Positions 1 to 64,000 of a stretch of DNA of 64,000 bases are shown piece after piece. This DNA comes from Ruegeria marina (GTDB taxonomy: Bacteria > Pseudomonadota > Alphaproteobacteria > Rhodobacterales > Rhodobacteraceae), in NCBI RefSeq assembly GCF_900101475.1, contig NZ_FMZV01000007.1, positions 145,754 to 209,753 on the forward strand, written 5' to 3'. Each line of letters opens with the position of its first letter. The first letter of the stretch is position 1. The notes below the pieces were generated by a model. It saw only the letters and a list, made by a program, of their open reading frames with translations. It was not told the origin of the DNA and made no database searches. The position numbers were made by a program, and so were the translations under genes.

Positions 1-874
1 ACCGCAGGAAATTGCGCGCCGCATCCGAAAGAGGCGCTCCGCGGCGCCAGGCAAGCCCCACCTGCACCGAAGGCAGGTCGCCCGAAACATCGCGAATCTC
101 GATCCGGTCGCCTTCCAGCGACCAGGGGCGATAGACCATGCCCGGCAGGATGGCGATGCCGGCCCCGGTAGCGACCAGGCTGCGCACCGCTTCGACCGAG
201 CGGGTCCGAAACGCGATCTCGGGCCGCACCGAAAGGCTCTGCATCAGCTGTTTCATGCTCTCTTCGATCTCTTCGACCATCAACTGGATCATCGGCAAAC
301 CGACAAGTTGCTCCAACTCGATCGCTTCCTGTTGCGCCAGTTCATGTCCAAGTGGCAGCCACAACCGGTATTGGGAAACCAGCAATGTTTCGACATGCAG
401 GGCCAGACGATCCTTGACCGACGAGGTCAGCAGGACCGCGACATCCAGTTCACCCCCGATCAGCAGGTGTTGCAGGTATTCGCCCGAATCCTCGATGACA
501 TTCAGTTCAACCTGGGGAAATGCACGCCGGAACCGCGCCAGCAGGTCAGACAGGACGTAACCCGCAACCAGAGAAGTCACGCCAAGAGACAACCGGCCGG
601 TTACCTGCGAGGCTTCCTCCCGAAATGCCTGTCTCGCACTGGCGACATCGCCCAGGATCTGCCGGGCATGGCGTAGAAAGGCCGAGCCCCTGTGCGTGAT
701 CTGCAACCCCCGGGCCTGCCGTTCGAACAGCGAAACGCCCAGATCCTCTTCCAGCGCCCGGATCGCCTCGGTTACCGAAGATTGCGAGATCGACAGAACC
801 CGCGCGGCACCGCTGACCGAACCCTGCTCGGCGGCGGCGACAAAGAACTGTAGCTGGCGCAGGGTGAATGCCAC
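1..874 (-). CDS. LysR-family transcriptional regulator (3' end cut by window edge)
   Basis: LysR-type regulator that would bind DNA through its N-terminal winged helix-turn-helix and sense a small molecule in its C-terminal domain. The HTH is clear (FTLRQLQFFVAAAEQGS, then SISQSSVTEAIRALEEDLG), and the effector domain begins near residue 90. About 291 residues lie in the window; the family normally runs near 300, so only a few are missing. A GTG start at 874 is chosen because GGAG lies 6 nt upstream and the HTH follows at once. It lies 81 bp downstream of the GntR gene on the same strand. Its target is not evident. Confidence 0.85.
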   Translation of the reverse strand, partial: MAFTLRQLQFFVAAAEQGSVSGAARVLSISQSSVTEAIRALEEDLGVSLFERQARGLQITHRGSAFLRHARQILGDVASARQAFREEASQVTGRLSLGVTSLVAGYVLSDLLARFRRAFPQVELNVIEDSGEYLQHLLIGGELDVAVLLTSSVKDRLALHVETLLVSQYRLWLPLGHELAQQEAIELEQLVGLPMIQLMVEEIEESMKQLMQSLSVRPEIAFRTRSVEAVRSLVATGAGIAILPGMVYRPWSLEGDRIEIRDVSGDLPSVQVGLAWRRGAPLSDAARNFLR

Positions 875-955
875 GTCAAACTCCGATGCGGTCTTGCTGG
901 ATATGCCGGGCCACTATCAACCGACCAGGCCTTGCGGAAAAGTGCAAAGACCGAC

Positions 956-1612
956 TTATTCGGCCGCGTCTCTCAGGCTGGCCATCAAGTTGTGGAATTT
1001 TTCACCCTGAACCGCAACATGGGTCCGCAATGCTGCGGCAGCGGCCTCGGAATCGGCGGCCGCCAGTGCCGTCACGATCGTCTCATGTTCCGCCATGGAC
1101 TGCGCCATTCTGCCCCGAAACCGCAACTGCACCCTGCGGAACGGCTTCAGCCGCTTGTGCAATCTGGTTGCCTCCTGTTCCAGAAAGGCATTGCCGGAAC
1201 TGCGGTAGACGATCTTGTGAAACCGCTCGTTCTCGGCGTAGTAGGTATCGGTATCCCCGTCGTCGACGGCGCGTTGACACAGCGTGTTTGCATCGCGCAA
1301 TGCCGCAAGCGCAGTGTCGGTGATCCGCATGGCCGCCAGCCGACCGCAAGCGGCCTCAAGTTCGGCCATGACCTCGAACATCTCGATCAGTTCCACCGGG
1401 CCCGGCTGCCGGACAAAGGCGCCCCTGCGGGGGATCAACTCGACCAGACCTGACAGCGCAAGCCTTTGGATCGCTTCACGAAGCGGTGTCCTTGATACGC
1501 CGAACTGCTCGGCAAGCCGCACCTCGTCCAACCGGTCTCCGTCCGAGAATGTCCCGTCGAAAACCAGCTCCTCGAGCTGTTCCGCAATTCGATCTGCACG
1601 GCGCTGTTCCAT
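956..1612 (-). CDS. GntR-family regulator with FCD domain, probable malonate-operon regulator
   Basis: A 218-residue GntR/FadR-subfamily regulator. Residues about 5-70 form the winged helix (LAEQFGVSRTPLREAIQRL), and residues 75-215 form an all-helical FCD ligand-binding domain with the usual metal-binding His and Asp/Glu positions (NERFHKIVY, AEHETIVTAL). It is transcribed divergently from the TRAP/malonate operon, and a perfect palindrome of the FCD-regulator type lies in the shared intergenic region. GntR regulators next to malonate genes (for example MatR, and GtrA of Sinorhizobium meliloti) are known. Repression relieved by malonate or malonyl-CoA is inferred from this context. Confidence 0.9.
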   Translation of the reverse strand: MEQRRADRIAEQLEELVFDGTFSDGDRLDEVRLAEQFGVSRTPLREAIQRLALSGLVELIPRRGAFVRQPGPVELIEMFEVMAELEAACGRLAAMRITDTALAALRDANTLCQRAVDDGDTDTYYAENERFHKIVYRSSGNAFLEQEATRLHKRLKPFRRVQLRFRGRMAQSMAEHETIVTALAAADSEAAAAALRTHVAVQGEKFHNLMASLRDAAE

Positions 1613-1658
1613 GAGGTTCTTCTAGCTTTGAACGGGTGAAAATTCAATCCAGTACTTC

Positions 1659-1668
1659 TTGTATACAA
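1659..1668. promoter_or_regulatory. Putative GntR/FCD operator palindrome
   Basis: Perfect 10-bp palindrome TTGTATACAA in the 134-bp region between the divergent GntR gene and dctP. FCD-type GntR regulators often recognise short dyads with a central GTATAC-like core. The site lies just upstream of the TTGACC hexamer proposed as the dctP -35 box, where bound protein could block both promoters. Confidence 0.6.
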
Positions 1669-1673
1669 AACTA

Positions 1674-1702
1674 TTGACCTAAAAAACACAACTGGCTTAG
1701 GT
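1674..1702 (+). promoter_or_regulatory. Putative sigma-70 promoter of the malonate operon
   Basis: TTGACC at 1674-1679, a 17-bp spacer and TTAGGT at 1697-1702 give a good -35 and a weak -10. The leader to the dctP start is about 40 nt and includes a strong ribosome-binding site (GGGAGG at 1736-1741). Confidence 0.4.
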
Positions 1703-1746
1703 TGTACCGGTCCCCGGTTCGTCCGGGTCGATAAAGGGAGGAAAAC

Positions 1747-2733
1747 ATGAAATCCATGCTCAAGACCGCCGTGGCGGCTCTGGCAATCGCGGCAGCGGCC
1801 TCTGTTGCCGGCGCCACCGAACTGCGCCTGTCCCACCAGTGGTCGAACAACGACATCCGGCACAAGGTCGCCCAGATGGTCGCCGACGAGGTTGCGGCGG
1901 CGAATGTCGATCTGGACATCAAGATTTTCGGCTCGCAGTCGCTGTTCAAGGCACGCGAGCAATACAAGCCGCTCAGCCGCGGCCAGCTGGACATGACGGT
2001 CCTGCCGCTCAGCTATGCCGGTGGCCAGCAGCCTGCCTACAACCTGACCCTGATGCCCGGCCTGGTAAAGAACCATGACCATGCAGCCCGTCTCAGCGCC
2101 TCGCCCTTCATGGCCGCGCTCGAGGAAAAGATGGCGCAGGACGACGTAATGGTGCTGGTGCACGGCTATCTCGCGGGGGGCTTTGCCGGCAAGGACAAGT
2201 GCATCACCAGACCCGAGGACGTGCAGGGCCTGCAAACCCGCGCCGCCGGCAAGGCGTTCGAGCAGATGCTGGCCGGAGCCGGCGCCTCGATCGCGTCGAT
2301 GGCCTCGTCCGAGATATACAACGCCATGCAGACCGGCGTGCTGCAGGCGGTGAACACCTCGTCCTCGTCCTTTGTCTCCTACCGGATCTACGAGCAGACG
2401 AAATGCTACACCCCGGCAGGCGACGTGGCGCTGTGGTTCATGTACCAGCCGCTCCTGATGAACAAATCGACCTTCGAAGGGTTGACCGAAGCACAGCAAC
2501 AGGCGCTTCGCGATGGCGCCGCAAAGGCGCAGGCCTACTACCTGGAAGAGGCCAAGAAAGAGGACGCGGAATCGGTCAAGGTCTTTGCCGATGCCGGTGT
2601 CGAGATCGCACAGATGACGCCCGAGGATTTCGCCGCCTGGCGCGAACTGGCCAAGGAAACCTCGTACAAGGCATTCCTTGAAGAAGTGGCCGACGGCCAG
2701 GCCCTGCTTGACCTGGCGCTCGCGGTCGAGTGA
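1747..2733 (+). CDS. dctP: TRAP transporter substrate-binding protein DctP (probable malonate)
   Basis: Periplasmic solute-binding component of a tripartite ATP-independent transporter, 328 residues. Residues 1-23 are a Sec signal peptide ending near VAGA|TELRL. The family's ligand-contacting arginine is probably R165 (GLQTRAAG), followed by the conserved segment SSEIYNAMQTGVLQAVNT. A strong GGGAGG precedes the ATG. It heads an operon with dctQ, dctM, a malonyl-CoA decarboxylase and a malonate-CoA ligase, so malonate is the likely ligand. A malonate TRAP system (MatPQM) is known from Sinorhizobium meliloti. The substrate is inferred from gene context. Confidence 0.92.
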   Translation: MKSMLKTAVAALAIAAAASVAGATELRLSHQWSNNDIRHKVAQMVADEVAAANVDLDIKIFGSQSLFKAREQYKPLSRGQLDMTVLPLSYAGGQQPAYNLTLMPGLVKNHDHAARLSASPFMAALEEKMAQDDVMVLVHGYLAGGFAGKDKCITRPEDVQGLQTRAAGKAFEQMLAGAGASIASMASSEIYNAMQTGVLQAVNTSSSSFVSYRIYEQTKCYTPAGDVALWFMYQPLLMNKSTFEGLTEAQQQALRDGAAKAQAYYLEEAKKEDAESVKVFADAGVEIAQMTPEDFAAWRELAKETSYKAFLEEVADGQALLDLALAVE

Positions 2734-2741
2734 CCCGGCCT

Positions 2742-2767
2742 TCGGGCGGCCCCGGCGGGCCGCCCGA
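2742..2767 (+). other. Intercistronic hairpin between dctP and dctQ
   Basis: A perfect 11-bp GC-rich stem (TCGGGCGGCCC at 2742-2752 pairing with 2757-2767) closes on a 4-nt loop. No T-run follows, so it is not a classical terminator. In binding-protein operons such structures usually stabilise the upstream message, so the binding protein is made in excess of the membrane parts. Confidence 0.6.
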
Positions 2768-2802
2768 TCCGACAGACAATACCCCGACCATTGGAGGAGC
2801 CG

Positions 2803-3345
2803 ATGTCCGGCCACAGTTCCGCCGCCGCCGCCCAGACCGGAAGCAACCCTTTTCTGCGCGCTGTTGCCGCCATTTCGACCGTGGCAGGATGGTGTTCCGC
2901 CGCGATGATCGTCGCCGCCGTTCTGATCACCTGCCAGATGATCGTGATCCGGTACGTCCTGAACGGATCGACGGTCTGGCAGACCGAAGCGGTCATCTAC
3001 CTCATGATCGCCGCCACCCTGCTTGGCCTGTCCTACGTGCAACGGTTGCGGGGACATGTGAACGTCGATCTCATCCCGCTGTCCCTGCCCGCCAGGGTCC
3101 GCTTCGTTCTGGCCACTATTACCTCGGTTCTCACCATCGCAATCGTCGCCGTCATCCTGTGGTACGGGTACGAGTACTGGCATTTCGCCTGGGAGCGCGG
3201 CTGGCGCTCCGATACCGTCTGGGGGGTGAAGCTCTGGATCCCCTACCTGGCCATTCCCGTCGGCTTCGGCTTGCTGCTCTTGCAACTGGTCGCCGATTTC
3301 ATCGCCCTTGTCCTGGGCATCGAAAAACCTTTCGGATTGGAGTGA
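2803..3345 (+). CDS. dctQ: TRAP transporter small permease DctQ
   Basis: Small membrane subunit of the TRAP transporter, about 180 residues with four predicted transmembrane helices and the family segment VLNGSTVWQTEAVIYLM. The ATG at 2803 is preferred over an in-frame TTG at 2791 because GGAGGAG (2793-2799) sits just ahead of it and would overlap the TTG. Four bases separate it from dctM. Confidence 0.92.
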   Translation: MSGHSSAAAAQTGSNPFLRAVAAISTVAGWCSAAMIVAAVLITCQMIVIRYVLNGSTVWQTEAVIYLMIAATLLGLSYVQRLRGHVNVDLIPLSLPARVRFVLATITSVLTIAIVAVILWYGYEYWHFAWERGWRSDTVWGVKLWIPYLAIPVGFGLLLLQLVADFIALVLGIEKPFGLE

Positions 3346-3349
3346 GCGG

Positions 3350-4666
3350 ATGGACCCGTTGCTGCTCGGCGCCATCGTCGCCATCGCCACCATCATCGTC
3401 CTGTTCTCGGGCGTGTCCGTCGCCATCGGTCTGCTGATCGTCTCGGCCGGGTTCCTGCTGGTCTTCGACGGCGCCCGGTCGCTGGAGCTGATCCCGGAAA
3501 TCCTCTTTGGCAAGCTCGACAATTTCGCGCTGCTCTCGATCCCGATGTTCATCATCATGGGGGCCTCCATCGCCTCGACCCGCGCGGGCGCCGACCTGTA
3601 CGAGGCGCTCGAACGCTGGCTGACCCGCGTGCCCGGCGGGCTGGTGATCTCGAACCTTGGCGCCTGTGCACTGTTTGCCGCCATGTCCGGCTCCAGCCCG
3701 GCCACCTGCGCCGCCATCGGCAAGATGGGCATCCCCGAGATGCGCAAGCGCGGCTATCCGGACGGGGTGGCCGCAGGCTCCATCGCGGCGGGCGGCACGC
3801 TGGGCATCCTGATCCCGCCCTCGGTCACGATGATCGTCTACGGCATCGCCACCGAAACCTCTATCGGCCGCCTGTTCCTGGCCGGCGTGGTGCCGGGCCT
3901 GATGCTGGTCATGCTGTTCATGGCCTGGTCGATCTATTCCACCTGGCGCTCGGGCGACACCTCGGTCCTCAGCGCGGGCAGCTACAGTTGGGCACAAAAG
4001 TTCGAGATCCTGCCGCGCGTCCTGCCCTTCCTGCTGATCATCCTCGGCGTGCTCTACGCCATGTATGGCGGCATCGCCACGCCGTCGGAAACGGCAGCGG
4101 TCGGGGCATTGCTGTGCATGATGATCGCCATGATCATCTACAGGCTGTGGAACCCGCGCGACCTTTGGGTGGTGCTGCGGGATTCGACCCGGGAAAGCGT
4201 GATGATCCTGTTCATCATCGCGGCGGCGGGTGTGTTTTCCTACATGCTCAGTTCGCTCTTCATCACCCAGGCCATCGCCGAGTGGATCGGAACCCTGGAT
4301 GTCAATCGCTGGGTCCTGATGGGGGCGGTGAACGTCTTTCTGCTGATCGCCGGCTTCTTCCTGCCGCCGGTCGCGGTCATCCTGATGACCGCGCCGATCC
4401 TCTTGCCGATCATCACCACCGCAGGCTTCGACCCGATCTGGTTCGCCGTGGTTCTGACCATCAACATGGAAATCGGCCTGATCTCGCCCCCGGTCGGCCT
4501 GAACCTTTATGTCATCAACGGCATTGCCCCCGACATCTCGTTGAAAACCATCCTGACCGGCTCGCTGCCCTATGTCGCCTGCATGGTTCTTGGTATCGTT
4601 CTGTTGTGCTTGTTTCCCGGGATAGCCACGTGGCTGCCTGACCTTGTAATGGGACCATCGTTGTGA
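3350..4666 (+). CDS. dctM: TRAP transporter large permease DctM
   Basis: Large membrane subunit, 438 residues, expected to carry the sodium-coupled transport path. Family signatures are visible: the IPMFIIMGASIA segment, SGSSPATCAAIGKMGIPEM, GGTLGILIPPSV, and MEIGLISPPVGLNLYVING near the C-terminus. The ATG at 3350 follows GGAG overlapping the dctQ stop; the extra upstream in-frame residues from 3308 lie inside dctQ and were dropped. Its TGA overlaps the GTG of the decarboxylase gene, pointing to translational coupling. Confidence 0.93.
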   Translation: MDPLLLGAIVAIATIIVLFSGVSVAIGLLIVSAGFLLVFDGARSLELIPEILFGKLDNFALLSIPMFIIMGASIASTRAGADLYEALERWLTRVPGGLVISNLGACALFAAMSGSSPATCAAIGKMGIPEMRKRGYPDGVAAGSIAAGGTLGILIPPSVTMIVYGIATETSIGRLFLAGVVPGLMLVMLFMAWSIYSTWRSGDTSVLSAGSYSWAQKFEILPRVLPFLLIILGVLYAMYGGIATPSETAAVGALLCMMIAMIIYRLWNPRDLWVVLRDSTRESVMILFIIAAAGVFSYMLSSLFITQAIAEWIGTLDVNRWVLMGAVNVFLLIAGFFLPPVAVILMTAPILLPIITTAGFDPIWFAVVLTINMEIGLISPPVGLNLYVINGIAPDISLKTILTGSLPYVACMVLGIVLLCLFPGIATWLPDLVMGPSL

Positions 4667-5913
4667 CTCTTCTAGCCGATCTTCTCTCCTCCGTCTTCGA
4701 ACGGCGCTACCGCCGGGATCCGTCGCGTCCGACCGATGCCCGGCCCTTGCGGGAACTGGTCGAGGCTTTGATGGGGACCGCCGGCGAAACCTCGGGGCTG
4801 GCGCTGTCGCAGGATATCCTTTCGGGGTTCGCGGCAATGGACGACGCACAAAAGCTCGATTTCTTCCGCGATGTGGCACGCGGAATGAACATCGACCCCG
4901 AAACCGTGCGCTCGACGCTCGACGCCTATGAACGCGACCCGTCCAAGGCGACCTACCGCGCCTTCGCATCCGCGGCCGAACCAAGGCGGCAGGAACTGAT
5001 CCGCCGCCTCAACGCCTTGCCGGGCGCGACCGGGGCTCTGGTGAGGATGCGGGCGGACCTGCTGCGCCTGAGCCGGGGAGATCCCGAACTTGAAGCCTTC
5101 GATCTCGACTTCCGCCATCTCTTTGCCAGCTGGTTCAATCGCGGGTTCCTGGTGCTGCGGCCGATCAGTTGGGAAAGCCCGGCGCATATCCTGGAAAAGA
5201 TCATCGCCTACGAGGCCGTTCACGCGATCGACAGCTGGGACGACCTGCGGCGCAGGCTGGAACCCGCCGACAGGCGCTGTTTTGCCTTCTTTCATCCGGC
5301 GATGCCGGACGAACCGCTGATCTTTGTCGAAGTCGCCCTGACCCGCGGCATCCCCGGATCCGTTCAGGACCTGCTCGTCGAAGACCGCAAGGCGATTGCC
5401 AGCCACGAGGCTGACACCGCCGTCTTCTATTCGATTTCCAACTGCCAGGCCGGGCTTGCCAGCGTGTCCTTCGGAAACTCGCTGATCAAGCAGGTGGCTG
5501 CCGATCTGTCCGCGAATCTGCCATCGCTCAGGACTTTCGTGACCCTGTCGCCCATCCCGGGGCTGAGGAGTTGGCTCGCTGCCGAAGGTCTGGAACAGCC
5601 GGAGCCGGACCAGATGTCCGCACTCGCCGCGCACTACCTGCTGAATGCCAAGGCGACGGATGGCGCGCCCTATGATCCCGTGGCCCGCTTCCATCTCGGC
5701 AATGGCGCGATCGTTCATGCGGTCCACTCCGACGCAGATGTGTCCGACAAGGGGCGCAAGCAATCGGGCGGCGTGATGGTGAACTATCTTTACGATCTCA
5801 AGAAGATCGCCCAGAACCACGAAAAATTCGCAACCGCCAAGACCGTCGCCGCGTCGGCCGCCGTCAAGACGCTGGCCGCAGGCGCGGATCTGAGCAAATC
5901 GCAGGAAAGGTAG
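4663..5913 (+). CDS. matA: Malonyl-CoA decarboxylase
   Basis: Converts malonyl-CoA to acetyl-CoA and CO2. The 416-residue protein has the MCD fold: a helical N-terminal domain (to about residue 145) and an acetyltransferase-like C-terminal domain with the conserved segments HPAMPDEPLIFVEVAL, FYSISNCQAGLASVSFGN and PVARFHLGNGA, which hold the Ser/His region used in catalysis. The GTG start overlaps the dctM stop by 4 nt (GTGA). It is followed 4 nt later by the malonate-CoA ligase gene, giving the complete route from malonate to acetyl-CoA. Confidence 0.93.
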   Translation: MTLLADLLSSVFERRYRRDPSRPTDARPLRELVEALMGTAGETSGLALSQDILSGFAAMDDAQKLDFFRDVARGMNIDPETVRSTLDAYERDPSKATYRAFASAAEPRRQELIRRLNALPGATGALVRMRADLLRLSRGDPELEAFDLDFRHLFASWFNRGFLVLRPISWESPAHILEKIIAYEAVHAIDSWDDLRRRLEPADRRCFAFFHPAMPDEPLIFVEVALTRGIPGSVQDLLVEDRKAIASHEADTAVFYSISNCQAGLASVSFGNSLIKQVAADLSANLPSLRTFVTLSPIPGLRSWLAAEGLEQPEPDQMSALAAHYLLNAKATDGAPYDPVARFHLGNGAIVHAVHSDADVSDKGRKQSGGVMVNYLYDLKKIAQNHEKFATAKTVAASAAVKTLAAGADLSKSQER

Positions 5914-5917
5914 CCGG

Positions 5918-7435
5918 ATGGCAAATCCCCTCTATGATCGCCTGTTTGGCACCTATGCCGGCAAACAAACGCCATTCCTTCATCTGTCCGATGGTCAGAC
6001 CATCACGCATGCCCAGTTCCTCGAACAGGCCGCGCAGATGGCGAATGCCATCGTGGACCTTGGGTTGAAACCGGGCGACCGCGTCGCGGCCCAGGTGGAA
6101 AAGTCACCCGAGGCGCTTGCGCTCTACGCCGCCTGCGCGCAGGCCGGATTGATATTTCTGCCATTGAACACCGCCTACACGGCAGACGAGTTGAGCTATT
6201 TCATCGAAAACAGCGGCGCGGCTCTGGTTGTCTGTGATGGCCGCATCCTGGATATCTTGGCACCCGTCGCCGACAAGCTTGGCGCGCGGATCGAGACTTT
6301 GAATGCCGACGGCTCCGGCAGCCTGACCGACCGCGCAGTAAACATGCCGGCGACGTTCGAAACGGTCGACCGCGAAGGCGGGGATCTGGCGGCCTTTCTC
6401 TATACCTCGGGCACCACCGGCCGCTCCAAGGGCGCCATGCTGACCCAGGACAACCTGCTGTCGAACGCGGAAACCCTGGCGCAGGAATGGCGCTTCACCG
6501 CCGAGGACGTGCTGCTGCACGCCCTGCCGATCTTTCACACGCACGGGCTGTTCGTGGCCACCAACATCGTTCTGATCACCGGCGGCAGCATGATCTTCCT
6601 GCCTAAATTCGACCTCGACCAGATCATTGCGCTATTGCCTCGCGCCACCGCGATGATGGGCGTGCCGACCTTTTACACCCGCCTTTTGGGCGATGCCCGG
6701 TTCACCCGCGACCTGGCGCAGCACATGCGCCTCTTCGTATCGGGCTCCGCCCCCCTGCTGGCCGAAACCCATATCCAGTTCGAAGAGCGCACCGGTCACC
6801 GCATCCTGGAACGCTACGGGATGACCGAGACCAACATGAACACCTCGAACCCCTATGACGGCGAACGCCGGGCGGGCACGGTGGGCTTTCCCCTGCCGGG
6901 CGTCGAACTGAAGATCACAAACCCCGAGACCGGCGAACCCCTGCCACAAGGCGAGATCGGTCAGATCGAGGTGCGCGGACCAAACGTGTTCAAGGGCTAT
7001 TGGCAGATGCCCGAGAAAACCGCCGCCGAACTGCGCGCAGACGGGTTCTTCATCACCGGCGATGTCGGCTTTGTCGATGCCGACGGCTATGTCACCATCG
7101 TCGGCCGCAACAAGGACCTGATCATCTCGGGCGGCTACAACATCTACCCCAAGGAGATCGAACTGCTGCTCGACGACCAACCCGGCGTGCTGGAAAGCGC
7201 GGTGATCGGCGTGCCGCATCCCGATTTCGGCGAAACCGTGCTGGGCATCCTGGTGCCCCGTCCCGGCCAGACGCCCGACACCGACGCGATCATGCAGACC
7301 GTGGGCGCGGCGCTGGCCCGGTTCAAACATCCCCGCAAGCTGCTCGTGCTGGACGAACTGCCCCGCAACACCATGGGCAAGGTGCAAAAGAACATCCTGC
7401 GCGAGCAGTACAAGGACATGTTCCAGCCAAGGTGA
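5918..7435 (+). CDS. matB: Malonate--CoA ligase MatB
   Basis: ANL-superfamily ligase, 505 residues, matching the usual MatB length; it makes malonyl-CoA from malonate, CoA and ATP. The P-loop-like motif YTSGTTGRSKGAMLTQDN lies near residue 163, the adenylation motif RYGMTETNMNTSNPY near 303, and the C-terminal swivel region ends with RNTMGKVQKNILRE, whose lysine is the usual adenylation-step residue. It is the last gene of the malonate operon; a strong dyad follows at 7460-7497. Confidence 0.93.
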   Translation: MANPLYDRLFGTYAGKQTPFLHLSDGQTITHAQFLEQAAQMANAIVDLGLKPGDRVAAQVEKSPEALALYAACAQAGLIFLPLNTAYTADELSYFIENSGAALVVCDGRILDILAPVADKLGARIETLNADGSGSLTDRAVNMPATFETVDREGGDLAAFLYTSGTTGRSKGAMLTQDNLLSNAETLAQEWRFTAEDVLLHALPIFHTHGLFVATNIVLITGGSMIFLPKFDLDQIIALLPRATAMMGVPTFYTRLLGDARFTRDLAQHMRLFVSGSAPLLAETHIQFEERTGHRILERYGMTETNMNTSNPYDGERRAGTVGFPLPGVELKITNPETGEPLPQGEIGQIEVRGPNVFKGYWQMPEKTAAELRADGFFITGDVGFVDADGYVTIVGRNKDLIISGGYNIYPKEIELLLDDQPGVLESAVIGVPHPDFGETVLGILVPRPGQTPDTDAIMQTVGAALARFKHPRKLLVLDELPRNTMGKVQKNILREQYKDMFQPR

Positions 7436-7459
7436 GAGGCAAGGCGGTTGCGTCCTATT

Positions 7460-7497
7460 CCCCTTTCTGACCATTTGTACAAACGGTCAGAAAGGGG
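7460..7497. terminator. 38-nt near-perfect palindrome between convergent genes
   Basis: Thirteen bases (CCCCTTTCTGACC, 7460-7472) pair perfectly with 7485-7497, and the centre TTTGTACAAA is itself palindromic, so only one base pair of the 38-nt dyad is mismatched. It sits between convergent matB and the crotonase gene, where a bidirectional terminator is expected, although neither side carries a good T-run. A degraded second copy of the right half follows at about 7509-7530. A TetR-type operator is the alternative reading. Confidence 0.55.
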
Positions 7498-7532
7498 TGT
7501 TTCAGCCGGTACAAAACGGTCAATTCGGGGCC

Positions 7533-8312
7533 TCAGCGTCCTTTCCAGACCGGGTCGCGTTTCTCGGCAAAGGCGCGGGCGCCCTCCAGCTGATCCTCGG
7601 AAGAGTAGAGCACATCCACCGTGCGCAGCTGCCGTTTGGTGATCTTGTTCATCGTGTCCTGGAACTTTTCGTCCTCGGCCTCGCGCACGATTTCCTTGAT
7701 CGCGGCATAGACCAGCGGCGGGCCGCTTGCGAGGAGACGCGCCAATTCCCAAGCGCGATCAAGGAGTTGCGCGCCCGGCACGATCTCGTTCACCAGCCCC
7801 CAGCGATGCGCCTCCTCGGCATCGAACCAGCGCCCGGTCAGCAAGAGCTCCATCGCGATGTGATAGGGGATGCGCTTGGGCAGCTTGACGCTGGCAGCAT
7901 CCGCCACCGTGCCAGAGCGGATTTCCGGCAGCGCGAAAGTGGCATGATCGGCGGCGATGATCATGTCCGCCGACAGCGCCAGTTCCAGCCCGCCCCCACA
8001 GGCGATGCCGTTGACGGCAGCAATCACCGGCTTGTTCATGTCGCGCAGTTCCTGCAAGCCGCCGAACCCGCCGACACCATAGTCACCATCCACCGCATCG
8101 CCATCGGCTGCGGCCTTCAGATCCCAGCCGGGGCAAAAGAACTTTTCCCCGCCCCCGGTCAGGATCGCCACCCGCAACTCGGGATCGTCGCGGAAGGCGC
8201 GAAACACCTCGCCCATGATCCGGCTGGTGGCCAGATCGATCGCATTGGCCTTGGGCCGGTCCAGCGTGACCTCGAGAATGGCGCCGTCGCGGCGTGTCTT
8301 GATGGGGTTCAT
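7533..8312 (-). CDS. Enoyl-CoA hydratase/isomerase family protein, CaiD-like
   Basis: Crotonase-fold enzyme of 259 residues, closest in pattern to carnitinyl-CoA dehydratase (crotonobetainyl-CoA hydratase). The oxyanion-hole and active-site segments IACGGGLELALSADMI and ATFALPEIRSGTVADA supply the two glutamates expected of a hydratase. It is the third gene of a minus-strand operon with an acyl-CoA dehydrogenase and an ADP-forming-type CoA ligase, 3 nt behind the ligase. Together they could activate, desaturate and hydrate a short betaine acid such as gamma-butyrobetaine. The exact substrate is inferred. Confidence 0.85.
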   Translation of the reverse strand: MNPIKTRRDGAILEVTLDRPKANAIDLATSRIMGEVFRAFRDDPELRVAILTGGGEKFFCPGWDLKAAADGDAVDGDYGVGGFGGLQELRDMNKPVIAAVNGIACGGGLELALSADMIIAADHATFALPEIRSGTVADAASVKLPKRIPYHIAMELLLTGRWFDAEEAHRWGLVNEIVPGAQLLDRAWELARLLASGPPLVYAAIKEIVREAEDEKFQDTMNKITKRQLRTVDVLYSSEDQLEGARAFAEKRDPVWKGR

Positions 8313-8315
8313 CCG

Positions 8316-10331
8316 TCAGCCCTTTCTTATCAAAGCATCCACCGCCACGGCCCGGTCCGGTGTGGCCAGAAGCGGATTTATCTCAACCTCGCCCAGCGTC
8401 TCGGCATGAGCAAGCACATAGTCCTGCACCGCCTGCACCGCATCGAGGATCGCCTGCATGTTCGCCCCGGGCTTGCCGCGATACCCCGCCAGCAGCGGCG
8501 CGATGCGCAAGCTCTCCAACCCGGCCCGCACGTCGGCGGGCGCGGCAGGAACCAGCAAGGATACCGTGTCCCGCATCAATTCGGTGAGGATGCCTCCGGC
8601 GCCCAGGGTCAGTACAAACCCATGTGCCGGGTCGCGCACCACTCCGACCAGCAGTTCGGCCACTGCATCGCTGACCATCTCTTCGATCAGGACCTCGGCG
8701 GTGCCAATTTCGGACGCGACCCGAGCCACATCCGCCGCCGGAATACCCAGCCTCACTGCCGCGTGTTCCGACTTGTGCGCAAGTCCGGTTCCCTTGACGG
8801 CAAAAGGTTCCCGCAGATCGGCGACCACCTGCTCGATTTCAGCCGCACCACCGGCTAGACGGTTGCGCGGCACCGACAGGCCATGCGCGGCAAGCGCTGT
8901 CTTGGCCTCTGCTTCGCCTACGGTCTGCGTTGCTTCGGCGGAGCCCGGCAGACACAGCGGTTGGGGACAGGGCGGGCGGATATATGCCGCCGCCTCGGCC
9001 GCCGCCAGCGCCTCGCGCAACCCCGTGAAGGGCACCACGCCACCCGCCATCAATTCGGCGGCTGTTTCGGCAGGCATCAGTTCCGGCAGCGTCGCCACCA
9101 CGGCAAAGGGCGCCCCGGTATCGGCGCGCACCTTCAGCGCTGCTTGCGTGGCGCAGGTCCAATCGGTCGTATCTGTGACCGGGTAATCGACGATCGAAAA
9201 AGTGAGGGCGATCCCGTCTCCGGTCATCCCCGCCCAGGCCGCCGCCATCGCATCGGTGTCGCGCCAGATATAGGTGTGATAATCCAGCGGGTTGTTGAGT
9301 GCCACCATCGGCCCGAGAGCCGCGCGCAATTCACCTCGCTGCCGCATCGTGAGCTTCGGGAATCGCAAGCGCATGCCAACGCACATGTCGGCAATCAGGC
9401 TGGCTTCGCCGCCCGAACAGCTTATCGAGGCAATATCCGCCCCCGACAATGGACCGTGACAATGCAGAAGCTTCAATGTCTCCAGCAAATCCGGCAGGGC
9501 GCCCAGACGCGGAATCCCCAACCGGTCCAGCAAGGCCTGCGCGCCCGCATCGCTGCCCGCCAGCGACGCGGTATGCGATATCGTCGCCTGCTGCGCCTGT
9601 TCCGAGGCGCCTACCTTGAGCGCCACCAGCGGCACACCCCTTGCATGGGCCTTGGCCGCCAGCGCCTCCCAGTCGCGCAAGTTGCCAAACCCTTCGATAT
9701 GCAGCCCGATCGCGGTAACGCGCGGATCATCCAGCAGCCCGGCGGCGATCTGCGCCTGGCTCGTTTGCGCCATGTTCCCGCAGGTCACCACATAGGCGAT
9801 GGGCAGGCCGCGCTGCTGCATGGTCAGATTTATGGCAATGTTCGAGCTTTGCGTCAGGATCGCAACCCCGCGCTCGACCCGCGCGCAACCATGCTGGTCG
9901 GGCCACAAGAGCGCACCGTCGAGCGCATTGACAAAGCCGTAGCAGTTGGGGCCGAGGAATGGCATCCCCCCGGCCGCCGCCACGAGTTCGGCCTGTAAAT
10001 CGCCGCCCGTTTCATCCTCGGCCACAGCCTCGGAGAACCCGCTGGCGAAACAGACCGCCCCCCCTGCCCCCATGGCCGAGAGCGCGCGCAACGCCTCTAT
10101 GGTCGCGTGACGATTGATCCCGACAAAGGTTGCATCGGGCGCTTCGGGCAGATCCTCCAGTCGGGCAAAGGCCGAAATCCCCTCGACCTCTGTCGCCTTG
10201 GGATGCACCGGCCAGATCGTCCCGTCAAACCCCATGCGCCGGCATTGCACGATCACCTGCCGGCACCAGGCGCCGCCGCCGATCACCGCGATCGAGCGCG
10301 GCCGGAACAAGCGCGACAAACCTTTCGTCAT
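8316..10331 (-). CDS. Acetate--CoA ligase (ADP-forming) family protein, probable carnitine/betaine-CoA ligase
   Basis: A 671-residue fusion of the succinyl-CoA-synthetase-like alpha and beta parts. It has an N-terminal CoA-binding Rossmann domain (RSIAVIGGGAWCRQVI), a flavodoxin-like ligase domain with the phosphorylatable His in SHTASLAGSDAG, and a C-terminal ATP-grasp domain (FAVKGTGLAHKSEHAAVRLG). It should make an acyl-CoA with ATP hydrolysis. The ATG at 10331 has GGAG upstream. Operon partners (acyl-CoA dehydrogenase before, CaiD-like hydratase after) and a carnitine-type AraC regulator suggest a trimethylammonium acid as substrate, which sequence alone does not prove. Confidence 0.85.
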   Translation of the reverse strand: MTKGLSRLFRPRSIAVIGGGAWCRQVIVQCRRMGFDGTIWPVHPKATEVEGISAFARLEDLPEAPDATFVGINRHATIEALRALSAMGAGGAVCFASGFSEAVAEDETGGDLQAELVAAAGGMPFLGPNCYGFVNALDGALLWPDQHGCARVERGVAILTQSSNIAINLTMQQRGLPIAYVVTCGNMAQTSQAQIAAGLLDDPRVTAIGLHIEGFGNLRDWEALAAKAHARGVPLVALKVGASEQAQQATISHTASLAGSDAGAQALLDRLGIPRLGALPDLLETLKLLHCHGPLSGADIASISCSGGEASLIADMCVGMRLRFPKLTMRQRGELRAALGPMVALNNPLDYHTYIWRDTDAMAAAWAGMTGDGIALTFSIVDYPVTDTTDWTCATQAALKVRADTGAPFAVVATLPELMPAETAAELMAGGVVPFTGLREALAAAEAAAYIRPPCPQPLCLPGSAEATQTVGEAEAKTALAAHGLSVPRNRLAGGAAEIEQVVADLREPFAVKGTGLAHKSEHAAVRLGIPAADVARVASEIGTAEVLIEEMVSDAVAELLVGVVRDPAHGFVLTLGAGGILTELMRDTVSLLVPAAPADVRAGLESLRIAPLLAGYRGKPGANMQAILDAVQAVQDYVLAHAETLGEVEINPLLATPDRAVAVDALIRKG

Positions 10332-10413
10332 GACACGCTCCCTGCCATTTCATCTTTTCCCAAATACTCCCGCCGGAGGCGTCGCACGTCCGCGCGAATA
10401 CACCCGTGCGGCA

Positions 10414-11574
10414 TCATGCCCCCAACGGACGCAACAGGTCGCGGCTGATGATGTGGCGCTGGATCTCGCTGGTGCCATCCCAGATCCGCTCGACACGCGC
10501 ATCGCGCCAGAACCGCTCGATCGGGAAATCGTCCATCAGCCCCATGCCGCCATAGATTTGCAAGGTCGTATCGGTGACCCGCGCCAGCATCTCGCTGGCA
10601 TAGAGCTTGGCGCTGGCGATCTCGCGGTTCGACGGCAAGCCCTGATCCAGACGCCAGGCTCCGGCCAGCGTCAGCCAGTCGGCCGCGTCGATCTCGGTGA
10701 TCATGTCGGCGATCTGGAACCCCACGCCCTGGAACTTGCCGATCTCCTGCCCGAACTGCTTGCGCTCGGCCGCATAGTTCAATGCATAGTCGAAACAGCG
10801 CCGCGCCCGACCGACGCAAAAGGCCCCAACCGTCAGGCGCGTGGCATAAAGCCATTCGTTCATCACCGCGAACCCGCCATCCACCTCGCCCAGAACCTGC
10901 GCATCCGGCAGGCGGCAGTCGTCGAAGCTCAGGATGCAGTTCTTGTAGCCCTTGTGGCTGACCGAGTTGTACCCGTTGCGCACAGTGAATCCTGGCGTAC
11001 CTCGATCTACCAGAAACGCGGTGATCCGTTTCTTGGGCCCTTTCGGGGTTTCGTCCACACCGGTCGCCACAAAGACGATAAAGAAATCGGCATGTTCCGC
11101 GCCCGAGATGAAATGCTTCGTCCCGTTCACCACCCAGTCGCCACCCTTGCGCACCGCCTGGCATTTCATGCCGCGCACGTCCGATCCCGCATCGGGCTCG
11201 GTCATCGCCAGCGCGTCCATCCGCTCGCCCCGCACCGCCGGCAGCAGATAGCGTTCGCGCTGCTCGGGATTGCAGGCCATCAGGATGTTCTGCGGCCTTC
11301 CAAAGAAATGCGTCAGCGCCATCGACCCGCGCCCCAGCTCGCGCTCGACCAGTGTAAAATCCAGATGGCTGAGGCCCGCGCCGCCGACCTCCTCGGGAAA
11401 GTTGCAGGCATAGAAGCCAAGGTCGATCACCTTCTGCTTGATCTCCTGCCCCAACTCGTAGGGCACCTGGCCCGTGCGCTCCACTTCGGCCTCGTGCGGG
11501 TAAATCTCGTTTTCCACGAAGCTGCGGACGGTGGAGACGATCATCTCCTGTTCTTCGGTCAGGCCAAATTGCAT
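10414..11574 (-). CDS. Acyl-CoA dehydrogenase (gamma-butyrobetainyl/crotonobetainyl-CoA type?)
   Basis: FAD enzyme of 386 residues with the full acyl-CoA dehydrogenase architecture: N-terminal helical domain, middle beta domain (ALAMTEPDAGSDVRGMKC) and C-terminal helical domain (TLQIYGGMGLMDDFPIERF). The start at 11574 is supported by AAGGGAG 6 nt upstream; longer in-frame extensions run into the divergent promoter. The usual catalytic glutamate in the C-terminal Y-E-G-T motif reads W-D-G-T here (Asp366). First gene of the operon with the CoA ligase and hydratase. Confidence 0.85.
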   Translation of the reverse strand: MQFGLTEEQEMIVSTVRSFVENEIYPHEAEVERTGQVPYELGQEIKQKVIDLGFYACNFPEEVGGAGLSHLDFTLVERELGRGSMALTHFFGRPQNILMACNPEQRERYLLPAVRGERMDALAMTEPDAGSDVRGMKCQAVRKGGDWVVNGTKHFISGAEHADFFIVFVATGVDETPKGPKKRITAFLVDRGTPGFTVRNGYNSVSHKGYKNCILSFDDCRLPDAQVLGEVDGGFAVMNEWLYATRLTVGAFCVGRARRCFDYALNYAAERKQFGQEIGKFQGVGFQIADMITEIDAADWLTLAGAWRLDQGLPSNREIASAKLYASEMLARVTDTTLQIYGGMGLMDDFPIERFWRDARVERIWDGTSEIQRHIISRDLLRPLGA

Positions 11575-11652
11575 GGCGCGCTCCCTTATGCGAATTCCGA
11601 GACAGGAAATCCCGGCTTGCATCGCTCTGTCGTGCAGAGTTAGGTGTTGACC

Positions 11653-12621
11653 ATGCAAAGTTCGTCCAAAATTCGCATTCCGACGCAGACGATGGATTTC
11701 CTGCTGTTCGACGAATTCTCCAACCATTGCCTGGCTAATACCGTTGAACCGCTGCGCGCCGCGAATACTCTGTCAAGGCGCGCCTTGTATGCTTGGCGCT
11801 TTCTCACGCTAGATGGCGCGCCGGTACACAGCTCCTCCGGACTGCAGGTTTCGCCGCATGACCGGCTGGACCGGGGGCGCGGGTCGATGCTGGTGGTCAT
11901 GCCCTCCTACGGGTTTCGCACCTACGAGGGCTGGCGCACCCTGCGCGCGCTCACGGCGGCGGCGAAACGGTACCCGACACTCGCCGGGCTGGATACGGGC
12001 AGCTGGCTGCTGGCGCGGGCCGGGCTTCTGGATGGGCACCGGGCGACGATTCACTGGGAAGAGCTGACGAGCTTTGCCGAGGCTTTCCCCCAGGTACACA
12101 CGGTCCGCGAACGCTTCGTGATCGACGGTCCGCGCATCACCTGTTCCGGTGCGATGGCGGCCTTCGACCTCGTCCTGCACCTGGTCGGGCGGGATCACGG
12201 ACAGTTGCTGGCACTGGAGGTCGCTCAACTCTTCATGACCCGGGACTCGGCCCGTTCGCACGGAACTCCCGCCGCGGTGGGGCAGCGGTCGGTCAACAAG
12301 GCGGTGATGCTCATGCAGGACAACCTCGAACGTCCGTTGACCATAGCCGAGATCGCGCGGCGCGCCGGCTGCACCCAGAAAACGCTGGAAGCACGGATGC
12401 TGGCCGAACTCGATGCCTCGCCGCAGGCCGTCTATCGCCGGCTTCGGCTGAATCTCGCAAGAAAACTCGTCACCGAAACCGACCAGCCGGTATCCGAGAT
12501 CGCCGGCCGTTGCGGGTACGAGAACGCCAGCGCGATGACACGCGCCTTTCGCGCCGAGTTCGGGCAGCCGCCACGCAGCTTGCGAAACGGGGGTCAGACC
12601 GCCGCTGTCCAGACCCGGTAA
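11653..12621 (+). CDS. GlxA/CdhR-type AraC-family regulator (GATase1-like)
   Basis: Regulator of 322 residues. Residues 10-185 form a DJ-1/PfpI (GATase1-like) domain (DTGSWLLARAGLLDG, TCSGAMAAFDLVLHLVG), and residues 215-315 a double AraC HTH (IAEIARRAGCTQKTLEAR, ISEIAGRCGYENASAMTRAF). This family includes CdhR and GbdR, which sense carnitine and glycine betaine. It is divergent from the acyl-CoA dehydrogenase operon across 78 bp, so it probably activates that operon. The ATG at 11653 has AGG 8 nt upstream; a GTG at 11644 is an alternative. The gene overlaps its convergent neighbour by 28 bp. Confidence 0.88.
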   Translation: MQSSSKIRIPTQTMDFLLFDEFSNHCLANTVEPLRAANTLSRRALYAWRFLTLDGAPVHSSSGLQVSPHDRLDRGRGSMLVVMPSYGFRTYEGWRTLRALTAAAKRYPTLAGLDTGSWLLARAGLLDGHRATIHWEELTSFAEAFPQVHTVRERFVIDGPRITCSGAMAAFDLVLHLVGRDHGQLLALEVAQLFMTRDSARSHGTPAAVGQRSVNKAVMLMQDNLERPLTIAEIARRAGCTQKTLEARMLAELDASPQAVYRRLRLNLARKLVTETDQPVSEIAGRCGYENASAMTRAFRAEFGQPPRSLRNGGQTAAVQTR

Positions 12622-13655
12622 CGCCCCTGTCCAGTCATTTCACGGATCAAACCGCGCCGGGCGAACAGGTCCAGGTTTCGTTGCACCGCCGCCCGCGACG
12701 CGCCCGACTTGGCCTCGGCGAGGGGCGCGGTCACGATCGGCCAAGCAGTCATCACGTCGATCAGCGCGGGCGGGGTGCGCCCGCTGAGATCTGCTGTCGC
12801 CTCGATCGCGCGCGCACGCCAGGCCGCGATCCGCTCCAGATGCAGCAGCGCGGCAACCACGGCCTGAGCCGATCCACGCAACCACGCCGCCAGTTTCTGT
12901 TGCGGGCTGCCGGCACCACGCAACGCTCCCGGACCGGAGAGGGCAAGCGGCAGAAACACCGCGGATCCCCGCGCCATCGCCGCGCCATGGCGCGCGGCAA
13001 GCACCGCTGCCTCGACCGCTGTCGAAGGCCCCTGCCCCAACGCCATCCACGCATGAAACATCATCGCCGCGCCGGTTGCGGGGTGCAGCCCATCGGCGGC
13101 CTGCATCACCTCGGCCAGATCGGCCACCGTCTCGGGAAGCTCGTCGCCATCCGTATTGCTGCGGCCCAGGAAATCCGCAAGACCCTCCTGCCATCCGGCA
13201 TCCGCGGGGGCCGGACCTCCGCACAGACGCCGCACCGCCCACCCGGCCCTTGCAAGGGCCTGGGTATCGTCTCCGGTCGCACCTAGTCGAAGCCCGGTCC
13301 ACAAGGCCAGCCGCTCGGCACTGATCCGGTCACCGGCCCACCAGCCCAGATCGGCGACTTCCAGCAAGGCAAGGCGGTGAACCCACTCGCCATGCCCGGC
13401 CCGCAACCTTTCATCCAGCGCACCAAACTGAACAGCGAGATCAGCCAGGTCCGGTGCAAGCGCGGCCTGCGCCGCGCGCCAGTCCCCGGGATCGAACAGC
13501 CGGGGCGGCGCCGCGCGCCTGGGCGACAGGAAATCGGCGGCCTCCTCCCCGTCCGGACCGGGCAGGAACCAAAGGTCGTCTTCGGCCGTCTGATCGGCGT
13601 CATAAGGGCCATCCGGCCCAGGTTCGGAGAATAGTGCGTCCTTGTCCCGTTTCAT
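12594..13655 (-). CDS. DUF1612/HTH_13-like (RHE_PE00001-type) helix-turn-helix protein
   Basis: Protein of 353 residues with a long alanine- and leucine-rich helical body and a C-terminal winged-HTH-like segment (ALIDVMTAWPIVTAPLAEAK, GASRAAVQRNLDLFARRG, REMTGQGRYRVWTA). This layout recalls the DUF1612 + HTH_13 proteins frequent on rhizobial and rhodobacterial plasmids. The function is unknown; DNA binding is likely from the C-terminus. It lies 42 nt downstream of the aminotransferase gene on the same strand and overlaps the end of the convergent AraC gene by 28 bp. The family assignment is from memory of the pattern and moderately sure. Confidence 0.6.
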   Translation of the reverse strand: MKRDKDALFSEPGPDGPYDADQTAEDDLWFLPGPDGEEAADFLSPRRAAPPRLFDPGDWRAAQAALAPDLADLAVQFGALDERLRAGHGEWVHRLALLEVADLGWWAGDRISAERLALWTGLRLGATGDDTQALARAGWAVRRLCGGPAPADAGWQEGLADFLGRSNTDGDELPETVADLAEVMQAADGLHPATGAAMMFHAWMALGQGPSTAVEAAVLAARHGAAMARGSAVFLPLALSGPGALRGAGSPQQKLAAWLRGSAQAVVAALLHLERIAAWRARAIEATADLSGRTPPALIDVMTAWPIVTAPLAEAKSGASRAAVQRNLDLFARRGLIREMTGQGRYRVWTAAV

Positions 13656-13697
13656 GCCGCCATCATAACGCGGAACCAGGGGCCGGGATACCGCGCT

Positions 13698-14651
13698 TCA
13701 CAGGCGCGCTGCCTTCTGATCCGCCACGTTTCTGACCACCAACTCCTTGTAGAGCGCCCGGATGCGCATCATCACCGGCCCAGCGGCGCCATCGCCGATC
13801 TGCTTGCCGTCGATCGAGGCTACCGGAGTCTGCGCGCCGAACGTGCCGGTCAGAAACGCCTCGTCCGCGCCATAGGCTTCGTAAAGCGAGAAGTTCTTCT
13901 CGAACACCGGTATGCCGTTGTCGCGGCACAGGTCGATCACCTTTTGCCGGGTCACCCCGTTCATGCAGTAATCCCCCGTCGAGGTCCAAACCTCGCCCCG
14001 CCGCACGATGAAGAAGTTGCAGGCATTGGTCGTGTTGACGAACCCGTGCGGGTCCAGCATCAGCGCCTCGTCCGCACCGGCCTGTTCGGCCTGCAAGCAG
14101 GCGATCACGCAGTTCAGCTTGGAATGGCTGTTGAACTTGGGGTCCTGGCTGTGCGGCAGGCCGCGCACCTGCGGAACCGAGGCCAGCCGGATGCCTCGCC
14201 GCTGCACGTCCTCGGAAGGGCGTGAATGCTCGACGATCGCCACGATGGTGGGACCCCATTTCGACAGGCCCGGATGCTGGAACGGCTTGGCCTTGCGCCC
14301 CCGGGTGATCATCAGCCGGCAATGCGCGTCACCGGTCATTCCGTTCGCCGCTGCCGTCCGGTCAAGGATCTCTCGGATCTGCACAGGCGTCTTGCCGATG
14401 TCCAGCGACACAGCCTTGCACGAGTTGAACAGCCGGTCCATGTGCTCATCGAAGAACGCCCATTCCCCGTCATAAAGCCGCATCCCCTCCCACATGCCAT
14501 CGCCCAGCATAAAACCGCTGTCGTAGACCGAAACCTTGGCGTCGTCCTTGTGGACCAGGTCGCCGTCCACATAGATCAGGATATCGCGGTTGCGTATGTC
14601 TTCCTCGGCGTCATGGGTCGTCTTGCCGGCGGCATGGGGATCGGTGGTCAT
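13698..14651 (-). CDS. Class IV aminotransferase (branched-chain/D-amino-acid type)
   Basis: PLP enzyme of fold type IV, 317 residues. The catalytic lysine is K178 (SHSKLNCVIA), and the substrate/phosphate-binding end matches the family (YGADEAFLTGTFGAQTPV). The PLP-ring glutamate normally found in the motif x-E-G-x-x-x-N-x-F is absent: the matching stretch reads NTTNACNFF, with Thr207 at that place. The ATG at 14651 is chosen over an ORF extending another 66 residues upstream, because that extension has no family similarity and covers the divergent promoter. Substrate not assignable from sequence. Confidence 0.8.
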   Translation of the reverse strand: MTTDPHAAGKTTHDAEEDIRNRDILIYVDGDLVHKDDAKVSVYDSGFMLGDGMWEGMRLYDGEWAFFDEHMDRLFNSCKAVSLDIGKTPVQIREILDRTAAANGMTGDAHCRLMITRGRKAKPFQHPGLSKWGPTIVAIVEHSRPSEDVQRRGIRLASVPQVRGLPHSQDPKFNSHSKLNCVIACLQAEQAGADEALMLDPHGFVNTTNACNFFIVRRGEVWTSTGDYCMNGVTRQKVIDLCRDNGIPVFEKNFSLYEAYGADEAFLTGTFGAQTPVASIDGKQIGDGAAGPVMMRIRALYKELVVRNVADQKAARL

Positions 14652-14803
14652 CTGTCGTCCTGCTGACTGGTCGCGGCAGAGCTTAGGAGGAGGTCCGGCA
14701 ATCCGCAATGGCATCGGCCGGCACCCGGCAAATTTGCAGTTCGCGCTTTCGCGACTACAAATTAGGATGACATCCAAGTGAACCCGGATCATCAATCGCG
14801 GAC

Positions 14804-15916
14804 ATGCCGATCCTCGACTACACGCATAACCTTTGGCTGGTCGCCGCATCCCTGTGCGTTGCGATGATCGCAGGCTTTACCGGGCTTTCGCTGACGCAGG
14901 GCCTGTCCAAGCGCAGCGTGAACCAGCGCAAGCTGGCGATCTCCATGGCCGCCATCGCGCTCGGCGGCGGTATCTGGTCGATGCATTTCGTGGCCATGCT
15001 GGGCCTGCAATTGCCGATCGAGTTCTATTTCGATGCAACCGTCACGCTGATTTCGGCGCTGGTCGCCATCCTGGTGGTGGGCGTCGCCTTGCTGCTTCTG
15101 CATTTCCGCCGCCGAACCCCGGCCACCCTGGCGGGCGCAGGCATCATCGTCGGACTTGGCATCATCGCGATGCATTACATCGGCATGGCCGGATTGCAGC
15201 TGTGCCGGCCGCTCTATTCCCCCGGCGGCATCACCCTGGCCGTGCTCGGGTCCTGCGCGCTCAACATCGCAGCCTTCTGGATCGCCTATGGCCGACGCAA
15301 CCACCGCAACATCCTGCTGGGAACCGTGTGTTTCGGAACCGCTGTCTTCGTCGTGCATTTCGTAGCGATCTGGGGCACCGCCTTCGTCGCCACCGGAACC
15401 GAAACCGAAGTGGGCCCGATGATCGGCAAGGAAGTCTTGGCGATAGGCGTCGTTCTTTCCAGCTTCGTGCTTTGCGCCGCCTTCCTGCTGACCGGAATAT
15501 CCTTTGTCACGCCAATACAGGCCGCTCTGGCGCCCGACACCGATATCCGGCAGCAGCCCGCCAAGGACATGATCGCACCCAAGTTCGCCCGCCAGATCCC
15601 CTACGAACAGGACGGCCGCACGCATTTCTTCGACGCCGGGTCAGTCGCCGCCATTCGCGCCGAAGGGCATTACACCCATATCTACGCGCAAGGGAAAAGG
15701 TATTTCTGCGTCTGGTCGATCACCGAGGCGGAACGCCGGCTCGATCCGGCCACCTTTACCAAGACCCACCGCAGTTACCTGGTCAATCCCGCCTATGTCG
15801 AGAGTTTCGAAAGGCTCAAGGACAATGGCATCTGCCACATGAACCTGCCCGGCCTGCCGCGCGTGCCGGTCAGCCGGGCGCGGCTCAAGGCGGTGCGCGA
15901 AGTGCTGGGCGTCTGA
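14804..15916 (+). CDS. coxC: CoxC-like MHYT sensor with LytTR DNA-binding domain
   Basis: Membrane-bound one-component regulator of 370 residues. Residues 1-235 are a seven-helix MHYT domain with the motifs SMHFVAM and AMHYIGM and a third, degraded repeat (VVHFVAIWG). Residues about 262-370 form a LytTR DNA-binding domain (AIRAEGHYTHIYAQGKRYF, FTKTHRSYLVNPAYVESF). CoxC and CoxH of the Oligotropha carboxidovorans cox cluster have this MHYT-LytTR layout, and the MHYT domain has been proposed to bind metal and sense a diatomic gas. The gene sits directly upstream of coxMSL, as in Oligotropha. Three 21-bp-phased repeats in the gap to coxM are its likely binding site. Confidence 0.88.
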   Translation: MPILDYTHNLWLVAASLCVAMIAGFTGLSLTQGLSKRSVNQRKLAISMAAIALGGGIWSMHFVAMLGLQLPIEFYFDATVTLISALVAILVVGVALLLLHFRRRTPATLAGAGIIVGLGIIAMHYIGMAGLQLCRPLYSPGGITLAVLGSCALNIAAFWIAYGRRNHRNILLGTVCFGTAVFVVHFVAIWGTAFVATGTETEVGPMIGKEVLAIGVVLSSFVLCAAFLLTGISFVTPIQAALAPDTDIRQQPAKDMIAPKFARQIPYEQDGRTHFFDAGSVAAIRAEGHYTHIYAQGKRYFCVWSITEAERRLDPATFTKTHRSYLVNPAYVESFERLKDNGICHMNLPGLPRVPVSRARLKAVREVLGV

Positions 15917-15926
15917 CCGCAAAGGG

Positions 15927-15983
15927 TTCGCATTTCGTGTGCCGCCTTTCGCATTTCGTGCACAAACCCTCTGTATTCGGGTG
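15927..15983 (+). promoter_or_regulatory. Three direct repeats with 21-bp period upstream of coxM
   Basis: TTCGCATTTCGTG occurs exactly at 15927-15939 and again at 15948-15960. A weaker third copy continues the same phase: the TTCG cores begin at 15934, 15955 and 15976, each 21 bp apart. LytTR-domain regulators bind short direct repeats on one DNA face about two helical turns apart, so this is a strong candidate target for the adjacent CoxC-like protein. The last copy could overlap the -35 region of a coxM promoter; no convincing -10 was found. Confidence 0.65.
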
Positions 15984-16060
15984 AATCCTGTCGCCGACTT
16001 GTGCGACCCATAGCAGCCTTCCCCTGCCAGAACTCGGCCTTGCAGGGGAGGACAAGCAAG

Positions 16061-16915
16061 ATGATACCGGCGGCGTTCGACTATTATCGGCCAAAGGACA
16101 TGGGCGGTGTGATCGCCCTGCTACAGGAACACGGCGACGATGCGCGCGTCATGGCGGGCGGGCACAGCCTGATCCCGATGATGAAGCTGCGCATGGCCGA
16201 AATCGCGCATTTGATCGACTTGCAGGATGTCGCTGGCCTGGACGGGATTACCGTTGAAGGCGGCCGGATCACGCTGGGCGCCATGGTCACACAGCATCAG
16301 ATCATCGACAGTGCCGCACTTCTTGCCGCGGCCCCGATCCTGCGCGAGGCGGCCTTGCAGATCGCCGATCCGCAGGTGCGCTACATGGGAACGGTCGGCG
16401 GCAATGTCGCCAATGGCGACCCGGGCAACGACATGCCGGGGTTGATGCAATGCCTCGACGCCACATTCACGCTGGTCGGACCAGATGGCAGCCGCGAGGT
16501 CGCGGCCCGCAGCTTCTATCACGCCGCTTACATGACCGATCGGGACGACAGCGAAGTTTTGACCTCAGTCAGCTTCGCCGCACCGAGGGGCGGCTATGCC
16601 TACGAAAAGCAGAAGCGCAAGATCGGCGACTATGCCACCGCGGCCGCTGCGGTGCAGATCGAGAAGAACGGCGATGTCTGCGCAAGCGCATCCATCGCGA
16701 TGACCAACCTCAGCGATACACCAGTCTGGTCGAAGGCGGCCAGCGCCGCACTGGTCGGCACCACTGTGGATGACGCGGCCATCGCCGCCGCTGTTGCCGC
16801 CATGCAGGCGGACATCGAACCGGTCGAGGACAATCGCGGCCCCGCCGCTTTCAAACGCCACGCCGCCGCAACCGTGCTGACCCGCGCCATCCGCCGCGCC
16901 TGGGATCGCGCGTAA
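16061..16915 (+). CDS. coxM: Carbon monoxide dehydrogenase medium (FAD) subunit CoxM
   Basis: FAD-binding subunit of aerobic CO dehydrogenase, 284 residues; it passes electrons from the iron-sulfur subunit toward the respiratory chain. The two FAD-pyrophosphate motifs are intact: AGGHS at residues 32-36 and TVGG at 111-114, the same positions as in the Oligotropha enzyme. The ATG at 16061 follows GGGGAGGA; twenty upstream in-frame codons lack support. First gene of the coxMSL structural set. Confidence 0.96.
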
Positions 16916-16926
16916 GGAGGAATGAG

Positions 16927-17421
16927 ATGCCCAAGAAGATGCATATCGAACTGACCGTGAACGGCAAGTCCCATGAATTCCTCGCCGAACCGCGCGAGTT
17001 GCTGATCCACACTCTGCGCGAAAGGTTGAACCTGACCGGCCCGCATATCGGCTGCGAAACCTCGCATTGCGGCGCCTGCACGGTGATCGTGAATGGCAAG
17101 TCGGTCAAATCCTGCACCATGTTCGTGGCCCAGGCCAACGGCGCGGACCTGACCACGATCGAGGGGCTTGGCACACCGGACGCGCCACATGTGCTGCAAA
17201 CCGCGTTCCGCGAGCATCACGGGCTGCAATGCGGCTTTTGCACGCCGGGCATGATCACCCGCGCCAGCAAGCTGCTGGAGGAGAACCCCAACCCGACCGA
17301 AGAAGAGATCCGTTTCGGCATGGCCGGCAATCTCTGCCGCTGCACGGGCTATCAGAACATCGTGAAATCCATCCTTGCCGCTGCAAGCGAGCTGAACGCC
17401 GCGAAGGAGGCCGCAGAATGA
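16927..17421 (+). CDS. coxS: Carbon monoxide dehydrogenase small (2x[2Fe-2S]) subunit CoxS
   Basis: Iron-sulfur subunit of 164 residues. The plant-ferredoxin-like N-terminal domain binds the distal cluster with C43, C48, C51 and C63 (CETSHCGAC...C). The helical C-terminal domain binds the proximal cluster with C102, C105, C137 and C139 (QCGFC...CRC). All eight ligands are present. Its TGA overlaps the coxL ATG (ATGA), consistent with equimolar synthesis. Confidence 0.97.
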
Positions 17422-19835
17422 ACGACATGACCCCCGAAAGAGAAGAGCGCGTCGCCGGCCTCAAGGGCCTTGGCTGTTCGCGCAAGCGCGTCGAGGATGC
17501 CCGGTTCACCCAGGGCAAGGGCAACTATGTCGACGACCTGAAACTGCCCGGCATGCTGCACGGTGACTTTGTACGCTCGCCCTATGCCCATGCCCGCGTG
17601 AAATCCATCAACACCGAGGCCGCGATGGCGCTTGACGGTGTCGTGGCAGTGCTGACGGCCGCCGATCTGGCCCCGCTTGGCCTGCACTGGATGCCAACAC
17701 TGGCCGGCGACAAGCAGATGGTGCTGGCCGACGGCAAGGTGCTCTTCCAGGGGCAGGAGGTCGCCTATGTCATCGCGCGCGACCGCTATGTCGCCGCCGA
17801 CGCGGTCGAACTGGTAGAGGTCGAGTACGAGGAACTGCCGGTTCTGACCGACCCGTTCGAGGCGTTGAAATCCGATGTCGTCCTGCGCGAGGATCTCGAT
17901 CCGGCCGCGCCCGGCGCCCACGGCCCGCGCAAGCATCACAACCATATCTTCACCTGGGAAGCCGGGGACAAGACCGCCACCGAACAGGTATTCGCCGAGG
18001 CAGACGTGGTGGCCGAGGAGATGATCTATTACCATCGCACCCACCCCTGCCCACTGGAAACCTGCGGCTGCGTCGCGTCGATGGATAAGGTGAACGGCAA
18101 GCTGACGCTGTGGGGCACCTTCCAGGCGCCCCATGCGATCCGCACCGTGGTCTCGCTGATCTCGGGGATAGAGGAACACAACATCCGCGTGATCTCGCCC
18201 GATATAGGGGGCGGGTTCGGCAACAAGGTCGGCGCTTATGCCGGTTACGTCTGCTCTGTCGTCGCCTCGATCGTCACCGGCCAGCCGGTGAAATGGGTCG
18301 AGGACCGGATGGAAAACCTGATGACCACCGCCTTTGCCCGTGACTACTGGATGCAGGGCAAGATCGCCGCCACGAAGGAAGGCAAGATCACCGGCCTGTG
18401 GTGCCACACCACCGCCGACCATGGCGGGTTCGACGCCTGCGCCGACCCGACCAAGTTCCCGGCCGGGTTCATGAACATCTGCACCGGCTCCTACGACATC
18501 CCCACCGCCTATCTGGCCGTTGACGGTGTCTATACCAACAAGGCGCCCGGCGGCGTGGCCTATCGCTGTTCCTTCCGGGTGACCGAAGCGGCGTATTTCA
18601 TCGAGCGGATGATCGAGGTTCTGGCGATCGAGCTGAAGATGGATGCAGCCGAGTTGCGCCGCATCAATTTCATCCGCAAGGACCAGTTCCCCTACCAGTC
18701 CGCGCTGGGGTGGGAATACGACTCGGGCGACTATCACACCGCCTGGGACAAGGCGCTGACCGCCGTCGGCTATGACGCGCTGCGCAAGGAACAGGCGGAA
18801 CGGGTCGAGGCGTTCAAACGGGGCGAAACCCGCAAGCTCCTGGGTATCGGCCTGACCCATTTCACCGAGATCGTCGGCGCCGGCCCGGTCAAGAACTGCG
18901 ATATCCTGGGCCTCGGCATGTTCGACAGCTGCGAGATCCGCATTCACCCGACCGGCAGCGCCATCGCCCGGCTGGGAACCATCAGCCAGGGCCAGGGCCA
19001 CGCGACCACCTTTGCCCAGATCCTCGCCAGCGAGATCGGCATCCCGGCGGATTCGATCACCATCGAGGAAGGCGACACCGACACGGCGCCCTACGGTCTT
19101 GGTACCTATGGCAGCCGCTCGACCCCGGTTGCCGGTGCTGCAAGCGCCATGGCAGGCCGCAAGATCCGCGCCAAGGCTCAGATGATCGCGGCCTACCTGC
19201 TCGAGGTTCACGACGACGACGTCGAATTCGATGTCGATCGCTTCGTGGTCAAGGGCGCGCCCGAGCGGTTCAAGACGATGAAGGAAATCGCCTTTGCCGC
19301 CTATAACCAGGCGATTCCGGGCATCGAACCGGGTCTTGAGGCGGTCAGCTACTACGACCCGCCCAACATGACCTATCCGTTCGGGGCCTATATCTGCGTC
19401 ATGGAGATCGATGTGGATACCGGCGAGCATCAGATCCGCCAGTTCTATGCGCTGGACGACTGCGGCACCCGGATCAACCCGATGATCATCGAAGGCCAGG
19501 TCCACGGTGGCCTGACCGAGGCGCTGGCCATCGCGATGGGTCAGGAAATCGCCTATGACGACATGGGCAACTGCAAGACCGGGACACTGATGGACTTCTT
19601 CCTGCCGACCGCATGGGAGACGCCGCATTACACCACCGATCACACGGTCACGCCCAGCCCGCACCATCCGATCGGCGCCAAGGGTGTGGGCGAAAGCCCC
19701 AACGTGGGCGGTGTCCCGGCCTTCTCGAACGCGGTACATGATGCGTTCCGCGCCTTTGGCCTGCGGCAAAGCCACATGCCACATGATCATTGGCGGATCT
19801 GGAAAATCGCCGATGATCTGGGCCTGCACGGCTGA
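17418..19835 (+). CDS. coxL: Form I carbon monoxide dehydrogenase large (Mo-Cu) subunit CoxL
   Basis: Catalytic subunit of 805 residues that oxidises CO to CO2 at a Mo-S-Cu centre with molybdopterin cytosine dinucleotide. The active-site loop reads AYRCSFR, the form I signature, with the copper-binding Cys at residue 384; form II enzymes have AYRGAGR instead. The base glutamate is E759 in GVGESP. Both lie 4 residues below the Oligotropha numbering (C388, E763), so the alignment is nearly gapless. The ATG overlaps the coxS stop. A hairpin follows before coxD. Confidence 0.97.
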
Positions 19836-19845
19836 ACAGTTGACA

Positions 19846-19867
19846 GGGTGGGCAGCACTGCCCACCC
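19846..19867 (+). other. Hairpin between coxL and coxD
   Basis: GGGTGGGC (19846-19853) pairs perfectly with GCCCACCC (19860-19867) around a 6-nt loop and is followed by GTTT. It lies in the only sizeable gap (54 bp) of the cox operon, exactly between the structural genes and the maturation genes, where a weak terminator or mRNA-processing stop would lower expression of coxDEFG relative to coxMSL. Confidence 0.5.
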
Positions 19868-19889
19868 GTTTCCCAACGCGAGATCGCAC

Positions 19890-20765
19890 ATGAGCTGGAC
19901 CGATCTGCAATCCGATATGGCAAAACAGGGCTACGTCGCCTCCGACGACCTCGCGATGGCCGTGCATCTGGCGCTGATGCTGGGACGTCCCCTGTTGATC
20001 GAAGGCGCGGCGGGCGTCGGCAAGACCGAGATCGCGCGTGTGCTGGCTGCCATGCGCCAGACTCAATTGATCCGGCTGCAATGTTACGAAGGGCTGGATG
20101 CCGCGCAGGCCATCTATGAATGGAACTATCAGCGACAGTTGCTGGCCATCCGCGCCGCGGCAGAGGACGGCCAGACCGGGCGCGCGGTCGAGGATCGGCT
20201 GTTCTCCGACGAGTTCCTGCTGGAACGTCCGCTGCTGAAAGCGATCCGCCAGACGGAACCGCCGGTGCTCCTGATCGACGAGATCGACCGGGCGGATGAA
20301 GAGTTCGAAGCCTATCTTCTCGAAATTCTGGCCGACTACCAGATCACGATCCCCGAGATGGGTACAATATCAGCGACCACGCGCCCGGTGGTGATCCTGA
20401 CCGCCAACGGCACACGCGACCTGTCGGACGCACTGCGACGGCGGTGCCTCTATGCGCATGTGGACTATCCCGATCGCGCAACCGAACTGGCCATCCTGCG
20501 CGCGCGACAACCGGGGATCGAGGCGGTGCTGGCCGGCCAGATCGTCGGGTTCGTGCAATCCTTGCGCAAGGAAGAGCTGGAGAAAACCCCCGGCATCGCC
20601 GAGATGCTCGAATTTGCCGCTGCCCTGATGGGGCTCGGCCTGTCCGACATTACCGGCGATCCCGTCGCGTTGCAGGCGGCCCTTGCGACCTTGCTGAAAA
20701 CCGAAACCGACCGGGCAAACATCACGACCGAGGTGGCCCAGCGGCTGGCGGGCCGCGCCGCATGA
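19890..20765 (+). CDS. coxD: CoxD, MoxR-type AAA+ ATPase for Mo-Cu cofactor maturation
   Basis: AAA+ chaperone-like ATPase of 291 residues, with Walker A GAAGVGKT at residues 39-46, Walker B LLIDEID and a conserved arginine-finger region (DALRRRCLYAHVDYP). In Oligotropha, CoxD is a membrane-associated ATPase needed to sulfurate the molybdenum and complete the [MoCu] site. The ATG at 19890 is taken as start; a 14-residue extension to 19848 overlaps the intercistronic hairpin. Its stop overlaps the coxE start (ATGA). Confidence 0.93.
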   Translation: MSWTDLQSDMAKQGYVASDDLAMAVHLALMLGRPLLIEGAAGVGKTEIARVLAAMRQTQLIRLQCYEGLDAAQAIYEWNYQRQLLAIRAAAEDGQTGRAVEDRLFSDEFLLERPLLKAIRQTEPPVLLIDEIDRADEEFEAYLLEILADYQITIPEMGTISATTRPVVILTANGTRDLSDALRRRCLYAHVDYPDRATELAILRARQPGIEAVLAGQIVGFVQSLRKEELEKTPGIAEMLEFAAALMGLGLSDITGDPVALQAALATLLKTETDRANITTEVAQRLAGRAA

Positions 20766-21946
20766 GCCGGGTCACCCGTTTCGCCGCCAGAGACCCCGGC
20801 CCGGCGGCGCGGCTTTCGGGTTTCATGGCGCATCTGCGGGCCAACGGTTTGCGGCTGGGTGTGATGGAGACCGAACTGGCCCTCAGGGCTCTCACCCATG
20901 TACAGGCCGCCGACCCCCGCCAGACCCGGCTTGCGCTCCGCGCCGTCTGCACCGGCAGCGCTGAAGAGTCAGATCGGTTCGACGATCTCTTCGACAGCTA
21001 CTGGATGAACGGCGGGCGGGTGGTGCAAAAGGCGATACCCAACCCCAAAGAACAGGGCCAGGACAGCGTTCATTCCTCTCGCGCCGCCGATGGCAATACC
21101 CGCGCCGCCGGTGCAGGCAAGGCCACCGCGCCCGACGCGGGCACGGACGAGGCAGAGCACGGCGGAACCGGCAAGCTGGTCGCCAGCCTGACCAACAGCC
21201 TGATGAAACGCGATCTGCGCGACCTCGTGCAGCCCGAGGAGATTGCCCAGGCCGAAATCCTGGCGCGGCGTCTGGGGGCCGCCCTGCGCGACCGCCTTTC
21301 GCGGCGCCGTCGCGCGGCCCAAAAGGGTGACCGCATCCATTTTCGGCGTCTCATGCGGCAATCGCTGGCCACCGGCGGCGAACCGCTGCGCCTTCCCCGC
21401 AAGCACCGCCCCGACCGGCCGATGAAGATCGTCGCCCTCTGCGATGTTTCCGGTTCGATGACCCTTTACGCACAGGTCTTTCTTGCCTTCCTTGCCGGTC
21501 TAATGCGCAGCGACAGCACGGCGGATGCTTACCTGTTTCACACCCGGCTAGTCCGGATCACCGAGGCGCTGCGCGACAAGGACACGCTGCGCGCCCTGGG
21601 TCGGTTGTCGCTGATGGCCGACGGTTTCGGCGGCGGCTCGCGCATCGGCGCATCGCTGGACCGGTTCGCCCGGACCTATGCCAGGCGCTTCGTGAACCGT
21701 CGCACCGTCGTCCTGATCCTGTCTGACGGATACGACACCGACGCGCCCAAGCGGATCGGGTCCGCGTTGTCGGCACTTCGCAACCGCGGCTGCCGGATCG
21801 TCTGGCTCAACCCGCTCAAGGGCTGGACGGGATATGCGCCGGTCGCCGCCGGCATGCAGGCTGCCCTGCCCCATCTCGACCTTTTCTACCCCGCCAACCG
21901 GCTTGCCGATCTCGCCGCCCTGGAACCGGAGTTTGCGCGCCTATGA
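20762..21946 (+). CDS. coxE: CoxE, von Willebrand factor A domain protein
   Basis: A 394-residue VWA protein that pairs with the MoxR-type ATPase CoxD during maturation of CO dehydrogenase. The metal-ion-dependent adhesion site is complete in its first motif (D228-x-S230-x-S232 in CDVSGSM), and ILSDGYDTD supplies the later acidic motif. The middle of the protein is basic and helical (RDRLSRRRRAAQKGDR). Start and stop codons both overlap their neighbours by 4 nt, so coxD-coxE-coxF form one translationally coupled unit. Confidence 0.93.
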   Translation: MSRVTRFAARDPGPAARLSGFMAHLRANGLRLGVMETELALRALTHVQAADPRQTRLALRAVCTGSAEESDRFDDLFDSYWMNGGRVVQKAIPNPKEQGQDSVHSSRAADGNTRAAGAGKATAPDAGTDEAEHGGTGKLVASLTNSLMKRDLRDLVQPEEIAQAEILARRLGAALRDRLSRRRRAAQKGDRIHFRRLMRQSLATGGEPLRLPRKHRPDRPMKIVALCDVSGSMTLYAQVFLAFLAGLMRSDSTADAYLFHTRLVRITEALRDKDTLRALGRLSLMADGFGGGSRIGASLDRFARTYARRFVNRRTVVLILSDGYDTDAPKRIGSALSALRNRGCRIVWLNPLKGWTGYAPVAAGMQAALPHLDLFYPANRLADLAALEPEFARL

Positions 21947-22737
21947 TCCCTGCGGAAATCCTTGACCACGAACTGGCCAGCGTCACTGAAACGCTGCGTG
22001 CATCGGGCGCTCCTTTCGCGATTGCGACCGTGATCCGCACGCTTGGCCAAACCGCTGCGAAACCCGGCGCCAAGGCCCTGCTTTCTGCCGAAGGCGACAT
22101 CCTGCATGGCTGGGTCGGCGGCGGCTGTGTCCGTGGTGCCCTGGCGCGGGCCGCCCGTCAGGCGCTTGCCGAAGGCATACCCCAGCTCATATCCCTGATG
22201 CCCGAGGATCTGCTGGCCGAAAAAGGGCTTGCCGCGGGCGAACAGGCCGACGGCACCCGGATCGCCCGCAACGGATGCCCGTCGCGCGGTTCAATGGATA
22301 TCTTCGTCGAACCCATCCTGCCCCTGCCCGAGCTGGTGATCTACGGCGCCTCGCCGGTGGCGCAGGCGCTGGCCCGGCTGGCGCCACAGTTCGACTGGAA
22401 CGTGACCCGGGCCGACCCGGCGGCGGCCCTTCCCGACAAGACCGAAGGCGCGCGCCGCATGATCGTCGTCGCGACCCAGGGCCAGGGTGACGCCCCGGCG
22501 CTCAAGGCCGCGCTGGCGGCGACGGCCGAACACCTGTGCTTTGTCGGCAGCCGCCGCAAGTTCGCCGCCCTGCGCACCAAGTTCGAAGCCGACGGTACGG
22601 ATCCCGAAACGCTCGACCGGGTGAACGCTCCGGCCGGTCTGGCCATCGACGCCGTCACGCCGGAAGAGATTGCTCTCTCGATCCTCGCCCGGCTGATCCA
22701 GCAACGCCGCCACAAGACGCGCGAAGCAAGATCATGA
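21943..22737 (+). CDS. coxF: CoxF, XdhC/CoxI-family maturation factor
   Basis: XdhC-family protein of 264 residues. The N-terminal XdhC/CoxI domain holds the GWVGGGCVRGALARAA motif, and the C-terminal Rossmann-like domain begins near LVIYGASPVAQALARLAPQF. Family members bind or protect the molybdenum cofactor and help sulfurate it before insertion. It overlaps coxE by 4 nt, and its own TGA overlaps the ATG of a 33-codon reading frame. Confidence 0.9.
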   Translation: MIPAEILDHELASVTETLRASGAPFAIATVIRTLGQTAAKPGAKALLSAEGDILHGWVGGGCVRGALARAARQALAEGIPQLISLMPEDLLAEKGLAAGEQADGTRIARNGCPSRGSMDIFVEPILPLPELVIYGASPVAQALARLAPQFDWNVTRADPAAALPDKTEGARRMIVVATQGQGDAPALKAALAATAEHLCFVGSRRKFAALRTKFEADGTDPETLDRVNAPAGLAIDAVTPEEIALSILARLIQQRRHKTREARS

Positions 22738-22835
22738 GACGCCTTCACGCGCTGTTGCAGCGGCTTGTCCGCCATGCCGAACCAACGCCTGAACAGGCAG
22801 AAACCCTCGCCCGCATCACGTATCCCTGCTGCTGA
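22734..22835 (+). CDS. 33-residue ORF ending in Cys-Cys between coxF and coxG
   Basis: Small reading frame whose ATG overlaps the coxF TGA (ATGA), the junction type used elsewhere in this operon; it ends 12 nt before coxG. The peptide starts basic and amphipathic (MRRLHALLQRLVRHAEP) and ends ARITYPCC, with two vicinal cysteines at the very C-terminus. Nothing in it matches a family I know. Position and cysteines suggest a coupled accessory peptide, but a frame this short can occur by chance. Confidence 0.45.
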   Translation: MRRLHALLQRLVRHAEPTPEQAETLARITYPCC

Positions 22836-22847
22836 GAAGGAATCCCA

Positions 22848-23297
22848 ATGGAACTGTACGATCAGGTCACGATCAACGCGCCCAAGGAACATGTCTATGC
22901 CGCTTTGAACGACCCCGAAATCCTGCGCCAATGCATTCCCGGTTGTGAGGAATTGATCAAAAAATCCGATGCCGAGCTTGAAGCCAGGGTCCTGCTCAAG
23001 ATCGGCCCGGTCAAGGCACGGTTCAGCGGGACCGTTGAACTGGACACCTCCGGCGCGCCGGATGCGTTTTCCCTGACCGGACAAGGCAATGGCGGCGCCG
23101 CAGGCCATGCCAGGGGCGGGGCCGATGTCACCCTCGTTGAAAGCGATGGCAAAACCGTCCTCACATATCAGGCCAAGGCCGAAATCGGCGGCAAACTGGC
23201 GCAACTCGGCAGCCGACTGATCCAGGGCACGGCAAAGAAACTGGCCGCCAGCTTCTTTCAGAAACTCGCCGAGGTGGTCGACAGCGTCGATGCCTGA
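22848..23297 (+). CDS. coxG: CoxG, SRPBCC-fold CO dehydrogenase subunit G
   Basis: START/SRPBCC-fold protein of 149 residues (VTINAPKEHVYAALNDPEIL, IPGCEELIKKSDAELEAR). CoxG was linked to recruiting CO dehydrogenase to the cytoplasmic membrane in Oligotropha, and homologues elsewhere bind quinone-like lipids, so a role in electron hand-over to the respiratory chain is plausible. It is the last recognisable cox gene here; coxH, coxI and coxK equivalents are not in the window. Confidence 0.92.
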   Translation: MELYDQVTINAPKEHVYAALNDPEILRQCIPGCEELIKKSDAELEARVLLKIGPVKARFSGTVELDTSGAPDAFSLTGQGNGGAAGHARGGADVTLVESDGKTVLTYQAKAEIGGKLAQLGSRLIQGTAKKLAASFFQKLAEVVDSVDA

Positions 23298-23306
23298 AAA
23301 CCAACC

Positions 23307-23324
23307 GGCAACAAGCCAGTTGCC
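23307..23324 (+). terminator. Weak hairpin after coxG
   Basis: GGCAAC (23307-23312) pairs with GTTGCC (23319-23324) around a 6-nt loop and is followed by AATTT. The short stem makes it at best a weak terminator for the cox operon. Confidence 0.3.
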
Positions 23325-23374
23325 AATTTGATCAAAAAGCGGCATCTACCATGGGAATCCTTTCGGAGCCTCCC

Positions 23375-24748
23375 ATGGTACAGATCCAAGGCACCATTGC
23401 CGGCATTTGCAGCAACCGTATCGACGCCCTCGCCCGGCAAGAAAAGGAACGCTTTGCAGCCGCCCGCCCCCGGACACGCGCCGCGCTGGACACCGGCGCG
23501 GATCACTTTCTCGACGGCGTCCCGATGCATTGGATGCGCGACTGGCCGATGCCCTTTCCCATGCTGGTGGCCGAGGCGCGCGGCGCCCGGCTGACCGACA
23601 TCGACGGACATGTGATCGATGATTTCTGCCTTGGCGACACCGGGTCGATGTTCGGCCATTCGCCCGAACCGGTGGCGCAAGCGATCCGCACGCAGGCAGA
23701 CATCGGGCTGACCTACATGCTGCCGACCGAGGCTGCGCTTCGGGCAGCCTCCCTCTTGACCGAGACATTCGGGGACTTCCGCTGGCAGATCGCCACCACC
23801 GCATCAGACGCCAACCGGTTCGCCCTGCGCATTGCCCGCGCGGTCACGGCAAAAGCCAAGGTGATCGTGTTCCACGGCTGCTATCATGGCGCGGTCGACG
23901 ACTCGATGGTGGAACTGCATCAAGGCCAGACCCGGACCCGTCCCGGCCTTGCCGGACAAGTCACCGACCTTGCCGGACTGGCGATTGCTTGCGAGTTCAA
24001 CGACCTGAACTCGGTCGAGTCCGCGTTGCAGACAGGAGAAGTTGCCGCCATCCTGACCGAACCGGTCATGACCAACAGCTGCATGGTCTTGCCCGAACCT
24101 GGGTTTCTCGACGGGCTGCGCGCGCTGGCCACGCAATATGGCGCGCTTCTGATCATCGACGAGACACATACGCTGTCATCGGGCCTTGGTGGGTACACCG
24201 GCGTGCACGGGCTCGACCCCGATATTTTCGTTGTCGGCAAATGCGTCGCGGGCGGCATGCCGACGGCGGTCTGGGGCCTGCGCCCGGCCGTGGCCAAGGC
24301 CTGGCGCACCTATGACGATACCCGCCCCGGCGGACATTCCGGCATGGGCACCACCCTGTCGGCGAACCCGATGCAATTCGCCTGCCTCGCCGCCACGCTG
24401 TCGCAGGTGATGACAGCCGAAGCCTATGCCCATATGGAGACCGGCGCCGAACGCCTTGCCAGCGGGCTGGCCGACAGTATCGCCCGGCATGGCGCGCCCT
24501 GGCATGTGGTGCGTGTCGGTGCGCGGGTGGAATTCATCTGCGCGCCCGGGCCCCTGAAAAACGGAACCGAGGCCGCGACCGCCCACAAACCAGAACTCGA
24601 AGCCGCGATCCACACCGCTCTGCTCAACCGGGGCTGCCTGATTGCGCCCTTCCACAACATGATGCTGGTCAGCCCGGTCACCTCGAACGAACAGATCGAC
24701 CGCCTGATCGCCGCCTTCGACGATATCCTGACCGAACTTCTGGCCTGA
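23375..24748 (+). CDS. Class III PLP-dependent aminotransferase
   Basis: Fold type I, class III aminotransferase of 457 residues, related to glutamate-1-semialdehyde and omega-amino-acid enzymes. The catalytic lysine is K289 (FVVGKCVAGGMPTAVWG), and the PLP-binding aspartate lies in ALLIIDETHTLSSG. The ATG at 23375 has GGAG 6 nt upstream; an ATG at 23351 lacks a ribosome-binding site. Five to eleven bases separate its stop from the glutamine synthetase-like gene, so the pair probably acts on one amine or amino acid, for example gamma-glutamylation plus transamination. Substrate unknown. Confidence 0.88.
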   Translation: MVQIQGTIAGICSNRIDALARQEKERFAAARPRTRAALDTGADHFLDGVPMHWMRDWPMPFPMLVAEARGARLTDIDGHVIDDFCLGDTGSMFGHSPEPVAQAIRTQADIGLTYMLPTEAALRAASLLTETFGDFRWQIATTASDANRFALRIARAVTAKAKVIVFHGCYHGAVDDSMVELHQGQTRTRPGLAGQVTDLAGLAIACEFNDLNSVESALQTGEVAAILTEPVMTNSCMVLPEPGFLDGLRALATQYGALLIIDETHTLSSGLGGYTGVHGLDPDIFVVGKCVAGGMPTAVWGLRPAVAKAWRTYDDTRPGGHSGMGTTLSANPMQFACLAATLSQVMTAEAYAHMETGAERLASGLADSIARHGAPWHVVRVGARVEFICAPGPLKNGTEAATAHKPELEAAIHTALLNRGCLIAPFHNMMLVSPVTSNEQIDRLIAAFDDILTELLA

Positions 24749-24759
24749 GGACAATGACC

Positions 24760-26148
24760 ATGACCACCCCCTGCCCCTCGGGCGCAACCCTGGCCGAAGC
24801 CGAAGCCTTTCTCGAAGCCAACCCGGATATCGAGGCGGTCGACATCCTCCTGCACGATTCCAACGGCATCGGGCGGGGCAAGATCATCCGCCGGCATGAA
24901 CTGGCCTCGCTGTACAAATCCGGCCGCCACATGCCGATCTCGATCCTTGGGCTCGACATCTGCGGCGAGGATGTGCACGAAACCGGTCTGATCTGGGACC
25001 AGGGCGATGGCGACCTGCGCGCCTGGCCCATTCCCGGCACGCTCAAGCGGCTGCACAACACCACGCCGCCCCGGGCCGAGGTGTTCATGTCGCTCTACGA
25101 ACTGGACGGCTCAAGGATGACCAGCGACCCGCGCCATGCGCTCGCCCGTCAAGTCGAACTGCTCGCGTCCGAAGGGCTGAAACCAGCAGGCGCATTCGAG
25201 CTGGAGTTCTTCCTGCTCGCCAACGAACTGGATGCCGACGACAAGGCGCAGCCCGCGCGCGACGTTCTGGATGGCCGCCGCTCGCACAAGACCGAGGTCT
25301 ATTCGGTCGATCACCTGCACGGCATGCTGCCGCTGTTCTCCGATGTCTACAAGGCCGCCGAACTGGCCGGGATCAGGGCCGAGACCCTGATCTCGGAATA
25401 TGCGCCGGGACAATACGAACTGACGCTGCATTACCGCGAGGACGTGTTACAGGCCGCCGACGACCTGATCCGGCTCAAGCGGATCGTGCGCGCGCAGGCC
25501 CGCGCCCATGGCGTGACCGCCTGCTTCATGGCCAAGCCGGTCGAGGAATACGCCGGCTCGGGCATGCATTTCCACGTCTCGCTCCAGAACCGTGACGGGC
25601 GCAATGTCTTTGCCGAAGAGGAAGAGGGAAACTGGACCGAAACCATCCTGCACGCGCTTGGCGGGATGCGGGACACGATGGCCGAATCCATGCTGGTCTT
25701 TGCCCCGCACGCCAATTCCTGGCGACGGTTCGCCAACCAGAGCTATGCACCGGTTTCGACCAACTGGGGCGTGAACAACCGCTCGGTCGCGCTGCGCATC
25801 CCGGCGGGCGACATCCGTGCGCGCCGGATCGAACACCGCCCTTCGGGCGTGGATGCCAACCCCTATCTGGTCGCCACAACCGTGCTTGCCGCCATCCGCC
25901 ACGGGATGAAGAACCGGATCGATCCGGGTCCCGAGACCACCGGCAACGGCTACGCAGAAGGCGAGGACGACCGCATGCCGCGCGACTGGCGTACCGCCAT
26001 TGATGCCGCGCGCAACTCGGCCTTCCTCAAGGACGCGCTTGGCGAGGACATGCATCGGACATTCGTGGCCGTCAAAGCCGCCGAATACGCGCGAGTCAGC
26101 CGCACGGTATCAAAGCTCGATTTCGACCTCTACCTGCACACCGTCTGA
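24760..26148 (+). CDS. Glutamine synthetase family protein (PuuA/GlnT-like)
   Basis: ATP-dependent gamma-glutamyl-amide ligase of about 462 residues with the catalytic GS domain: metal-binding segments GAFELEFFLLANE and GSGMHFHVSLQNRDG, and ARRIEHRPSGVDANPYL near residue 367. The length and the divergent N-terminal domain favour the gamma-glutamylpolyamine/ethanolamine-type group over housekeeping GlnA. GAGG at 24747-24750 fits the ATG at 24760 (9 nt) better than the one at 24754 (3 nt). Partner of the upstream class III aminotransferase. Confidence 0.85.
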   Translation: MTTPCPSGATLAEAEAFLEANPDIEAVDILLHDSNGIGRGKIIRRHELASLYKSGRHMPISILGLDICGEDVHETGLIWDQGDGDLRAWPIPGTLKRLHNTTPPRAEVFMSLYELDGSRMTSDPRHALARQVELLASEGLKPAGAFELEFFLLANELDADDKAQPARDVLDGRRSHKTEVYSVDHLHGMLPLFSDVYKAAELAGIRAETLISEYAPGQYELTLHYREDVLQAADDLIRLKRIVRAQARAHGVTACFMAKPVEEYAGSGMHFHVSLQNRDGRNVFAEEEEGNWTETILHALGGMRDTMAESMLVFAPHANSWRRFANQSYAPVSTNWGVNNRSVALRIPAGDIRARRIEHRPSGVDANPYLVATTVLAAIRHGMKNRIDPGPETTGNGYAEGEDDRMPRDWRTAIDAARNSAFLKDALGEDMHRTFVAVKAAEYARVSRTVSKLDFDLYLHTV

Positions 26149-26330
26149 GCCGTCGCAGGTTCGTAGAACTGTAGGGCGGTCGGGATGCCGAGATCGGAGT
26201 GATCTCGACTGCCCGCTGGTCGAAGAGACTGGCCTGGACTTCAAGCAAGGATCCCCTTGGCCCTTTAAATTTCGCAGGCTTGTCTCCATCTTGATGCAAC
26301 ATTCCGGCTGACCTGGTAAATTTATCGCGC

Positions 26331-26564
26331 ATGTCCCCCCTTGCCCATATCGTCGCGCTTCCGGTGAGAGCCTATCGGCTGGTTTTCAGCCCCTGGGTCG
26401 GGTTCAACTGCCGGTATCAGCCAACCTGCTCGGCATATGCCCTGGAAGCGCTGGAAAAACATGGCGCGCTTCGCGGCGGTTGGCTTGCGGCCCGCCGCAT
26501 CGGGCGATGCCATCCTCTGGGCGGAGACGGTTACGACCCGGTTCCCGATCCCGACGAAAAGTAG
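26331..26564 (+). CDS. yidD: Membrane protein insertion efficiency factor YidD
   Basis: Small protein of 77 residues with the YidD signature: [39 protein letters not shown] and a [13 protein letters not shown] end. YidD is an amphipathic membrane-associated helper thought to assist YidC-mediated insertion. Normally found beside rpmH-rnpA-yidC; here it stands alone, as often in Rhodobacteraceae. Confidence 0.92.
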
Positions 26565-26875
26565 TTGTTTCCAAGGTCTGGCAGCCGTCAGGTCTGCGCA
26601 AACTGCTCCCAAACCGTGATCACTGACAAGCTCTGGGCAATCCATCGGATTTGCACCGGTCCCGCCGGCGTGTTCCGGCTGCGCAGGGCCGTGTCGCCAT
26701 AGTTCCTTGCGCACACCGTATCCCCGTCCAAGCCGGGTGTTTCATCGAAGCGAAACGCCTGCACTTCATGTCAATCGGCGGCTGTCTGCGATCGGGCGGG
26801 GCGCTTGCCGCAATCCTCGTCGCACGTGGCGGCCCTGTGTCGATCTGGTTGCATACTGGCCGATAGTCATACCTC
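26565..26875. other. Gene-free stretch after yidD
   Basis: About 311 bases between yidD and the convergent YqhA-like gene. I see no credible coding frame, RNA gene or clear terminator; short open frames here lack ribosome-binding sites and family similarity. Confidence 0.5.
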
Positions 26876-27475
26876 TCAGCGCCGATCGCAGGTCTCGTCT
26901 TTCTGGCCCGCTTTGCCATCGGCATGATTTTCAATGTCCGGTTTGGGGTGCAGTTGCACGAACCGCAAAGCAAGGGCCAGAAACAGGACGCTCACCGGCA
27001 GGACCATCAAGGTGGCGATCTGTTTCGGTTCCAATATCGTGGTTTGCTTGTGGAAGACTTGCAGCGACAGCCGCAGAAACAGCACCATCAAGATCACGAT
27101 GATCACCTCTGCGACCACCTGTTTCAACTGTCCGATTTGTCTGACCTTGAGCCATTCCGGCAGAGCCAGGTCCGAATCCGGTTTCTCGGGATGAATAAAT
27201 AGCGTGTAAACGCCATAGGCGAAGTAAAGAAGGACGATCGCGATCAGGAAACGGTCCAGCGCCTCGATCACTCGGATGACGGCCTGCGCGCCGAAACTCT
27301 CACCCTCTTCGAAGGGAAAATGAAAGCCTCCCAAGAAGGCGAGGTAGATGTTGTAGACCCCCAGGAAGAACATGAGCACGGAGCCGGCAAGCGAACCGAA
27401 AACCGCAGTAACGGTCAGATAGCGAGAGCTGACTATGATATTGCGTTCAAGATTACGTAGGGCCAAGTTGGACAA
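26876..27475 (-). CDS. YqhA/UPF0114-family membrane protein
   Basis: Integral membrane protein of 199 residues with about four transmembrane helices (AVFGSLAGSVLMFFLGVYNI, FLIAIVLLYFAYGVYTLFIH, VVAEVIIVILMVLFLRL, LMVLPVSVLFLALALRFV) and the family segment VIEALDRFLIAIVLLYFAYG. Function unknown. The first codon appears to be TTG (27475) just behind AGAGGAG; a second in-frame TTG three codons later has better spacing, so the exact start is uncertain. Confidence 0.8.
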   Translation of the reverse strand: MSNLALRNLERNIIVSSRYLTVTAVFGSLAGSVLMFFLGVYNIYLAFLGGFHFPFEEGESFGAQAVIRVIEALDRFLIAIVLLYFAYGVYTLFIHPEKPDSDLALPEWLKVRQIGQLKQVVAEVIIVILMVLFLRLSLQVFHKQTTILEPKQIATLMVLPVSVLFLALALRFVQLHPKPDIENHADGKAGQKDETCDRR

Positions 27476-27603
27476 GCTCCTCTGTTCAGCCGTTTCTGTT
27501 GCTCTTCGCGATCATAGCACATCTCTGCTTTCTGGGTGGCACGGCAAACGATCCGCCCTCTTGTCAAGCTGGCAAGACACAATTCCGCGCGACCATCTGT
27601 GAA

Positions 27604-28506
27604 CTACCTTTGCCCCCCCAGCCGCGCCGCGACCGCCACGATGTCACGCGCATCAATCCCCAGCGCAGACAGACCGGGCACCGTTCGGGACGCGACATTA
27701 TCCTCCTCGATCAGCGCGATCTGGGATCGCGTGATCGGAGCAGCAGGCAGGATATCTGCCGCTGCAGCAATCGCTCGCCAGACCGCGAACGGGACGGGCA
27801 CCATGTGTACTGTGCGGCCTTGGGCCTGAGCAACCTCGCCGACGAGTTGGCGATAAGTCAGAACTCTCGGCCCGCCGAATTCGTAGAGGCGCTCTGCATG
27901 CGCCGCCGCAAGTAGCTTCGCGCAGGCCATCGCGACGTCATCGACATACACCGGCTGAAGGCGCGTCAGTCCCTGGCCGAAGAGCGGATAGATCGGCAGT
28001 CGGCGTATGGTCTGCGCGATCGCGGTGAGAAATGCGTCCCCTTCCCCGAACATCACGCTCGGGCGCACGATCACGGCGGATGGAAACGCGTCTCGGACCA
28101 CCGACTCGCCCCGCCCTCGGGCGCGGATATAGTCATCCGCTGCTCTGGGGTCGGCACCGATGCCCGAGATCTGGATGAACCGGCCGACCCCTGACCGCAT
28201 GGCCGCCGCAGCAAGTTGCGACGCCGCCTCGCAATGGACCCTTTCGAACGTCAGGTCTCGGGTTTCGCGGTAAAGACTGACCGCATTGATCGCCCCGGCA
28301 GCGCCCTGGAGCGCGGCGGACAGGGACTCGGGTCGAAGGATGTCCGCACTGACCGCTTCGGCCCGAGCATGTTGCAGTAGATCGCCCCCACGTTCCGGCC
28401 GGCGCGCCACGACTCGGACCCGATGGCCGTTTTCCAGCAGATGGCCTGCGATCCTTTGGCCGAGAAACCCCGTCCCACCGAACACCGTGTAAAGATCTTT
28501 AGACAT
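27604..28506 (-). CDS. NAD(P)-binding SDR, complex I NDUFA9-like
   Basis: Atypical short-chain dehydrogenase of 300 residues. The N-terminal Rossmann motif is TVFGGTGFLGQRI, with an arginine-rich region after beta 2 (VVARRPERGG) that favours NADP. Later segments (QISGIGADPRAADDYIRARG, AVIVRPSVMFGEGDAFLTAI) match the NDUFA9-like group associated with complex I or quinone biosynthesis. The ATG at 28506 is preferred; a longer ORF to 28584 has no support. No electron-transport operon is adjacent. Confidence 0.82.
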   Translation of the reverse strand: MSKDLYTVFGGTGFLGQRIAGHLLENGHRVRVVARRPERGGDLLQHARAEAVSADILRPESLSAALQGAAGAINAVSLYRETRDLTFERVHCEAASQLAAAAMRSGVGRFIQISGIGADPRAADDYIRARGRGESVVRDAFPSAVIVRPSVMFGEGDAFLTAIAQTIRRLPIYPLFGQGLTRLQPVYVDDVAMACAKLLAAAHAERLYEFGGPRVLTYRQLVGEVAQAQGRTVHMVPVPFAVWRAIAAAADILPAAPITRSQIALIEEDNVASRTVPGLSALGIDARDIVAVAARLGGQR

Positions 28507-28603
28507 GACACTACCTATGTGACCCGAAAGATTGGCGCGAGACGGGGTCGTCCATGGGAAGCCCCTTTCTTGTTTGAACCGCACCGGACCAGGTTCGGGC
28601 GGA

Positions 28604-29368
28604 TCAGAGCAGCAGCATTTTCAGCGGCATCCAGATCCCCATGAGCACCATCATCAGGCTTTCGGTCATCGACACGAAACCGAGCGGTACGGATGATCCG
28701 CCGCCGACACAGGCGCATTTGAGGCTCCGCCCCTCCAGGTAAACCGCCTTCGCGATGCTCACGGCGCCAACGCTGCCAATGAAGAGCGCGATGGGCGAGG
28801 CGAGCCAGATGAGCGCGCCGGCCGTCATCAGGATCCCGGCAGCAGCTTCGGCGAAGGGATAGAGAGTGCTGTAACGCACCCATCGGCGCGCAAGCAGGTC
28901 GTAGTTCAGGAACATCAGGGAAAAGCCTTCGACATCCTGTAACTTCTGCATGGCGAGGAAGGTCATGGAAAGCGACACGAACCATTCGGCCGCCCGCAGG
29001 GTCAGAAATGTCTGATATTGGTGCCAGGACAGGGCCAACGCCAAGAGCGCCGCCACCGAGAAGATCGCGATGACCGGCGTATAGCTCGTGTCGGATCGCT
29101 CTTCCTTCGGTGGGTCGATCCCGAAATGGACACGCAGATCGTCGTAACCGCCCACGCGTTCGCCGTTTATGAAAGTCTGCGGCGTGGTTTCGACGCCCTG
29201 ATCCTCCATGAAGGCATCGGTTTCCTCGCGGCTGCGCAGCGGGTGGTCGATCACCTCAAAGCCCTGTCGCTCCAGAAGGGCCTTGGACTTGAGGCCGAAT
29301 GGGCACAGATGATCGGGCATCACCATGCGGTAGAGATCTGCCGTTGTCTTTGAACTATCCTTGGTCAC
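28604..29368 (-). CDS. Glutaredoxin-MauE/DoxX-like membrane fusion protein
   Basis: A 254-residue fusion. Residues 12-85 are a glutaredoxin domain (MVMPDHLCPFGLKSKALLER, TTPQTFINGERVGGYDDL) whose active site C22-P-F-G has a single cysteine. Residues 95-254 form a four-helix MauE-like membrane domain ending with a cytoplasmic-side pair C218-A-C220 (LKCACVGGGS). Such proteins are presumed to pass thiol electrons across the membrane; the role here is inferred. GTG start at 29368 preceded by a G-rich ribosome-binding site, overlapping the end of a small upstream ORF by 14 nt. Confidence 0.8.
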   Translation of the reverse strand: MTKDSSKTTADLYRMVMPDHLCPFGLKSKALLERQGFEVIDHPLRSREETDAFMEDQGVETTPQTFINGERVGGYDDLRVHFGIDPPKEERSDTSYTPVIAIFSVAALLALALSWHQYQTFLTLRAAEWFVSLSMTFLAMQKLQDVEGFSLMFLNYDLLARRWVRYSTLYPFAEAAAGILMTAGALIWLASPIALFIGSVGAVSIAKAVYLEGRSLKCACVGGGSSVPLGFVSMTESLMMVLMGIWMPLKMLLL

Positions 29369-29756
29369 AGGCCCCCCTTGTCAAATCGTGTTCCGGCTTC
29401 GGCGAGAAACGGACGGCGGCGTCCCGGCGCAGCTTGATCAGAACCCGATCTCTATCGGGATGCAGCAAATAGATATCGGTACGCCGAGTTGCCGCAACTT
29501 GCCGCCACTGGTCGTTCAGAAGCACGGCCGCCGCGCAGGACAGCCGCAGCCTGAAACGATATTCGTACCGCCCCTCGTCCGGCGGCGGCAGATCCTTTCT
29601 GCCGCGACTTGCAAACCCTGCATGAGGCTCGCGCATCATGGAATCTTCGCGGCGCGTGTTTCGCTCTTCGGATCGAAGGCCATCGACGAGGAGACCGCGA
29701 CGCCTTGTCCTCACATGCACATCCGCAGTTTTTCCACTACCCAAGTACCGCTTCAT
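29355..29756 (-). CDS. Hypothetical basic protein upstream of the Grx-MauE gene
   Basis: A 133-residue frame rich in Arg, with a C-terminal half that looks protein-like (EGRYEYRFRLRLSCAAAVLL, TDIYLLHPDRDRVLIKLR). Its stop lies 14 nt inside the downstream glutaredoxin-MauE gene, which would fit translational coupling. The start at 29756 has only TGGA upstream. I do not recognise the family and cannot exclude a chance frame. Confidence 0.4.
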   Translation of the reverse strand: MKRYLGSGKTADVHVRTRRRGLLVDGLRSEERNTRREDSMMREPHAGFASRGRKDLPPPDEGRYEYRFRLRLSCAAAVLLNDQWRQVAATRRTDIYLLHPDRDRVLIKLRRDAAVRFSPKPEHDLTRGACDQG

Positions 29757-29869
29757 GTTTCCATCAGAACACAAAATGCGATCGAGCGCGGTAACATGTG
29801 TTAAGGCGCGCCACCGCAAGCCGGTACAGACTTAGTCCAGGTTATCACGGAGTGCGTGAAGGAAGACTG

Positions 29870-30118
29870 ATGGACCACCACGGCATCGTTCTGAGTTTCA
29901 TGACCGGGTCGGTCCTGATTGGTGGCCATGGCCTACGTCATTTCCCGCCTGACAAAAGCGCAATGACTAAGGATGGACAACGCGAAACGGTTCGTGGGGG
30001 AAACGAAGGGGCAAGCAGACCGACTTCCCGGAGACCTGAAATGTCGCCGGTTGATGCAGAAGCACTTCCCGTGACGGCTGTATTGAAACCGAGAGATCGC
30101 AAGGCCTGGTTCGGATAG
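29870..30118 (+). CDS. Hypothetical small protein
   Basis: An 82-residue frame with AAGGAAG 5 nt before its ATG. The first 25 residues (MDHHGIVLSFMTGSVLIGGH) could form one weak hydrophobic helix; the remainder is polar and low in structure. It runs toward the CBS-domain gene, 47 nt away. No family recognised; possibly a degraded gene. Confidence 0.3.
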   Translation: MDHHGIVLSFMTGSVLIGGHGLRHFPPDKSAMTKDGQRETVRGGNEGASRPTSRRPEMSPVDAEALPVTAVLKPRDRKAWFG

Positions 30119-30165
30119 ATCCGCGTGATGGCATTGCCTGATCAACTGACAAGAGGACGATGCGA

Positions 30166-30621
30166 ATGAACGTAGATGCTGTAATGTCCAGCCCTCTGAT
30201 AACGGTCACTCCGGAAACCCCGATCCGTCAAGCCGCTGCTATCATGCGGGAAAACGACATCGGTGTCTTGCCGGTACTGGATCAGATGCAGGCTGTCGGA
30301 ATCGTGACGGATCGCGACATGGTGATCTGTATTCTTGCCGGGCAGGGAAACGCCGGCGACCGGCCGGTCAGCGAGGCGATGTCTTCAGACCCGATCTCCT
30401 GCAGGGAGTCTCAGTCGATTGCAGAGGCTGCCGCCATGATGGGCGACGCACAGGTCGAACGCCTGCTCGTCGTCGATCAGCAAGCCCGGCTTGTCGGCGT
30501 GATCACGGTCGGCGACATCGCGGTGAATGCTTCGGAAATCCTTGCGGGACAGGTCGTTGGAGAAATCTGCGAGGATCGCGGGACGGGCGAAAGGGGCCAT
30601 GGGATCAAGCTGCGGGAATGA
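30166..30621 (+). CDS. CBS-domain protein
   Basis: Stand-alone tandem CBS pair of 151 residues (residues 5-60, VMSSPLITVTPETPIRQAAA; residues 70-128, MSSDPISCRESQSIAEAAAM). Such pairs bind adenine nucleotides and act as energy sensors, often in stress or anoxia regulons; the target here is unknown. GAGG at 30153-30156 fits the ATG at 30166 (9 nt) better than the one at 30160 (3 nt). Confidence 0.88.
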   Translation: MNVDAVMSSPLITVTPETPIRQAAAIMRENDIGVLPVLDQMQAVGIVTDRDMVICILAGQGNAGDRPVSEAMSSDPISCRESQSIAEAAAMMGDAQVERLLVVDQQARLVGVITVGDIAVNASEILAGQVVGEICEDRGTGERGHGIKLRE

Positions 30622-30819
30622 TCCCGGCCCGAAGTCTTCAAGATTGCCGAACCGTGGCATCCGGCAGAAGCACCGCGAAGCGATCCGATGCGACGGCGCA
30701 CCAGTCGACTTTACGGACGGGGCTCCTGAACAGCGCGCAACTGCACGGCGAGGCTCGGTTTTCCTTTGCAACAACAATGGCCTGCTCCCGTTGACTAGAT
30801 AGCAACGGATGGACCAGAC

Positions 30820-33300
30820 ATGACGGATGAAAATGACACGACGAAACCGGGAGGGGGAATTGTCCTTATCACCGGCGCGATGGGTCGCATCGGCCGCGGT
30901 CTTGCCGGACGTCTTGGCAAGCGCTACGAGATCGTCGGCCTCGACCTGCCGGGCTCTGCTGCCGGACATTGCACTCCCTGTGACATCACGGATGACGCTT
31001 CCGTCGAATTGGCTTTTTCCGAGATCGCCGAGACCCATGGTCGCCATATCGCCTCAGTGATACATCTCGCGGCGTTTTTCGACTTCACCGGTCGCGAAAG
31101 CCCCCTCTATACGGCGGTCAATGTCGAAGGCACCCGACGGCTCCTCAGGGCGCTTCAGGCGTTCGACGTGGAACAGTTCATCTTTTCCAGCTCGATGCTG
31201 GTGCACGCCCCGGTCAGCCCCGGCGAGTTGATCGATGAAACCTCGCCCATCGGACCCCGATGGGCTTATCCGCGGTCGAAAGCCGAAACCGAGGCCGTGC
31301 TCCGTGAGGAAGCAGGCGAGATCCCGCTTCTTATCCTGCGCATGGCCGGTCTCTACGATGAGCGCTCGGCAGTGCCGACCCTGTCGCACCAGATTGCCCG
31401 CATCTACGAACGCCGTCTGGAATCGCACCTCTATCCCGGCAATCTGTCCGCCGGACAGGCTTTCCTTCATCACGAAGACATGCTCGATTTGTTCGAGCGC
31501 GCCGTGGACCGGCGCGCGCAACTGGAGCCGCATCAGGTCCTGCTGGCCGGTGAGCCGGAAGTCCTGAACTACGGCGCATTGCAGGATCACATTGCGGAAC
31601 TGATCCACGGTGACGCGCACTGGGATACGCAAACTGTGCCGAAGATTGTCGCCCGTGTCGGAGCGCGCCTCAAGGTCGAGGCAGAGCCGGTTGTCCCCGA
31701 TGCCTATGACGAAGGTGAAACACCTTTCATCCGCCCCTTCATGATCGACATGGCATCGGATCACTACGCGCTCGACATATCGCGCGCCCGGGATCTGCTG
31801 GGATGGGAACCCAGGCACAGGATCGGCGAAGGGCTGCGGCAGTTGACGGATTCCCTGAAGGCGGACCCCGCAAGATGGTATGCGGAAAACGGGATCGAGC
31901 CGCCACCCTGGGTGCGCGCTGCGGATGCGCGGGGAGAGGATGCCGAAGCCCTGAGGGTCAGGCACGAAAGGCGCTATCGCGCAGCGCACCGGCAGGGTTT
32001 GTGGGCGCACTGGGTCAATGTGGGTCTCGGCCTCTGGCTTGTCACGGCGCCACCGCTTCTGGGTTATTCCGATCCGATGATGGCGGCCAGCGACATCCTG
32101 GCGGGGATGGCGATCGTTATCTGCGCCTTCCTGTCCATGTCCTGGCGGTTGTGGCAGGCACGATGGGTCACGGCGGCGCTCGGCGTCTGGGTCATGGCAG
32201 CACCGCTGGTGTTCTGGGCGCCGACGGCCGTGGCCTACGCCAACGGCACGCTCGTCGGCATGCTGGTCACCGGCCTGGCCGCGGCAATCCGCCCGCCGCC
32301 CGGCGTCTCGGCAACCGCGGCGCAGAGCGGACCGGTGATCCCAAAGGGCTGGGACTATTCCCCCTCCGACTGGTTTCAGCGTCTGCCGGTCATCATGCTG
32401 GCCGTCGTGGGGCTGCTGATCTCGCGCTACCTGACAGGCTATCAGCTCGGTTCGCTCGATGGTGTCTGGGAGCCCTTCTTTCCGGGCACAAGGCCTGGCT
32501 TGAACGGCACGGAGGACATTATCACCTCACACGTCTCCAAGGCCTGGCCGGTTCCCGATGCCGGCGTCGGCGGATTGGTCTACGCGCTTGAAATCATCGT
32601 CGGCGCCATAGGATCAGCCGCGCGCTGGCGGACAATGCCATGGTTGACGATCGCATTCGGGATCATGATCGTTCCGCTCGGAGCGGTATCGGTCTTCTTC
32701 ATCGTGATCCAGCCGATCCTGATCGGGACGTATTGCACACTCTGCCTGATTGCGGCGGCTGCGATGCTGATTCAGATCCCTTACTCAGTCGACGAGCTTG
32801 TCGCCACATTCCAGTTCCTGCGGCGCAGGCACAAGGCCGGGCAGCCCTGGCTGAGGGTCTTCTTCACCGGCGACACGGACGAGGGCGCGACGAGAAGGCC
32901 CTCGGAGAACTTCGAAAGGGCACCGCTTGCAATCCTGCGGGATATGCTCACAGGCGGAATGACCCTGCCCCCGACATTTGCAGCGAGCATCGTCCTCGGC
33001 GCGGGCATGATGCTCCTGCCGCTTTGGATTTCCTGGGACGACCCGATGGCAGCCACGTTCCATGTTGCGGGTGCACTGGCGATCACCGTGGCCGTCACCG
33101 CACTCGCGCCGGTTGCGCGGCTGGCACGCCTCTTGAACATGGTGATCGGCGCAGCCTTGCTGTTCATCCCGTTCATGGTTGCCGCCGCCTGGACCTCCTT
33201 CCTGCTTTCCGCGGCTTTGGGCATCGCACTGATCCTGATCAGCATTCCACGCGGAAAGGTAAACAACTGCTATGGAGACTGGGACCGGTTCATCCGGTAA
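30820..33300 (+). CDS. Epimerase/SDR - SPW - VKOR-like - SPW multidomain membrane protein
   Basis: An 826-residue fusion. Residues 10-350 are an NAD-dependent epimerase-type extended SDR (LITGAMGRIGRGLAGRLG; catalytic YPRSK). Residues 395-490 are a two-unit SPW-like membrane segment (WAHWVNVGLGLWLVTAPPLL). Residues about 510-665 resemble a vitamin K epoxide reductase bundle with a redox motif C639-T-L-C642, but the loop cysteine pair of VKOR is missing. Residues 720-826 are a second SPW-like segment. The SDR also carries C51-T-P-C54 beside the cofactor site. Function unknown; a link between pyridine nucleotides and membrane thiol redox is a guess. Confidence 0.85.
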   Translation: MTDENDTTKPGGGIVLITGAMGRIGRGLAGRLGKRYEIVGLDLPGSAAGHCTPCDITDDASVELAFSEIAETHGRHIASVIHLAAFFDFTGRESPLYTAVNVEGTRRLLRALQAFDVEQFIFSSSMLVHAPVSPGELIDETSPIGPRWAYPRSKAETEAVLREEAGEIPLLILRMAGLYDERSAVPTLSHQIARIYERRLESHLYPGNLSAGQAFLHHEDMLDLFERAVDRRAQLEPHQVLLAGEPEVLNYGALQDHIAELIHGDAHWDTQTVPKIVARVGARLKVEAEPVVPDAYDEGETPFIRPFMIDMASDHYALDISRARDLLGWEPRHRIGEGLRQLTDSLKADPARWYAENGIEPPPWVRAADARGEDAEALRVRHERRYRAAHRQGLWAHWVNVGLGLWLVTAPPLLGYSDPMMAASDILAGMAIVICAFLSMSWRLWQARWVTAALGVWVMAAPLVFWAPTAVAYANGTLVGMLVTGLAAAIRPPPGVSATAAQSGPVIPKGWDYSPSDWFQRLPVIMLAVVGLLISRYLTGYQLGSLDGVWEPFFPGTRPGLNGTEDIITSHVSKAWPVPDAGVGGLVYALEIIVGAIGSAARWRTMPWLTIAFGIMIVPLGAVSVFFIVIQPILIGTYCTLCLIAAAAMLIQIPYSVDELVATFQFLRRRHKAGQPWLRVFFTGDTDEGATRRPSENFERAPLAILRDMLTGGMTLPPTFAASIVLGAGMMLLPLWISWDDPMAATFHVAGALAITVAVTALAPVARLARLLNMVIGAALLFIPFMVAAAWTSFLLSAALGIALILISIPRGKVNNCYGDWDRFIR

Positions 33301-33307
33301 GCCCACG

Positions 33308-34345
33308 TCAGCGAATGGTGTAGAGCAGGCCCACTCCTGCAGCATAGACGACCAGCACGGCCCAACTGTCGATTCCCAGCCGGCCTATGGTCGTGTCCCG
33401 TCGCTCCACCAACCCGCTGACATATAACAAGGTGACGGTTGCGCCCAGAAGCGCCGCAACAGAAGCGAAGCTGCCGACTTGATTCAGGATCGGCTCATCC
33501 GGATAGGCGATATCGGTAAGGAAAAGGATCGCGACCGTCAGGATGTTCGTGCCGAAAATATTGCCGAACGCCATGGCGAAGCGCCGCAGCCGGACCGCGG
33601 CGACCAGGGACGAAATCTCTGGTAACGACGTTGTCAGGCCCAGGAAGGTGGCGCCGACGAACGAACCTCCAAGCCCCGATTGGTGTGCGATCGCGTCTCC
33701 GATGCGCGCCACTCCATACCCCGCTGCAAGGATCAGCGCCGCGCAAAGCACGATCCTCCGCGATGCGGCAGAGATCGAAAGCGGAATGGCGGTCTTTCCG
33801 GGAATGTCCCGCTTGCTTGGCAGATCGGTGGGTCGCCAACCGCTCCGATCATTGCGCTCCTCAAGAAAGACGATCCAAAGCAGCAGGACGGTTGCACCGA
33901 AAAGGCCAAACGTCCATAGCCCGGCGCCGGCAAAGGCATGGTCGCCCACAACCACGGCCACAGCCACGGCGACCAGCAGGACCGCCCCGAACAGACCTTG
34001 CAACAGCACCACTGGTTTGCCCGTCACGAAAGACAGGGCACGCCTGCCGAGGATCCAATCGCCAAGTGCCAGCACGACGATCTGAAGGGCGATCGAGCCC
34101 AAAAGGTTGTTGACGCCGAGTTTAGCGGCCCCTGTGAACCCGGCGCTGACAGACACGGCAACCTCGGGCAGCGAGGTGATGCCACCAAGAACCAGTGTTC
34201 CCAAAAGAAGCGATCCCAGTCCCGTCTTCTCCGAGATCGCATCGGCGGCTTGGGCCAGCGCCTGACCGGCCCACCAGATGATTGCAGAGGCGACGATGAA
34301 AGCCGCGATGTTCCCGGGCAATGGCAGCAAGCCGATCTCGATCAT
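33308..34345 (-). CDS. Sodium/calcium exchanger family antiporter
   Basis: CaCA-superfamily membrane antiporter of 345 residues with ten or eleven predicted helices and the two inverted alpha repeats (ITSLPEVAVSVSAGFTGAAK, and LTTSLPEISSLVAAVRLRRF followed by AFGNIFGTNIL). It should exchange Ca2+ or another cation for Na+/H+. The ATG at 34345 overlaps the TGA of the upstream acetyl-CoA hydrolase gene, so it is coupled to a beta-oxidation operon, an odd place for an ion exchanger. A longer ORF to 34618 is antisense-like and was rejected. Confidence 0.88.
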   Translation of the reverse strand: MIEIGLLPLPGNIAAFIVASAIIWWAGQALAQAADAISEKTGLGSLLLGTLVLGGITSLPEVAVSVSAGFTGAAKLGVNNLLGSIALQIVVLALGDWILGRRALSFVTGKPVVLLQGLFGAVLLVAVAVAVVVGDHAFAGAGLWTFGLFGATVLLLWIVFLEERNDRSGWRPTDLPSKRDIPGKTAIPLSISAASRRIVLCAALILAAGYGVARIGDAIAHQSGLGGSFVGATFLGLTTSLPEISSLVAAVRLRRFAMAFGNIFGTNILTVAILFLTDIAYPDEPILNQVGSFASVAALLGATVTLLYVSGLVERRDTTIGRLGIDSWAVLVVYAAGVGLLYTIR

Positions 34346-36168
34346 CGCGGGCACCTGCGGAGGGCGCCGCGAACCAGGACAGCCATTGCGAGATCGCGAA
34401 TGCCGGACGGTCTGGAAAGTCCCATCCGTTCCAGCAACGCGGCCTCGGTCCCGGAAACGCGGCGGAGACCCGCCACCAGATAGGGAAGAAGCGCCCGCAA
34501 CGAGCCTCGCGCCTCTTTCAGCCGACCGAGCGCGGGCAGAAGCCGCTGCTCGGCCTCGGTGAAATCGGTGCCGAATGGAAATTCCGGCAGCTTCCCGTTT
34601 CGATATGGGCCGACCCATTGCTTCAGCCTGTCTGGCGTGTTGGAACGCGCGCGCTCAGGTATGGTGTAGTCGGCGGATACCTTTCCGGCAGACCGTGCCT
34701 TCGCCAGCAGTCCCTCCTGAAACCGGCTGTCGGCGATCTCGACCATGGCGGCGATGACTTCGGCATCGCTCTTGCCGCGCAGATCGGCGATACCGTATTC
34801 GGTCACCACGATATCGCGCATGTGGCGCGGCACCGTGGTGTGACCGTAGGTCCAGACAATGTTGCTCTCCACCCGGCCGCGCCTTGTCCGGGTGGCCGGC
34901 AGGGTGAGAATCGAGCGCGCGTCCTTCAGCGCAAAGGCCTGCTCGACGAAATTGAACTGCCCGCCGACACCGCTCACGACCTGGCCGTCCTCGGTCGCAT
35001 CCGAGGCCACCGCGCCCAGCAGCGTGGCCTTCATCGCCGCATTGACAAAGCGCGCTCCGGTCCGGGCATTACGCTTGTCGTCTTCTTCTCCGTAGAGAGC
35101 GTTGGTGAATGACACCGGCTCCATCGCGATGCCTGAACGCCGGTCGGATGGCATCTCGCGAAGCCGACGGTAGAAATCCCGGGTTTCGACAAAGAAAGCC
35201 GCATGTATGGAGGCACCGCCAATCTTTCGCCGGATCACACCGGCCTCGAAGAGGCGCAGGATGCCCTCGACCAGCATTTCCGTCACAGCGTAGAGACCGA
35301 TCTCGAAGGATCCTGTTTCCCGGAACCGCTCGCCGAGGAAAAAGGGACAAGCGCGCCAGATGTCGGACAAATCGCACGCGTCGCGCAGGAGAAGCGCATG
35401 CGCGACGGCATCGCCCAGGCTGCCGATGCCGATCTGCAAAGTGCCGCCATCCGGGATAGTTCGCGAGACGTGAAGCCCGATGGCGTGCTCCACATCGCCT
35501 ACAGGTTGACGAACGGCCGAGAAAAGCTCGAAAGGCTCGTCTGGCGCGAGAGCGAAATCGGCCTCGTCGGTTTCGATCAGAGCGCTGCCGCCCATCGGTG
35601 GAAGCTCGGCGTTGGTCTCGACAGCCAGGATGAAATCTAGCGTTCCTGCTCGTCGCATGTCGAGCAGATCGCAGGTGATGTCGGGGTTGCAGGAAAGGCT
35701 GAAGCCGTTCGCCATCGGGGCGACCAGTTGCAGCACGAGGTTCGGCCGCGCGCCCGTCAGCACGTCGAGCGCGTGCGTATAATTCGCCGACACATAGCGC
35801 GTCTGCGAGTCTTCGATGCCAAGCCAGCGCCCCGCCAGCAAGAAGAATTCATGCACCTCGATGTTCGGCGGCATGCGGTGCTCGCGTAGCCAGGTCGCGT
35901 AATCGACTTGCGGATAAGCGCCGAAAAGGCGGTCGAGCGCCGGCTCCAGAAATCTACTGCCCAAGGGATCGGACGGGGCCGGACGCTCGAGCGTCAGAGC
36001 GGTGAAGATCGACAGATGCAGATCGGGCCGCCGGGCAACCAAGCCTGTCAGCGCGTTGACCAATGTGACGGGCTTGCCAAGCCCCAGCGGCAAGGCCAGC
36101 CGGATATCCGGCCCGACCCGGCCTACGATATCTTCTGCAATCTCTGCGGCACCGTAGTTTTTCTTCAT
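34342..36168 (-). CDS. Acetyl-CoA hydrolase/transferase family protein
   Basis: CoA-transferase-fold protein of 608 residues. The C-terminal AcetylCoA_hyd_C domain is clear (VSGVGGQFNFVEQAFALKDA, NIVWTYGHTTVPRHMRDIVV, TEYGIADLRGKSDAEVIAAM), preceded by the N-terminal half with the GIGSLGDAVAHALLLR segment. It could hydrolyse acetyl-CoA or move CoA between acetate and another acid. It is the fourth gene of the minus-strand operon after FadE-, thiolase- and FadJ-like genes, 8 nt behind FadJ, suggesting that acetyl-CoA from beta-oxidation is released as acetate with CoA regeneration. Confidence 0.88.
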   Translation of the reverse strand: MKKNYGAAEIAEDIVGRVGPDIRLALPLGLGKPVTLVNALTGLVARRPDLHLSIFTALTLERPAPSDPLGSRFLEPALDRLFGAYPQVDYATWLREHRMPPNIEVHEFFLLAGRWLGIEDSQTRYVSANYTHALDVLTGARPNLVLQLVAPMANGFSLSCNPDITCDLLDMRRAGTLDFILAVETNAELPPMGGSALIETDEADFALAPDEPFELFSAVRQPVGDVEHAIGLHVSRTIPDGGTLQIGIGSLGDAVAHALLLRDACDLSDIWRACPFFLGERFRETGSFEIGLYAVTEMLVEGILRLFEAGVIRRKIGGASIHAAFFVETRDFYRRLREMPSDRRSGIAMEPVSFTNALYGEEDDKRNARTGARFVNAAMKATLLGAVASDATEDGQVVSGVGGQFNFVEQAFALKDARSILTLPATRTRRGRVESNIVWTYGHTTVPRHMRDIVVTEYGIADLRGKSDAEVIAAMVEIADSRFQEGLLAKARSAGKVSADYTIPERARSNTPDRLKQWVGPYRNGKLPEFPFGTDFTEAEQRLLPALGRLKEARGSLRALLPYLVAGLRRVSGTEAALLERMGLSRPSGIRDLAMAVLVRGALRRCPR

Positions 36169-36176
36169 GGCTCACC

Positions 36177-38255
36177 TCAGTCGAGGTCTGCCCAACCCTC
36201 GTCGGGTCGGAACCGCGGCCCATGCTTGTCGGACAATTTCAGGAGTCGCGCGCGGACCTCTGCAAGTCCCCGAGACCTCGCATACCGGATCGGACCGCCG
36301 CGGAACGGGGCGAAGCCGGTTGCGAAGATCATCGCGGCATCTATGTCATCTGCATTGCGCACAACCCCCTTGCGAAGGCATTCGACACAGGCATCGCACA
36401 TCGCGAGGATCAACCGGTCGGTCAGGTCCCGCGAAAGGACAGCGTCAGCGCCCGCTTTCGGTTCGGGCGTTCCGCTTGACCAGTCGTAGAACCCCTGTCC
36501 TGCCTTCTTGCCCGTGTTACCCTTCTCCACCATGTCGCGCAGGCGCCGGGGAATTTCGGGCATCGGTCTGTCGAGTTGATCTGTAAGGCTCTTGGCGACG
36601 TCGAGACATATGTCCAGCCCGATCTGGTCGGCGAGCGTGACCGGTCCCATCGGCATGCCAAAGTCGAGCATGGCCGCGTCGATGGCCTCCCTGTCCACCC
36701 CCTCCTCCACCAGGATCAGCGCTTCCAGCAGGTATGGCATGAGCGCGCGATTGACGAGAAAGCCCGGTTCGTCTGCGACCCGAACGGGCAACCGGTCGAT
36801 CTCGCGGCAAAAGGCGGCCAGTCGATCGAGGATCACGTCATCGGTTGCGCCCTGGGCGCCGACCTCGATCAGTTGCATCCTGGACGCCGGGTTGAAAAAG
36901 TGCAGCCCGGCGAAGTTGGCAGGGTCAGCGAGTCCATCCGCCAGAACCGCCAGACGAAGGCTGGAGGTGTTGGATGCCAGGATCGCCCCTTTTTTCATGG
37001 TGCGTCCCAACTTGTCATAGATCTTCCGCTTGAGTTCCGCGTCCTCCGGCACCGCCTCGATCACGAGGTCTGCGCAGGCCGCTCCATATCCGTTCGGGTC
37101 CGGCATCATGCGGTCGAGAGCGTCGCGCTTTTCGGGAGGATCCAGATGCTCGGTTTCGCAAATCTCGGCGGCCTTCCGAACCGCACTGCCCAAGGCATCG
37201 AGCGACAGGTCGCTCAGCGTGACCCGGCAGCCCTTTATCGCCGCCCAGGCGGCGATCTCGCGCCCCATTTCACCCGCGCCCACGACATGAACATGCTTGA
37301 TACGGCTCTCTGCATCATGACCACGCTTCAGCTGCTGTCGCAGAAAGAACGCGCGAACGAGATTCTTCGCGGTATCCGTTTTCAGCAGTTTCGCGAAGGA
37401 GGCGATTTCCGCCTCCTGCATTTTGGCCGGGTCACCGCCGTGGTTTTCCCAGAGATCGATCAGGCGATAAGGCGCCGGATAATGGTCCTCCCGGACCTTT
37501 TCGGCGATCGTCGACCGCATGCGACGCGCCGCGACAGCGCGGCCGGGCGCTGTCCCGAGCACCCATTCGACGGCGCCAAGACCCCGCCCCGGCAGCGCGT
37601 CGATTGCGGCCCGAACGGCCGCCGCCAGGTGGCGCTCCTCGGTCACCTCATCGAAGATACCGAGGCTGAGCGCCTTGGCTGTGTGCGCCGTATTTCCGGC
37701 CAGCATGAGCGTCATGGCCTCGTCTGGAGCAATCAGCGCAGTCAGGCGGAATGTTCCGCCCAGGCCAGGATGCAGACCCAGCCGAACCTCGGGAAAGCCA
37801 ACAGACGCGCCCTTGATGGCGATGCGTGAATCACAGGCAAGCGCCAGTTCCAGCCCGGCGCCGAGCGCGGCGCCATGGATGACCGCGACCGTGGGGCAAC
37901 CGAGCGCTTCCAGCCGGTCCAGCACAGCGTGACCCCGGCGCAGAAGCGCCTCGGCCTCGTCCCCCGCAAGCTCCGCGAGATCGTTGATATCCGCTCCGGC
38001 CGCAAAGCCGCCTGGTTTGGCCGAACGGATGACGCATCCCCGCGGCGGATCCGCCTCGAGCGCGTCGAGCAGGCGATCAAGCCCCTCCAAAGTCTCGGCG
38101 GAAACGGTATTGGTTCCGCTGCCCGGCCTGTCGAGCACCAGCCATGCGATGCCCCCCGGATCGCGCGCCATGCGCCAGTGACCCTTGCGTGCGGCTTCCC
38201 AAGCGCGCCCGAGTTCGAGCCGGTTCGCGTCAAGATGATCGGCTACGCTGCGCAT
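36177..38255 (-). CDS. 3-hydroxyacyl-CoA dehydrogenase / enoyl-CoA hydratase (FadJ-like)
   Basis: Bifunctional beta-oxidation enzyme of 692 residues. The N-terminal crotonase domain (GGFAAGADINDLAEL, IHGAALGAGLELALACD) hydrates trans-2-enoyl-CoA. The C-terminal part holds an NAD-binding domain (HVVGAGEMGREIAAWAA) and the dehydrogenase signature region (LHFFNPASRMQLIEV). The ATG at 38255 overlaps the thiolase stop (TGATG); the longer frame to 38480 lies inside the thiolase gene and was trimmed. Confidence 0.92.
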   Translation of the reverse strand: MRSVADHLDANRLELGRAWEAARKGHWRMARDPGGIAWLVLDRPGSGTNTVSAETLEGLDRLLDALEADPPRGCVIRSAKPGGFAAGADINDLAELAGDEAEALLRRGHAVLDRLEALGCPTVAVIHGAALGAGLELALACDSRIAIKGASVGFPEVRLGLHPGLGGTFRLTALIAPDEAMTLMLAGNTAHTAKALSLGIFDEVTEERHLAAAVRAAIDALPGRGLGAVEWVLGTAPGRAVAARRMRSTIAEKVREDHYPAPYRLIDLWENHGGDPAKMQEAEIASFAKLLKTDTAKNLVRAFFLRQQLKRGHDAESRIKHVHVVGAGEMGREIAAWAAIKGCRVTLSDLSLDALGSAVRKAAEICETEHLDPPEKRDALDRMMPDPNGYGAACADLVIEAVPEDAELKRKIYDKLGRTMKKGAILASNTSSLRLAVLADGLADPANFAGLHFFNPASRMQLIEVGAQGATDDVILDRLAAFCREIDRLPVRVADEPGFLVNRALMPYLLEALILVEEGVDREAIDAAMLDFGMPMGPVTLADQIGLDICLDVAKSLTDQLDRPMPEIPRRLRDMVEKGNTGKKAGQGFYDWSSGTPEPKAGADAVLSRDLTDRLILAMCDACVECLRKGVVRNADDIDAAMIFATGFAPFRGGPIRYARSRGLAEVRARLLKLSDKHGPRFRPDEGWADLD

Positions 38256-39532
38256 CAGGTGGCCTCCAGAAGCATCGCGCCACCCTGTCCACCGCCGATG
38301 CATTCGGTCGCCACGCCACGACGGTGGCCGAGCCTCTGCATGGCATTCGCAAGGTGCAAGGCGATACGGTTGCCGCTGGTGCCGACCGGATGCCCGAGCG
38401 CAATCGCACCGCCATCGACATTGAGCCGATTGCGGTCGATGCTGCCGAAGGTCCCATCCAGGTCGAGCACATCGCGGCAAAACTCCTCATCCTGCCACGC
38501 GGCCAGGCAAGCGAGCACCTGGGCGGCGAAGGCCTCGTTGATCTCCCAAAGGTCGACGTCGTTGCAGGCGATATCCAGACGCCGCAGCATCCTTGTTGCG
38601 CTGACCACGGGGCCCAGACCCATGTACTCGGGCGCGAGCGCGGACCATTCGCTGTCGATGATACGAGCCATCGGTGTCAACCCATGGGCTCCCACGGCCT
38701 TCTCCGAGGCCAGCACGACCCAGCTTGCCCCGTCGGTGATCTGCGAGGCGTTTCCGGGCGTGACCTTGCCGTACGGCTGTTCGAAAGCGGGGCTCAGGGA
38801 TGCCAATGTCTCAATGTCACTGTCGGAGCGCAGACCGTCATCCCTTGAGTAGACGGTGCCCTCCAGGTCGATGGCCGGCTCGATCTCCAGCCAACCTTCA
38901 TCCTGCGCGCGCTCGAGACGCCGGTGACTTTCCAACGCGTAGGCGTCGGCTGCGGCCCTGGAAATCCCGAAACGATAGGCCAGCAACTCGGCGGTCTGCC
39001 CCATGTTCAAACCGCTGATCGGGTCGGTCAGGCCGCGCTCCAGCCCGATGACAGGCTTGAGAAAATCGGCGCGGATCCGCGCGAGGTGTCGGGCGCGTTC
39101 GGCAAGACCCGCGGCCTGCGCCATGTCGGAATACCATTCGACGGCCGCCTGCCTGAGCACGAGCGGTGTGTGGCTGAGCGCCTCGGTGCCGCCAGCCAGC
39201 ACGACGTCACACTGCCCGGCCTCGATGTACCGAAATCCGGTGTCGATGGACTGCATTCCCGAACCGCAGTTGATCTGCACCGTGAAGGCGACCTGATCGG
39301 CCCCGAGTCCGAGGCGCAGGGCAGCGACCCGGGCGGGATTCATCTCGTCCGCAATCACGTTCACGCAGCCGAGGATCACCAGATCGATGGCGTCCGGTCC
39401 GAACGGCTGCCGTACCAGAAGCGGACGCCCTGCCTGGACCGCAAGATCAACAGGCGTGAAGGGGCCCGGTCTGCCCCGTGCCTTCAGGAACGGCGTACGC
39501 GCCCCGTCGACGATATAGACGGGTCTGGTCAT
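38255..39532 (-). CDS. Acetyl-CoA acyltransferase (FadI-like thiolase)
   Basis: Thiolase of 425 residues that cleaves 3-ketoacyl-CoA with CoA. The nucleophilic cysteine is C89 (INCGSGMQSID), and the C-terminal catalytic His and Cys lie in GHPVGTSGNRIALHL and CIGGGQGGAMLL. The length and sequence style fit the FadI branch, which pairs with FadJ. Both ends overlap neighbouring genes (ATGA with FadE, TGATG with FadJ). Confidence 0.92.
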   Translation of the reverse strand: MTRPVYIVDGARTPFLKARGRPGPFTPVDLAVQAGRPLLVRQPFGPDAIDLVILGCVNVIADEMNPARVAALRLGLGADQVAFTVQINCGSGMQSIDTGFRYIEAGQCDVVLAGGTEALSHTPLVLRQAAVEWYSDMAQAAGLAERARHLARIRADFLKPVIGLERGLTDPISGLNMGQTAELLAYRFGISRAAADAYALESHRRLERAQDEGWLEIEPAIDLEGTVYSRDDGLRSDSDIETLASLSPAFEQPYGKVTPGNASQITDGASWVVLASEKAVGAHGLTPMARIIDSEWSALAPEYMGLGPVVSATRMLRRLDIACNDVDLWEINEAFAAQVLACLAAWQDEEFCRDVLDLDGTFGSIDRNRLNVDGGAIALGHPVGTSGNRIALHLANAMQRLGHRRGVATECIGGGQGGAMLLEAT

Positions 39533-41781
39533 TTTGCGTCCCCCCTGGAAGCCGGTTCCATGTCGTCAGCCGCGCGGGAGTTTCTGGAAATCTCTTCGGG
39601 CGCAAAAGCATCCACGGCAACAACCTCCCGCACGGCCTCTTCGGCCTCGATGAGCTTGTCGCGATCAGTCTCCGAGAGGATACCGGCGGCAAGTGCCGCT
39701 TCGGCACCCAGACCGGTCTCGTGGAGCTTGGCGCGCAAAGGCTCGGTCTCGGCGACGAGACCATAGGCCCGGTTCAGAAGCGCGACTCCATCGCGGTCGC
39801 ACCCTTCGAAGATGCGCCCGGTGATACGCTCGCGGGTCGCCGAGGGTGTGAACAGCAACTCTGCACATGCCTCGGTAAGTTCATCATCGGGGCCACGACC
39901 CGTCGCGGCCGGACGGCACAAGAGCCTCGCCATGACGGGCAAGACCCGGCCCGGCAGATTGGCCAGAACCGCGTCGAGGCTGCGGCCGATACGCGCGAAA
40001 GCCAGATGCGCATTGTACTCGACCAGAGGAAAATCGGCCTCCTGCCGACCCTCTGCTTCCCAGCGGTTCAGGACCGAGGTGAGGATGTAGAGTTCCGACA
40101 GAACGTCCCCCAAACGGCCCGAAACCATCTCGCGCCGCTTGAGGTTGCCGCCGAGAGTCAGGAAGGCCGCCTCGACGATGAGGGCAAATGACGCCGACCA
40201 CCGCGACGCCTGCCTATAGAAAGGCGTTGCCCGTCCCGCGCGTGGCGCTGGCGCGAACCGGGCAGCGGTCCAGGCGCGAAATGCCGCGCGCGTCACCGTT
40301 TTCGCGAGATGCGCCACATGAGCCCAGAAATGCCGATCGAAGGCTTCCAGAGACGCCGCCTGATCCTCGAGATCCAATGCACGCAATTCGTCCAGAAGAT
40401 GCGGATGCGCCCGGATCGCGCCCTGCCCAAAAATAATCAGAGACCGCGTCAGGATATTCGCGCCCTCGACCGTTATGCCGATAGGAACTGCACGATAGAG
40501 TGGCGACAGATAATTCCGGGGGCCATCGATGACGGCCTTTCCCGCATGCACGTCCATCGCATCATTCAACGCATGGCGCATGACTTCGGTCGCATTGGAC
40601 TTCATGATCGCCGAAATCACCGCGGGCTTGTGGCCCGCGTCGATCCCCGCGCAGGTCAGGTGCCGTGCGGCGTCGAGCCGGTAAGCCGCACCGGCGAGCC
40701 GGGCCATGGGTTCCTGTACGCCGCCGAATTTTCCGATCGGGATGCCAAACTGTTCGCGCACCCGGGCATATGCACCGGTCGCGTGCGCGCAAAGTGCCGC
40801 CGCCGCACAAGCAAGCGAAGGCAGCGAGATACCCCTCCCGGCGGCAAGAGCGGACATCAGCATTTCCCATCCGTGCCCGGCCTGATCCGCCCCGCCGATA
40901 ATATGGTCGACCGGGACAAATACGTTCTCTCCCGAGATTGGCCCGTTCTGGAACATCGTGCCGGAGGGAATGTGCCGGTCCCCGCGGCTGATTCCATGAA
41001 GATCCGCCGGAACCAGCACACAGGTGATCCCGAGGTCTTCCGCACCACCGAGAAGTCCATCGGGGTCCTTCAACCGAAACGCAAGACCGAGAAGCGTGCA
41101 AACCGGAGCGAGGCTGATGTATCGCTTGGAAAAGGACAGCCGGATGCCGAGCGTCTCCTTGCCATCGAACGTGTCCCGGCAGACAACCCCTGTATCGGTC
41201 ATCGAGGCGGCGTCGGATCCGGCCGTCTCGCTCGTCAATCCGAAGGCCGGCAACTCGCGCCCATCCGCAAGCCGTGGCAGCCATTTGCGCTGTTGTTCCT
41301 CGGTACCGAATTGAAGGAGCAGTTCGCCCGGCCCAAGCGAATTCGGGACCATCACGGTGACTGCTGCCACAATCGACCGGGAGGCGATGAGCCGGATCAC
41401 TTCGGAGTGGGCATAGGCGGAAAACCCGAGCCCGCCGTAGTCTTCGGGAATGATCATGCCGAAAAATCGGTGTTCGCGCAGAAAATCCCACACCTCTTCG
41501 GGCAAGTCTTTCCGCAAGTGATTGATGTCCCAATCGTCGAGCATCCTGCACAACTCGCGGCACGGGCCGTCGAGGAAGTCCCGTTCAGCCGTGCTCAGTT
41601 CCGACCTGCCTACCTTCCGCAACAGCGACCAATCGGGTTGGCCTGAGAACAATTCGGCCTCCCACCATATGTCACCCGCGTCTATCGCCGCCGCCTCGGT
41701 ATCCGACAGCCCGGGAAGCGTCTTGCGCGCGATGCGATAGAGGGGCAGCGTCAGAACGCGTTGACGAAAGCTTGGCATCAA
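39529..41781 (-). CDS. Long acyl-CoA dehydrogenase (FadE-like)
   Basis: A 750-residue acyl-CoA dehydrogenase of the FadE type, with an N-terminal extension (to about residue 80), the ACAD core (FFGMIIPEDYGGLGFSAYAH, AFGLTSETAGSDAASM) and an extra C-terminal helical domain of about 270 residues. It catalyses the first step of beta-oxidation and is the first gene of a five-gene minus-strand operon (FadE, thiolase, FadJ, acetyl-CoA hydrolase, antiporter). Ribosome-binding site AGGAGG lies just upstream of the ATG at 41781. Confidence 0.9.
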   Translation of the reverse strand: MMPSFRQRVLTLPLYRIARKTLPGLSDTEAAAIDAGDIWWEAELFSGQPDWSLLRKVGRSELSTAERDFLDGPCRELCRMLDDWDINHLRKDLPEEVWDFLREHRFFGMIIPEDYGGLGFSAYAHSEVIRLIASRSIVAAVTVMVPNSLGPGELLLQFGTEEQQRKWLPRLADGRELPAFGLTSETAGSDAASMTDTGVVCRDTFDGKETLGIRLSFSKRYISLAPVCTLLGLAFRLKDPDGLLGGAEDLGITCVLVPADLHGISRGDRHIPSGTMFQNGPISGENVFVPVDHIIGGADQAGHGWEMLMSALAAGRGISLPSLACAAAALCAHATGAYARVREQFGIPIGKFGGVQEPMARLAGAAYRLDAARHLTCAGIDAGHKPAVISAIMKSNATEVMRHALNDAMDVHAGKAVIDGPRNYLSPLYRAVPIGITVEGANILTRSLIIFGQGAIRAHPHLLDELRALDLEDQAASLEAFDRHFWAHVAHLAKTVTRAAFRAWTAARFAPAPRAGRATPFYRQASRWSASFALIVEAAFLTLGGNLKRREMVSGRLGDVLSELYILTSVLNRWEAEGRQEADFPLVEYNAHLAFARIGRSLDAVLANLPGRVLPVMARLLCRPAATGRGPDDELTEACAELLFTPSATRERITGRIFEGCDRDGVALLNRAYGLVAETEPLRAKLHETGLGAEAALAAGILSETDRDKLIEAEEAVREVVAVDAFAPEEISRNSRAADDMEPASRGDAK

Positions 41782-41975
41782 TCCTCCTGGTTAATGAACG
41801 CGGAATGGCCCCTCGCGTTGCCGGCGGCGGCAATTACCGCGCCTGGCTGCCTCGATGCGCATGAGACGCAAATGCTTCCGGCCGGAGGGGTTTGCGATCC
41901 ACTACAACGTCAACGGGTGACATCCCCCGACGTACAGCGGCAGCGCTGGCCCCCCAGCGCGGGCATGCCGATCAA

Positions 41976-42491
41976 TCAATTCCGCTCGCCGGATTTGTCC
42001 TTGGAATTCGGGTCACGGGTGCCGATCGCCATTTCGAACGCCTTGAGCACCCGGATGACGATTAACGCGAGAACCGTCGCCGCACTGGCAAGGATCCAGA
42101 GCCCCAAGCCGCAGGACAGACCGACTGCTCCAGCCAGCCACATCCCCGCGCCCGTCGTAAGCCCCCTCACCTCGCCCCGCGCGAAAATGATCAAGCCGGC
42201 GGCCAGGAATGCAACGCCCTGCGTCACGGCTTCGACCAGACGCACCGGATCGACACGAATATGCGAACCCTGTTCCGCCGTAAATTCCAGTATGGACAGG
42301 GTGACCAAGCTGTAGAGGCATGCCGCGATTCCCACCAGCATATGGGTTCGCAGGCCTGCGGATTTTTCAACAACTTCGCGTTCGATCCCGATAAGTCCCG
42401 TAAGGACAAGGGCACCGAAAAGGCGCAGGATGACGATCTGCCATTCAAGTGCAGAGTCGCTGGAGATGTCCTGCAAGAATACTTCTATCAC
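41976..42491 (-). CDS. MgtC/SapB family membrane protein
   Basis: A 171-residue protein with four to five helices and the MgtC/SapB signature (VLTGLIGIEREVVEKSAGLR, THMLVGIAACLYSLVTL, VAFLAAGLIIFARGEVRGLT). The C-terminal cytoplasmic domain of true MgtC virulence factors is absent, as in many environmental homologues. The role is unclear (membrane potential or Mg2+ stress). It lies 194 bp from the FadE start on the same strand. Confidence 0.88.
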   Translation of the reverse strand: MIEVFLQDISSDSALEWQIVILRLFGALVLTGLIGIEREVVEKSAGLRTHMLVGIAACLYSLVTLSILEFTAEQGSHIRVDPVRLVEAVTQGVAFLAAGLIIFARGEVRGLTTGAGMWLAGAVGLSCGLGLWILASAATVLALIVIRVLKAFEMAIGTRDPNSKDKSGERN

Positions 42492-42845
42492 ACGTCTTCA
42501 ACGCGCGGGTGGCGGCGCATGTTGCACGAAGCGTGTTGGAGATGTTCGTCTCTCGATGATCCGGGTCTGCACCGGACATCGCGATTGTCGCCGATGTTCG
42601 CGTGTTTTGCCCTTTGTCCATTGGATACCCGCCTGCCGATTGCGCAGAATTCTACGTTTCAGGCAACAACCGGACATCTCGTCCGTTGCTTTCGACAGTA
42701 GGTCCCGCGCCTTGACGGGTCAGAAAAATCCAAGGGTTCAGCTGCGGTGGTCGTGCATGACACAGGGTATGGTGGCGATGACCCGAGAATGGCCGGATCC
42801 TCGATCAGCTGAGGCGCAAGATTTCAACAGAAATGGAGTGACGAC
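42492..42845. other. Gene-free stretch between mgtC-like gene and small membrane-protein gene
   Basis: About 354 bases holding the divergent upstream regions of both neighbours. No supported coding frame; no clear promoter boxes, repeats or RNA structure could be singled out by eye. Confidence 0.5.
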
Positions 42846-43025
42846 ATGACGCCCCCCGATGCAAACCTGAAGAAGCAGGAGCGCAGACATCGCCCCGTAT
42901 TCTATCTGATAGCGCTCGCCATCGTAGTCTTCGTTATCGGAGGTCTGGCCCTGCTTCAGACGCCGGTAGTCCCGGAGCCGGATGCTGACGCCGCACCTGT
43001 GGTTGAGGACGGCCAATCCAAATGA
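42846..43025 (+). CDS. 59-residue single-pass membrane protein
   Basis: Short frame with GGAG upstream of its ATG. It encodes a basic N-terminus (KKQERRHR), one hydrophobic helix (VFYLIALAIVVFVIGGLALL) and an acidic Pro/Ala-rich tail, so a positive-inside membrane anchor with an outward-facing tail is likely. Its TGA overlaps the ATG of the VOC protein (ATGA), supporting that it is translated. No family recognised. Confidence 0.65.
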   Translation: MTPPDANLKKQERRHRPVFYLIALAIVVFVIGGLALLQTPVVPEPDADAAPVVEDGQSK

Positions 43026-43480
43026 GTTCAAAAGGAACGTCCGGGGAAGAACTGGCCGACAAGAAAAGCATCCGTCCAAGGGCAGTCCTCGAAACCGTGT
43101 TGTATGTCGATGACCTTGACGCGGCATCGGAATTCTATGCGTTGGTCATGAACCTTCCGCTCGCACATGAGGACCGGCGCATGAAGGTGTTTCGCCTGAC
43201 GGATCAGAACTTTCTTTTGCTGTTCAAGACCGGCGACACCAGGCAGCCCATCAACGTGCCCGGAGGCACGATCCCGGCTCATGACGGCAGGCACGGAATG
43301 CATGTGGCCTTGTCGATTGATCACGACGAGGTGGAAGCCTGGGCACAACGACTGCAAGACAACAATATCCCCATCGAAAGCACCGTGAGGTGGCCATCAG
43401 GGGATACGAGTCTCTACTTTCGCGATCCGGCTGGAAACCTGGTCGAACTTGCCACGCCGGACTTGTGGAAGGACCGATAA
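43022..43480 (+). CDS. VOC (glyoxalase/bleomycin-resistance) family protein
   Basis: Single VOC module pair of 152 residues (VLETVLYVDDLDAASEFYAL; HVALSIDHDEVEAWAQRL; YFRDPAGNLVELATP). The metal-ligand positions at the start of strand 1 and at the final E are present. The enzyme or binding function cannot be told from sequence. Its start is coupled to the small membrane-protein gene. Confidence 0.87.
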   Translation: MSSKGTSGEELADKKSIRPRAVLETVLYVDDLDAASEFYALVMNLPLAHEDRRMKVFRLTDQNFLLLFKTGDTRQPINVPGGTIPAHDGRHGMHVALSIDHDEVEAWAQRLQDNNIPIESTVRWPSGDTSLYFRDPAGNLVELATPDLWKDR

Positions 43481-43610
43481 AACCCCTGCCGGCGCAGAAC
43501 CTGCAGCGCGATCGATTTTCAGAGCAGCAATGACTGAAGTTTGACGTTGATCCTGCAAGGACAGCGCCAAAACGGCACGATACCAGCCTCGGTCCATGTT
43601 GGAGAGATAA

Positions 43611-43922
43611 ATGATCAAACGGGGCGCCATCTGGAAGGATATCAAATTCTACCACCAGTATTTCGCCGTCCCTCCGCGCATTGCGGCCGCGGGCGGAAAC
43701 CGGGGGCAGAAGATTGGTGCAACGACATCAGGCCTGCTCACGAGTGCCGGGTCAGGTTCTTGGATGAAGGTGAGGCCGGCGACCCGCTCCGGAGTGCCGA
43801 CCATGAATGAATGCCGGTTTCGCCCGGCCCGTCGCAGCAAAACGCCGTTCGGGGCGTTGTTTTCAGTAACTGGCACGGTTCGTGACATCGACCGAAATGT
43901 GACGAAGGAGAACACAAGTTGA
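43611..43922 (+). CDS. Hypothetical ORF overlapping the E1-alpha start
   Basis: A 103-residue frame with GGAG 6 nt before its ATG, whose stop overlaps the TTG start of the downstream E1-alpha gene (TTGA). The N-terminus (MIKRGAIWKDIKFYHQYFAV) looks protein-like; the rest is Ser/Thr/Arg-rich without recognisable domain. The overlap favours a real coupled gene; the absence of any family favours chance. Confidence 0.35.
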   Translation: MIKRGAIWKDIKFYHQYFAVPPRIAAAGGNRGQKIGATTSGLLTSAGSGSWMKVRPATRSGVPTMNECRFRPARRSKTPFGALFSVTGTVRDIDRNVTKENTS

Positions 43923-45022
43923 CAGGACATCTTGAATACCCCGAACCGTCTACCAAGCCACACAGGGTATTGGACGCCAACGGTAACCTGGTTGATGACC
44001 AAACCTCGATCGACGACGACGTGGGTTTCCTCGAAGAGGCGTTCAAGGCGATGCTGCGGGCGCGGCGGTTCGATGAGCGTTTGCTGAAACTCCAGCGTCA
44101 GGGCGCAATCGGAACATTTGCTCCGATCAAGGGGCAGGAAGCAGCACAAGTCGGAGCGGCCTCGACGCTACGCGACGACGACTGGTTCGTACCATCGTTC
44201 CGCGAGAAGGCGGCGATGCTGCTCCTTGGAGTGGAAATGGCCGATATCTTTCTGACCGCAGCGGGCTGGAACGAAGGGCTCGCGGGGAAGAAGGGGGATC
44301 GCAGGCTACCGGAGACCGTGCCGGTCTCGTCGCAACTGCCCATTGCAGCCGGGATTGCCTATGCCGCCCGATTGCGCGGCGAAGACACGGTCGCCATGGT
44401 CTTCTTCGGAGACGGGGCGACCTCCTCGGGCGACTTTCACGAAGCGATGAACTTCGCAAGCGTCCTCAAGGCGCCGGTAGTCTTTGTTTGCCAGAACAAC
44501 GGCTGGGCAATTTCTACGCCGCGTTCCGCGCAAACGGCGTCATCCACGATTGCCCAGAAAGCCCATGCCTACGGCATGCCGTCAGCTCAGGTGGATGGCA
44601 ATGACGTGCTCGCGGTCCGGCAGGTTGTCGAAGAAGCCGTCGAAAGGGCGCGCACGAAAGGGCTTCCCTCGATGGTAGAGGCTCTGACCTACCGGATGGA
44701 GGTGCACACCACGGCCGATGACCCGAGCCGATACCGTGACGATGACGAAATCGAGGCGTGGCGGGCACGCGACCCCATCACTCGGGTTGAAACATTTCTC
44801 CGTTCACGGTCGCAAATCGACGACGCGATGGTCGAGGTGCTCGAAGAACAGATCCAGGACGAGATCGACAGGGCCTGGGCCGCGACAAAGACGCGTATCG
44901 CCGAGCTCGAAGAACAGTCCGACGAAGTCATATTCGACCATATCTTCGAAGACCTTACGCCGCCGCTGAAACGTCAACGCAAAGATTTCCTGAAAACCGG
45001 CAGGGGAGCGAACGATGGCTGA
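43919..45022 (+). CDS. 2-oxoacid (pyruvate) dehydrogenase E1 component alpha subunit
   Basis: Thiamine-diphosphate subunit of 367 residues. The ThDP/Mg2+ motif runs from GDGATSSGDFHEAMNF to QNNGWAIS, and the substrate-side region GTFAPIKGQEAAQVGAA is conserved. The sequence style is that of Gram-positive/archaeal E1-alpha rather than the chromosomal alphaproteobacterial PdhA. TTG start at 43919 supported by AAGGAG 8 nt upstream. Pyruvate, acetoin or branched-chain oxoacids are all possible substrates. Confidence 0.9.
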   Translation: MTGHLEYPEPSTKPHRVLDANGNLVDDQTSIDDDVGFLEEAFKAMLRARRFDERLLKLQRQGAIGTFAPIKGQEAAQVGAASTLRDDDWFVPSFREKAAMLLLGVEMADIFLTAAGWNEGLAGKKGDRRLPETVPVSSQLPIAAGIAYAARLRGEDTVAMVFFGDGATSSGDFHEAMNFASVLKAPVVFVCQNNGWAISTPRSAQTASSTIAQKAHAYGMPSAQVDGNDVLAVRQVVEEAVERARTKGLPSMVEALTYRMEVHTTADDPSRYRDDDEIEAWRARDPITRVETFLRSRSQIDDAMVEVLEEQIQDEIDRAWAATKTRIAELEEQSDEVIFDHIFEDLTPPLKRQRKDFLKTGRGANDG

Positions 45023-46004
45023 GAAGAAAGACAGAGCTCCGACGATGGTGGACGCCATCAACCGCGCGCTTCACGAAGCCATGGACAGCGACGAAACCAT
45101 TGTGGTGATCGGCGAGGATGTGGGAACGAACGGCGGCGTCTTTCGCGTCACCGCAGGGCTCAAGGAACAATTCGGCAAGGATCGCGTGATCGACGCGCCG
45201 CTTGCCGAGTCGGGGATCATCGGGTTCTCGATCGGAATGGCGATGAACGGTCTCAAGCCCGTCGCCGAGATGCAGTTCTCGGGTTTCAGTTACTACGCCC
45301 TTGCCCAGATCGAGAACCACGCGGCACGGATGCGCTGGCGGACCCGGGGCGCGCACAGCGTGCCCATGGTGATCCGCATGCCCTACGGTGCTGGAGTGCG
45401 GGCGCTGGAACATCATTCCGAGAGCCGCGAGGCATTCTTCGCGCATATTCCGGGCCTCAAGATCGTCATCCCGGCAACGCCGGCGCGGGCCTATGCTTTG
45501 ACCCATGCCGCAATTCGCGACCCTGACCCCGTGATCGTCATGGAACCCAAGGCAGTCTACCGGACCATCCGGGAGGATATTGACGGCATCGAACCCGCCG
45601 AGATCGGCGTCTCGCGGACCGTGCGGGAGGGCGGGGACCTTACCATCGTGTCATACGGTGCGATGCTGCATCGTGCCCTGGAGGCCGCTGAATCCCTTGC
45701 CGCAGACGGAATCGACACGGATGTCATTGACGTCGAAACGATTTCGCCACTCGACGCCGCGCCTATTGCGGCCTCCGTCGAGAAAACCGGGCGCCTTCTG
45801 ATCGTGAACGAGGCACCGCCGAGCTTCGGACCCGCCGGAGAGATCGCGATGCGGGTCATGGAGGAGAGCTTTTATTCGCTGCACTGTCCGATCCGGCGCA
45901 TTTGCGGATGGGATATCCATGTGCCGTTCTTCGCGCGGGAACAGGCCTACCTGCCCTCCGTAGACCGGATTGTTCGCGCAGCACGAGACATGATCACCGA
46001 CTAG
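45015..46004 (+). CDS. 2-oxoacid (pyruvate) dehydrogenase E1 component beta subunit
   Basis: Transketolase-like beta subunit of 329 residues (VIGEDVGTNGGVFRVTAGL, DAPLAESGIIGFSIGMAMNG, VPMVIRMPYGAGVRALEHHS). It forms the alpha2beta2 E1 heterotetramer with the upstream gene, whose end it overlaps by 8 nt. Nine bases separate it from E2. Confidence 0.92.
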   Translation: MAEKKDRAPTMVDAINRALHEAMDSDETIVVIGEDVGTNGGVFRVTAGLKEQFGKDRVIDAPLAESGIIGFSIGMAMNGLKPVAEMQFSGFSYYALAQIENHAARMRWRTRGAHSVPMVIRMPYGAGVRALEHHSESREAFFAHIPGLKIVIPATPARAYALTHAAIRDPDPVIVMEPKAVYRTIREDIDGIEPAEIGVSRTVREGGDLTIVSYGAMLHRALEAAESLAADGIDTDVIDVETISPLDAAPIAASVEKTGRLLIVNEAPPSFGPAGEIAMRVMEESFYSLHCPIRRICGWDIHVPFFAREQAYLPSVDRIVRAARDMITD

Positions 46005-46013
46005 CGAGGAGCG

Positions 46014-47366
46014 ATGAAACAGGAATTTCGATTGCAGGACCCAGGCGAAGGCATCCACGAAGTCGACGTGCTGGAGATCATGATCGCCGAGGGGGACGAG
46101 GTATCCGAGGGTCAGGACATTCTTGTCGTCGAATCCGACAAGGCCGCCGTCGAACTGCCTTCCCCTTTTGCCGGGCGCGTCGAGGAAATTCGCGTGTCCG
46201 TCGGAGATACCGTGGAGGTCGGCAAGATTCTCCTGGTCATCGAGGATGGCGCAGGCGCATCGGAACCATCTGACGGCGACACCGAAGATGAAAAGACTTC
46301 GGAAGATGACGCAGGCCCTGACGCACAGGACGACGCCGAGGCTGAAGCCGACACCAGAACCACCTCGGGAGAAGATCGCCAAGACACGACTTCCCAAGAG
46401 CCGAGCGCACCACCCGACAGGAAAACCTCGGCTACGAGCGAAAGTCCGGAGGCAAAAGAAAAGGATACACAGCACGAAGACGGCCGACCGGTACCCAAGG
46501 CATCGCCCGCGGCGCGCAAGGCCGCGAAGGATGCTGGCCTCGATCTCGCAGACATATCGGCGACCGGGTCGGACGGACAAATCACCGTCAAGGACGTGCA
46601 GGCGGCATCCGGCAAGGCCGATGCGAAAGCAACATCGTCCGAACGGGACGGGTTCGGACCCATCAAACGCCGGGCTCTCGGTTCCCTCAGGGCCGCAACG
46701 GCGCGAGCGATGTCACGCTCCTGGCAGAACATTCCACATGCAGTTCACCATGACAGAATTGACATTACCGAAATCGAACGATGGCGCAGAGACCTGTCAG
46801 AAGACGCAGGACGCGTTTCACTCACCGCGATCATGACGAAAGCGGTGGCAACCCTGTTGCCGGAGGAACCGAGGTTCAACGCCAGCTTCGATGCCGAGGC
46901 GCGCGAGATCGTCGAACGCGGTTACTACAATATCAACATCGCCGTGGCGACCGAGCACGGGCTGGTGACGCCGGTCATCGCAGAGGCAGACCGGAAATCG
47001 CTGTCCGAAATTCATGAAGAACTCGTCGATCTCGCCGAAAAGGCCCGCAAGCGGAGTCTCAGGAAGGCCAACCTTTCCGGCGGCACCTTCACGATCACCA
47101 ATGTGGGGTCGCTTGGTGGTCACGACCTGATGCCGATCATCAATCCGCCCCAGACCGCGATCCTGGGTCTTGCACGGGCGTCACTGCAGCCCGTGGTGAC
47201 AAGCGGTTTCAACGACATCGCGTCACCCGAGATGGAAGCGAGACTGATTTTGCCGGTCGCTCTGTCCTTCGATCACAGGGCGATTGACGGGGCCGATGCA
47301 GCAAGATTCGCGGACAAACTTGCAAGGCTCCTTGGAGACCCTGCGACATTCACACTCGAAATCTGA
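46014..47366 (+). CDS. Dihydrolipoamide acyltransferase E2 component
   Basis: E2 core subunit of 450 residues. One N-terminal lipoyl domain carries the lipoylated lysine K43 (VVESDKAAVELPSP). A very acidic linker spans residues 84-160. A peripheral-subunit-binding domain follows (SPAARKAAKDAGLDLADISA), and then the catalytic domain with the HxxxDG motif (SFDHRAIDGADAARF). No E3 (dihydrolipoamide dehydrogenase) gene follows, so E3 must be supplied from elsewhere. Confidence 0.92.
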   Translation: MKQEFRLQDPGEGIHEVDVLEIMIAEGDEVSEGQDILVVESDKAAVELPSPFAGRVEEIRVSVGDTVEVGKILLVIEDGAGASEPSDGDTEDEKTSEDDAGPDAQDDAEAEADTRTTSGEDRQDTTSQEPSAPPDRKTSATSESPEAKEKDTQHEDGRPVPKASPAARKAAKDAGLDLADISATGSDGQITVKDVQAASGKADAKATSSERDGFGPIKRRALGSLRAATARAMSRSWQNIPHAVHHDRIDITEIERWRRDLSEDAGRVSLTAIMTKAVATLLPEEPRFNASFDAEAREIVERGYYNINIAVATEHGLVTPVIAEADRKSLSEIHEELVDLAEKARKRSLRKANLSGGTFTITNVGSLGGHDLMPIINPPQTAILGLARASLQPVVTSGFNDIASPEMEARLILPVALSFDHRAIDGADAARFADKLARLLGDPATFTLEI

Positions 47367-47389
47367 AACCACAGAGAGGGGAAGAAGCC

Positions 47390-47725
47390 ATGACCACAGA
47401 CACCACCATCAAGAAAGTGAAATCGGAATTCTCACCCGTAGGCGCAATGGGCCAAAAGTACCTCGTTGCCGGGAAAAGGGTTTCGATGCGCCTTTGGGAA
47501 GCCGTGCCGGAAGGCGAGGCGTCGAAACCCTATTCCCACCGCAACTACGAGACAGTGGGCTATGTCATCAAGGGCAAGGCGCGTCTCGAACTCGAAGGTC
47601 AGGAAATCACTCTAGAGCCCGGCGACTGTTGGCTGGTGCCGGCCGGCGCAAAACACCTCTACCACGTCGAAAAGCCCTTTACGGCGATCGAGGCGACCTC
47701 GCCACCGGCAGAGATCGATACCTAG
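47390..47725 (+). CDS. Cupin-domain protein
   Basis: Single cupin barrel of 111 residues with both cupin motifs (SHRNYETVGYVIKGKARLEL and PGDCWLVPAGAKHLYHVE), which supply His/Glu metal ligands. It has its own GAGGGG ribosome-binding site and follows E2 by 23 nt. Function unknown. Confidence 0.85.
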   Translation: MTTDTTIKKVKSEFSPVGAMGQKYLVAGKRVSMRLWEAVPEGEASKPYSHRNYETVGYVIKGKARLELEGQEITLEPGDCWLVPAGAKHLYHVEKPFTAIEATSPPAEIDT

Positions 47726-47755
47726 AGCCGGAAAACCAGAAAACAGGAGGAGGAA

Positions 47756-48085
47756 ATGCAAACGATCGATCGTGAATCGCTTCGTCTCAAGATGCGCAGC
47801 GCCGACGATTTGACGGTTGTCGAGGTGCTTCCCAAGAAAAGCTACGACAAGTTCCACATTCCCGGCGCGATCAATGTCCCCGTAGGATCCGATGACTTCG
47901 CCGAACGCATCCAGGCTGCCGCCAACAAGGATGATGAGGTCGTCGTCTATTGTCAGAATACGGAATGTGATGCCTCTCCTCGCGCCGCCGAGAAAATGGA
48001 GAAGCTCGGGTTCACAAAGGTGTTCGACTACGAGGCGGGAAAGGATGACTGGCGCGATGCCGGCCTGCCTGTCGAGCCGCATTGA
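47756..48085 (+). CDS. Rhodanese-like domain protein
   Basis: Single rhodanese domain of 109 residues (VVEVLPKKSYDKFHIPGAIN). The active-site loop begins at the catalytic cysteine in VVVYCQNTECDASPRAA and contains a second cysteine. Likely sulfur or thiol transfer. AGGAGG precedes the ATG; 30 nt after the cupin gene, 15 nt before the glutamate dehydrogenase gene. Confidence 0.85.
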   Translation: MQTIDRESLRLKMRSADDLTVVEVLPKKSYDKFHIPGAINVPVGSDDFAERIQAAANKDDEVVVYCQNTECDASPRAAEKMEKLGFTKVFDYEAGKDDWRDAGLPVEPH

Positions 48086-48100
48086 GCTTGGGCCAGGGAC

Positions 48101-49447
48101 ATGAGCGAGGCACTGAGGCAAGAAGACCTTGTCAAGTCGGCCTGCGGTAAGCGGCATGCGGCAGACAGCATGTTCCTTCGGGGCTTCAGCGACCTCGTCG
48201 AATCCGTCGTGGACATCGTCAACCAGCGCACCGAATACGTCGAGTCAGGCATTCTCGAACGACTGGCCGAGCCCGACCGGGTGGTCAGCTTCCGGATCGT
48301 CTGGCTTGACGATGCAGGCGAGGTTCAGGTGAACCGAGGCTACCGGGTTCAACATTCAAACGCCATCGGACCCTACAAGGGAGGTCTGCGCTTTGCACCT
48401 TCGGTCGAGGAAGGCATCCTGCGTCGACTTGCGTTTGAGCAGACCCTGAAGAACGCTCTGACCGGATTGCCAATGGGCGGCGCCAAGGGCGGTGCGGATT
48501 TCGACCCAAAGGACCGGTCCAAGGCCGAGATCATGCGTTTCTGTCAGGCCTTCATCACGGAGCTTCACAAGGAGATCGGTCCGCACCGCGACATTCCTGC
48601 CGGCGACATCGGCGTCGGCGAACGCGAGATCGGGTATATGTTCGGCCAATACAAGCGGATCACCGAGACCTTCAGCGGGGTGATGACAGGCAAGGGACTT
48701 GAGTTCGGCGGCAGCTGCCTGCGCCGCGAGGCGACTGGCTTCGGAGTGATCTACTTTCTCGAGGCGATGCTGAAACATCGCGGAGAAGCGATTGACGGGC
48801 GCTCGGCCGCGATCTCTGGCGCGGGCAATGTCGCGACCCATGCAGCCAAGCGCTTCGCCCAGACCGGCGGCAAGGTGCTCACCCTGTCGGATTCGCGAGG
48901 CTTCCTGCATGTGCCCGAGGGCCTGTCCGAGGAGTGGATCGACCAGATCGTCGCCGCGCATGATGACCCCGGCTTCCGCCTCGAAACCATGGCCGCCAAG
49001 GTCGGCGGCAGCTGGCATCCTGGGGACACCCCGTGGAGGGTTGCCTGCGATATTGCCCTGCCCTGTGCGACCGAGAACGAAATTAACGCGGCAGCCGTGG
49101 CTTCGCTCGTCGATAACGGATGCACAATCGTGGTCGAGGGGGCGAACCTACCCCTCACAACTGAAGCGCGCGAGGCCGTGCGCGCAGCCGGGCTGCTCTA
49201 TGGTCCTGGAAAGGTGGCCAATATCGGCGGTGTCGCGATGTCGGGTCTCGAACTCAGCCAGAACGCCGCTCGGCTACACTGGTCCGAGGAAGATCTGGCC
49301 CAGGACCTTCGCCGCATCATTGAAGAGGCCCACACGCTGTGCGTCGCGCACGGGGGAGACGATAAACAGCCCGACTACGAACGCGGGGCCAATCGAGCCA
49401 GCTTCATCAGGGTGGCCGAGGCCATGACGGCCTTTGGAATCCTGTAA
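48101..49447 (+). CDS. gdhA: NADP-specific glutamate dehydrogenase
   Basis: Interconverts glutamate and 2-oxoglutarate plus ammonium. The 448 residues match the hexameric bacterial GdhA class. The active-site lysine region (LPMGGAKGGADFDPKDRSK) and the PAGDIGVGEREIGYMFGQY segment are intact, and the Rossmann domain follows (AAISGAGNVATHAAKRFAQT). It closes the run E1-alpha to gdhA and may return reducing power or nitrogen in step with the oxoacid dehydrogenase. Confidence 0.95.
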   Translation: MSEALRQEDLVKSACGKRHAADSMFLRGFSDLVESVVDIVNQRTEYVESGILERLAEPDRVVSFRIVWLDDAGEVQVNRGYRVQHSNAIGPYKGGLRFAPSVEEGILRRLAFEQTLKNALTGLPMGGAKGGADFDPKDRSKAEIMRFCQAFITELHKEIGPHRDIPAGDIGVGEREIGYMFGQYKRITETFSGVMTGKGLEFGGSCLRREATGFGVIYFLEAMLKHRGEAIDGRSAAISGAGNVATHAAKRFAQTGGKVLTLSDSRGFLHVPEGLSEEWIDQIVAAHDDPGFRLETMAAKVGGSWHPGDTPWRVACDIALPCATENEINAAAVASLVDNGCTIVVEGANLPLTTEAREAVRAAGLLYGPGKVANIGGVAMSGLELSQNAARLHWSEEDLAQDLRRIIEEAHTLCVAHGGDDKQPDYERGANRASFIRVAEAMTAFGIL

Positions 49448-49726
49448 GGTCCGGTGCCCTCTCTAAACCAGTCCTGGCAAGGGATAACGCCCCATTCCGG
49501 GTATCGCTGCTTCAATGTGCAAGAAGAAAGGAGGGGCAGACCAATGACAGTCGGATGAAGCACGGACCTCGCCGCCATGTCGTTCGGAAAGCCGCAAAGC
49601 GTTCTTCGCGCATATGCCATGTCCAAGCACCGGTTTTCCTGGCAACCGGTCGCGTAGCCCCCCTGGACGGGTTGGCGTCCACTTCCGTGCGCCCGACTCC
49701 ATGCTAAAGACAGTTGATGGAGGTCA
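49448..49726. other. Intergenic region before the sigma factor gene
   Basis: About 279 bases with several short GAGG-like motifs but no supported coding frame or RNA gene. It should hold the promoter of the sigma factor gene; no clear boxes recognised. Confidence 0.4.
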
Positions 49727-50287
49727 GTGCAATCATGCCGCATGACCTACACAAGGAAAATCAAGGATTTCGAGCACTCGGAGCCGAGTGATGCGTCTTG
49801 CCGAAAGACAAGACATCTGGACGAATTCGAGAACGAGCTGCTGCCGGAGCTTCCGCATTTGCGGAACTATGCGCTGTCGCTGACTCAGGATTCTTCGGAA
49901 GCAAGCGATCTCGTGCAGGATTGCATTCTGAAAGCATTGGAGAACCGTCACCGGTTTCGCCGAGGCACCTACATGCGAAGATGGCTGTTCAGGATCCTTC
50001 GAAACCGCTTCCTCGATGGATGGAGAAAGAAGCACCGTCGCGGAACCCATATTCCGATCGAGGATTGCCATCCCTCGGGCCTGAGCCAGCCCGGTTCGCA
50101 AGAACACTGGATGGAAATCCGGGATTGTGAGCGCAAGCTGAGCCAGGCCCGACCGGCCGACCGCATGCTTCTTCTGCTGAGCGTGTTTTCCGCGCTTTCT
50201 CACAAGGAAATCGCCAACAGTTTGGGGGTAGCCGAAGGGACAGTCCGCAGCCGGCTATCGCGGACCCGCGCTGAACTCAGGCCGTAA
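49727..50287 (+). CDS. ECF-type RNA polymerase sigma factor
   Basis: Sigma-70 group 4-like protein of 186 residues. Region 2 spans about residues 40-105 (LVQDCILKALENRHRFRRGT, YMRRWLFRILRNRFLDGW), and region 4 residues 145-185 (LSHKEIANSLGVAEGTVRSR). No anti-sigma gene adjoins. A GTG at 49727 lies 3 nt behind GGAGG; the in-frame ATG at 49742 is an alternative start. It probably drives the neighbouring stress-type genes, which is inference. Confidence 0.85.
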   Translation: MQSCRMTYTRKIKDFEHSEPSDASCRKTRHLDEFENELLPELPHLRNYALSLTQDSSEASDLVQDCILKALENRHRFRRGTYMRRWLFRILRNRFLDGWRKKHRRGTHIPIEDCHPSGLSQPGSQEHWMEIRDCERKLSQARPADRMLLLLSVFSALSHKEIANSLGVAEGTVRSRLSRTRAELRP

Positions 50288-50359
50288 AGCGGCCCAGGAT
50301 GATCAGCGGGGCGCGGGCAGCACATGCTGGCTGCCCGCTGGTTGCCCTGAAGAGGCCGG

Positions 50360-51118
50360 TCATTTCGATTTCATGCGCTCGGCATCGAATTGGGGACGCG
50401 AAACTGCGTCGCCAACAAGGATTGGCAGGTCCAAGGTCGATGACCCGGGCGCCCACATGCCGAAGCCTTCCTCCGGACCGCCATGATAGGGATAGGCATA
50501 GGTGCCCGGACCGTACCTTACGGTTGTCCTGACAAGCGTGGCCGTGATAGCACCGTCATTGATCATAAGGTCCGAGACATAACCGAAATTGACCCAGCGT
50601 TCGCCGTCTCCCACGACGCGGACATAGTCGCCCATCAAATCCGAGGCGCGCCAAAGTTCCGAACCGAGAGCCTGGTCGTCCACACCCTCGATGATCTCGC
50701 CAGCTACGTTTGCATCCTCTGGCAGACCGGAACTGGCGAACAGATCGAAATCGGGGATTTGGTCCTGGGTCATCGGCACGGCCACGGAACGGTCGGCGCT
50801 GATCTGAACCATGTCCCAGGGAACGCTGACATGGGTGTCGCCGATATCCCAGAACCCGCCGACCTCTGCAATCAAGGCGATGATTTCGCCGCTATCGTTC
50901 AGAACAAGGTCTTCGACATCGCCAGTGCGTTCGCCACCTTCGCCGGTAACATCCCGACCGAAAAGCTCATCGACACTCAGTGCATCCGACGCATAGAGCG
51001 CTTCGTCGGACCAGCTGTCGAGGACGATTTTGCCGGCATCCACGACGTTCTGCGCAGTTGCGGGCAACACTGAGAACGACATGCCGGCAATCGCAAACAA
51101 GGTTTGTCGTTTCATCAT
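50360..51118 (-). CDS. Secreted PRC-barrel domain protein
   Basis: Exported protein of 252 residues with a signal peptide cleaved near ATAQ|NVVDAG (residue 23). Two PRC-barrel-like modules follow (residues about 45-110, ERTGDVEDLVLNDSGEIIAL; residues about 155-215, WVNFGYVSDLMINDGAITAT). PRC-barrel proteins of this exported type are common in alphaproteobacterial stress regulons; function unknown. AAGGAGA lies 6 nt before the ATG. Convergent with the sigma factor gene, divergent from a second PRC-barrel gene. Confidence 0.85.
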   Translation of the reverse strand: MMKRQTLFAIAGMSFSVLPATAQNVVDAGKIVLDSWSDEALYASDALSVDELFGRDVTGEGGERTGDVEDLVLNDSGEIIALIAEVGGFWDIGDTHVSVPWDMVQISADRSVAVPMTQDQIPDFDLFASSGLPEDANVAGEIIEGVDDQALGSELWRASDLMGDYVRVVGDGERWVNFGYVSDLMINDGAITATLVRTTVRYGPGTYAYPYHGGPEEGFGMWAPGSSTLDLPILVGDAVSRPQFDAERMKSK

Positions 51119-51335
51119 GTTTGTCTCCTTTCCTTCTTCCCTTTGCGACGTTGCATCGCTGAAGGGATTTCACGAGTACAACGCCTGGAACGTCCGACCG
51201 TTGCGTGGGCCACTCGGGCAGCGGGAAACGAGTGCCGCGAGAAACGCAGGTGGCCTTGCTGTCGATGGCGCCCGGATTCGCAGCACGAGGAGCATAGAAG
51301 CGTTGTTCCTCAAAGGGTGAGAGAGGAGGCCTGGA

Positions 51336-52103
51336 ATGCTGCTATCTTACAACGACCTGCGCCGCTTCGCGATCGAGGCGGCGGATGGAAGAAAAGGCCA
51401 TGCCGAGGATTTCTATTTGGACGACGAAAGCTGGCGCGTTCGTTATCTCGTGACCGAAACCGGGTTCCTGTTCACCAGACAACAGGGCCTCGTGAAATCC
51501 ACGCTCCTTGGCACGCCTGACGTAGAGAGGCGGACGGTTCCCATTGCGCTGAACAAGAAACAGCTCGATGAAGCGCAAAGCCCGGACAAGCACCCTCCGG
51601 TCAGTGTGCAGCAAGAGCACGCCGTTCGGCATCGGCAGTTCGAACTTTGGCCGGCGCTCATGCTCGGAGTTCCGGGCGCCGCCTACACGCCGGCGAGAGC
51701 CGAGCACCAGCTTTTCGGCGGACCGGAGGCAGAACGCAACCTCGGCGATGCGCCGCAAAACCCTGAAGATCCGCACCTTCGCAGCATGGCCGAGATGATG
51801 GGCTATGCCGTGCGTGCGCGCGACGGCCAGATCGGATCAATCGTCGACTTCCTGTTGGATCCGGACGGCTGGAAGATCCGGTACATCGCTGCGGACACCG
51901 GCACATGGCTCCCGGGCCGCCAGGTCGTCATCAGGACCGACTGGATTTCCGCCGTTAGTTGGGCAGATCAGAGCATTGCCGTCGACGACACGAAGGAAAC
52001 GGTCGAGCAGTCCCCGGAACTGACGCAGATCGAAGATCTTGAACGCAGCGATGCGCATCTGGCTTTTACGCCTTACGGGGCATACGGCGCCCATCCGATG
52101 TAG
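51336..52103 (+). CDS. Cytoplasmic PRC-barrel domain protein
   Basis: Protein of 255 residues with two PRC-barrels and no signal peptide (residues about 5-70, EDFYLDDESWRVRYLVTETG; residues about 150-215, IGSIVDFLLDPDGWKIRYIA). The repeated D-x-W-x-(I/V)-R-Y pattern marks this branch. It is divergent from the exported PRC-barrel gene across 217 bp. Function unknown. Confidence 0.85.
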   Translation: MLLSYNDLRRFAIEAADGRKGHAEDFYLDDESWRVRYLVTETGFLFTRQQGLVKSTLLGTPDVERRTVPIALNKKQLDEAQSPDKHPPVSVQQEHAVRHRQFELWPALMLGVPGAAYTPARAEHQLFGGPEAERNLGDAPQNPEDPHLRSMAEMMGYAVRARDGQIGSIVDFLLDPDGWKIRYIAADTGTWLPGRQVVIRTDWISAVSWADQSIAVDDTKETVEQSPELTQIEDLERSDAHLAFTPYGAYGAHPM

Positions 52104-52398
52104 ACGTTTTCGCCTGTCGCCGTGGATGCCCGCGTGGCCGATGCATCGATCCGGTGGCGCGCCCGCAGCCATCACGAATGTCCCCGAGATGCGGCGGCCC
52201 GTAGCCCGGCGACGTCTTCCTGAGCCTGATGGCGACGATGGGTTTGCCCAGGCTGCACGCACGGGTGGCGCTGTCGCTTATGATGAAAAAACAGTTCCCC
52301 AAAATGCCGGGCGAAATGCTCATAGGCAACGCGAAATGCATCGAACATGAGGTGTTGCCAAATGCCGCGTGATTGACCTGAAAGCACCCGGCAGGAGG
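52104..52398. other. Gene-free stretch before the broken secreted-protein gene
   Basis: About 295 bases without a supported gene. Open frames on both strands here lack start signals and recognisable domains; it may hold decayed coding sequence, but nothing can be assigned. Confidence 0.4.
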
Positions 52399-53190
52399 TC
52401 ACTCCGGCCGCGGTATAGGCTCGATCCTGACCTCATCCACATCGTTCGGCTTGCCCCGGGAAGTTGACGGTATCCTCACCGTCATAAGTCAACCCGTCGC
52501 TTCCGACGACCTGCCAGAGAACGTCGACACTGTCCGGAGGATTGCCACCGACCCGTGTCAGGTCGAAAGTGGTCCCCGATACAGGAGCGGACACATTGGT
52601 CAGATCGACCATCATGCCTTCATATTGGCTGAAATTGCCGTTGCCCACCCCGATGCCGCCGGCATTGTTCGGGGTGGCGTCGTATTCGCCCGTAGCATCG
52701 AACAACGTGACGTTATTGGAGAAATCGGCCTCGTCACCCGACGAGAACAGGAACCCGTCAAAGCTGATCGTGCCGGTATCACCGTGTGGGACGGTGAGTA
52801 CTTCCTGCGGTCCACCAACCAGGATACGCGACAGATCGACCGGCACTTCGATCGCTTCGGCTCCAGCCAGTTGCTTATTAACGAACTCGGCTTGATCGAC
52901 ACGTTCGTCGGGGTCAATGACAAGCGTGTACCAGAGGTCGCTGGCGTCACCGTTCAACGTGCCATCGGTAAAACCGAGGTCCAGATCGTCGAAAACACCG
53001 CCGTCATGGCCGTTGTCCACATTACCGTGGTCGGCGCTGGATTCCAACGTATAGGGCACCCCATCGTCCAGGCCATCGCTGCCGGCAACTCCGGTCAGAT
53101 TGTTGTAATTGTCGAGCAATGAAAAAGTGCCATTGTTGCCAGCTATCGTGTCTACACGAAGTGGCTGGAGGCGGGGAAGTTCATCTGGCC
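52399..53190 (-). pseudogene. Broken gene for a secreted Asp/Gly/Asn-rich protein
   Basis: The continuous frame (52433-53119, TTG as first possible start) encodes acidic, glycine-rich beta-type sequence without Cys until its last residues, typical of large secreted or surface proteins. It reads coherently upstream of that TTG to an in-frame TAA at about 53190 but has no ATG/GTG start there. At its 3' end the frame meets a GGGG run (CCCC on the plus strand, 52454-52457); removing one base gives the natural-looking tail GKPNDVDEVRIEPIPRPE and a stop at 52399. So it looks 5'-truncated and frameshifted. No named family recognised. Confidence 0.5.
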
Positions 53191-53203
53191 GGCCAGTTTA
53201 GCA

Positions 53204-53227
53204 GCCCTCTTCACAGGCGAAGAGGGC
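53204..53227. terminator. Hairpin downstream of the ferredoxin reductase gene
   Basis: GCCCTCTTC (53204-53212) pairs perfectly with GAAGAGGGC (53219-53227) around 6 nt. It lies just past the end of the minus-strand reductase gene, but the T-rich side (TTTTCTT) is on the plus-strand downstream flank, so termination of the minus-strand transcript is plausible but not typical. Confidence 0.4.
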
Positions 53228-53238
53228 CGCTGGTTTTC

Positions 53239-54441
53239 TTATAGTAAACTTTTCAGTTCAAATCCGCTATCCGCCACTTGCTTCGGGTCAGGTGAGCAAT
53301 TCGCATCGATCAAGCGTTTTCCGATCATGTAGTTTCGCGGATCATTCATGGCATCCACAGCCAGCAGTTTTCCATCGTTGTAATACCAATGAGAACATGT
53401 ACGCGACGAAGAGCCCGACCTGACAAAAACTTGGTCGTAGCCAGAATTGAGACCGGCAATCTGAAGTTTGACATCGTATTGGTCCGACCAGAACCACGGT
53501 CTCGGAGTGTAGCACTCACGTCCTCCGAGGATGTTGGCTGCCACAGCCTCGGCCTGATCTATTGCATTCTGTACGCTTTCGAGGCAGATCAAATTACCTC
53601 GAAACTCAAACTTCGCGCAATCACCTGCAGCCCAGATGTGCGGATCACTGGTTCGACCAATTCGGTCGACGATGATACCGTTGCTGCATTTCACCCCGGC
53701 GGCTGACGCCAATTTGTCATTGGGCGTAACGCCAATTCCCGCGATGACGAAATCGACTTCCAGCCTGGCGCCGGTGGACAGGCGAGCCGTTATCGGGTCG
53801 CCTTCGAGAAGGCGCTCCAAACCGGTATTTTCCAAGATCTCAACGCCGTGCTCTTCATGCAGCTTGCGAAAAAAATTAGACGTTTCCGGTGCTGCCACGC
53901 GCTGCAGGATACGGTCAGCCATTTCGATCAGGGTGACTTTGAGGCCAAGCTTGGCAGCCACTGCCGCGGCCTCCAGACCGATGTAACCACCACCCACGAC
54001 AAGAACGCGTCGACCGGCCTGAAATTCCGGAGCGATGTGATCGATATCTGCAAGCGTTCTCATTACGTAGACACCGGTCAAATTTCCTCCGATCGCAGCG
54101 GGAAGCGCTTTGGGAGACGCGCCGGTGGTCAGCGCAAGTTCGTCATATTGAATTGTCTCATCACGCAGCTTGAGGCTACGTTTCTCTCGGTCGATTGCCG
54201 AAACGTGCACACCTCGAAGCAATCGGATGTCATTTTCTTGATAGAAACGTTCCGGGCGCAAATAGAGCCTTTCGAGGTCCATTTCACCCAACAGATACTT
54301 TTTGGACAGCGGTGGGCGTTGGTAGGGCAGCGCTGTCTCATCGCCGATCAAGGTAATTTTCCCAGAGAAATCAAGACTGCGCAACTTTGCAGCCAAAGAC
54401 GCACCAGCCTGACCCGCGCCGACGATCGCGATGTGTTTCAA
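53239..54441 (-). CDS. FAD-dependent ferredoxin reductase (rhodocoxin/putidaredoxin reductase type)
   Basis: Flavoprotein of 400 residues that should move electrons from NAD(P)H to a [2Fe-2S] ferredoxin. FAD motif at the N-terminus (IAIVGAGQAGASLAAKL), NAD motif VVGGGYIGLEAAAVAAKLG near residue 148, and the conserved ATGD-like segment IWAAGDCAKFEF. The C-terminal domain matches oxygenase-associated reductases. TTG start with GGGAGG 9 nt upstream. The partner ferredoxin is probably the gene at 63345 in the same island; an oxygenase is not in the window. Confidence 0.9.
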   Translation of the reverse strand: MKHIAIVGAGQAGASLAAKLRSLDFSGKITLIGDETALPYQRPPLSKKYLLGEMDLERLYLRPERFYQENDIRLLRGVHVSAIDREKRSLKLRDETIQYDELALTTGASPKALPAAIGGNLTGVYVMRTLADIDHIAPEFQAGRRVLVVGGGYIGLEAAAVAAKLGLKVTLIEMADRILQRVAAPETSNFFRKLHEEHGVEILENTGLERLLEGDPITARLSTGARLEVDFVIAGIGVTPNDKLASAAGVKCSNGIIVDRIGRTSDPHIWAAGDCAKFEFRGNLICLESVQNAIDQAEAVAANILGGRECYTPRPWFWSDQYDVKLQIAGLNSGYDQVFVRSGSSSRTCSHWYYNDGKLLAVDAMNDPRNYMIGKRLIDANCSPDPKQVADSGFELKSLL

Positions 54442-54465
54442 GGTAAGTTTCCTCCCAGTTAGTAT

Positions 54466-55425
54466 TCAAACCACACGATGAGGTGGGTCGCGTTGTTCGA
54501 AAAACGCGACGAGATTTTCAAGGGCGGCCATGCCCATTTGGGTCCGCGTTTCTTCCGTGGCAGAGCCGAGGTGGGGCAGCAGAATGGTGTTGTCCAATGA
54601 TCGAAGCTCTGCAGGCACGTCCGGCTCATGTTCGTACACATCCAGTCCAGCGCCTGCGATCTTTCGATATTTCAAGGCCCGGATCAGCGCTTCCTCACAA
54701 ACGACTTCTCCTCTGGAGACGTTGATCAGATGTGCGGTCGACTTCATGCGGGCCAAGTTGTCAGAGTCGATCATGTGATAGGTACGGCTACCTCCGGGAA
54801 CTGTGATCACGACAAAATCCGCCGTTGCGAGAACCGTGGGCAAACTCTCCTGTTTTGCCGGCAAACCCTCCAGCATTCGTGACGAACGGTTAAAGAAAAT
54901 GACATTCATCCCGAAGCCGAAATGCGCTCTGCGCGCGACAGCTTGCCCAATCCGGCCCATACCGACGATGCCGAGCGTTTTCTCGGTTACATGCTGACCA
55001 AGCATCTCGATTGGGTGCCAGCCTTTCCAGCTTCCGGAACGGACCATGCGATCGCCTTCAATTGCCCTGCGCGCACTCATGAGAAGGAGAGTCATGGCAA
55101 GATCTGCGGTCGGTTCGGTCACCGCATCCGGGGTGTTGGTTACGGTTATCCCTGCGGTTTGTGCCGAAGCGAGGTTGATGTGGTCGGTTCCAGCGCCAAA
55201 GTTGGCCAGGATCCGACACCGAATGTTTGGAGCGGCTGCAAACACATCGCTCGAAAAATCATCCCCCAACGAAGGGATGATGGCATCATAATCGGACAAG
55301 GCCATTTGCAGGAAGCCACCCTCCGTTCGGCCTGTGTCTGCGCGAACGTCGGTGTCGAACAAGCTTCTGGCTTGCTCAAGAACGGCTCTTGGCAGGGGGC
55401 GTGTGATGAGCAGTCGCGGCCGCAT
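54466..55425 (-). CDS. D-isomer-specific 2-hydroxyacid dehydrogenase
   Basis: NAD(P)-dependent reductase of 319 residues, glyoxylate/hydroxypyruvate-reductase-like. Rossmann motif LGIVGMGRIGQAVARRA, substrate arginine region LINVSRGEVVCEEALIRALK, and the catalytic His in LLPHLGSATEETR. It precedes the ferredoxin reductase gene by 24 nt and is divergent from the creatininase operon. It may reduce a 2-oxoacid formed in the pathway. Confidence 0.9.
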   Translation of the reverse strand: MRPRLLITRPLPRAVLEQARSLFDTDVRADTGRTEGGFLQMALSDYDAIIPSLGDDFSSDVFAAAPNIRCRILANFGAGTDHINLASAQTAGITVTNTPDAVTEPTADLAMTLLLMSARRAIEGDRMVRSGSWKGWHPIEMLGQHVTEKTLGIVGMGRIGQAVARRAHFGFGMNVIFFNRSSRMLEGLPAKQESLPTVLATADFVVITVPGGSRTYHMIDSDNLARMKSTAHLINVSRGEVVCEEALIRALKYRKIAGAGLDVYEHEPDVPAELRSLDNTILLPHLGSATEETRTQMGMAALENLVAFFEQRDPPHRVV

Positions 55426-55539
55426 CGAGATTTTTTCCTCTGCTTCTTCTGCCTATTTGCCATCAAAACACCGGTGATTCGTCGTTTTTCGAGGGGGTTC
55501 GGATGGAAAAGATGAGTGTTTTAAAGATGTTATAAAAAC

Positions 55540-55569
55540 TTACCAAATAGTTTGACCGATTGCTATGAT
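55540..55569 (+). promoter_or_regulatory. Putative promoter of the creatininase-family operon
   Basis: TATGAT at 55564-55569 is a good -10; TTACCA at 55540-55545 is a weak -35 at 18 bp. The region is clearly more AT-rich than the rest of the window. A TTGACC element lies between the boxes and could belong to an operator of the RutR-like TetR regulator encoded downstream. Confidence 0.35.
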
Positions 55570-55600
55570 TTTGTTCAACTGAAAATGGGAGGACCGCAAA

Positions 55601-55657
55601 ATGATTGAGACTTCTGGCCTGAAATCGGGCTTTGTTTGGCAGAGTGAGCGCGAATGA
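55601..55657 (+). CDS. 18-residue leader ORF coupled to the creatininase-family gene
   Basis: A strong ribosome-binding site (GGGAGG, 55588-55593) serves this ATG, not that of the following enzyme gene. The frame encodes MIETSGLKSGFVWQSERE, and its TGA overlaps the ATG of the creatininase-family gene (ATGA), which has no good ribosome-binding site of its own. It therefore looks like a short translated leader that feeds ribosomes to the enzyme gene. Confidence 0.5.
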   Translation: MIETSGLKSGFVWQSERE

Positions 55658-56454
55658 AGCGTTTCTGGGCCGACTACACCAGCCGTGAGTTTTCGGAACT
55701 CGAAAGAGAGCGACTGATTGCCGTTTTGCCAATTGGCGCGATCGAACAGCATGGGCCGCATCTTCCCATGTCCGTAGATACCTGCACCGTCAACGGGGTC
55801 GTGACGCGTTTGGCGGAGCGCCTGCCGGACAGCGTACCCGTACTGTTCTTGCCGCCCCAAGCGGTATGCAAGAGTGATGAGCACATCGATTTTCCGGGAA
55901 CGCTGACGCTTTCGCCGGAAACATTTATCAAGGTACTGATTGAAACCGGTGCCAGCGTGGCGAGGTCCGGCGTGCGCAAGCTCGTGTTCCTCAACGGGCA
56001 TGGCGGCAATATTCCGGTCATGGACATTGCCGCACGCGAATTAAGGATCCATCACGGCATGATGGCCTTCGCGGCAAATTGGTTTGGGTTCGGAATGCCA
56101 GATGGTCTCTATTCAGAGGTCGAAAGGTCTCATGGGATCCACGCAGGCGACATGGAAACGTCGGTGATGCTGGCCCTTGATCCGGCAAATGTGAGCATGT
56201 CCGCTGCACGGGATTTCCGGTCGAATGGTCAGGATCTTGCCGAGCGATTTCGCCATTTGGGTTTGGGGAAGGGTGTCAAACCCGGCTGGAAAACCCAGGA
56301 CCTCAACACATCCGGGGCATGTGGCGAAGCTCATTTGGCGACCGCCGAAAAGGGTGAAGCGACATTGAACTATGCGGTTGAGCGTCTCGTCTCGGCCTTT
56401 TCCGAAATCGATAGCCTGCCGCTGGCATGGCTTGATGGCAAGCCGGAGTGGTAA
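55654..56454 (+). CDS. Creatininase-family amidohydrolase
   Basis: Metal-dependent hydrolase of 266 residues with the creatininase fold. Metal-ligand motifs are in place: IGAIEQHGPHLPMSVDT, the histidine in LNGHGGN and the glutamate in AGDMETS. Family members open cyclic amides (creatinine, or formamides in riboflavin/F420 biosynthesis and in pathways such as 3-dehydro-scyllo-inosose). First enzyme of an operon with an ABC importer, an amidohydrolase and an FAD oxidoreductase; substrate unknown. Confidence 0.9.
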   Translation: MKRFWADYTSREFSELERERLIAVLPIGAIEQHGPHLPMSVDTCTVNGVVTRLAERLPDSVPVLFLPPQAVCKSDEHIDFPGTLTLSPETFIKVLIETGASVARSGVRKLVFLNGHGGNIPVMDIAARELRIHHGMMAFAANWFGFGMPDGLYSEVERSHGIHAGDMETSVMLALDPANVSMSAARDFRSNGQDLAERFRHLGLGKGVKPGWKTQDLNTSGACGEAHLATAEKGEATLNYAVERLVSAFSEIDSLPLAWLDGKPEW

Positions 56455-56457
56455 CCC

Positions 56458-57264
56458 ATGATGGAACAGAAAATTCTCCCGGAAGCTCCTGTCCAAATTG
56501 AAATGTCGAATGTCGACAAACGGTTTGGAAACAACGTCACGGCCGTGCAGGGGATGTCACTGCAGATCCGGGAAGGTGAATTCGTGAGTTTCCTCGGGCC
56601 GTCGGGTTGCGGCAAGAGCACGGCGTTGAAGATGATCTCGGGTCTCCTGTCGGTGTCCTCCGGAGCAATTTCGGTCAACGGCCACCCCGCAGGTCAGAGC
56701 ATAGATGGCAGCGATGTAGGCTACGTATTTCAGGAAGCCACCTTGATGCCCTGGGCTACGGTTTTTGACAATGTTTACCTTCCTTTGAAGTTGCAAGGGC
56801 TCAGCCGCAAAGAGGCTGGGCCGCGGGTCCGAGAAGCGTTGGATATGGTTGGGTTGGCGAAGTTTTCAGCTTCCTATCCGCGGCAATTGTCGGGCGGCAT
56901 GAAAATGCGGGTGTCGATTGCGCGGGCCATGGTCACGAAGCCGAAGCTTCTGCTCATGGATGAGCCTTTCGCGGCGCTGGACGAGATGACCCGGTTCAAG
57001 TTGAACAACGATGTGCTGGATCTGTGGAAGTCGCAGGGGCTGACAGTGATCTTTGTGACCCATTCGGTGTTCGAGTCCGTCTACCTCTCAAGTCGGGTGA
57101 TTGTGATGGCCGCACGTCCGGGGCGTGTTGTTCACGATATTCCCCTGCCCGGAGGCTATCCGCGGACCGGAGAATACAGGACCACGGCAGAATATGCAGA
57201 GACCTGCCGTCTGGTAAGCAACGCTTTGGAAGGGACCATGGACAATGTCGACATCAACCATTGA
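56458..57264 (+). CDS. ABC transporter ATP-binding protein (SsuB/TauB type)
   Basis: ATPase of the nitrate/sulfonate/taurine-type importer class, 268 residues. Walker A GPSGCGKST at 47-55, signature LSGGMKMRVSIARAM, Walker B LLLMDEPFAALD and H-loop VTHSVFES. It overlaps the permease gene by 20 nt; with the permease and the binding protein at 60681 it completes an importer. Confidence 0.94.
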   Translation: MMEQKILPEAPVQIEMSNVDKRFGNNVTAVQGMSLQIREGEFVSFLGPSGCGKSTALKMISGLLSVSSGAISVNGHPAGQSIDGSDVGYVFQEATLMPWATVFDNVYLPLKLQGLSRKEAGPRVREALDMVGLAKFSASYPRQLSGGMKMRVSIARAMVTKPKLLLMDEPFAALDEMTRFKLNNDVLDLWKSQGLTVIFVTHSVFESVYLSSRVIVMAARPGRVVHDIPLPGGYPRTGEYRTTAEYAETCRLVSNALEGTMDNVDINH

Positions 57265-58108
57265 GCGGAGTGCCCGAGGCAAAACAGAAGTGAAGACTGC
57301 GGATCCGGCTCTTCAGGCGATGCTGAGAGAACGCAATCTTCGCATCATCATGCCGATTGCCTCCATTCTCGCGGCGCTAGGACTGTGGGAGTTCCTGGTC
57401 TGGTACAATGATGTGCCGCATTACCTGATACCTGCACCCAGCCTCATCGCGAAAACGCTGATTCAGGACTGGGCCACGCTGGCGCAAAGCGCCTGGTTCA
57501 CCGTCAAGCTAACCCTGCTGTCCCTATCGCTCGCGATTGCCGGCGGCGTGTTGCTTGGCATGCTGTTCGCGCTTTCCCGGACAGTCGAGATAAGCTTGTT
57601 TCCCTTTGCCGTAATTCTTCAGGTTACACCGGTCGTCGCGATTGCGCCGCTTATCCTGATCTATGTGGAGAGCACGTTCTGGGCCTTGCTGATCTGCGCC
57701 TGGATCGTCGCCTTCTTCCCGATCCTGTCGAATACGGCGATTGGCCTGCGCAGCGCGGATCACAACCTGCGCGACATGTTCCGTTTGTACCAGGCAACGC
57801 CCTGGCAAAGGCTCCGCTATCTGCTGATACCGTCGGCGCTGCCCTATTTCATGGCAGCCCTGAAAATCGCCGGAGGCTTGGCACTGATTGGCGCGGTAGT
57901 TGCCGAATTCGTGGCAGGTACTGCAGGTCAAAACACTGGTTTGGCGTCGCGCATACTCGAGTCCAGTTTCCGGAACGAAATTCCCCGGATGTTTGCGGCG
58001 CTGTTCCTGGTATCGGTGTTGGGGATCATCATCTTCCTGACGACATCCTGGCTGTCGCGTGCTGTGCTTGGTCACTGGCACGAAAGCGAAATCAAGCGTG
58101 AACTGTGA
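57245..58108 (+). CDS. ABC transporter permease (SsuC/TauC type)
   Basis: Inner-membrane permease of 287 residues with about six helices and the EAA loop (IGLRSADHNLRDMFRLYQAT followed by PWQRLRYLLIPSALPYF). The N-terminal 30 residues are charged and cytoplasmic. The stop overlaps the GTG of the amidohydrolase gene. Confidence 0.93.
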   Translation: MSTSTIERSARGKTEVKTADPALQAMLRERNLRIIMPIASILAALGLWEFLVWYNDVPHYLIPAPSLIAKTLIQDWATLAQSAWFTVKLTLLSLSLAIAGGVLLGMLFALSRTVEISLFPFAVILQVTPVVAIAPLILIYVESTFWALLICAWIVAFFPILSNTAIGLRSADHNLRDMFRLYQATPWQRLRYLLIPSALPYFMAALKIAGGLALIGAVVAEFVAGTAGQNTGLASRILESSFRNEIPRMFAALFLVSVLGIIIFLTTSWLSRAVLGHWHESEIKREL

Positions 58109-59298
58109 AGCCAATGCGGGACTATGGGATCAAAACCATCGAAGGCGCGCAGCTGGTTGGGCGCGCCGGGCGTTGGGACCTGTTCATTGCCGAAGGGCGG
58201 ATAACCGCCCTGCGTGCATCGAATGCAAACGGGGGCGGCGTGATCCTGCCCTTGCTCGCGGATATTCATACACATTTGGACAAGACGTTTACATCTTACC
58301 GGATGCCGCAACGCGCTCAGTCCCTTTTTCATGCAATCGAAATGATGGGCGCCGATGCTATGGATTGGAGCGATGCCGACCTACGTGAAAGAGCCGAAAA
58401 GGCGCTGGCCCGGGCCTATTACAATGGTACAGGATTTATCCGCAGTCATCTGGACTGGACTGGCGCGCAAACGCCGCAATCTTGGCATGTGCTGACCGAG
58501 TTGGCGCAAGACTGGCGCGGACGGGTCGACGTGGAGCTTGCTTCACTGACGCCACTTGACGACCTGGTTGTCCATGGAGAAGCCATTGCCGATACGGTCA
58601 AGGCGAGCGGTGGAGTACTTGGTGCCTTCGTGTACCGCAATACGGGTCTGGCAGGAAAATTGGAGCAAGTCTTCGATCTGGCCGAACGCAACGAATTGCG
58701 CCTGGATTTCCATGTCGACGAGGGGCTTGATCCGGAAGCATGCGGCATTGATGCGATCATCGCGGAAACCCGGAAGAGAAACATGCAAGGCAGGGTGCTT
58801 TGCGGGCATGGATGCGCCTTGTCAATCCGCCGGCCAACTGATGTTGCGGATATTCTGTCCCGCGGTGGAGAAGCCGGTATCGGGTTGACGGTGCTGCCGA
58901 CCTGCAATGCCTACCTACAGGACGTGGAGCCGGGCAGAACGCCTCGGCTGCGGGGGCTCGCGCCTCTTCAGGAAGCGCGCGCAGCTGGAATTGAGGTCAT
59001 GCTTGGGTCCGACAACGTGCGCGATGCCTTCTACCCCTATGGCGACTACGATCTTTTCGAGGTTTTCCGAACCGCCGTGTTGTCGGCTCACCTTGCGCCA
59101 GATGACTGGATTGATGCCATCAGCGAGGCCCCTGCCAATTGGACAGGACGGCGCATGCGCCTGCGGGAAGGCGGCCCAGCAGACTTCATCAGAATCGCCG
59201 CAGATGATTTGGACGACGCGGTCAGCCGCCCCCGTGCGGCGCGCCAAGTCTGGCGCGGCGGTCACATTCTGGCAGAAAATCAAGGAGACTTTTCATGA
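58105..59298 (+). CDS. Cytosine deaminase-like amidohydrolase
   Basis: TIM-barrel metallo-dependent hydrolase of 397 residues. Metal ligands appear as HTH (ADIHTHLDKTF), H in FHVDEG and CGHGCALS, and D in LGSDNVRDAF. The pattern fits the CodA/N-isopropylammelide deaminase branch, which acts on pyrimidine- or triazine-like rings. GTG start overlaps the permease stop (GTGA); an in-frame ATG lies 9 nt later. It would hydrolyse the ring amine or amide of the imported compound or an intermediate. Confidence 0.88.
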   Translation: MKPMRDYGIKTIEGAQLVGRAGRWDLFIAEGRITALRASNANGGGVILPLLADIHTHLDKTFTSYRMPQRAQSLFHAIEMMGADAMDWSDADLRERAEKALARAYYNGTGFIRSHLDWTGAQTPQSWHVLTELAQDWRGRVDVELASLTPLDDLVVHGEAIADTVKASGGVLGAFVYRNTGLAGKLEQVFDLAERNELRLDFHVDEGLDPEACGIDAIIAETRKRNMQGRVLCGHGCALSIRRPTDVADILSRGGEAGIGLTVLPTCNAYLQDVEPGRTPRLRGLAPLQEARAAGIEVMLGSDNVRDAFYPYGDYDLFEVFRTAVLSAHLAPDDWIDAISEAPANWTGRRMRLREGGPADFIRIAADDLDDAVSRPRAARQVWRGGHILAENQGDFS

Positions 59299-60659
59299 CT
59301 ACTTCGTACGACTGGGAGGCTTTCAAGGCTTCGCTTGGCGGAATCCGCTGCCATGACGAAGTCAACTATCTGGCGGCGCGGTCCCGCGACTATTTCTGGT
59401 ACAGCCCGATCCTGAACGAGCAGTTGGATGGAATTATCGGTGATTTGCTGGTGGTCCCACAGAGCGTTGAAGACGTGATTGCAGTCGCTGCCGCTGTTGC
59501 GCGATACAAGATTCCCCTTACCCTGCGCGGAGGCGGGACCGGCAACTACGGCCAATGTGTTCCATTGGAAGGCGGCGTCATCATGGACTTGACGCGCCTG
59601 GACAAGGTGCTGGAGATCACAGCCGGACATGTAAAGGTTCAAGCCGGGGCGCGTATATCGCGGCTTGATGATGCCGCTCGGGAGACCGGGCAAGAACTGC
59701 TCATGTATCCGTCCACGCGCCAGATGGCGACCATTGGAGGCTTCATTGCCGGCGGGTCCGGCGGGATCGGTTCCTTGCGCCACGGAATGTTGCGTGACCC
59801 TGGCAATGTTACCTATCTCAAAGTGGTTACGGTGGAGCCAACTCCCCGGCTCATCGAACTGACGGGCGACGAAATCCAAAAGGTCCAACACGCCTATGGC
59901 ACAAACGGAATTGTGGTCGAAGTTGGGCTTGCCCTGACAAAAGCAACCGATTGGATCCACACCGCAGCTCTGTTCGACGGTTACGGGCAGGCTTTGCGCT
60001 TTGCTGCTTCAGCACAGGAAGACGGGTTGGATTGTTATCTCCTGACCGCAGTGGAGCGGCGGTTTTCGCCCTACTATACCAAGTTCGGCAAGCTCTTTCC
60101 TGCCGACCGCGATGCGGTTTTCGCGATGGTCGCGCCCGACGAAATGCTTCGGTTTCAAGCAAAAGCGGAGGAAATGGGCGGGCGGATCTCCTTTGCCAAA
60201 ACCAAATCCGAGATAAGGGCGGCGGGGCTTCAGCCGGCGTATGAATGCGGATGGAACCACACGACCCTGCAGGCCTTGAAGGTGGACAAAGGCTGGACCT
60301 ATCTGCAGGTTGCCTATCCCCCAGCGTTTGACCCTGAATTGGTGGAGCGCCAGATGGCGCGTTACGGGGACGAAATCTTCTGGCACCACGAAATGGCGCG
60401 GATGGGAGGGCGGATTCAGATATTTGCGCTGCCCTTGGTGCGCTATCGCGGCAAGGACCAAATTTACCGGTTGATTGCCGAGTTGGAGGACACGGACGGG
60501 TGTACGATTTTTGACCCGCACGTAGTGACGATCGAAGACGGCGGTATGAAGGAAATTGATACTGCACAGATCGAGTTCAAGAAACTGGCCGATCCATATG
60601 GCTTGATGAATCCGGGAAAAACCCGGGGCTGGACCGCGGACATGGCCCGCGTTGACTGA
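59295..60659 (+). CDS. FAD-binding (PCMH-type) oxidoreductase
   Basis: Flavoprotein of 454 residues in the GlcD/vanillyl-alcohol-oxidase-like class, with the FAD-binding PCMH domain (LRGGGTGNYGQCVPLEGG, IGGFIAGGSGGIGSLRHGML) and a C-terminal FAD-linked oxidase domain. Such enzymes oxidise hydroxyacids, amines or alcohols. Its ATG overlaps the amidohydrolase stop. Substrate unknown. Confidence 0.88.
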   Translation: MTTSYDWEAFKASLGGIRCHDEVNYLAARSRDYFWYSPILNEQLDGIIGDLLVVPQSVEDVIAVAAAVARYKIPLTLRGGGTGNYGQCVPLEGGVIMDLTRLDKVLEITAGHVKVQAGARISRLDDAARETGQELLMYPSTRQMATIGGFIAGGSGGIGSLRHGMLRDPGNVTYLKVVTVEPTPRLIELTGDEIQKVQHAYGTNGIVVEVGLALTKATDWIHTAALFDGYGQALRFAASAQEDGLDCYLLTAVERRFSPYYTKFGKLFPADRDAVFAMVAPDEMLRFQAKAEEMGGRISFAKTKSEIRAAGLQPAYECGWNHTTLQALKVDKGWTYLQVAYPPAFDPELVERQMARYGDEIFWHHEMARMGGRIQIFALPLVRYRGKDQIYRLIAELEDTDGCTIFDPHVVTIEDGGMKEIDTAQIEFKKLADPYGLMNPGKTRGWTADMARVD

Positions 60660-60680
60660 AACCAAACAGGGAAAACCAAC

Positions 60681-61691
60681 ATGAAAACTTTTAGAACTGT
60701 ACTTGCAGCCCTGGCTGCTACTGTGGTCGCAGGAGCGTCTTGGGCATCGGACAAGGTGGTCTTTGGGACCAACTGGCTGGCCCAAGGTGGTCACGGTGGC
60801 TTCTATCAGGCCCTGGCCGACGGTACGTACCAGAAATATGGCCTGGACGTGGAGATCCGTATGGGCGGACCGCAAATGAACAACAGGCCGATGCTGGCTG
60901 CGGGCCGCTTGGACTTTCTGATGGCCGGCAACCTACTGCTGTCTTTCGACAATGTGCGAAACGGAATTCCAACCACAGTCGTTGCGGCGTTCTTTCAGAA
61001 GGATCCGCAATCGGTGATGGCTCACCAGGGGCAGTATGCGAACTTCGGAGCTCTAACGGAGGCTCCCACCATTCTCGTGTCGAAGGATGGCCAATTCAGC
61101 TTCTGGCAGTGGATGGTTGATGCGCATGGGTTTCGAGACGAACAGATCCGGCCCTATGGGTTTAACCTGGCCCAGTTTCTGGAGGACAAGCAGATGGTGC
61201 AACAGGCCTATGGTACAGCCGAGCCCCTGTACGCTGCGGCCCAAGGCGCGAATGTCGATACATTTCTGCTCGCTGACCATGGCTGGAACACCTACGCCAC
61301 CACGATCGAGACCAGGCAACAGCTGATTGATGAAAATCCCGAATTGGTTCAGCGTTTCATCGATGCGTCGATCGAGGGCTGGTACAATTTTCTCTACGGC
61401 GACCGTACCGCTGCTTATGAGGCTATTATTGCGGCCAATCCCGAGATGACCGTTGAAAAGCTCGACAAGGAAGTCGCTCAGTTCGAGAAATTGGGCATAA
61501 TCGACATTGGCGACGCGCTGGAAATGGGTATTGGTGCGATGACCGATGCGCGCATCAAGGCCTTCCATGACCTTGCCGTGGAAAGCGGTATCATTGAAGC
61601 CAGCGCCGTTGACCTGTCGAAAGTCGCCAATACTGGCTTTGTCAACAAAGGGCATGGTCTTGATATCAAGTCCCGCCTGACCGGCAACTGA
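60681..61691 (+). CDS. ABC transporter substrate-binding protein (NMT1/SsuA type)
   Basis: Periplasmic binding protein of 336 residues with a signal peptide cleaved near ASWA|SDKVV. The NMT1-like fold begins with FGTNWLAQGGHGGFYQALAD, a pattern shared with thiamine-pyrimidine and other heterocycle-binding proteins. It serves the permease and ATPase encoded 3 kb upstream. The resemblance to pyrimidine-type binders fits import of an N-heterocycle. Confidence 0.9.
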   Translation: MKTFRTVLAALAATVVAGASWASDKVVFGTNWLAQGGHGGFYQALADGTYQKYGLDVEIRMGGPQMNNRPMLAAGRLDFLMAGNLLLSFDNVRNGIPTTVVAAFFQKDPQSVMAHQGQYANFGALTEAPTILVSKDGQFSFWQWMVDAHGFRDEQIRPYGFNLAQFLEDKQMVQQAYGTAEPLYAAAQGANVDTFLLADHGWNTYATTIETRQQLIDENPELVQRFIDASIEGWYNFLYGDRTAAYEAIIAANPEMTVEKLDKEVAQFEKLGIIDIGDALEMGIGAMTDARIKAFHDLAVESGIIEASAVDLSKVANTGFVNKGHGLDIKSRLTGN

Positions 61692-61706
61692 CGGAAGGGC
61701 GGCGGC

Positions 61707-62300
61707 GTGAGAGTACTGATTGTTTTCGCTCATCCCAGTGAGCAAAGCTACGGCGCCGCCCTATTGGCCACAGCGAATGAGGCGTTGGTTCAGAATGGTC
61801 ATGATGTGCAGGTGATCGATCTGTATCGCACGAATTTCGATCCTGTACTCAGTCTTCAGGACTGGAATGATTATATTTCCGATACCGGCCGGTTGATCGA
61901 AAAGGTTTCCCCACATGTAGAGGCGATGAGATGGGCCGAAGCCCTGGTCCTGGTCTACCCGACTTGGATGTATGGCCCTCCAGCCATTCTAAAAGGATGG
62001 CTGGAGCGAGTGTGGTTACCCGGTGTAGCGTTCGACATTCCAGATGGCCTGAAGAAACGAGCCCGCGGGAAACTCCAGAACATCAAGAGCTTCACCGTGA
62101 TCACGACTTCCGGCTCGCCGTGGTGGTGGTTGAGGCTGATCCGCGACCCAGGCCGTTCGCTTCTGGCGCGCGGATACAGGGTTCTGTTTCATCCGCACTG
62201 TCGCATGCGCTGGCTGCAGTTACATGATATGAACCATCGCTCCGGTCCGGATCGGGCGAGATTTATAAAACGAGTCAGCCGCACAATGGCGAAAATTTAA
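61707..62300 (+). CDS. Flavodoxin-fold NAD(P)H-dependent oxidoreductase
   Basis: FMN/FAD reductase of 197 residues, NQO/MdaB-like (VLIVFAHPSEQSYGAALL, LVYPTWMYGPPAILKGWLER). It could supply reduced flavin or reduce a quinone-like intermediate. GTG start with GGAAGGG upstream. Two bases separate its stop from the first possible start of the TetR-family gene. Confidence 0.88.
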   Translation: MRVLIVFAHPSEQSYGAALLATANEALVQNGHDVQVIDLYRTNFDPVLSLQDWNDYISDTGRLIEKVSPHVEAMRWAEALVLVYPTWMYGPPAILKGWLERVWLPGVAFDIPDGLKKRARGKLQNIKSFTVITTSGSPWWWLRLIRDPGRSLLARGYRVLFHPHCRMRWLQLHDMNHRSGPDRARFIKRVSRTMAKI

Positions 62301-62323
62301 GGATGGCGGATTTAGGGGAAAGA

Positions 62324-62953
62324 ATGACAGCTGCAGAAAAGAAACGGCGGGAAATGCGCGAAACGATCCGCGACGCCTCAATACGCGAGTTCGCCCGAAA
62401 CGGTCTCGCTGGAACTTCCACGCAAGCGATCGCTGATGCCGCAGGGATCACCAAGGCGCAGTTGCACTACTATATTTCTTCGAAGGAAGAGTTATATCAA
62501 GAAGTGCTTCGCTACATTGTCGAGCAATGGCGAGAGATTTTTTTTCTGGCCGCGTCGCCCGAAGATCCCGCCACGGCGATTTCGAGATATATCGAGCAGA
62601 AATTGAAGCATGCGTTGGAATATCCCGACATATCCAGATTTTTCGCACGCGAAATAGCACGCGGTGCTCCTGAAATGTCACCTCATTGGTGCGGTCTCCG
62701 GAAGGCCGTAGAAGAAGCCAGCGGAGTCATCAACAGGTGGATCGAAGGGGGAAAGATCAAACCGGTCGATCCCCTGCTTTTTCAGATAAACATGTGGGCG
62801 GTGACCCAACACTACGCCGAATACGAGGCGCAGGTACGGGTATTGATGAACAAAGCGGCAGATGCTCCCCTCGATGACGGCAGGATTATCAAAGAGGCCA
62901 CGACGTTGTTCTTACTGCGGTGTGGTCTAACGGAGGAGGGAATGGTGTCATGA
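62324..62953 (+). CDS. TetR/AcrR-family regulator, RutR-like
   Basis: Regulator of 209 residues. HTH at about residues 10-55 (EFARNGLAGTSTQAIADAAG, ITKAQLHYYISSKEELYQEV) and a RutR/YcdC-type C-terminal domain (INMWAVTQHYAEYEAQVRVL). RutR binds uracil/thymine and controls pyrimidine use, so a heterocycle ligand is plausible. The ATG at 62324 with AGGGGA upstream is preferred over one at 62303, which directly abuts AAGG. Its stop overlaps the RidA start. Confidence 0.88.
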   Translation: MTAAEKKRREMRETIRDASIREFARNGLAGTSTQAIADAAGITKAQLHYYISSKEELYQEVLRYIVEQWREIFFLAASPEDPATAISRYIEQKLKHALEYPDISRFFAREIARGAPEMSPHWCGLRKAVEEASGVINRWIEGGKIKPVDPLLFQINMWAVTQHYAEYEAQVRVLMNKAADAPLDDGRIIKEATTLFLLRCGLTEEGMVS

Positions 62954-63333
62954 AGGCACTCAATCCCACGAGTATTGCACCGCCGTTCGGAAACTATTCG
63001 CATGGTATCACCGATGGGCACTTTGTGGTGACATCAGGTCAACTGGGCCTCTCGAAGAATGGTGAAGTTCCGAATTCAGTTGGCGCACAAGCAGAAATTT
63101 GCTTCGCAAATATTCATGCGATCCTGACGGAATGCGGTTTGGATTACTCCAACGTCATTCGGTTCAGCGCATTTGTGACCCGGCGTGAAGACATGGCGCC
63201 ATATATGGAGGTTCGGGATCGAGTGCTTGAGGGACTCACTGTGAAACCGGCTTCAACCTTGTTGATTGTATCCGGGTTTTCGCGACCGGAGTTTCTTGTG
63301 GAAATTGAAGCAATTGCATTGCGGGCGCAGTGA
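62950..63333 (+). CDS. RidA-family protein
   Basis: YjgF/YER057c/UK114 fold protein of 127 residues (HFVVTSGQLGLSKNGEVPNS, NIHAILTECGLDYSNVIRFS). The position of the catalytic arginine of true RidA near the C-terminus reads GFSRPEFLVEIEAIA, keeping R and E. RidA members remove reactive enamine/imine or aminoacrylate intermediates; in the rut pathway a relative (RutC) acts on aminoacrylate. It overlaps the regulator gene by 4 nt (ATGA). Confidence 0.9.
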   Translation: MKALNPTSIAPPFGNYSHGITDGHFVVTSGQLGLSKNGEVPNSVGAQAEICFANIHAILTECGLDYSNVIRFSAFVTRREDMAPYMEVRDRVLEGLTVKPASTLLIVSGFSRPEFLVEIEAIALRAQ

Positions 63334-63344
63334 GAAAGGATTCC

Positions 63345-63674
63345 ATGAATACCGTAAGTATTACGTTTGTCGAGCATGATGGCACTGAGAAGTTCGTCGT
63401 AGTGCCTACCGGCGGGACTCTGATGGAAGCTGCGCGGAATGAAGGAATGCGCGGAATCGATGCTGAATGCGGAGGCGCATGTTCTTGTTCAACCTGTCAT
63501 GTTCTTATTGGCGCCGATTGGTTCGAGAGACTTCCTGCCGCCACTGATTTAGAAATTGATATGCTTGACTTTGCATATCAGGCTGAACCGAACTCATCCA
63601 GACTTTCCTGTCAAATTACTGTCACGAAGGAATTGAACGGGCTCAAAGTGCGGCTGCCCGAACGTCAAAGTTAG
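63345..63674 (+). CDS. [2Fe-2S] ferredoxin (adrenodoxin/putidaredoxin type)
   Basis: Electron carrier of 109 residues. Cluster ligands follow the C-x5-C-x2-C pattern in ECGGACSCSTCHV, with the fourth Cys in RLSCQITVTKEL. The ATG at 63345 has AAGGA 4 nt upstream; an in-frame GTG at 63330 overlaps the RidA stop. It should take electrons from the reductase at 53239 and pass them to an oxygenase not present in the window. An insertion sequence begins at or inside its stop codon. Confidence 0.9.
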   Translation: MNTVSITFVEHDGTEKFVVVPTGGTLMEAARNEGMRGIDAECGGACSCSTCHVLIGADWFERLPAATDLEIDMLDFAYQAEPNSSRLSCQITVTKELNGLKVRLPERQS

Positions 63675-64000
63675 GGTCAGGATTCATAACCAATAGATGA
63701 CGGTCGCGGCGAGGGCGATGGCCGATAGGAACACCTCGGGGCATCGGTCATAGCGGGTCGCCACACGCCGCCAATCCTTGAGCCTGCCGAACATGATCTC
63801 GATACGATTTCTCCGCTTGTAGCGGCGCTTGTCGTACTTGATCGGCGTCTTGCGTTGCTTCCGGCCGGGAATGCAGGCGCGTATGCCTTTGTCTTTCAAC
63901 GTTTCCCTGAACCAGTCGGCGTCATAGCCGCGATCTCCGAGCAGCCATTTGACGTTTGGCAGGCTACCGAGAAGCGCCCGCGCGCCGATGTAGTCGCTCA
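63675..64000 (-). mobile_element. IS5-family insertion sequence, 3' part (runs off the window)
   Basis: The minus-strand frame ending at 63684 encodes the C-terminal half of an IS5/IS427-group DDE transposase, open from the window edge (WLLGDRGYDADWFRETLKDK with the second catalytic Asp; RRNRIEIMFGRLKDWRRVAT with the catalytic Glu). The element probably ends at about 63675 with GGGTCAGGATTCATAACC as its terminal repeat, directly behind the ferredoxin TAG. The left end, the rest of the transposase and the target duplication lie outside the window. Confidence 0.85.
63684..64000 (-). CDS. IS5-family transposase (5' part beyond the window)
   Basis: Partial transposase, about 105 C-terminal residues in the window with no interruption. 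The conserved R-R-Y-K-R-R-N-R-I-E segment marks the IS5/IS427 group, where the protein is often made by frameshifting from two frames; this would be the second. It ends VIYWL. The upstream part is not visible. Confidence 0.85.
   Translation of the reverse strand, partial: SDYIGARALLGSLPNVKWLLGDRGYDADWFRETLKDKGIRACIPGRKQRKTPIKYDKRRYKRRNRIEIMFGRLKDWRRVATRYDRCPEVFLSAIALAATVIYWL

Follow-up and report, generated by a model that had tools for sequence, protein, structure and literature searches.

Conserved 21-bp-phased repeats upstream of coxM as a predicted operator of the membrane CO sensor CoxC in Ruegeria marina

Genes and repeats of the coxC-coxM locus

The window, a 64,000-nucleotide stretch of Ruegeria marina DNA (contig NZ_FMZV01000007.1, positions 145,754 to 209,753), carries a set of cox genes preceded by a coxC-type gene. 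The coxC-type gene (14804..15916, + strand) codes for a 370-aa protein in which an MHYT membrane sensor (PF03707, 111 bits) is fused to a LytTR domain (PF04397, 61.1 bits); these two were its only Pfam matches, and no haem-binding sensor domain was among them. By alignment, the protein was 32% identical to CoxC of Afipia. Downstream on the same strand are coxM (16061..16915; FAD_binding_5 and CO_deh_flav_C), predicted to be the first gene under the operator described below, coxS (16927..17421; Fer2 and Fer2_2), coxL (17418..19835; MoCoBD_1 and MoCoBD_2) and a gene for a coxD-like AAA ATPase (19890..20765; AAA_5). The translation of coxL contains AYRCSFR, which we take to be the form I signature.

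The CoxC family is characterised by an MHYT domain with three M-H-Y/F motifs and by a LytTR domain at the C terminus. The three MHYT motifs of the window CoxC were MHF, MHY and VHF. The third one (15353-15373, residues 184-190) has lost its methionine, and VHF was likewise found in 71 of 90 loci; the histidine of this motif was invariant across six aligned proteins. Afipia CoxC has MHY at the third motif instead of VHF, and the metal site may be changed by this difference. A search of the PDB for a solved structure gave no sequence relative at E 0.01.

The 144-bp gap between coxC and coxM (15917-16060) contains three repeats. The first-pass annotation had described an exact repeat occurring twice 21 bp apart and a weaker third copy in the same phase, located between an MHYT-LytTR gene and coxM. 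We confirmed all of these: TTCGCATTTCGTG was present at 15927-15939 and 15948-15960 with a start offset of exactly 21 bp, the third copy had the core TTCGGGTG at 15976, and the gene upstream of the gap was supported as coxC by Pfam. TTCG was found in all three copies (15934, 15955 and 15976), and each of the two 21-bp steps corresponds to about two helical turns. The TTCGCATTTCGTG pair was the sole exact 13-mer pair at an offset of 19-23 bp in the window, in which 0.04 such pairs are expected from a first-order Markov sequence of the same length, and Markov shuffling of the 144-bp gap gave no such pair in 20,000 rounds.

Three operator copies on the + strand were predicted from these repeats. 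The distal copy 1 (15928..15941, TCGCATTTCGTGTG) scored 15.7 bits. The proximal copy 2 (15949..15962, core TTCGTGCA) scored 24.0 bits, which made it the strongest copy and the top-scoring site of the entire window, and its GCA was placed 110 bp 5' of coxM. Copy 3 (15970..15983) was weak, and its support in Roseobacter-type gaps was weak as well, with 7/300 and 22/300 permuted consensus controls matching the observed similarity. A TTNNNG core was present in all three window copies, and the full TTNNNGCN motif in one of them (TTCGTGCA). The RcoM-type motif TTCNNGCA also fitted one copy in full, while its TTCNNG part was found in all three.

When the 5-Mb genome was searched with the strict pattern GCANNTCGTGN{9,12}GCANNTCGTG, the only site was the one in the coxC-coxM gap, and the reversed control matched nowhere. 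Allowing three mismatches at the 21-bp phase added one more site (L169). A wider regulon in this genome was rejected from these results.

An 11-bp inverted repeat, TCCCCTGCCAG/CTTGCAGGGGA (16020..16049, + strand), is located directly 5' of the coxM ribosome-binding region, and could form an RNA hairpin in the coxM leader. Inverted repeats of the type GCATAC-n-GTATGC were also observed about 49-64 bp past the start of the proximal copy in several Roseobacter-type gaps (L090, L094, L100).

Conservation and position of the repeat pair

CoxC homologues were collected from 101 relatives, of which 27 had a match, and from named genomes, for which 80 loci were kept of 146 confirmed. In 96 loci, coxM was found within 400 bp downstream of coxC, which gave 94 distinct gaps, among which some differ only slightly. 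The conserved unit derived from 144 sites in these gaps was [TG]CGCAnTTCGTGC[AG], i.e. [GT]CGCAnTTCGTG[CA][AG]. A pair was counted when its summed score exceeded 20 bits, with only spacings of 20 and 21 bp tried. The first-pass annotation had named a lack of phased repeats in other coxC-coxM gaps as an outcome that would speak against it; the result was in its favour, with a phased pair present in 90 of the 94 distinct gaps, 28 at 20 bp and 62 at 21 bp. The scoring matrix was derived from these same Roseobacter-type gaps, so the count describes them and is not a test. In 81/94 gaps, the weaker member of the pair exceeded 8 bits on its own. The pair fell below the 20-bit threshold in the remaining four (L019, L020, L085 and L088); a softer matrix detected a weak distal copy in L085 and L088 and a 14.5-bit pair in L019.

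Because of the origin of the matrix, only distant loci serve as independent tests. We scored both strands of the entire locus for a set of 24 mostly distant loci, 19 of which had coxM within 400 bp. The set overlaps in part with others: L147 and L164 share one gap, and L018-L020 were already included in the earlier set. Here, too, the repeats recurred: in 18 of the 19 loci, no pair anywhere scored higher than the one in the gap, and L159 failed with a score below zero. One of the 18, L020 (also L142), had a pair of 7.1 bits despite a CoxC-like gene upstream of coxM, which was too weak to count. By eye, third cores of the TNGTGC type were seen at about +20 in many of the distant gaps, where the matrix scored them low (6.3 to -12.1).

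The strict pattern matched in 13 of the 101 relatives, and 11 of these matches were 5' of coxM. The other two (G049 and G053) lacked coxC as well as coxM in the stretch examined; they fit background, because the reversed control also matched in 6 genomes.

The position of the pair followed coxM. In the 90 gaps, the proximal copy was found at a median of 109 bp from coxM (10-90% range, 105-117), and 86 of them were within 99-119 bp. The spread of this distance had an sd of 9, against 52 for the gap length. In the eight gaps longer than 200 bp, the pair stayed with coxM and was farther from coxC, at a distance to coxM of 108-128 bp for seven of them and of 177 bp for L018. In five clusters coxC was displaced (by 2.5 kb in L050, 1.7 kb in L072, 3.8 kb in G011 and 11 kb in G325; the fifth is G457, whose 11-kb locus around coxC, L079, did not contain coxM), and in all five the pair was still 104-150 bp 5' of coxM. 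Exceptions in coxM distance were L019 (198 bp) and L174 (328 bp). In 35 of the 90 clusters (e.g. L014 and L101), the distal copy started within the terminal codons of coxC, where CoxC ends with residues such as GAIRAT; in these loci, the 3' end of the sensor gene therefore also serves as the site that its product is predicted to bind.

The pair also co-occurred with CoxC-type genes. We compared 23 coxM-like loci, 15 with a CoxC-like gene upstream (L123, L126, L141 and L143 from the earlier gaps; L175, L178, L179 and L180 shared with the distant set) and 8 without a CoxC gene beside coxM. A pair above 8 bits was found in 14 of the 15 gaps with the upstream CoxC-like gene. In 13 of the 15, a pair above 8 bits within 320 bp of coxM was the best of the locus (lowest 8.5 bits, L179). 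The fourteenth was L174, where no pair was as close as 320 bp to coxM, but the longer gap had three phased copies with a 19.9-bit pair and steps of 20 and 21 bp. Among the eight loci without CoxC beside coxM, seven had no pair, and the eighth, L177 in genome G325, had both a pair and a CoxC gene 11 kb off. Three of the seven pair-less loci (L144, L145 and L184) had an identity of only 31-38% with the queries and may code for other enzymes; in a fourth, L183, where no CoxC was seen, CoxC may lie past the edge, because just 298 bp upstream were covered. L162 had a CoxC-like gene; the stretch examined contained no coxM and no pair.

Upstream of coxC itself, no conserved copy was found in 350 bp at the 94 loci scanned (best 6.5 bits, median -6.4), and coxC is seemingly not under the repeat motif for this reason. 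A weak TTGCAGTTCGCGCTTT upstream of the window coxC (2.5 bits) had, among the 25 best sites listed, a counterpart in the close relative L002 alone. Autoregulation of coxC via the same motif was rejected.

The array in Afipia and in rhizobial plasmids

In Afipia carboxidovorans OM5, CoxC represses PcoxB by binding to a set of three direct repeats at this promoter; CO with copper relieves the repression, the basis of which was given as overlap with the -35 box (PMC11347149, accessible part). When the 13 kb of the Afipia pHCG3 locus was scored, the best pair (18.7 bits) was found in the coxC-coxM gap rather than at PcoxB. The array in this gap (L146, 7223-7280) consisted of TTCGTGCA, TTGGTGAC and CTGGTGCG at 20-bp steps, upstream of a TTGAAT element. 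As judged from the sequence, it is apparently an unreported copy of the predicted coxM operator. The accessible parts of PMC11347149 and PMC13203968 and the other literature searched gave no mention of a coxM operator, which is not proof of its absence from the literature.

The PcoxB pair scored 14.5 bits, and ranked second (next 6.7) if spacings of 20 and 21 bp were tried and third if 19-22 bp were tried, behind a 16.0-bit pair with 22-bp spacing, which is located at 3098 within an annotated upstream gene. Read in the register of the coxM unit, PcoxB has TTCATG, TTGGTG and TTTGGG at steps of 21 and 20 bp. The published repeats, which we deduced from the mutant-primer substitutions on the plasmid sequence, are TTACCGCC, TTTGGGCA and TTGCGGCA, and the third one begins one base past TTTGCGGC by plasmid positions. 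Their starts are 29 and 26 bp apart; the spacers are therefore 21 and 18 bp long, matching the '18-21 bp' stated in the accessible part of PMC11347149. In this comparison the published repeats look out of register. The published EMSA, as far as it is described there, fits both registers, because the repeat-I mutation also alters the near-invariant CGC G of the second copy. Against the new register, the cloned promoter starts inside the first copy and cuts its CG, yet it was repressed; moreover, the third published repeat lies outside the three sites of the new register, and its loss abolished the last weak binding. CoxB relatives were rare, being found in 2 of 385 genomes and in 9 plasmid records including two of Afipia.

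CoxC-like genes were also found in Sinorhizobium meliloti BL225C and on two Rhizobium leguminosarum plasmids, with no cox genes in the stretch examined. In these three plasmid loci (L149, 5001-7016; L166, 3001-5049; L168, 3001-4999), a triple array of TTCGTGC type was placed directly 3' of the CoxC-like gene and was followed by a short EAL-like ORF. The array was, for example, TTCGTGCA-TTCGTGCG-TTCGTGCC, with steps of 21 and 19 bp in L149, the same in L168 and imperfect in L166. With the cut-off at 31.3 bits, the EAL-like ORFs scored 43.8, 38.9 and 28.8 bits, so that the one in L168 fell short; none of the matches extended beyond position 160 of the 236-position profile. These loci suggest that c-di-GMP genes of rhizobia may be under the control of MHYT-LytTR sensors.

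Taken together, a combined reading may be proposed, which we favour slightly: the gap would contain the ancestral operator of the CoxC family, made of three CGCAnTTCGTGC LytTR sites at about 20-21 bp, the Afipia coxM operator would be an unreported case of it, the PcoxB repeats would have been assigned in the wrong register, with TTCATG, TTGGTG and TTTGGG as the true sites, and rhizobia would have re-used the module of sensor and operator for an EAL-domain (c-di-GMP) gene. For the CoxC operator that has been studied by experiment, this suggests that a second promoter and another register merit re-examination.

Proposed control of coxM by CoxC and comparison with known systems

We put the probability that CoxC binds the coxM-proximal repeats and controls coxM at roughly 70%. 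This estimate draws on the position and phase of the repeats, how rare they are in the genome, their conservation, the nearly constant spacing from coxM and the co-occurrence with CoxC-type genes. In the predicted mechanism, the LytTR domain of the membrane CO sensor CoxC would dock on the 21-bp-phased repeats 5' of coxM, and up to three LytTR domains, at two strong sites and one weak site, could occupy one face of the DNA two turns apart. Docked CoxC is predicted to keep coxMSL off until CO arrives, with repression borrowed from Afipia. By the same analogy, CoxC would let go of the DNA once CO, with copper, is at its MHYT domain, so that the coxM promoter becomes free and coxMSL can be transcribed. 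The interpretation in the first-pass annotation, that the repeats are the binding array through which the sensor controls CO dehydrogenase, largely holds.

A duplication by chance or mutation without any function has a negligible probability. Slippage can give rise to short direct repeats, but the conservation data contradict this origin, as the pair is kept in 90/94 gaps at a near-constant distance from coxM and was reproduced in 0/20,000 gap shuffles. It is also improbable that CoxC is a mere neighbour and that the site is bound by a different LytTR protein in the cell, similar to RcoM or CoxH. The likeness of the RcoM and CoxC cores, stated as TTCNNGCA for RcoM1 and TTNNNGCN for CoxC in the accessible part of PMC11347149, speaks for such a protein. 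Against it, the site occurred with CoxC-type genes in 14/15 loci and was absent from 7/8 loci without one beside coxM, and it accompanied the CoxC-like gene to the EAL-like ORF in loci that lack cox genes nearby.

As for the direction of control, CoxC might bind the repeats as a CO-dependent activator of coxM, like RcoM and most LytTR proteins, which is possible with a clearly smaller likelihood; since it shares the binding step with the preferred explanation, the odds of the two overlap. A consensus scan found no sigma-70 promoter downstream of the repeats. Among common promoter placements in the 90 gaps, the best put the -35 inside the proximal copy and matched 5.3 of 12 bases on average, which was too weak, against means of 3.0 and 2.7 of 12 bases over all placements. 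The lack of a recognisable -35 box under or past the repeats suits a promoter that needs an activator, as does the position of the Afipia coxM array upstream of the TTGAAT element. In addition, binding upstream of -35 with activation as the outcome is stated for RcoM1 and the majority of LytTR regulators (PMC11347149, accessible part). On the other side, the sole CoxC tested represses PcoxB and is released by CO, according to the same source. By this analogy, repression of coxM by CoxC is more likely than activation.

Marine bacterial CO oxidation is a large sink for oceanic CO (PMC13203968, accessible part). If CoxC acts as predicted, the conserved sequence would explain the switching of CO dehydrogenase in Roseobacters, and the repeat unit could be used to predict which genes respond to CO wherever a genome codes for a CoxC-type sensor. 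Binding of three repeats by CoxC was already published for another promoter; new here, from sequence comparison, are the predicted coxM operator, its unit and phase, the overlap with the coxC end in 35/90 clusters and the apparently unreported copy in Afipia.

AgrA-type regulators are response regulators, and the AgrA core is different from the core in the window. Canonical LytTR operators are direct repeats of about 9 bp placed 10-13 bp apart (PMC11347149, accessible part), therefore about two DNA turns from start to start, and usually form a pair, whereas the window has three copies. According to the description in that source, the RcoM1 operator of Paraburkholderia xenovorans consists of three TTCNNGCA direct repeats and controls aerobic cox genes; its spacers of 12-13 bp therefore give a phase of about 20-21 bp, like that of the window. 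The first-pass annotation had likened the TT-nnn-G spacing of each core to that of RcoM sites, and the RcoM1 repeat TTCNNGCA compared with window copy 2, TTCGTGCA, fits this likeness. RcoM1, however, is an activator with a haem sensor domain, whereas the window regulator is a membrane MHYT protein. Afipia PcoxB resembles the window site in having an MHYT-LytTR regulator, direct repeats with TTNNNG cores and a cox-gene promoter. It differs in that the published site precedes coxB at the cluster's 5' end and has repeats whose starts, as deduced from the mutant primers, are 29 and 26 bp apart, whereas the window site is between coxC and coxM with a 21-bp phase and has a unit, CGCAnTTCGTGC, longer than the published PcoxB repeat.
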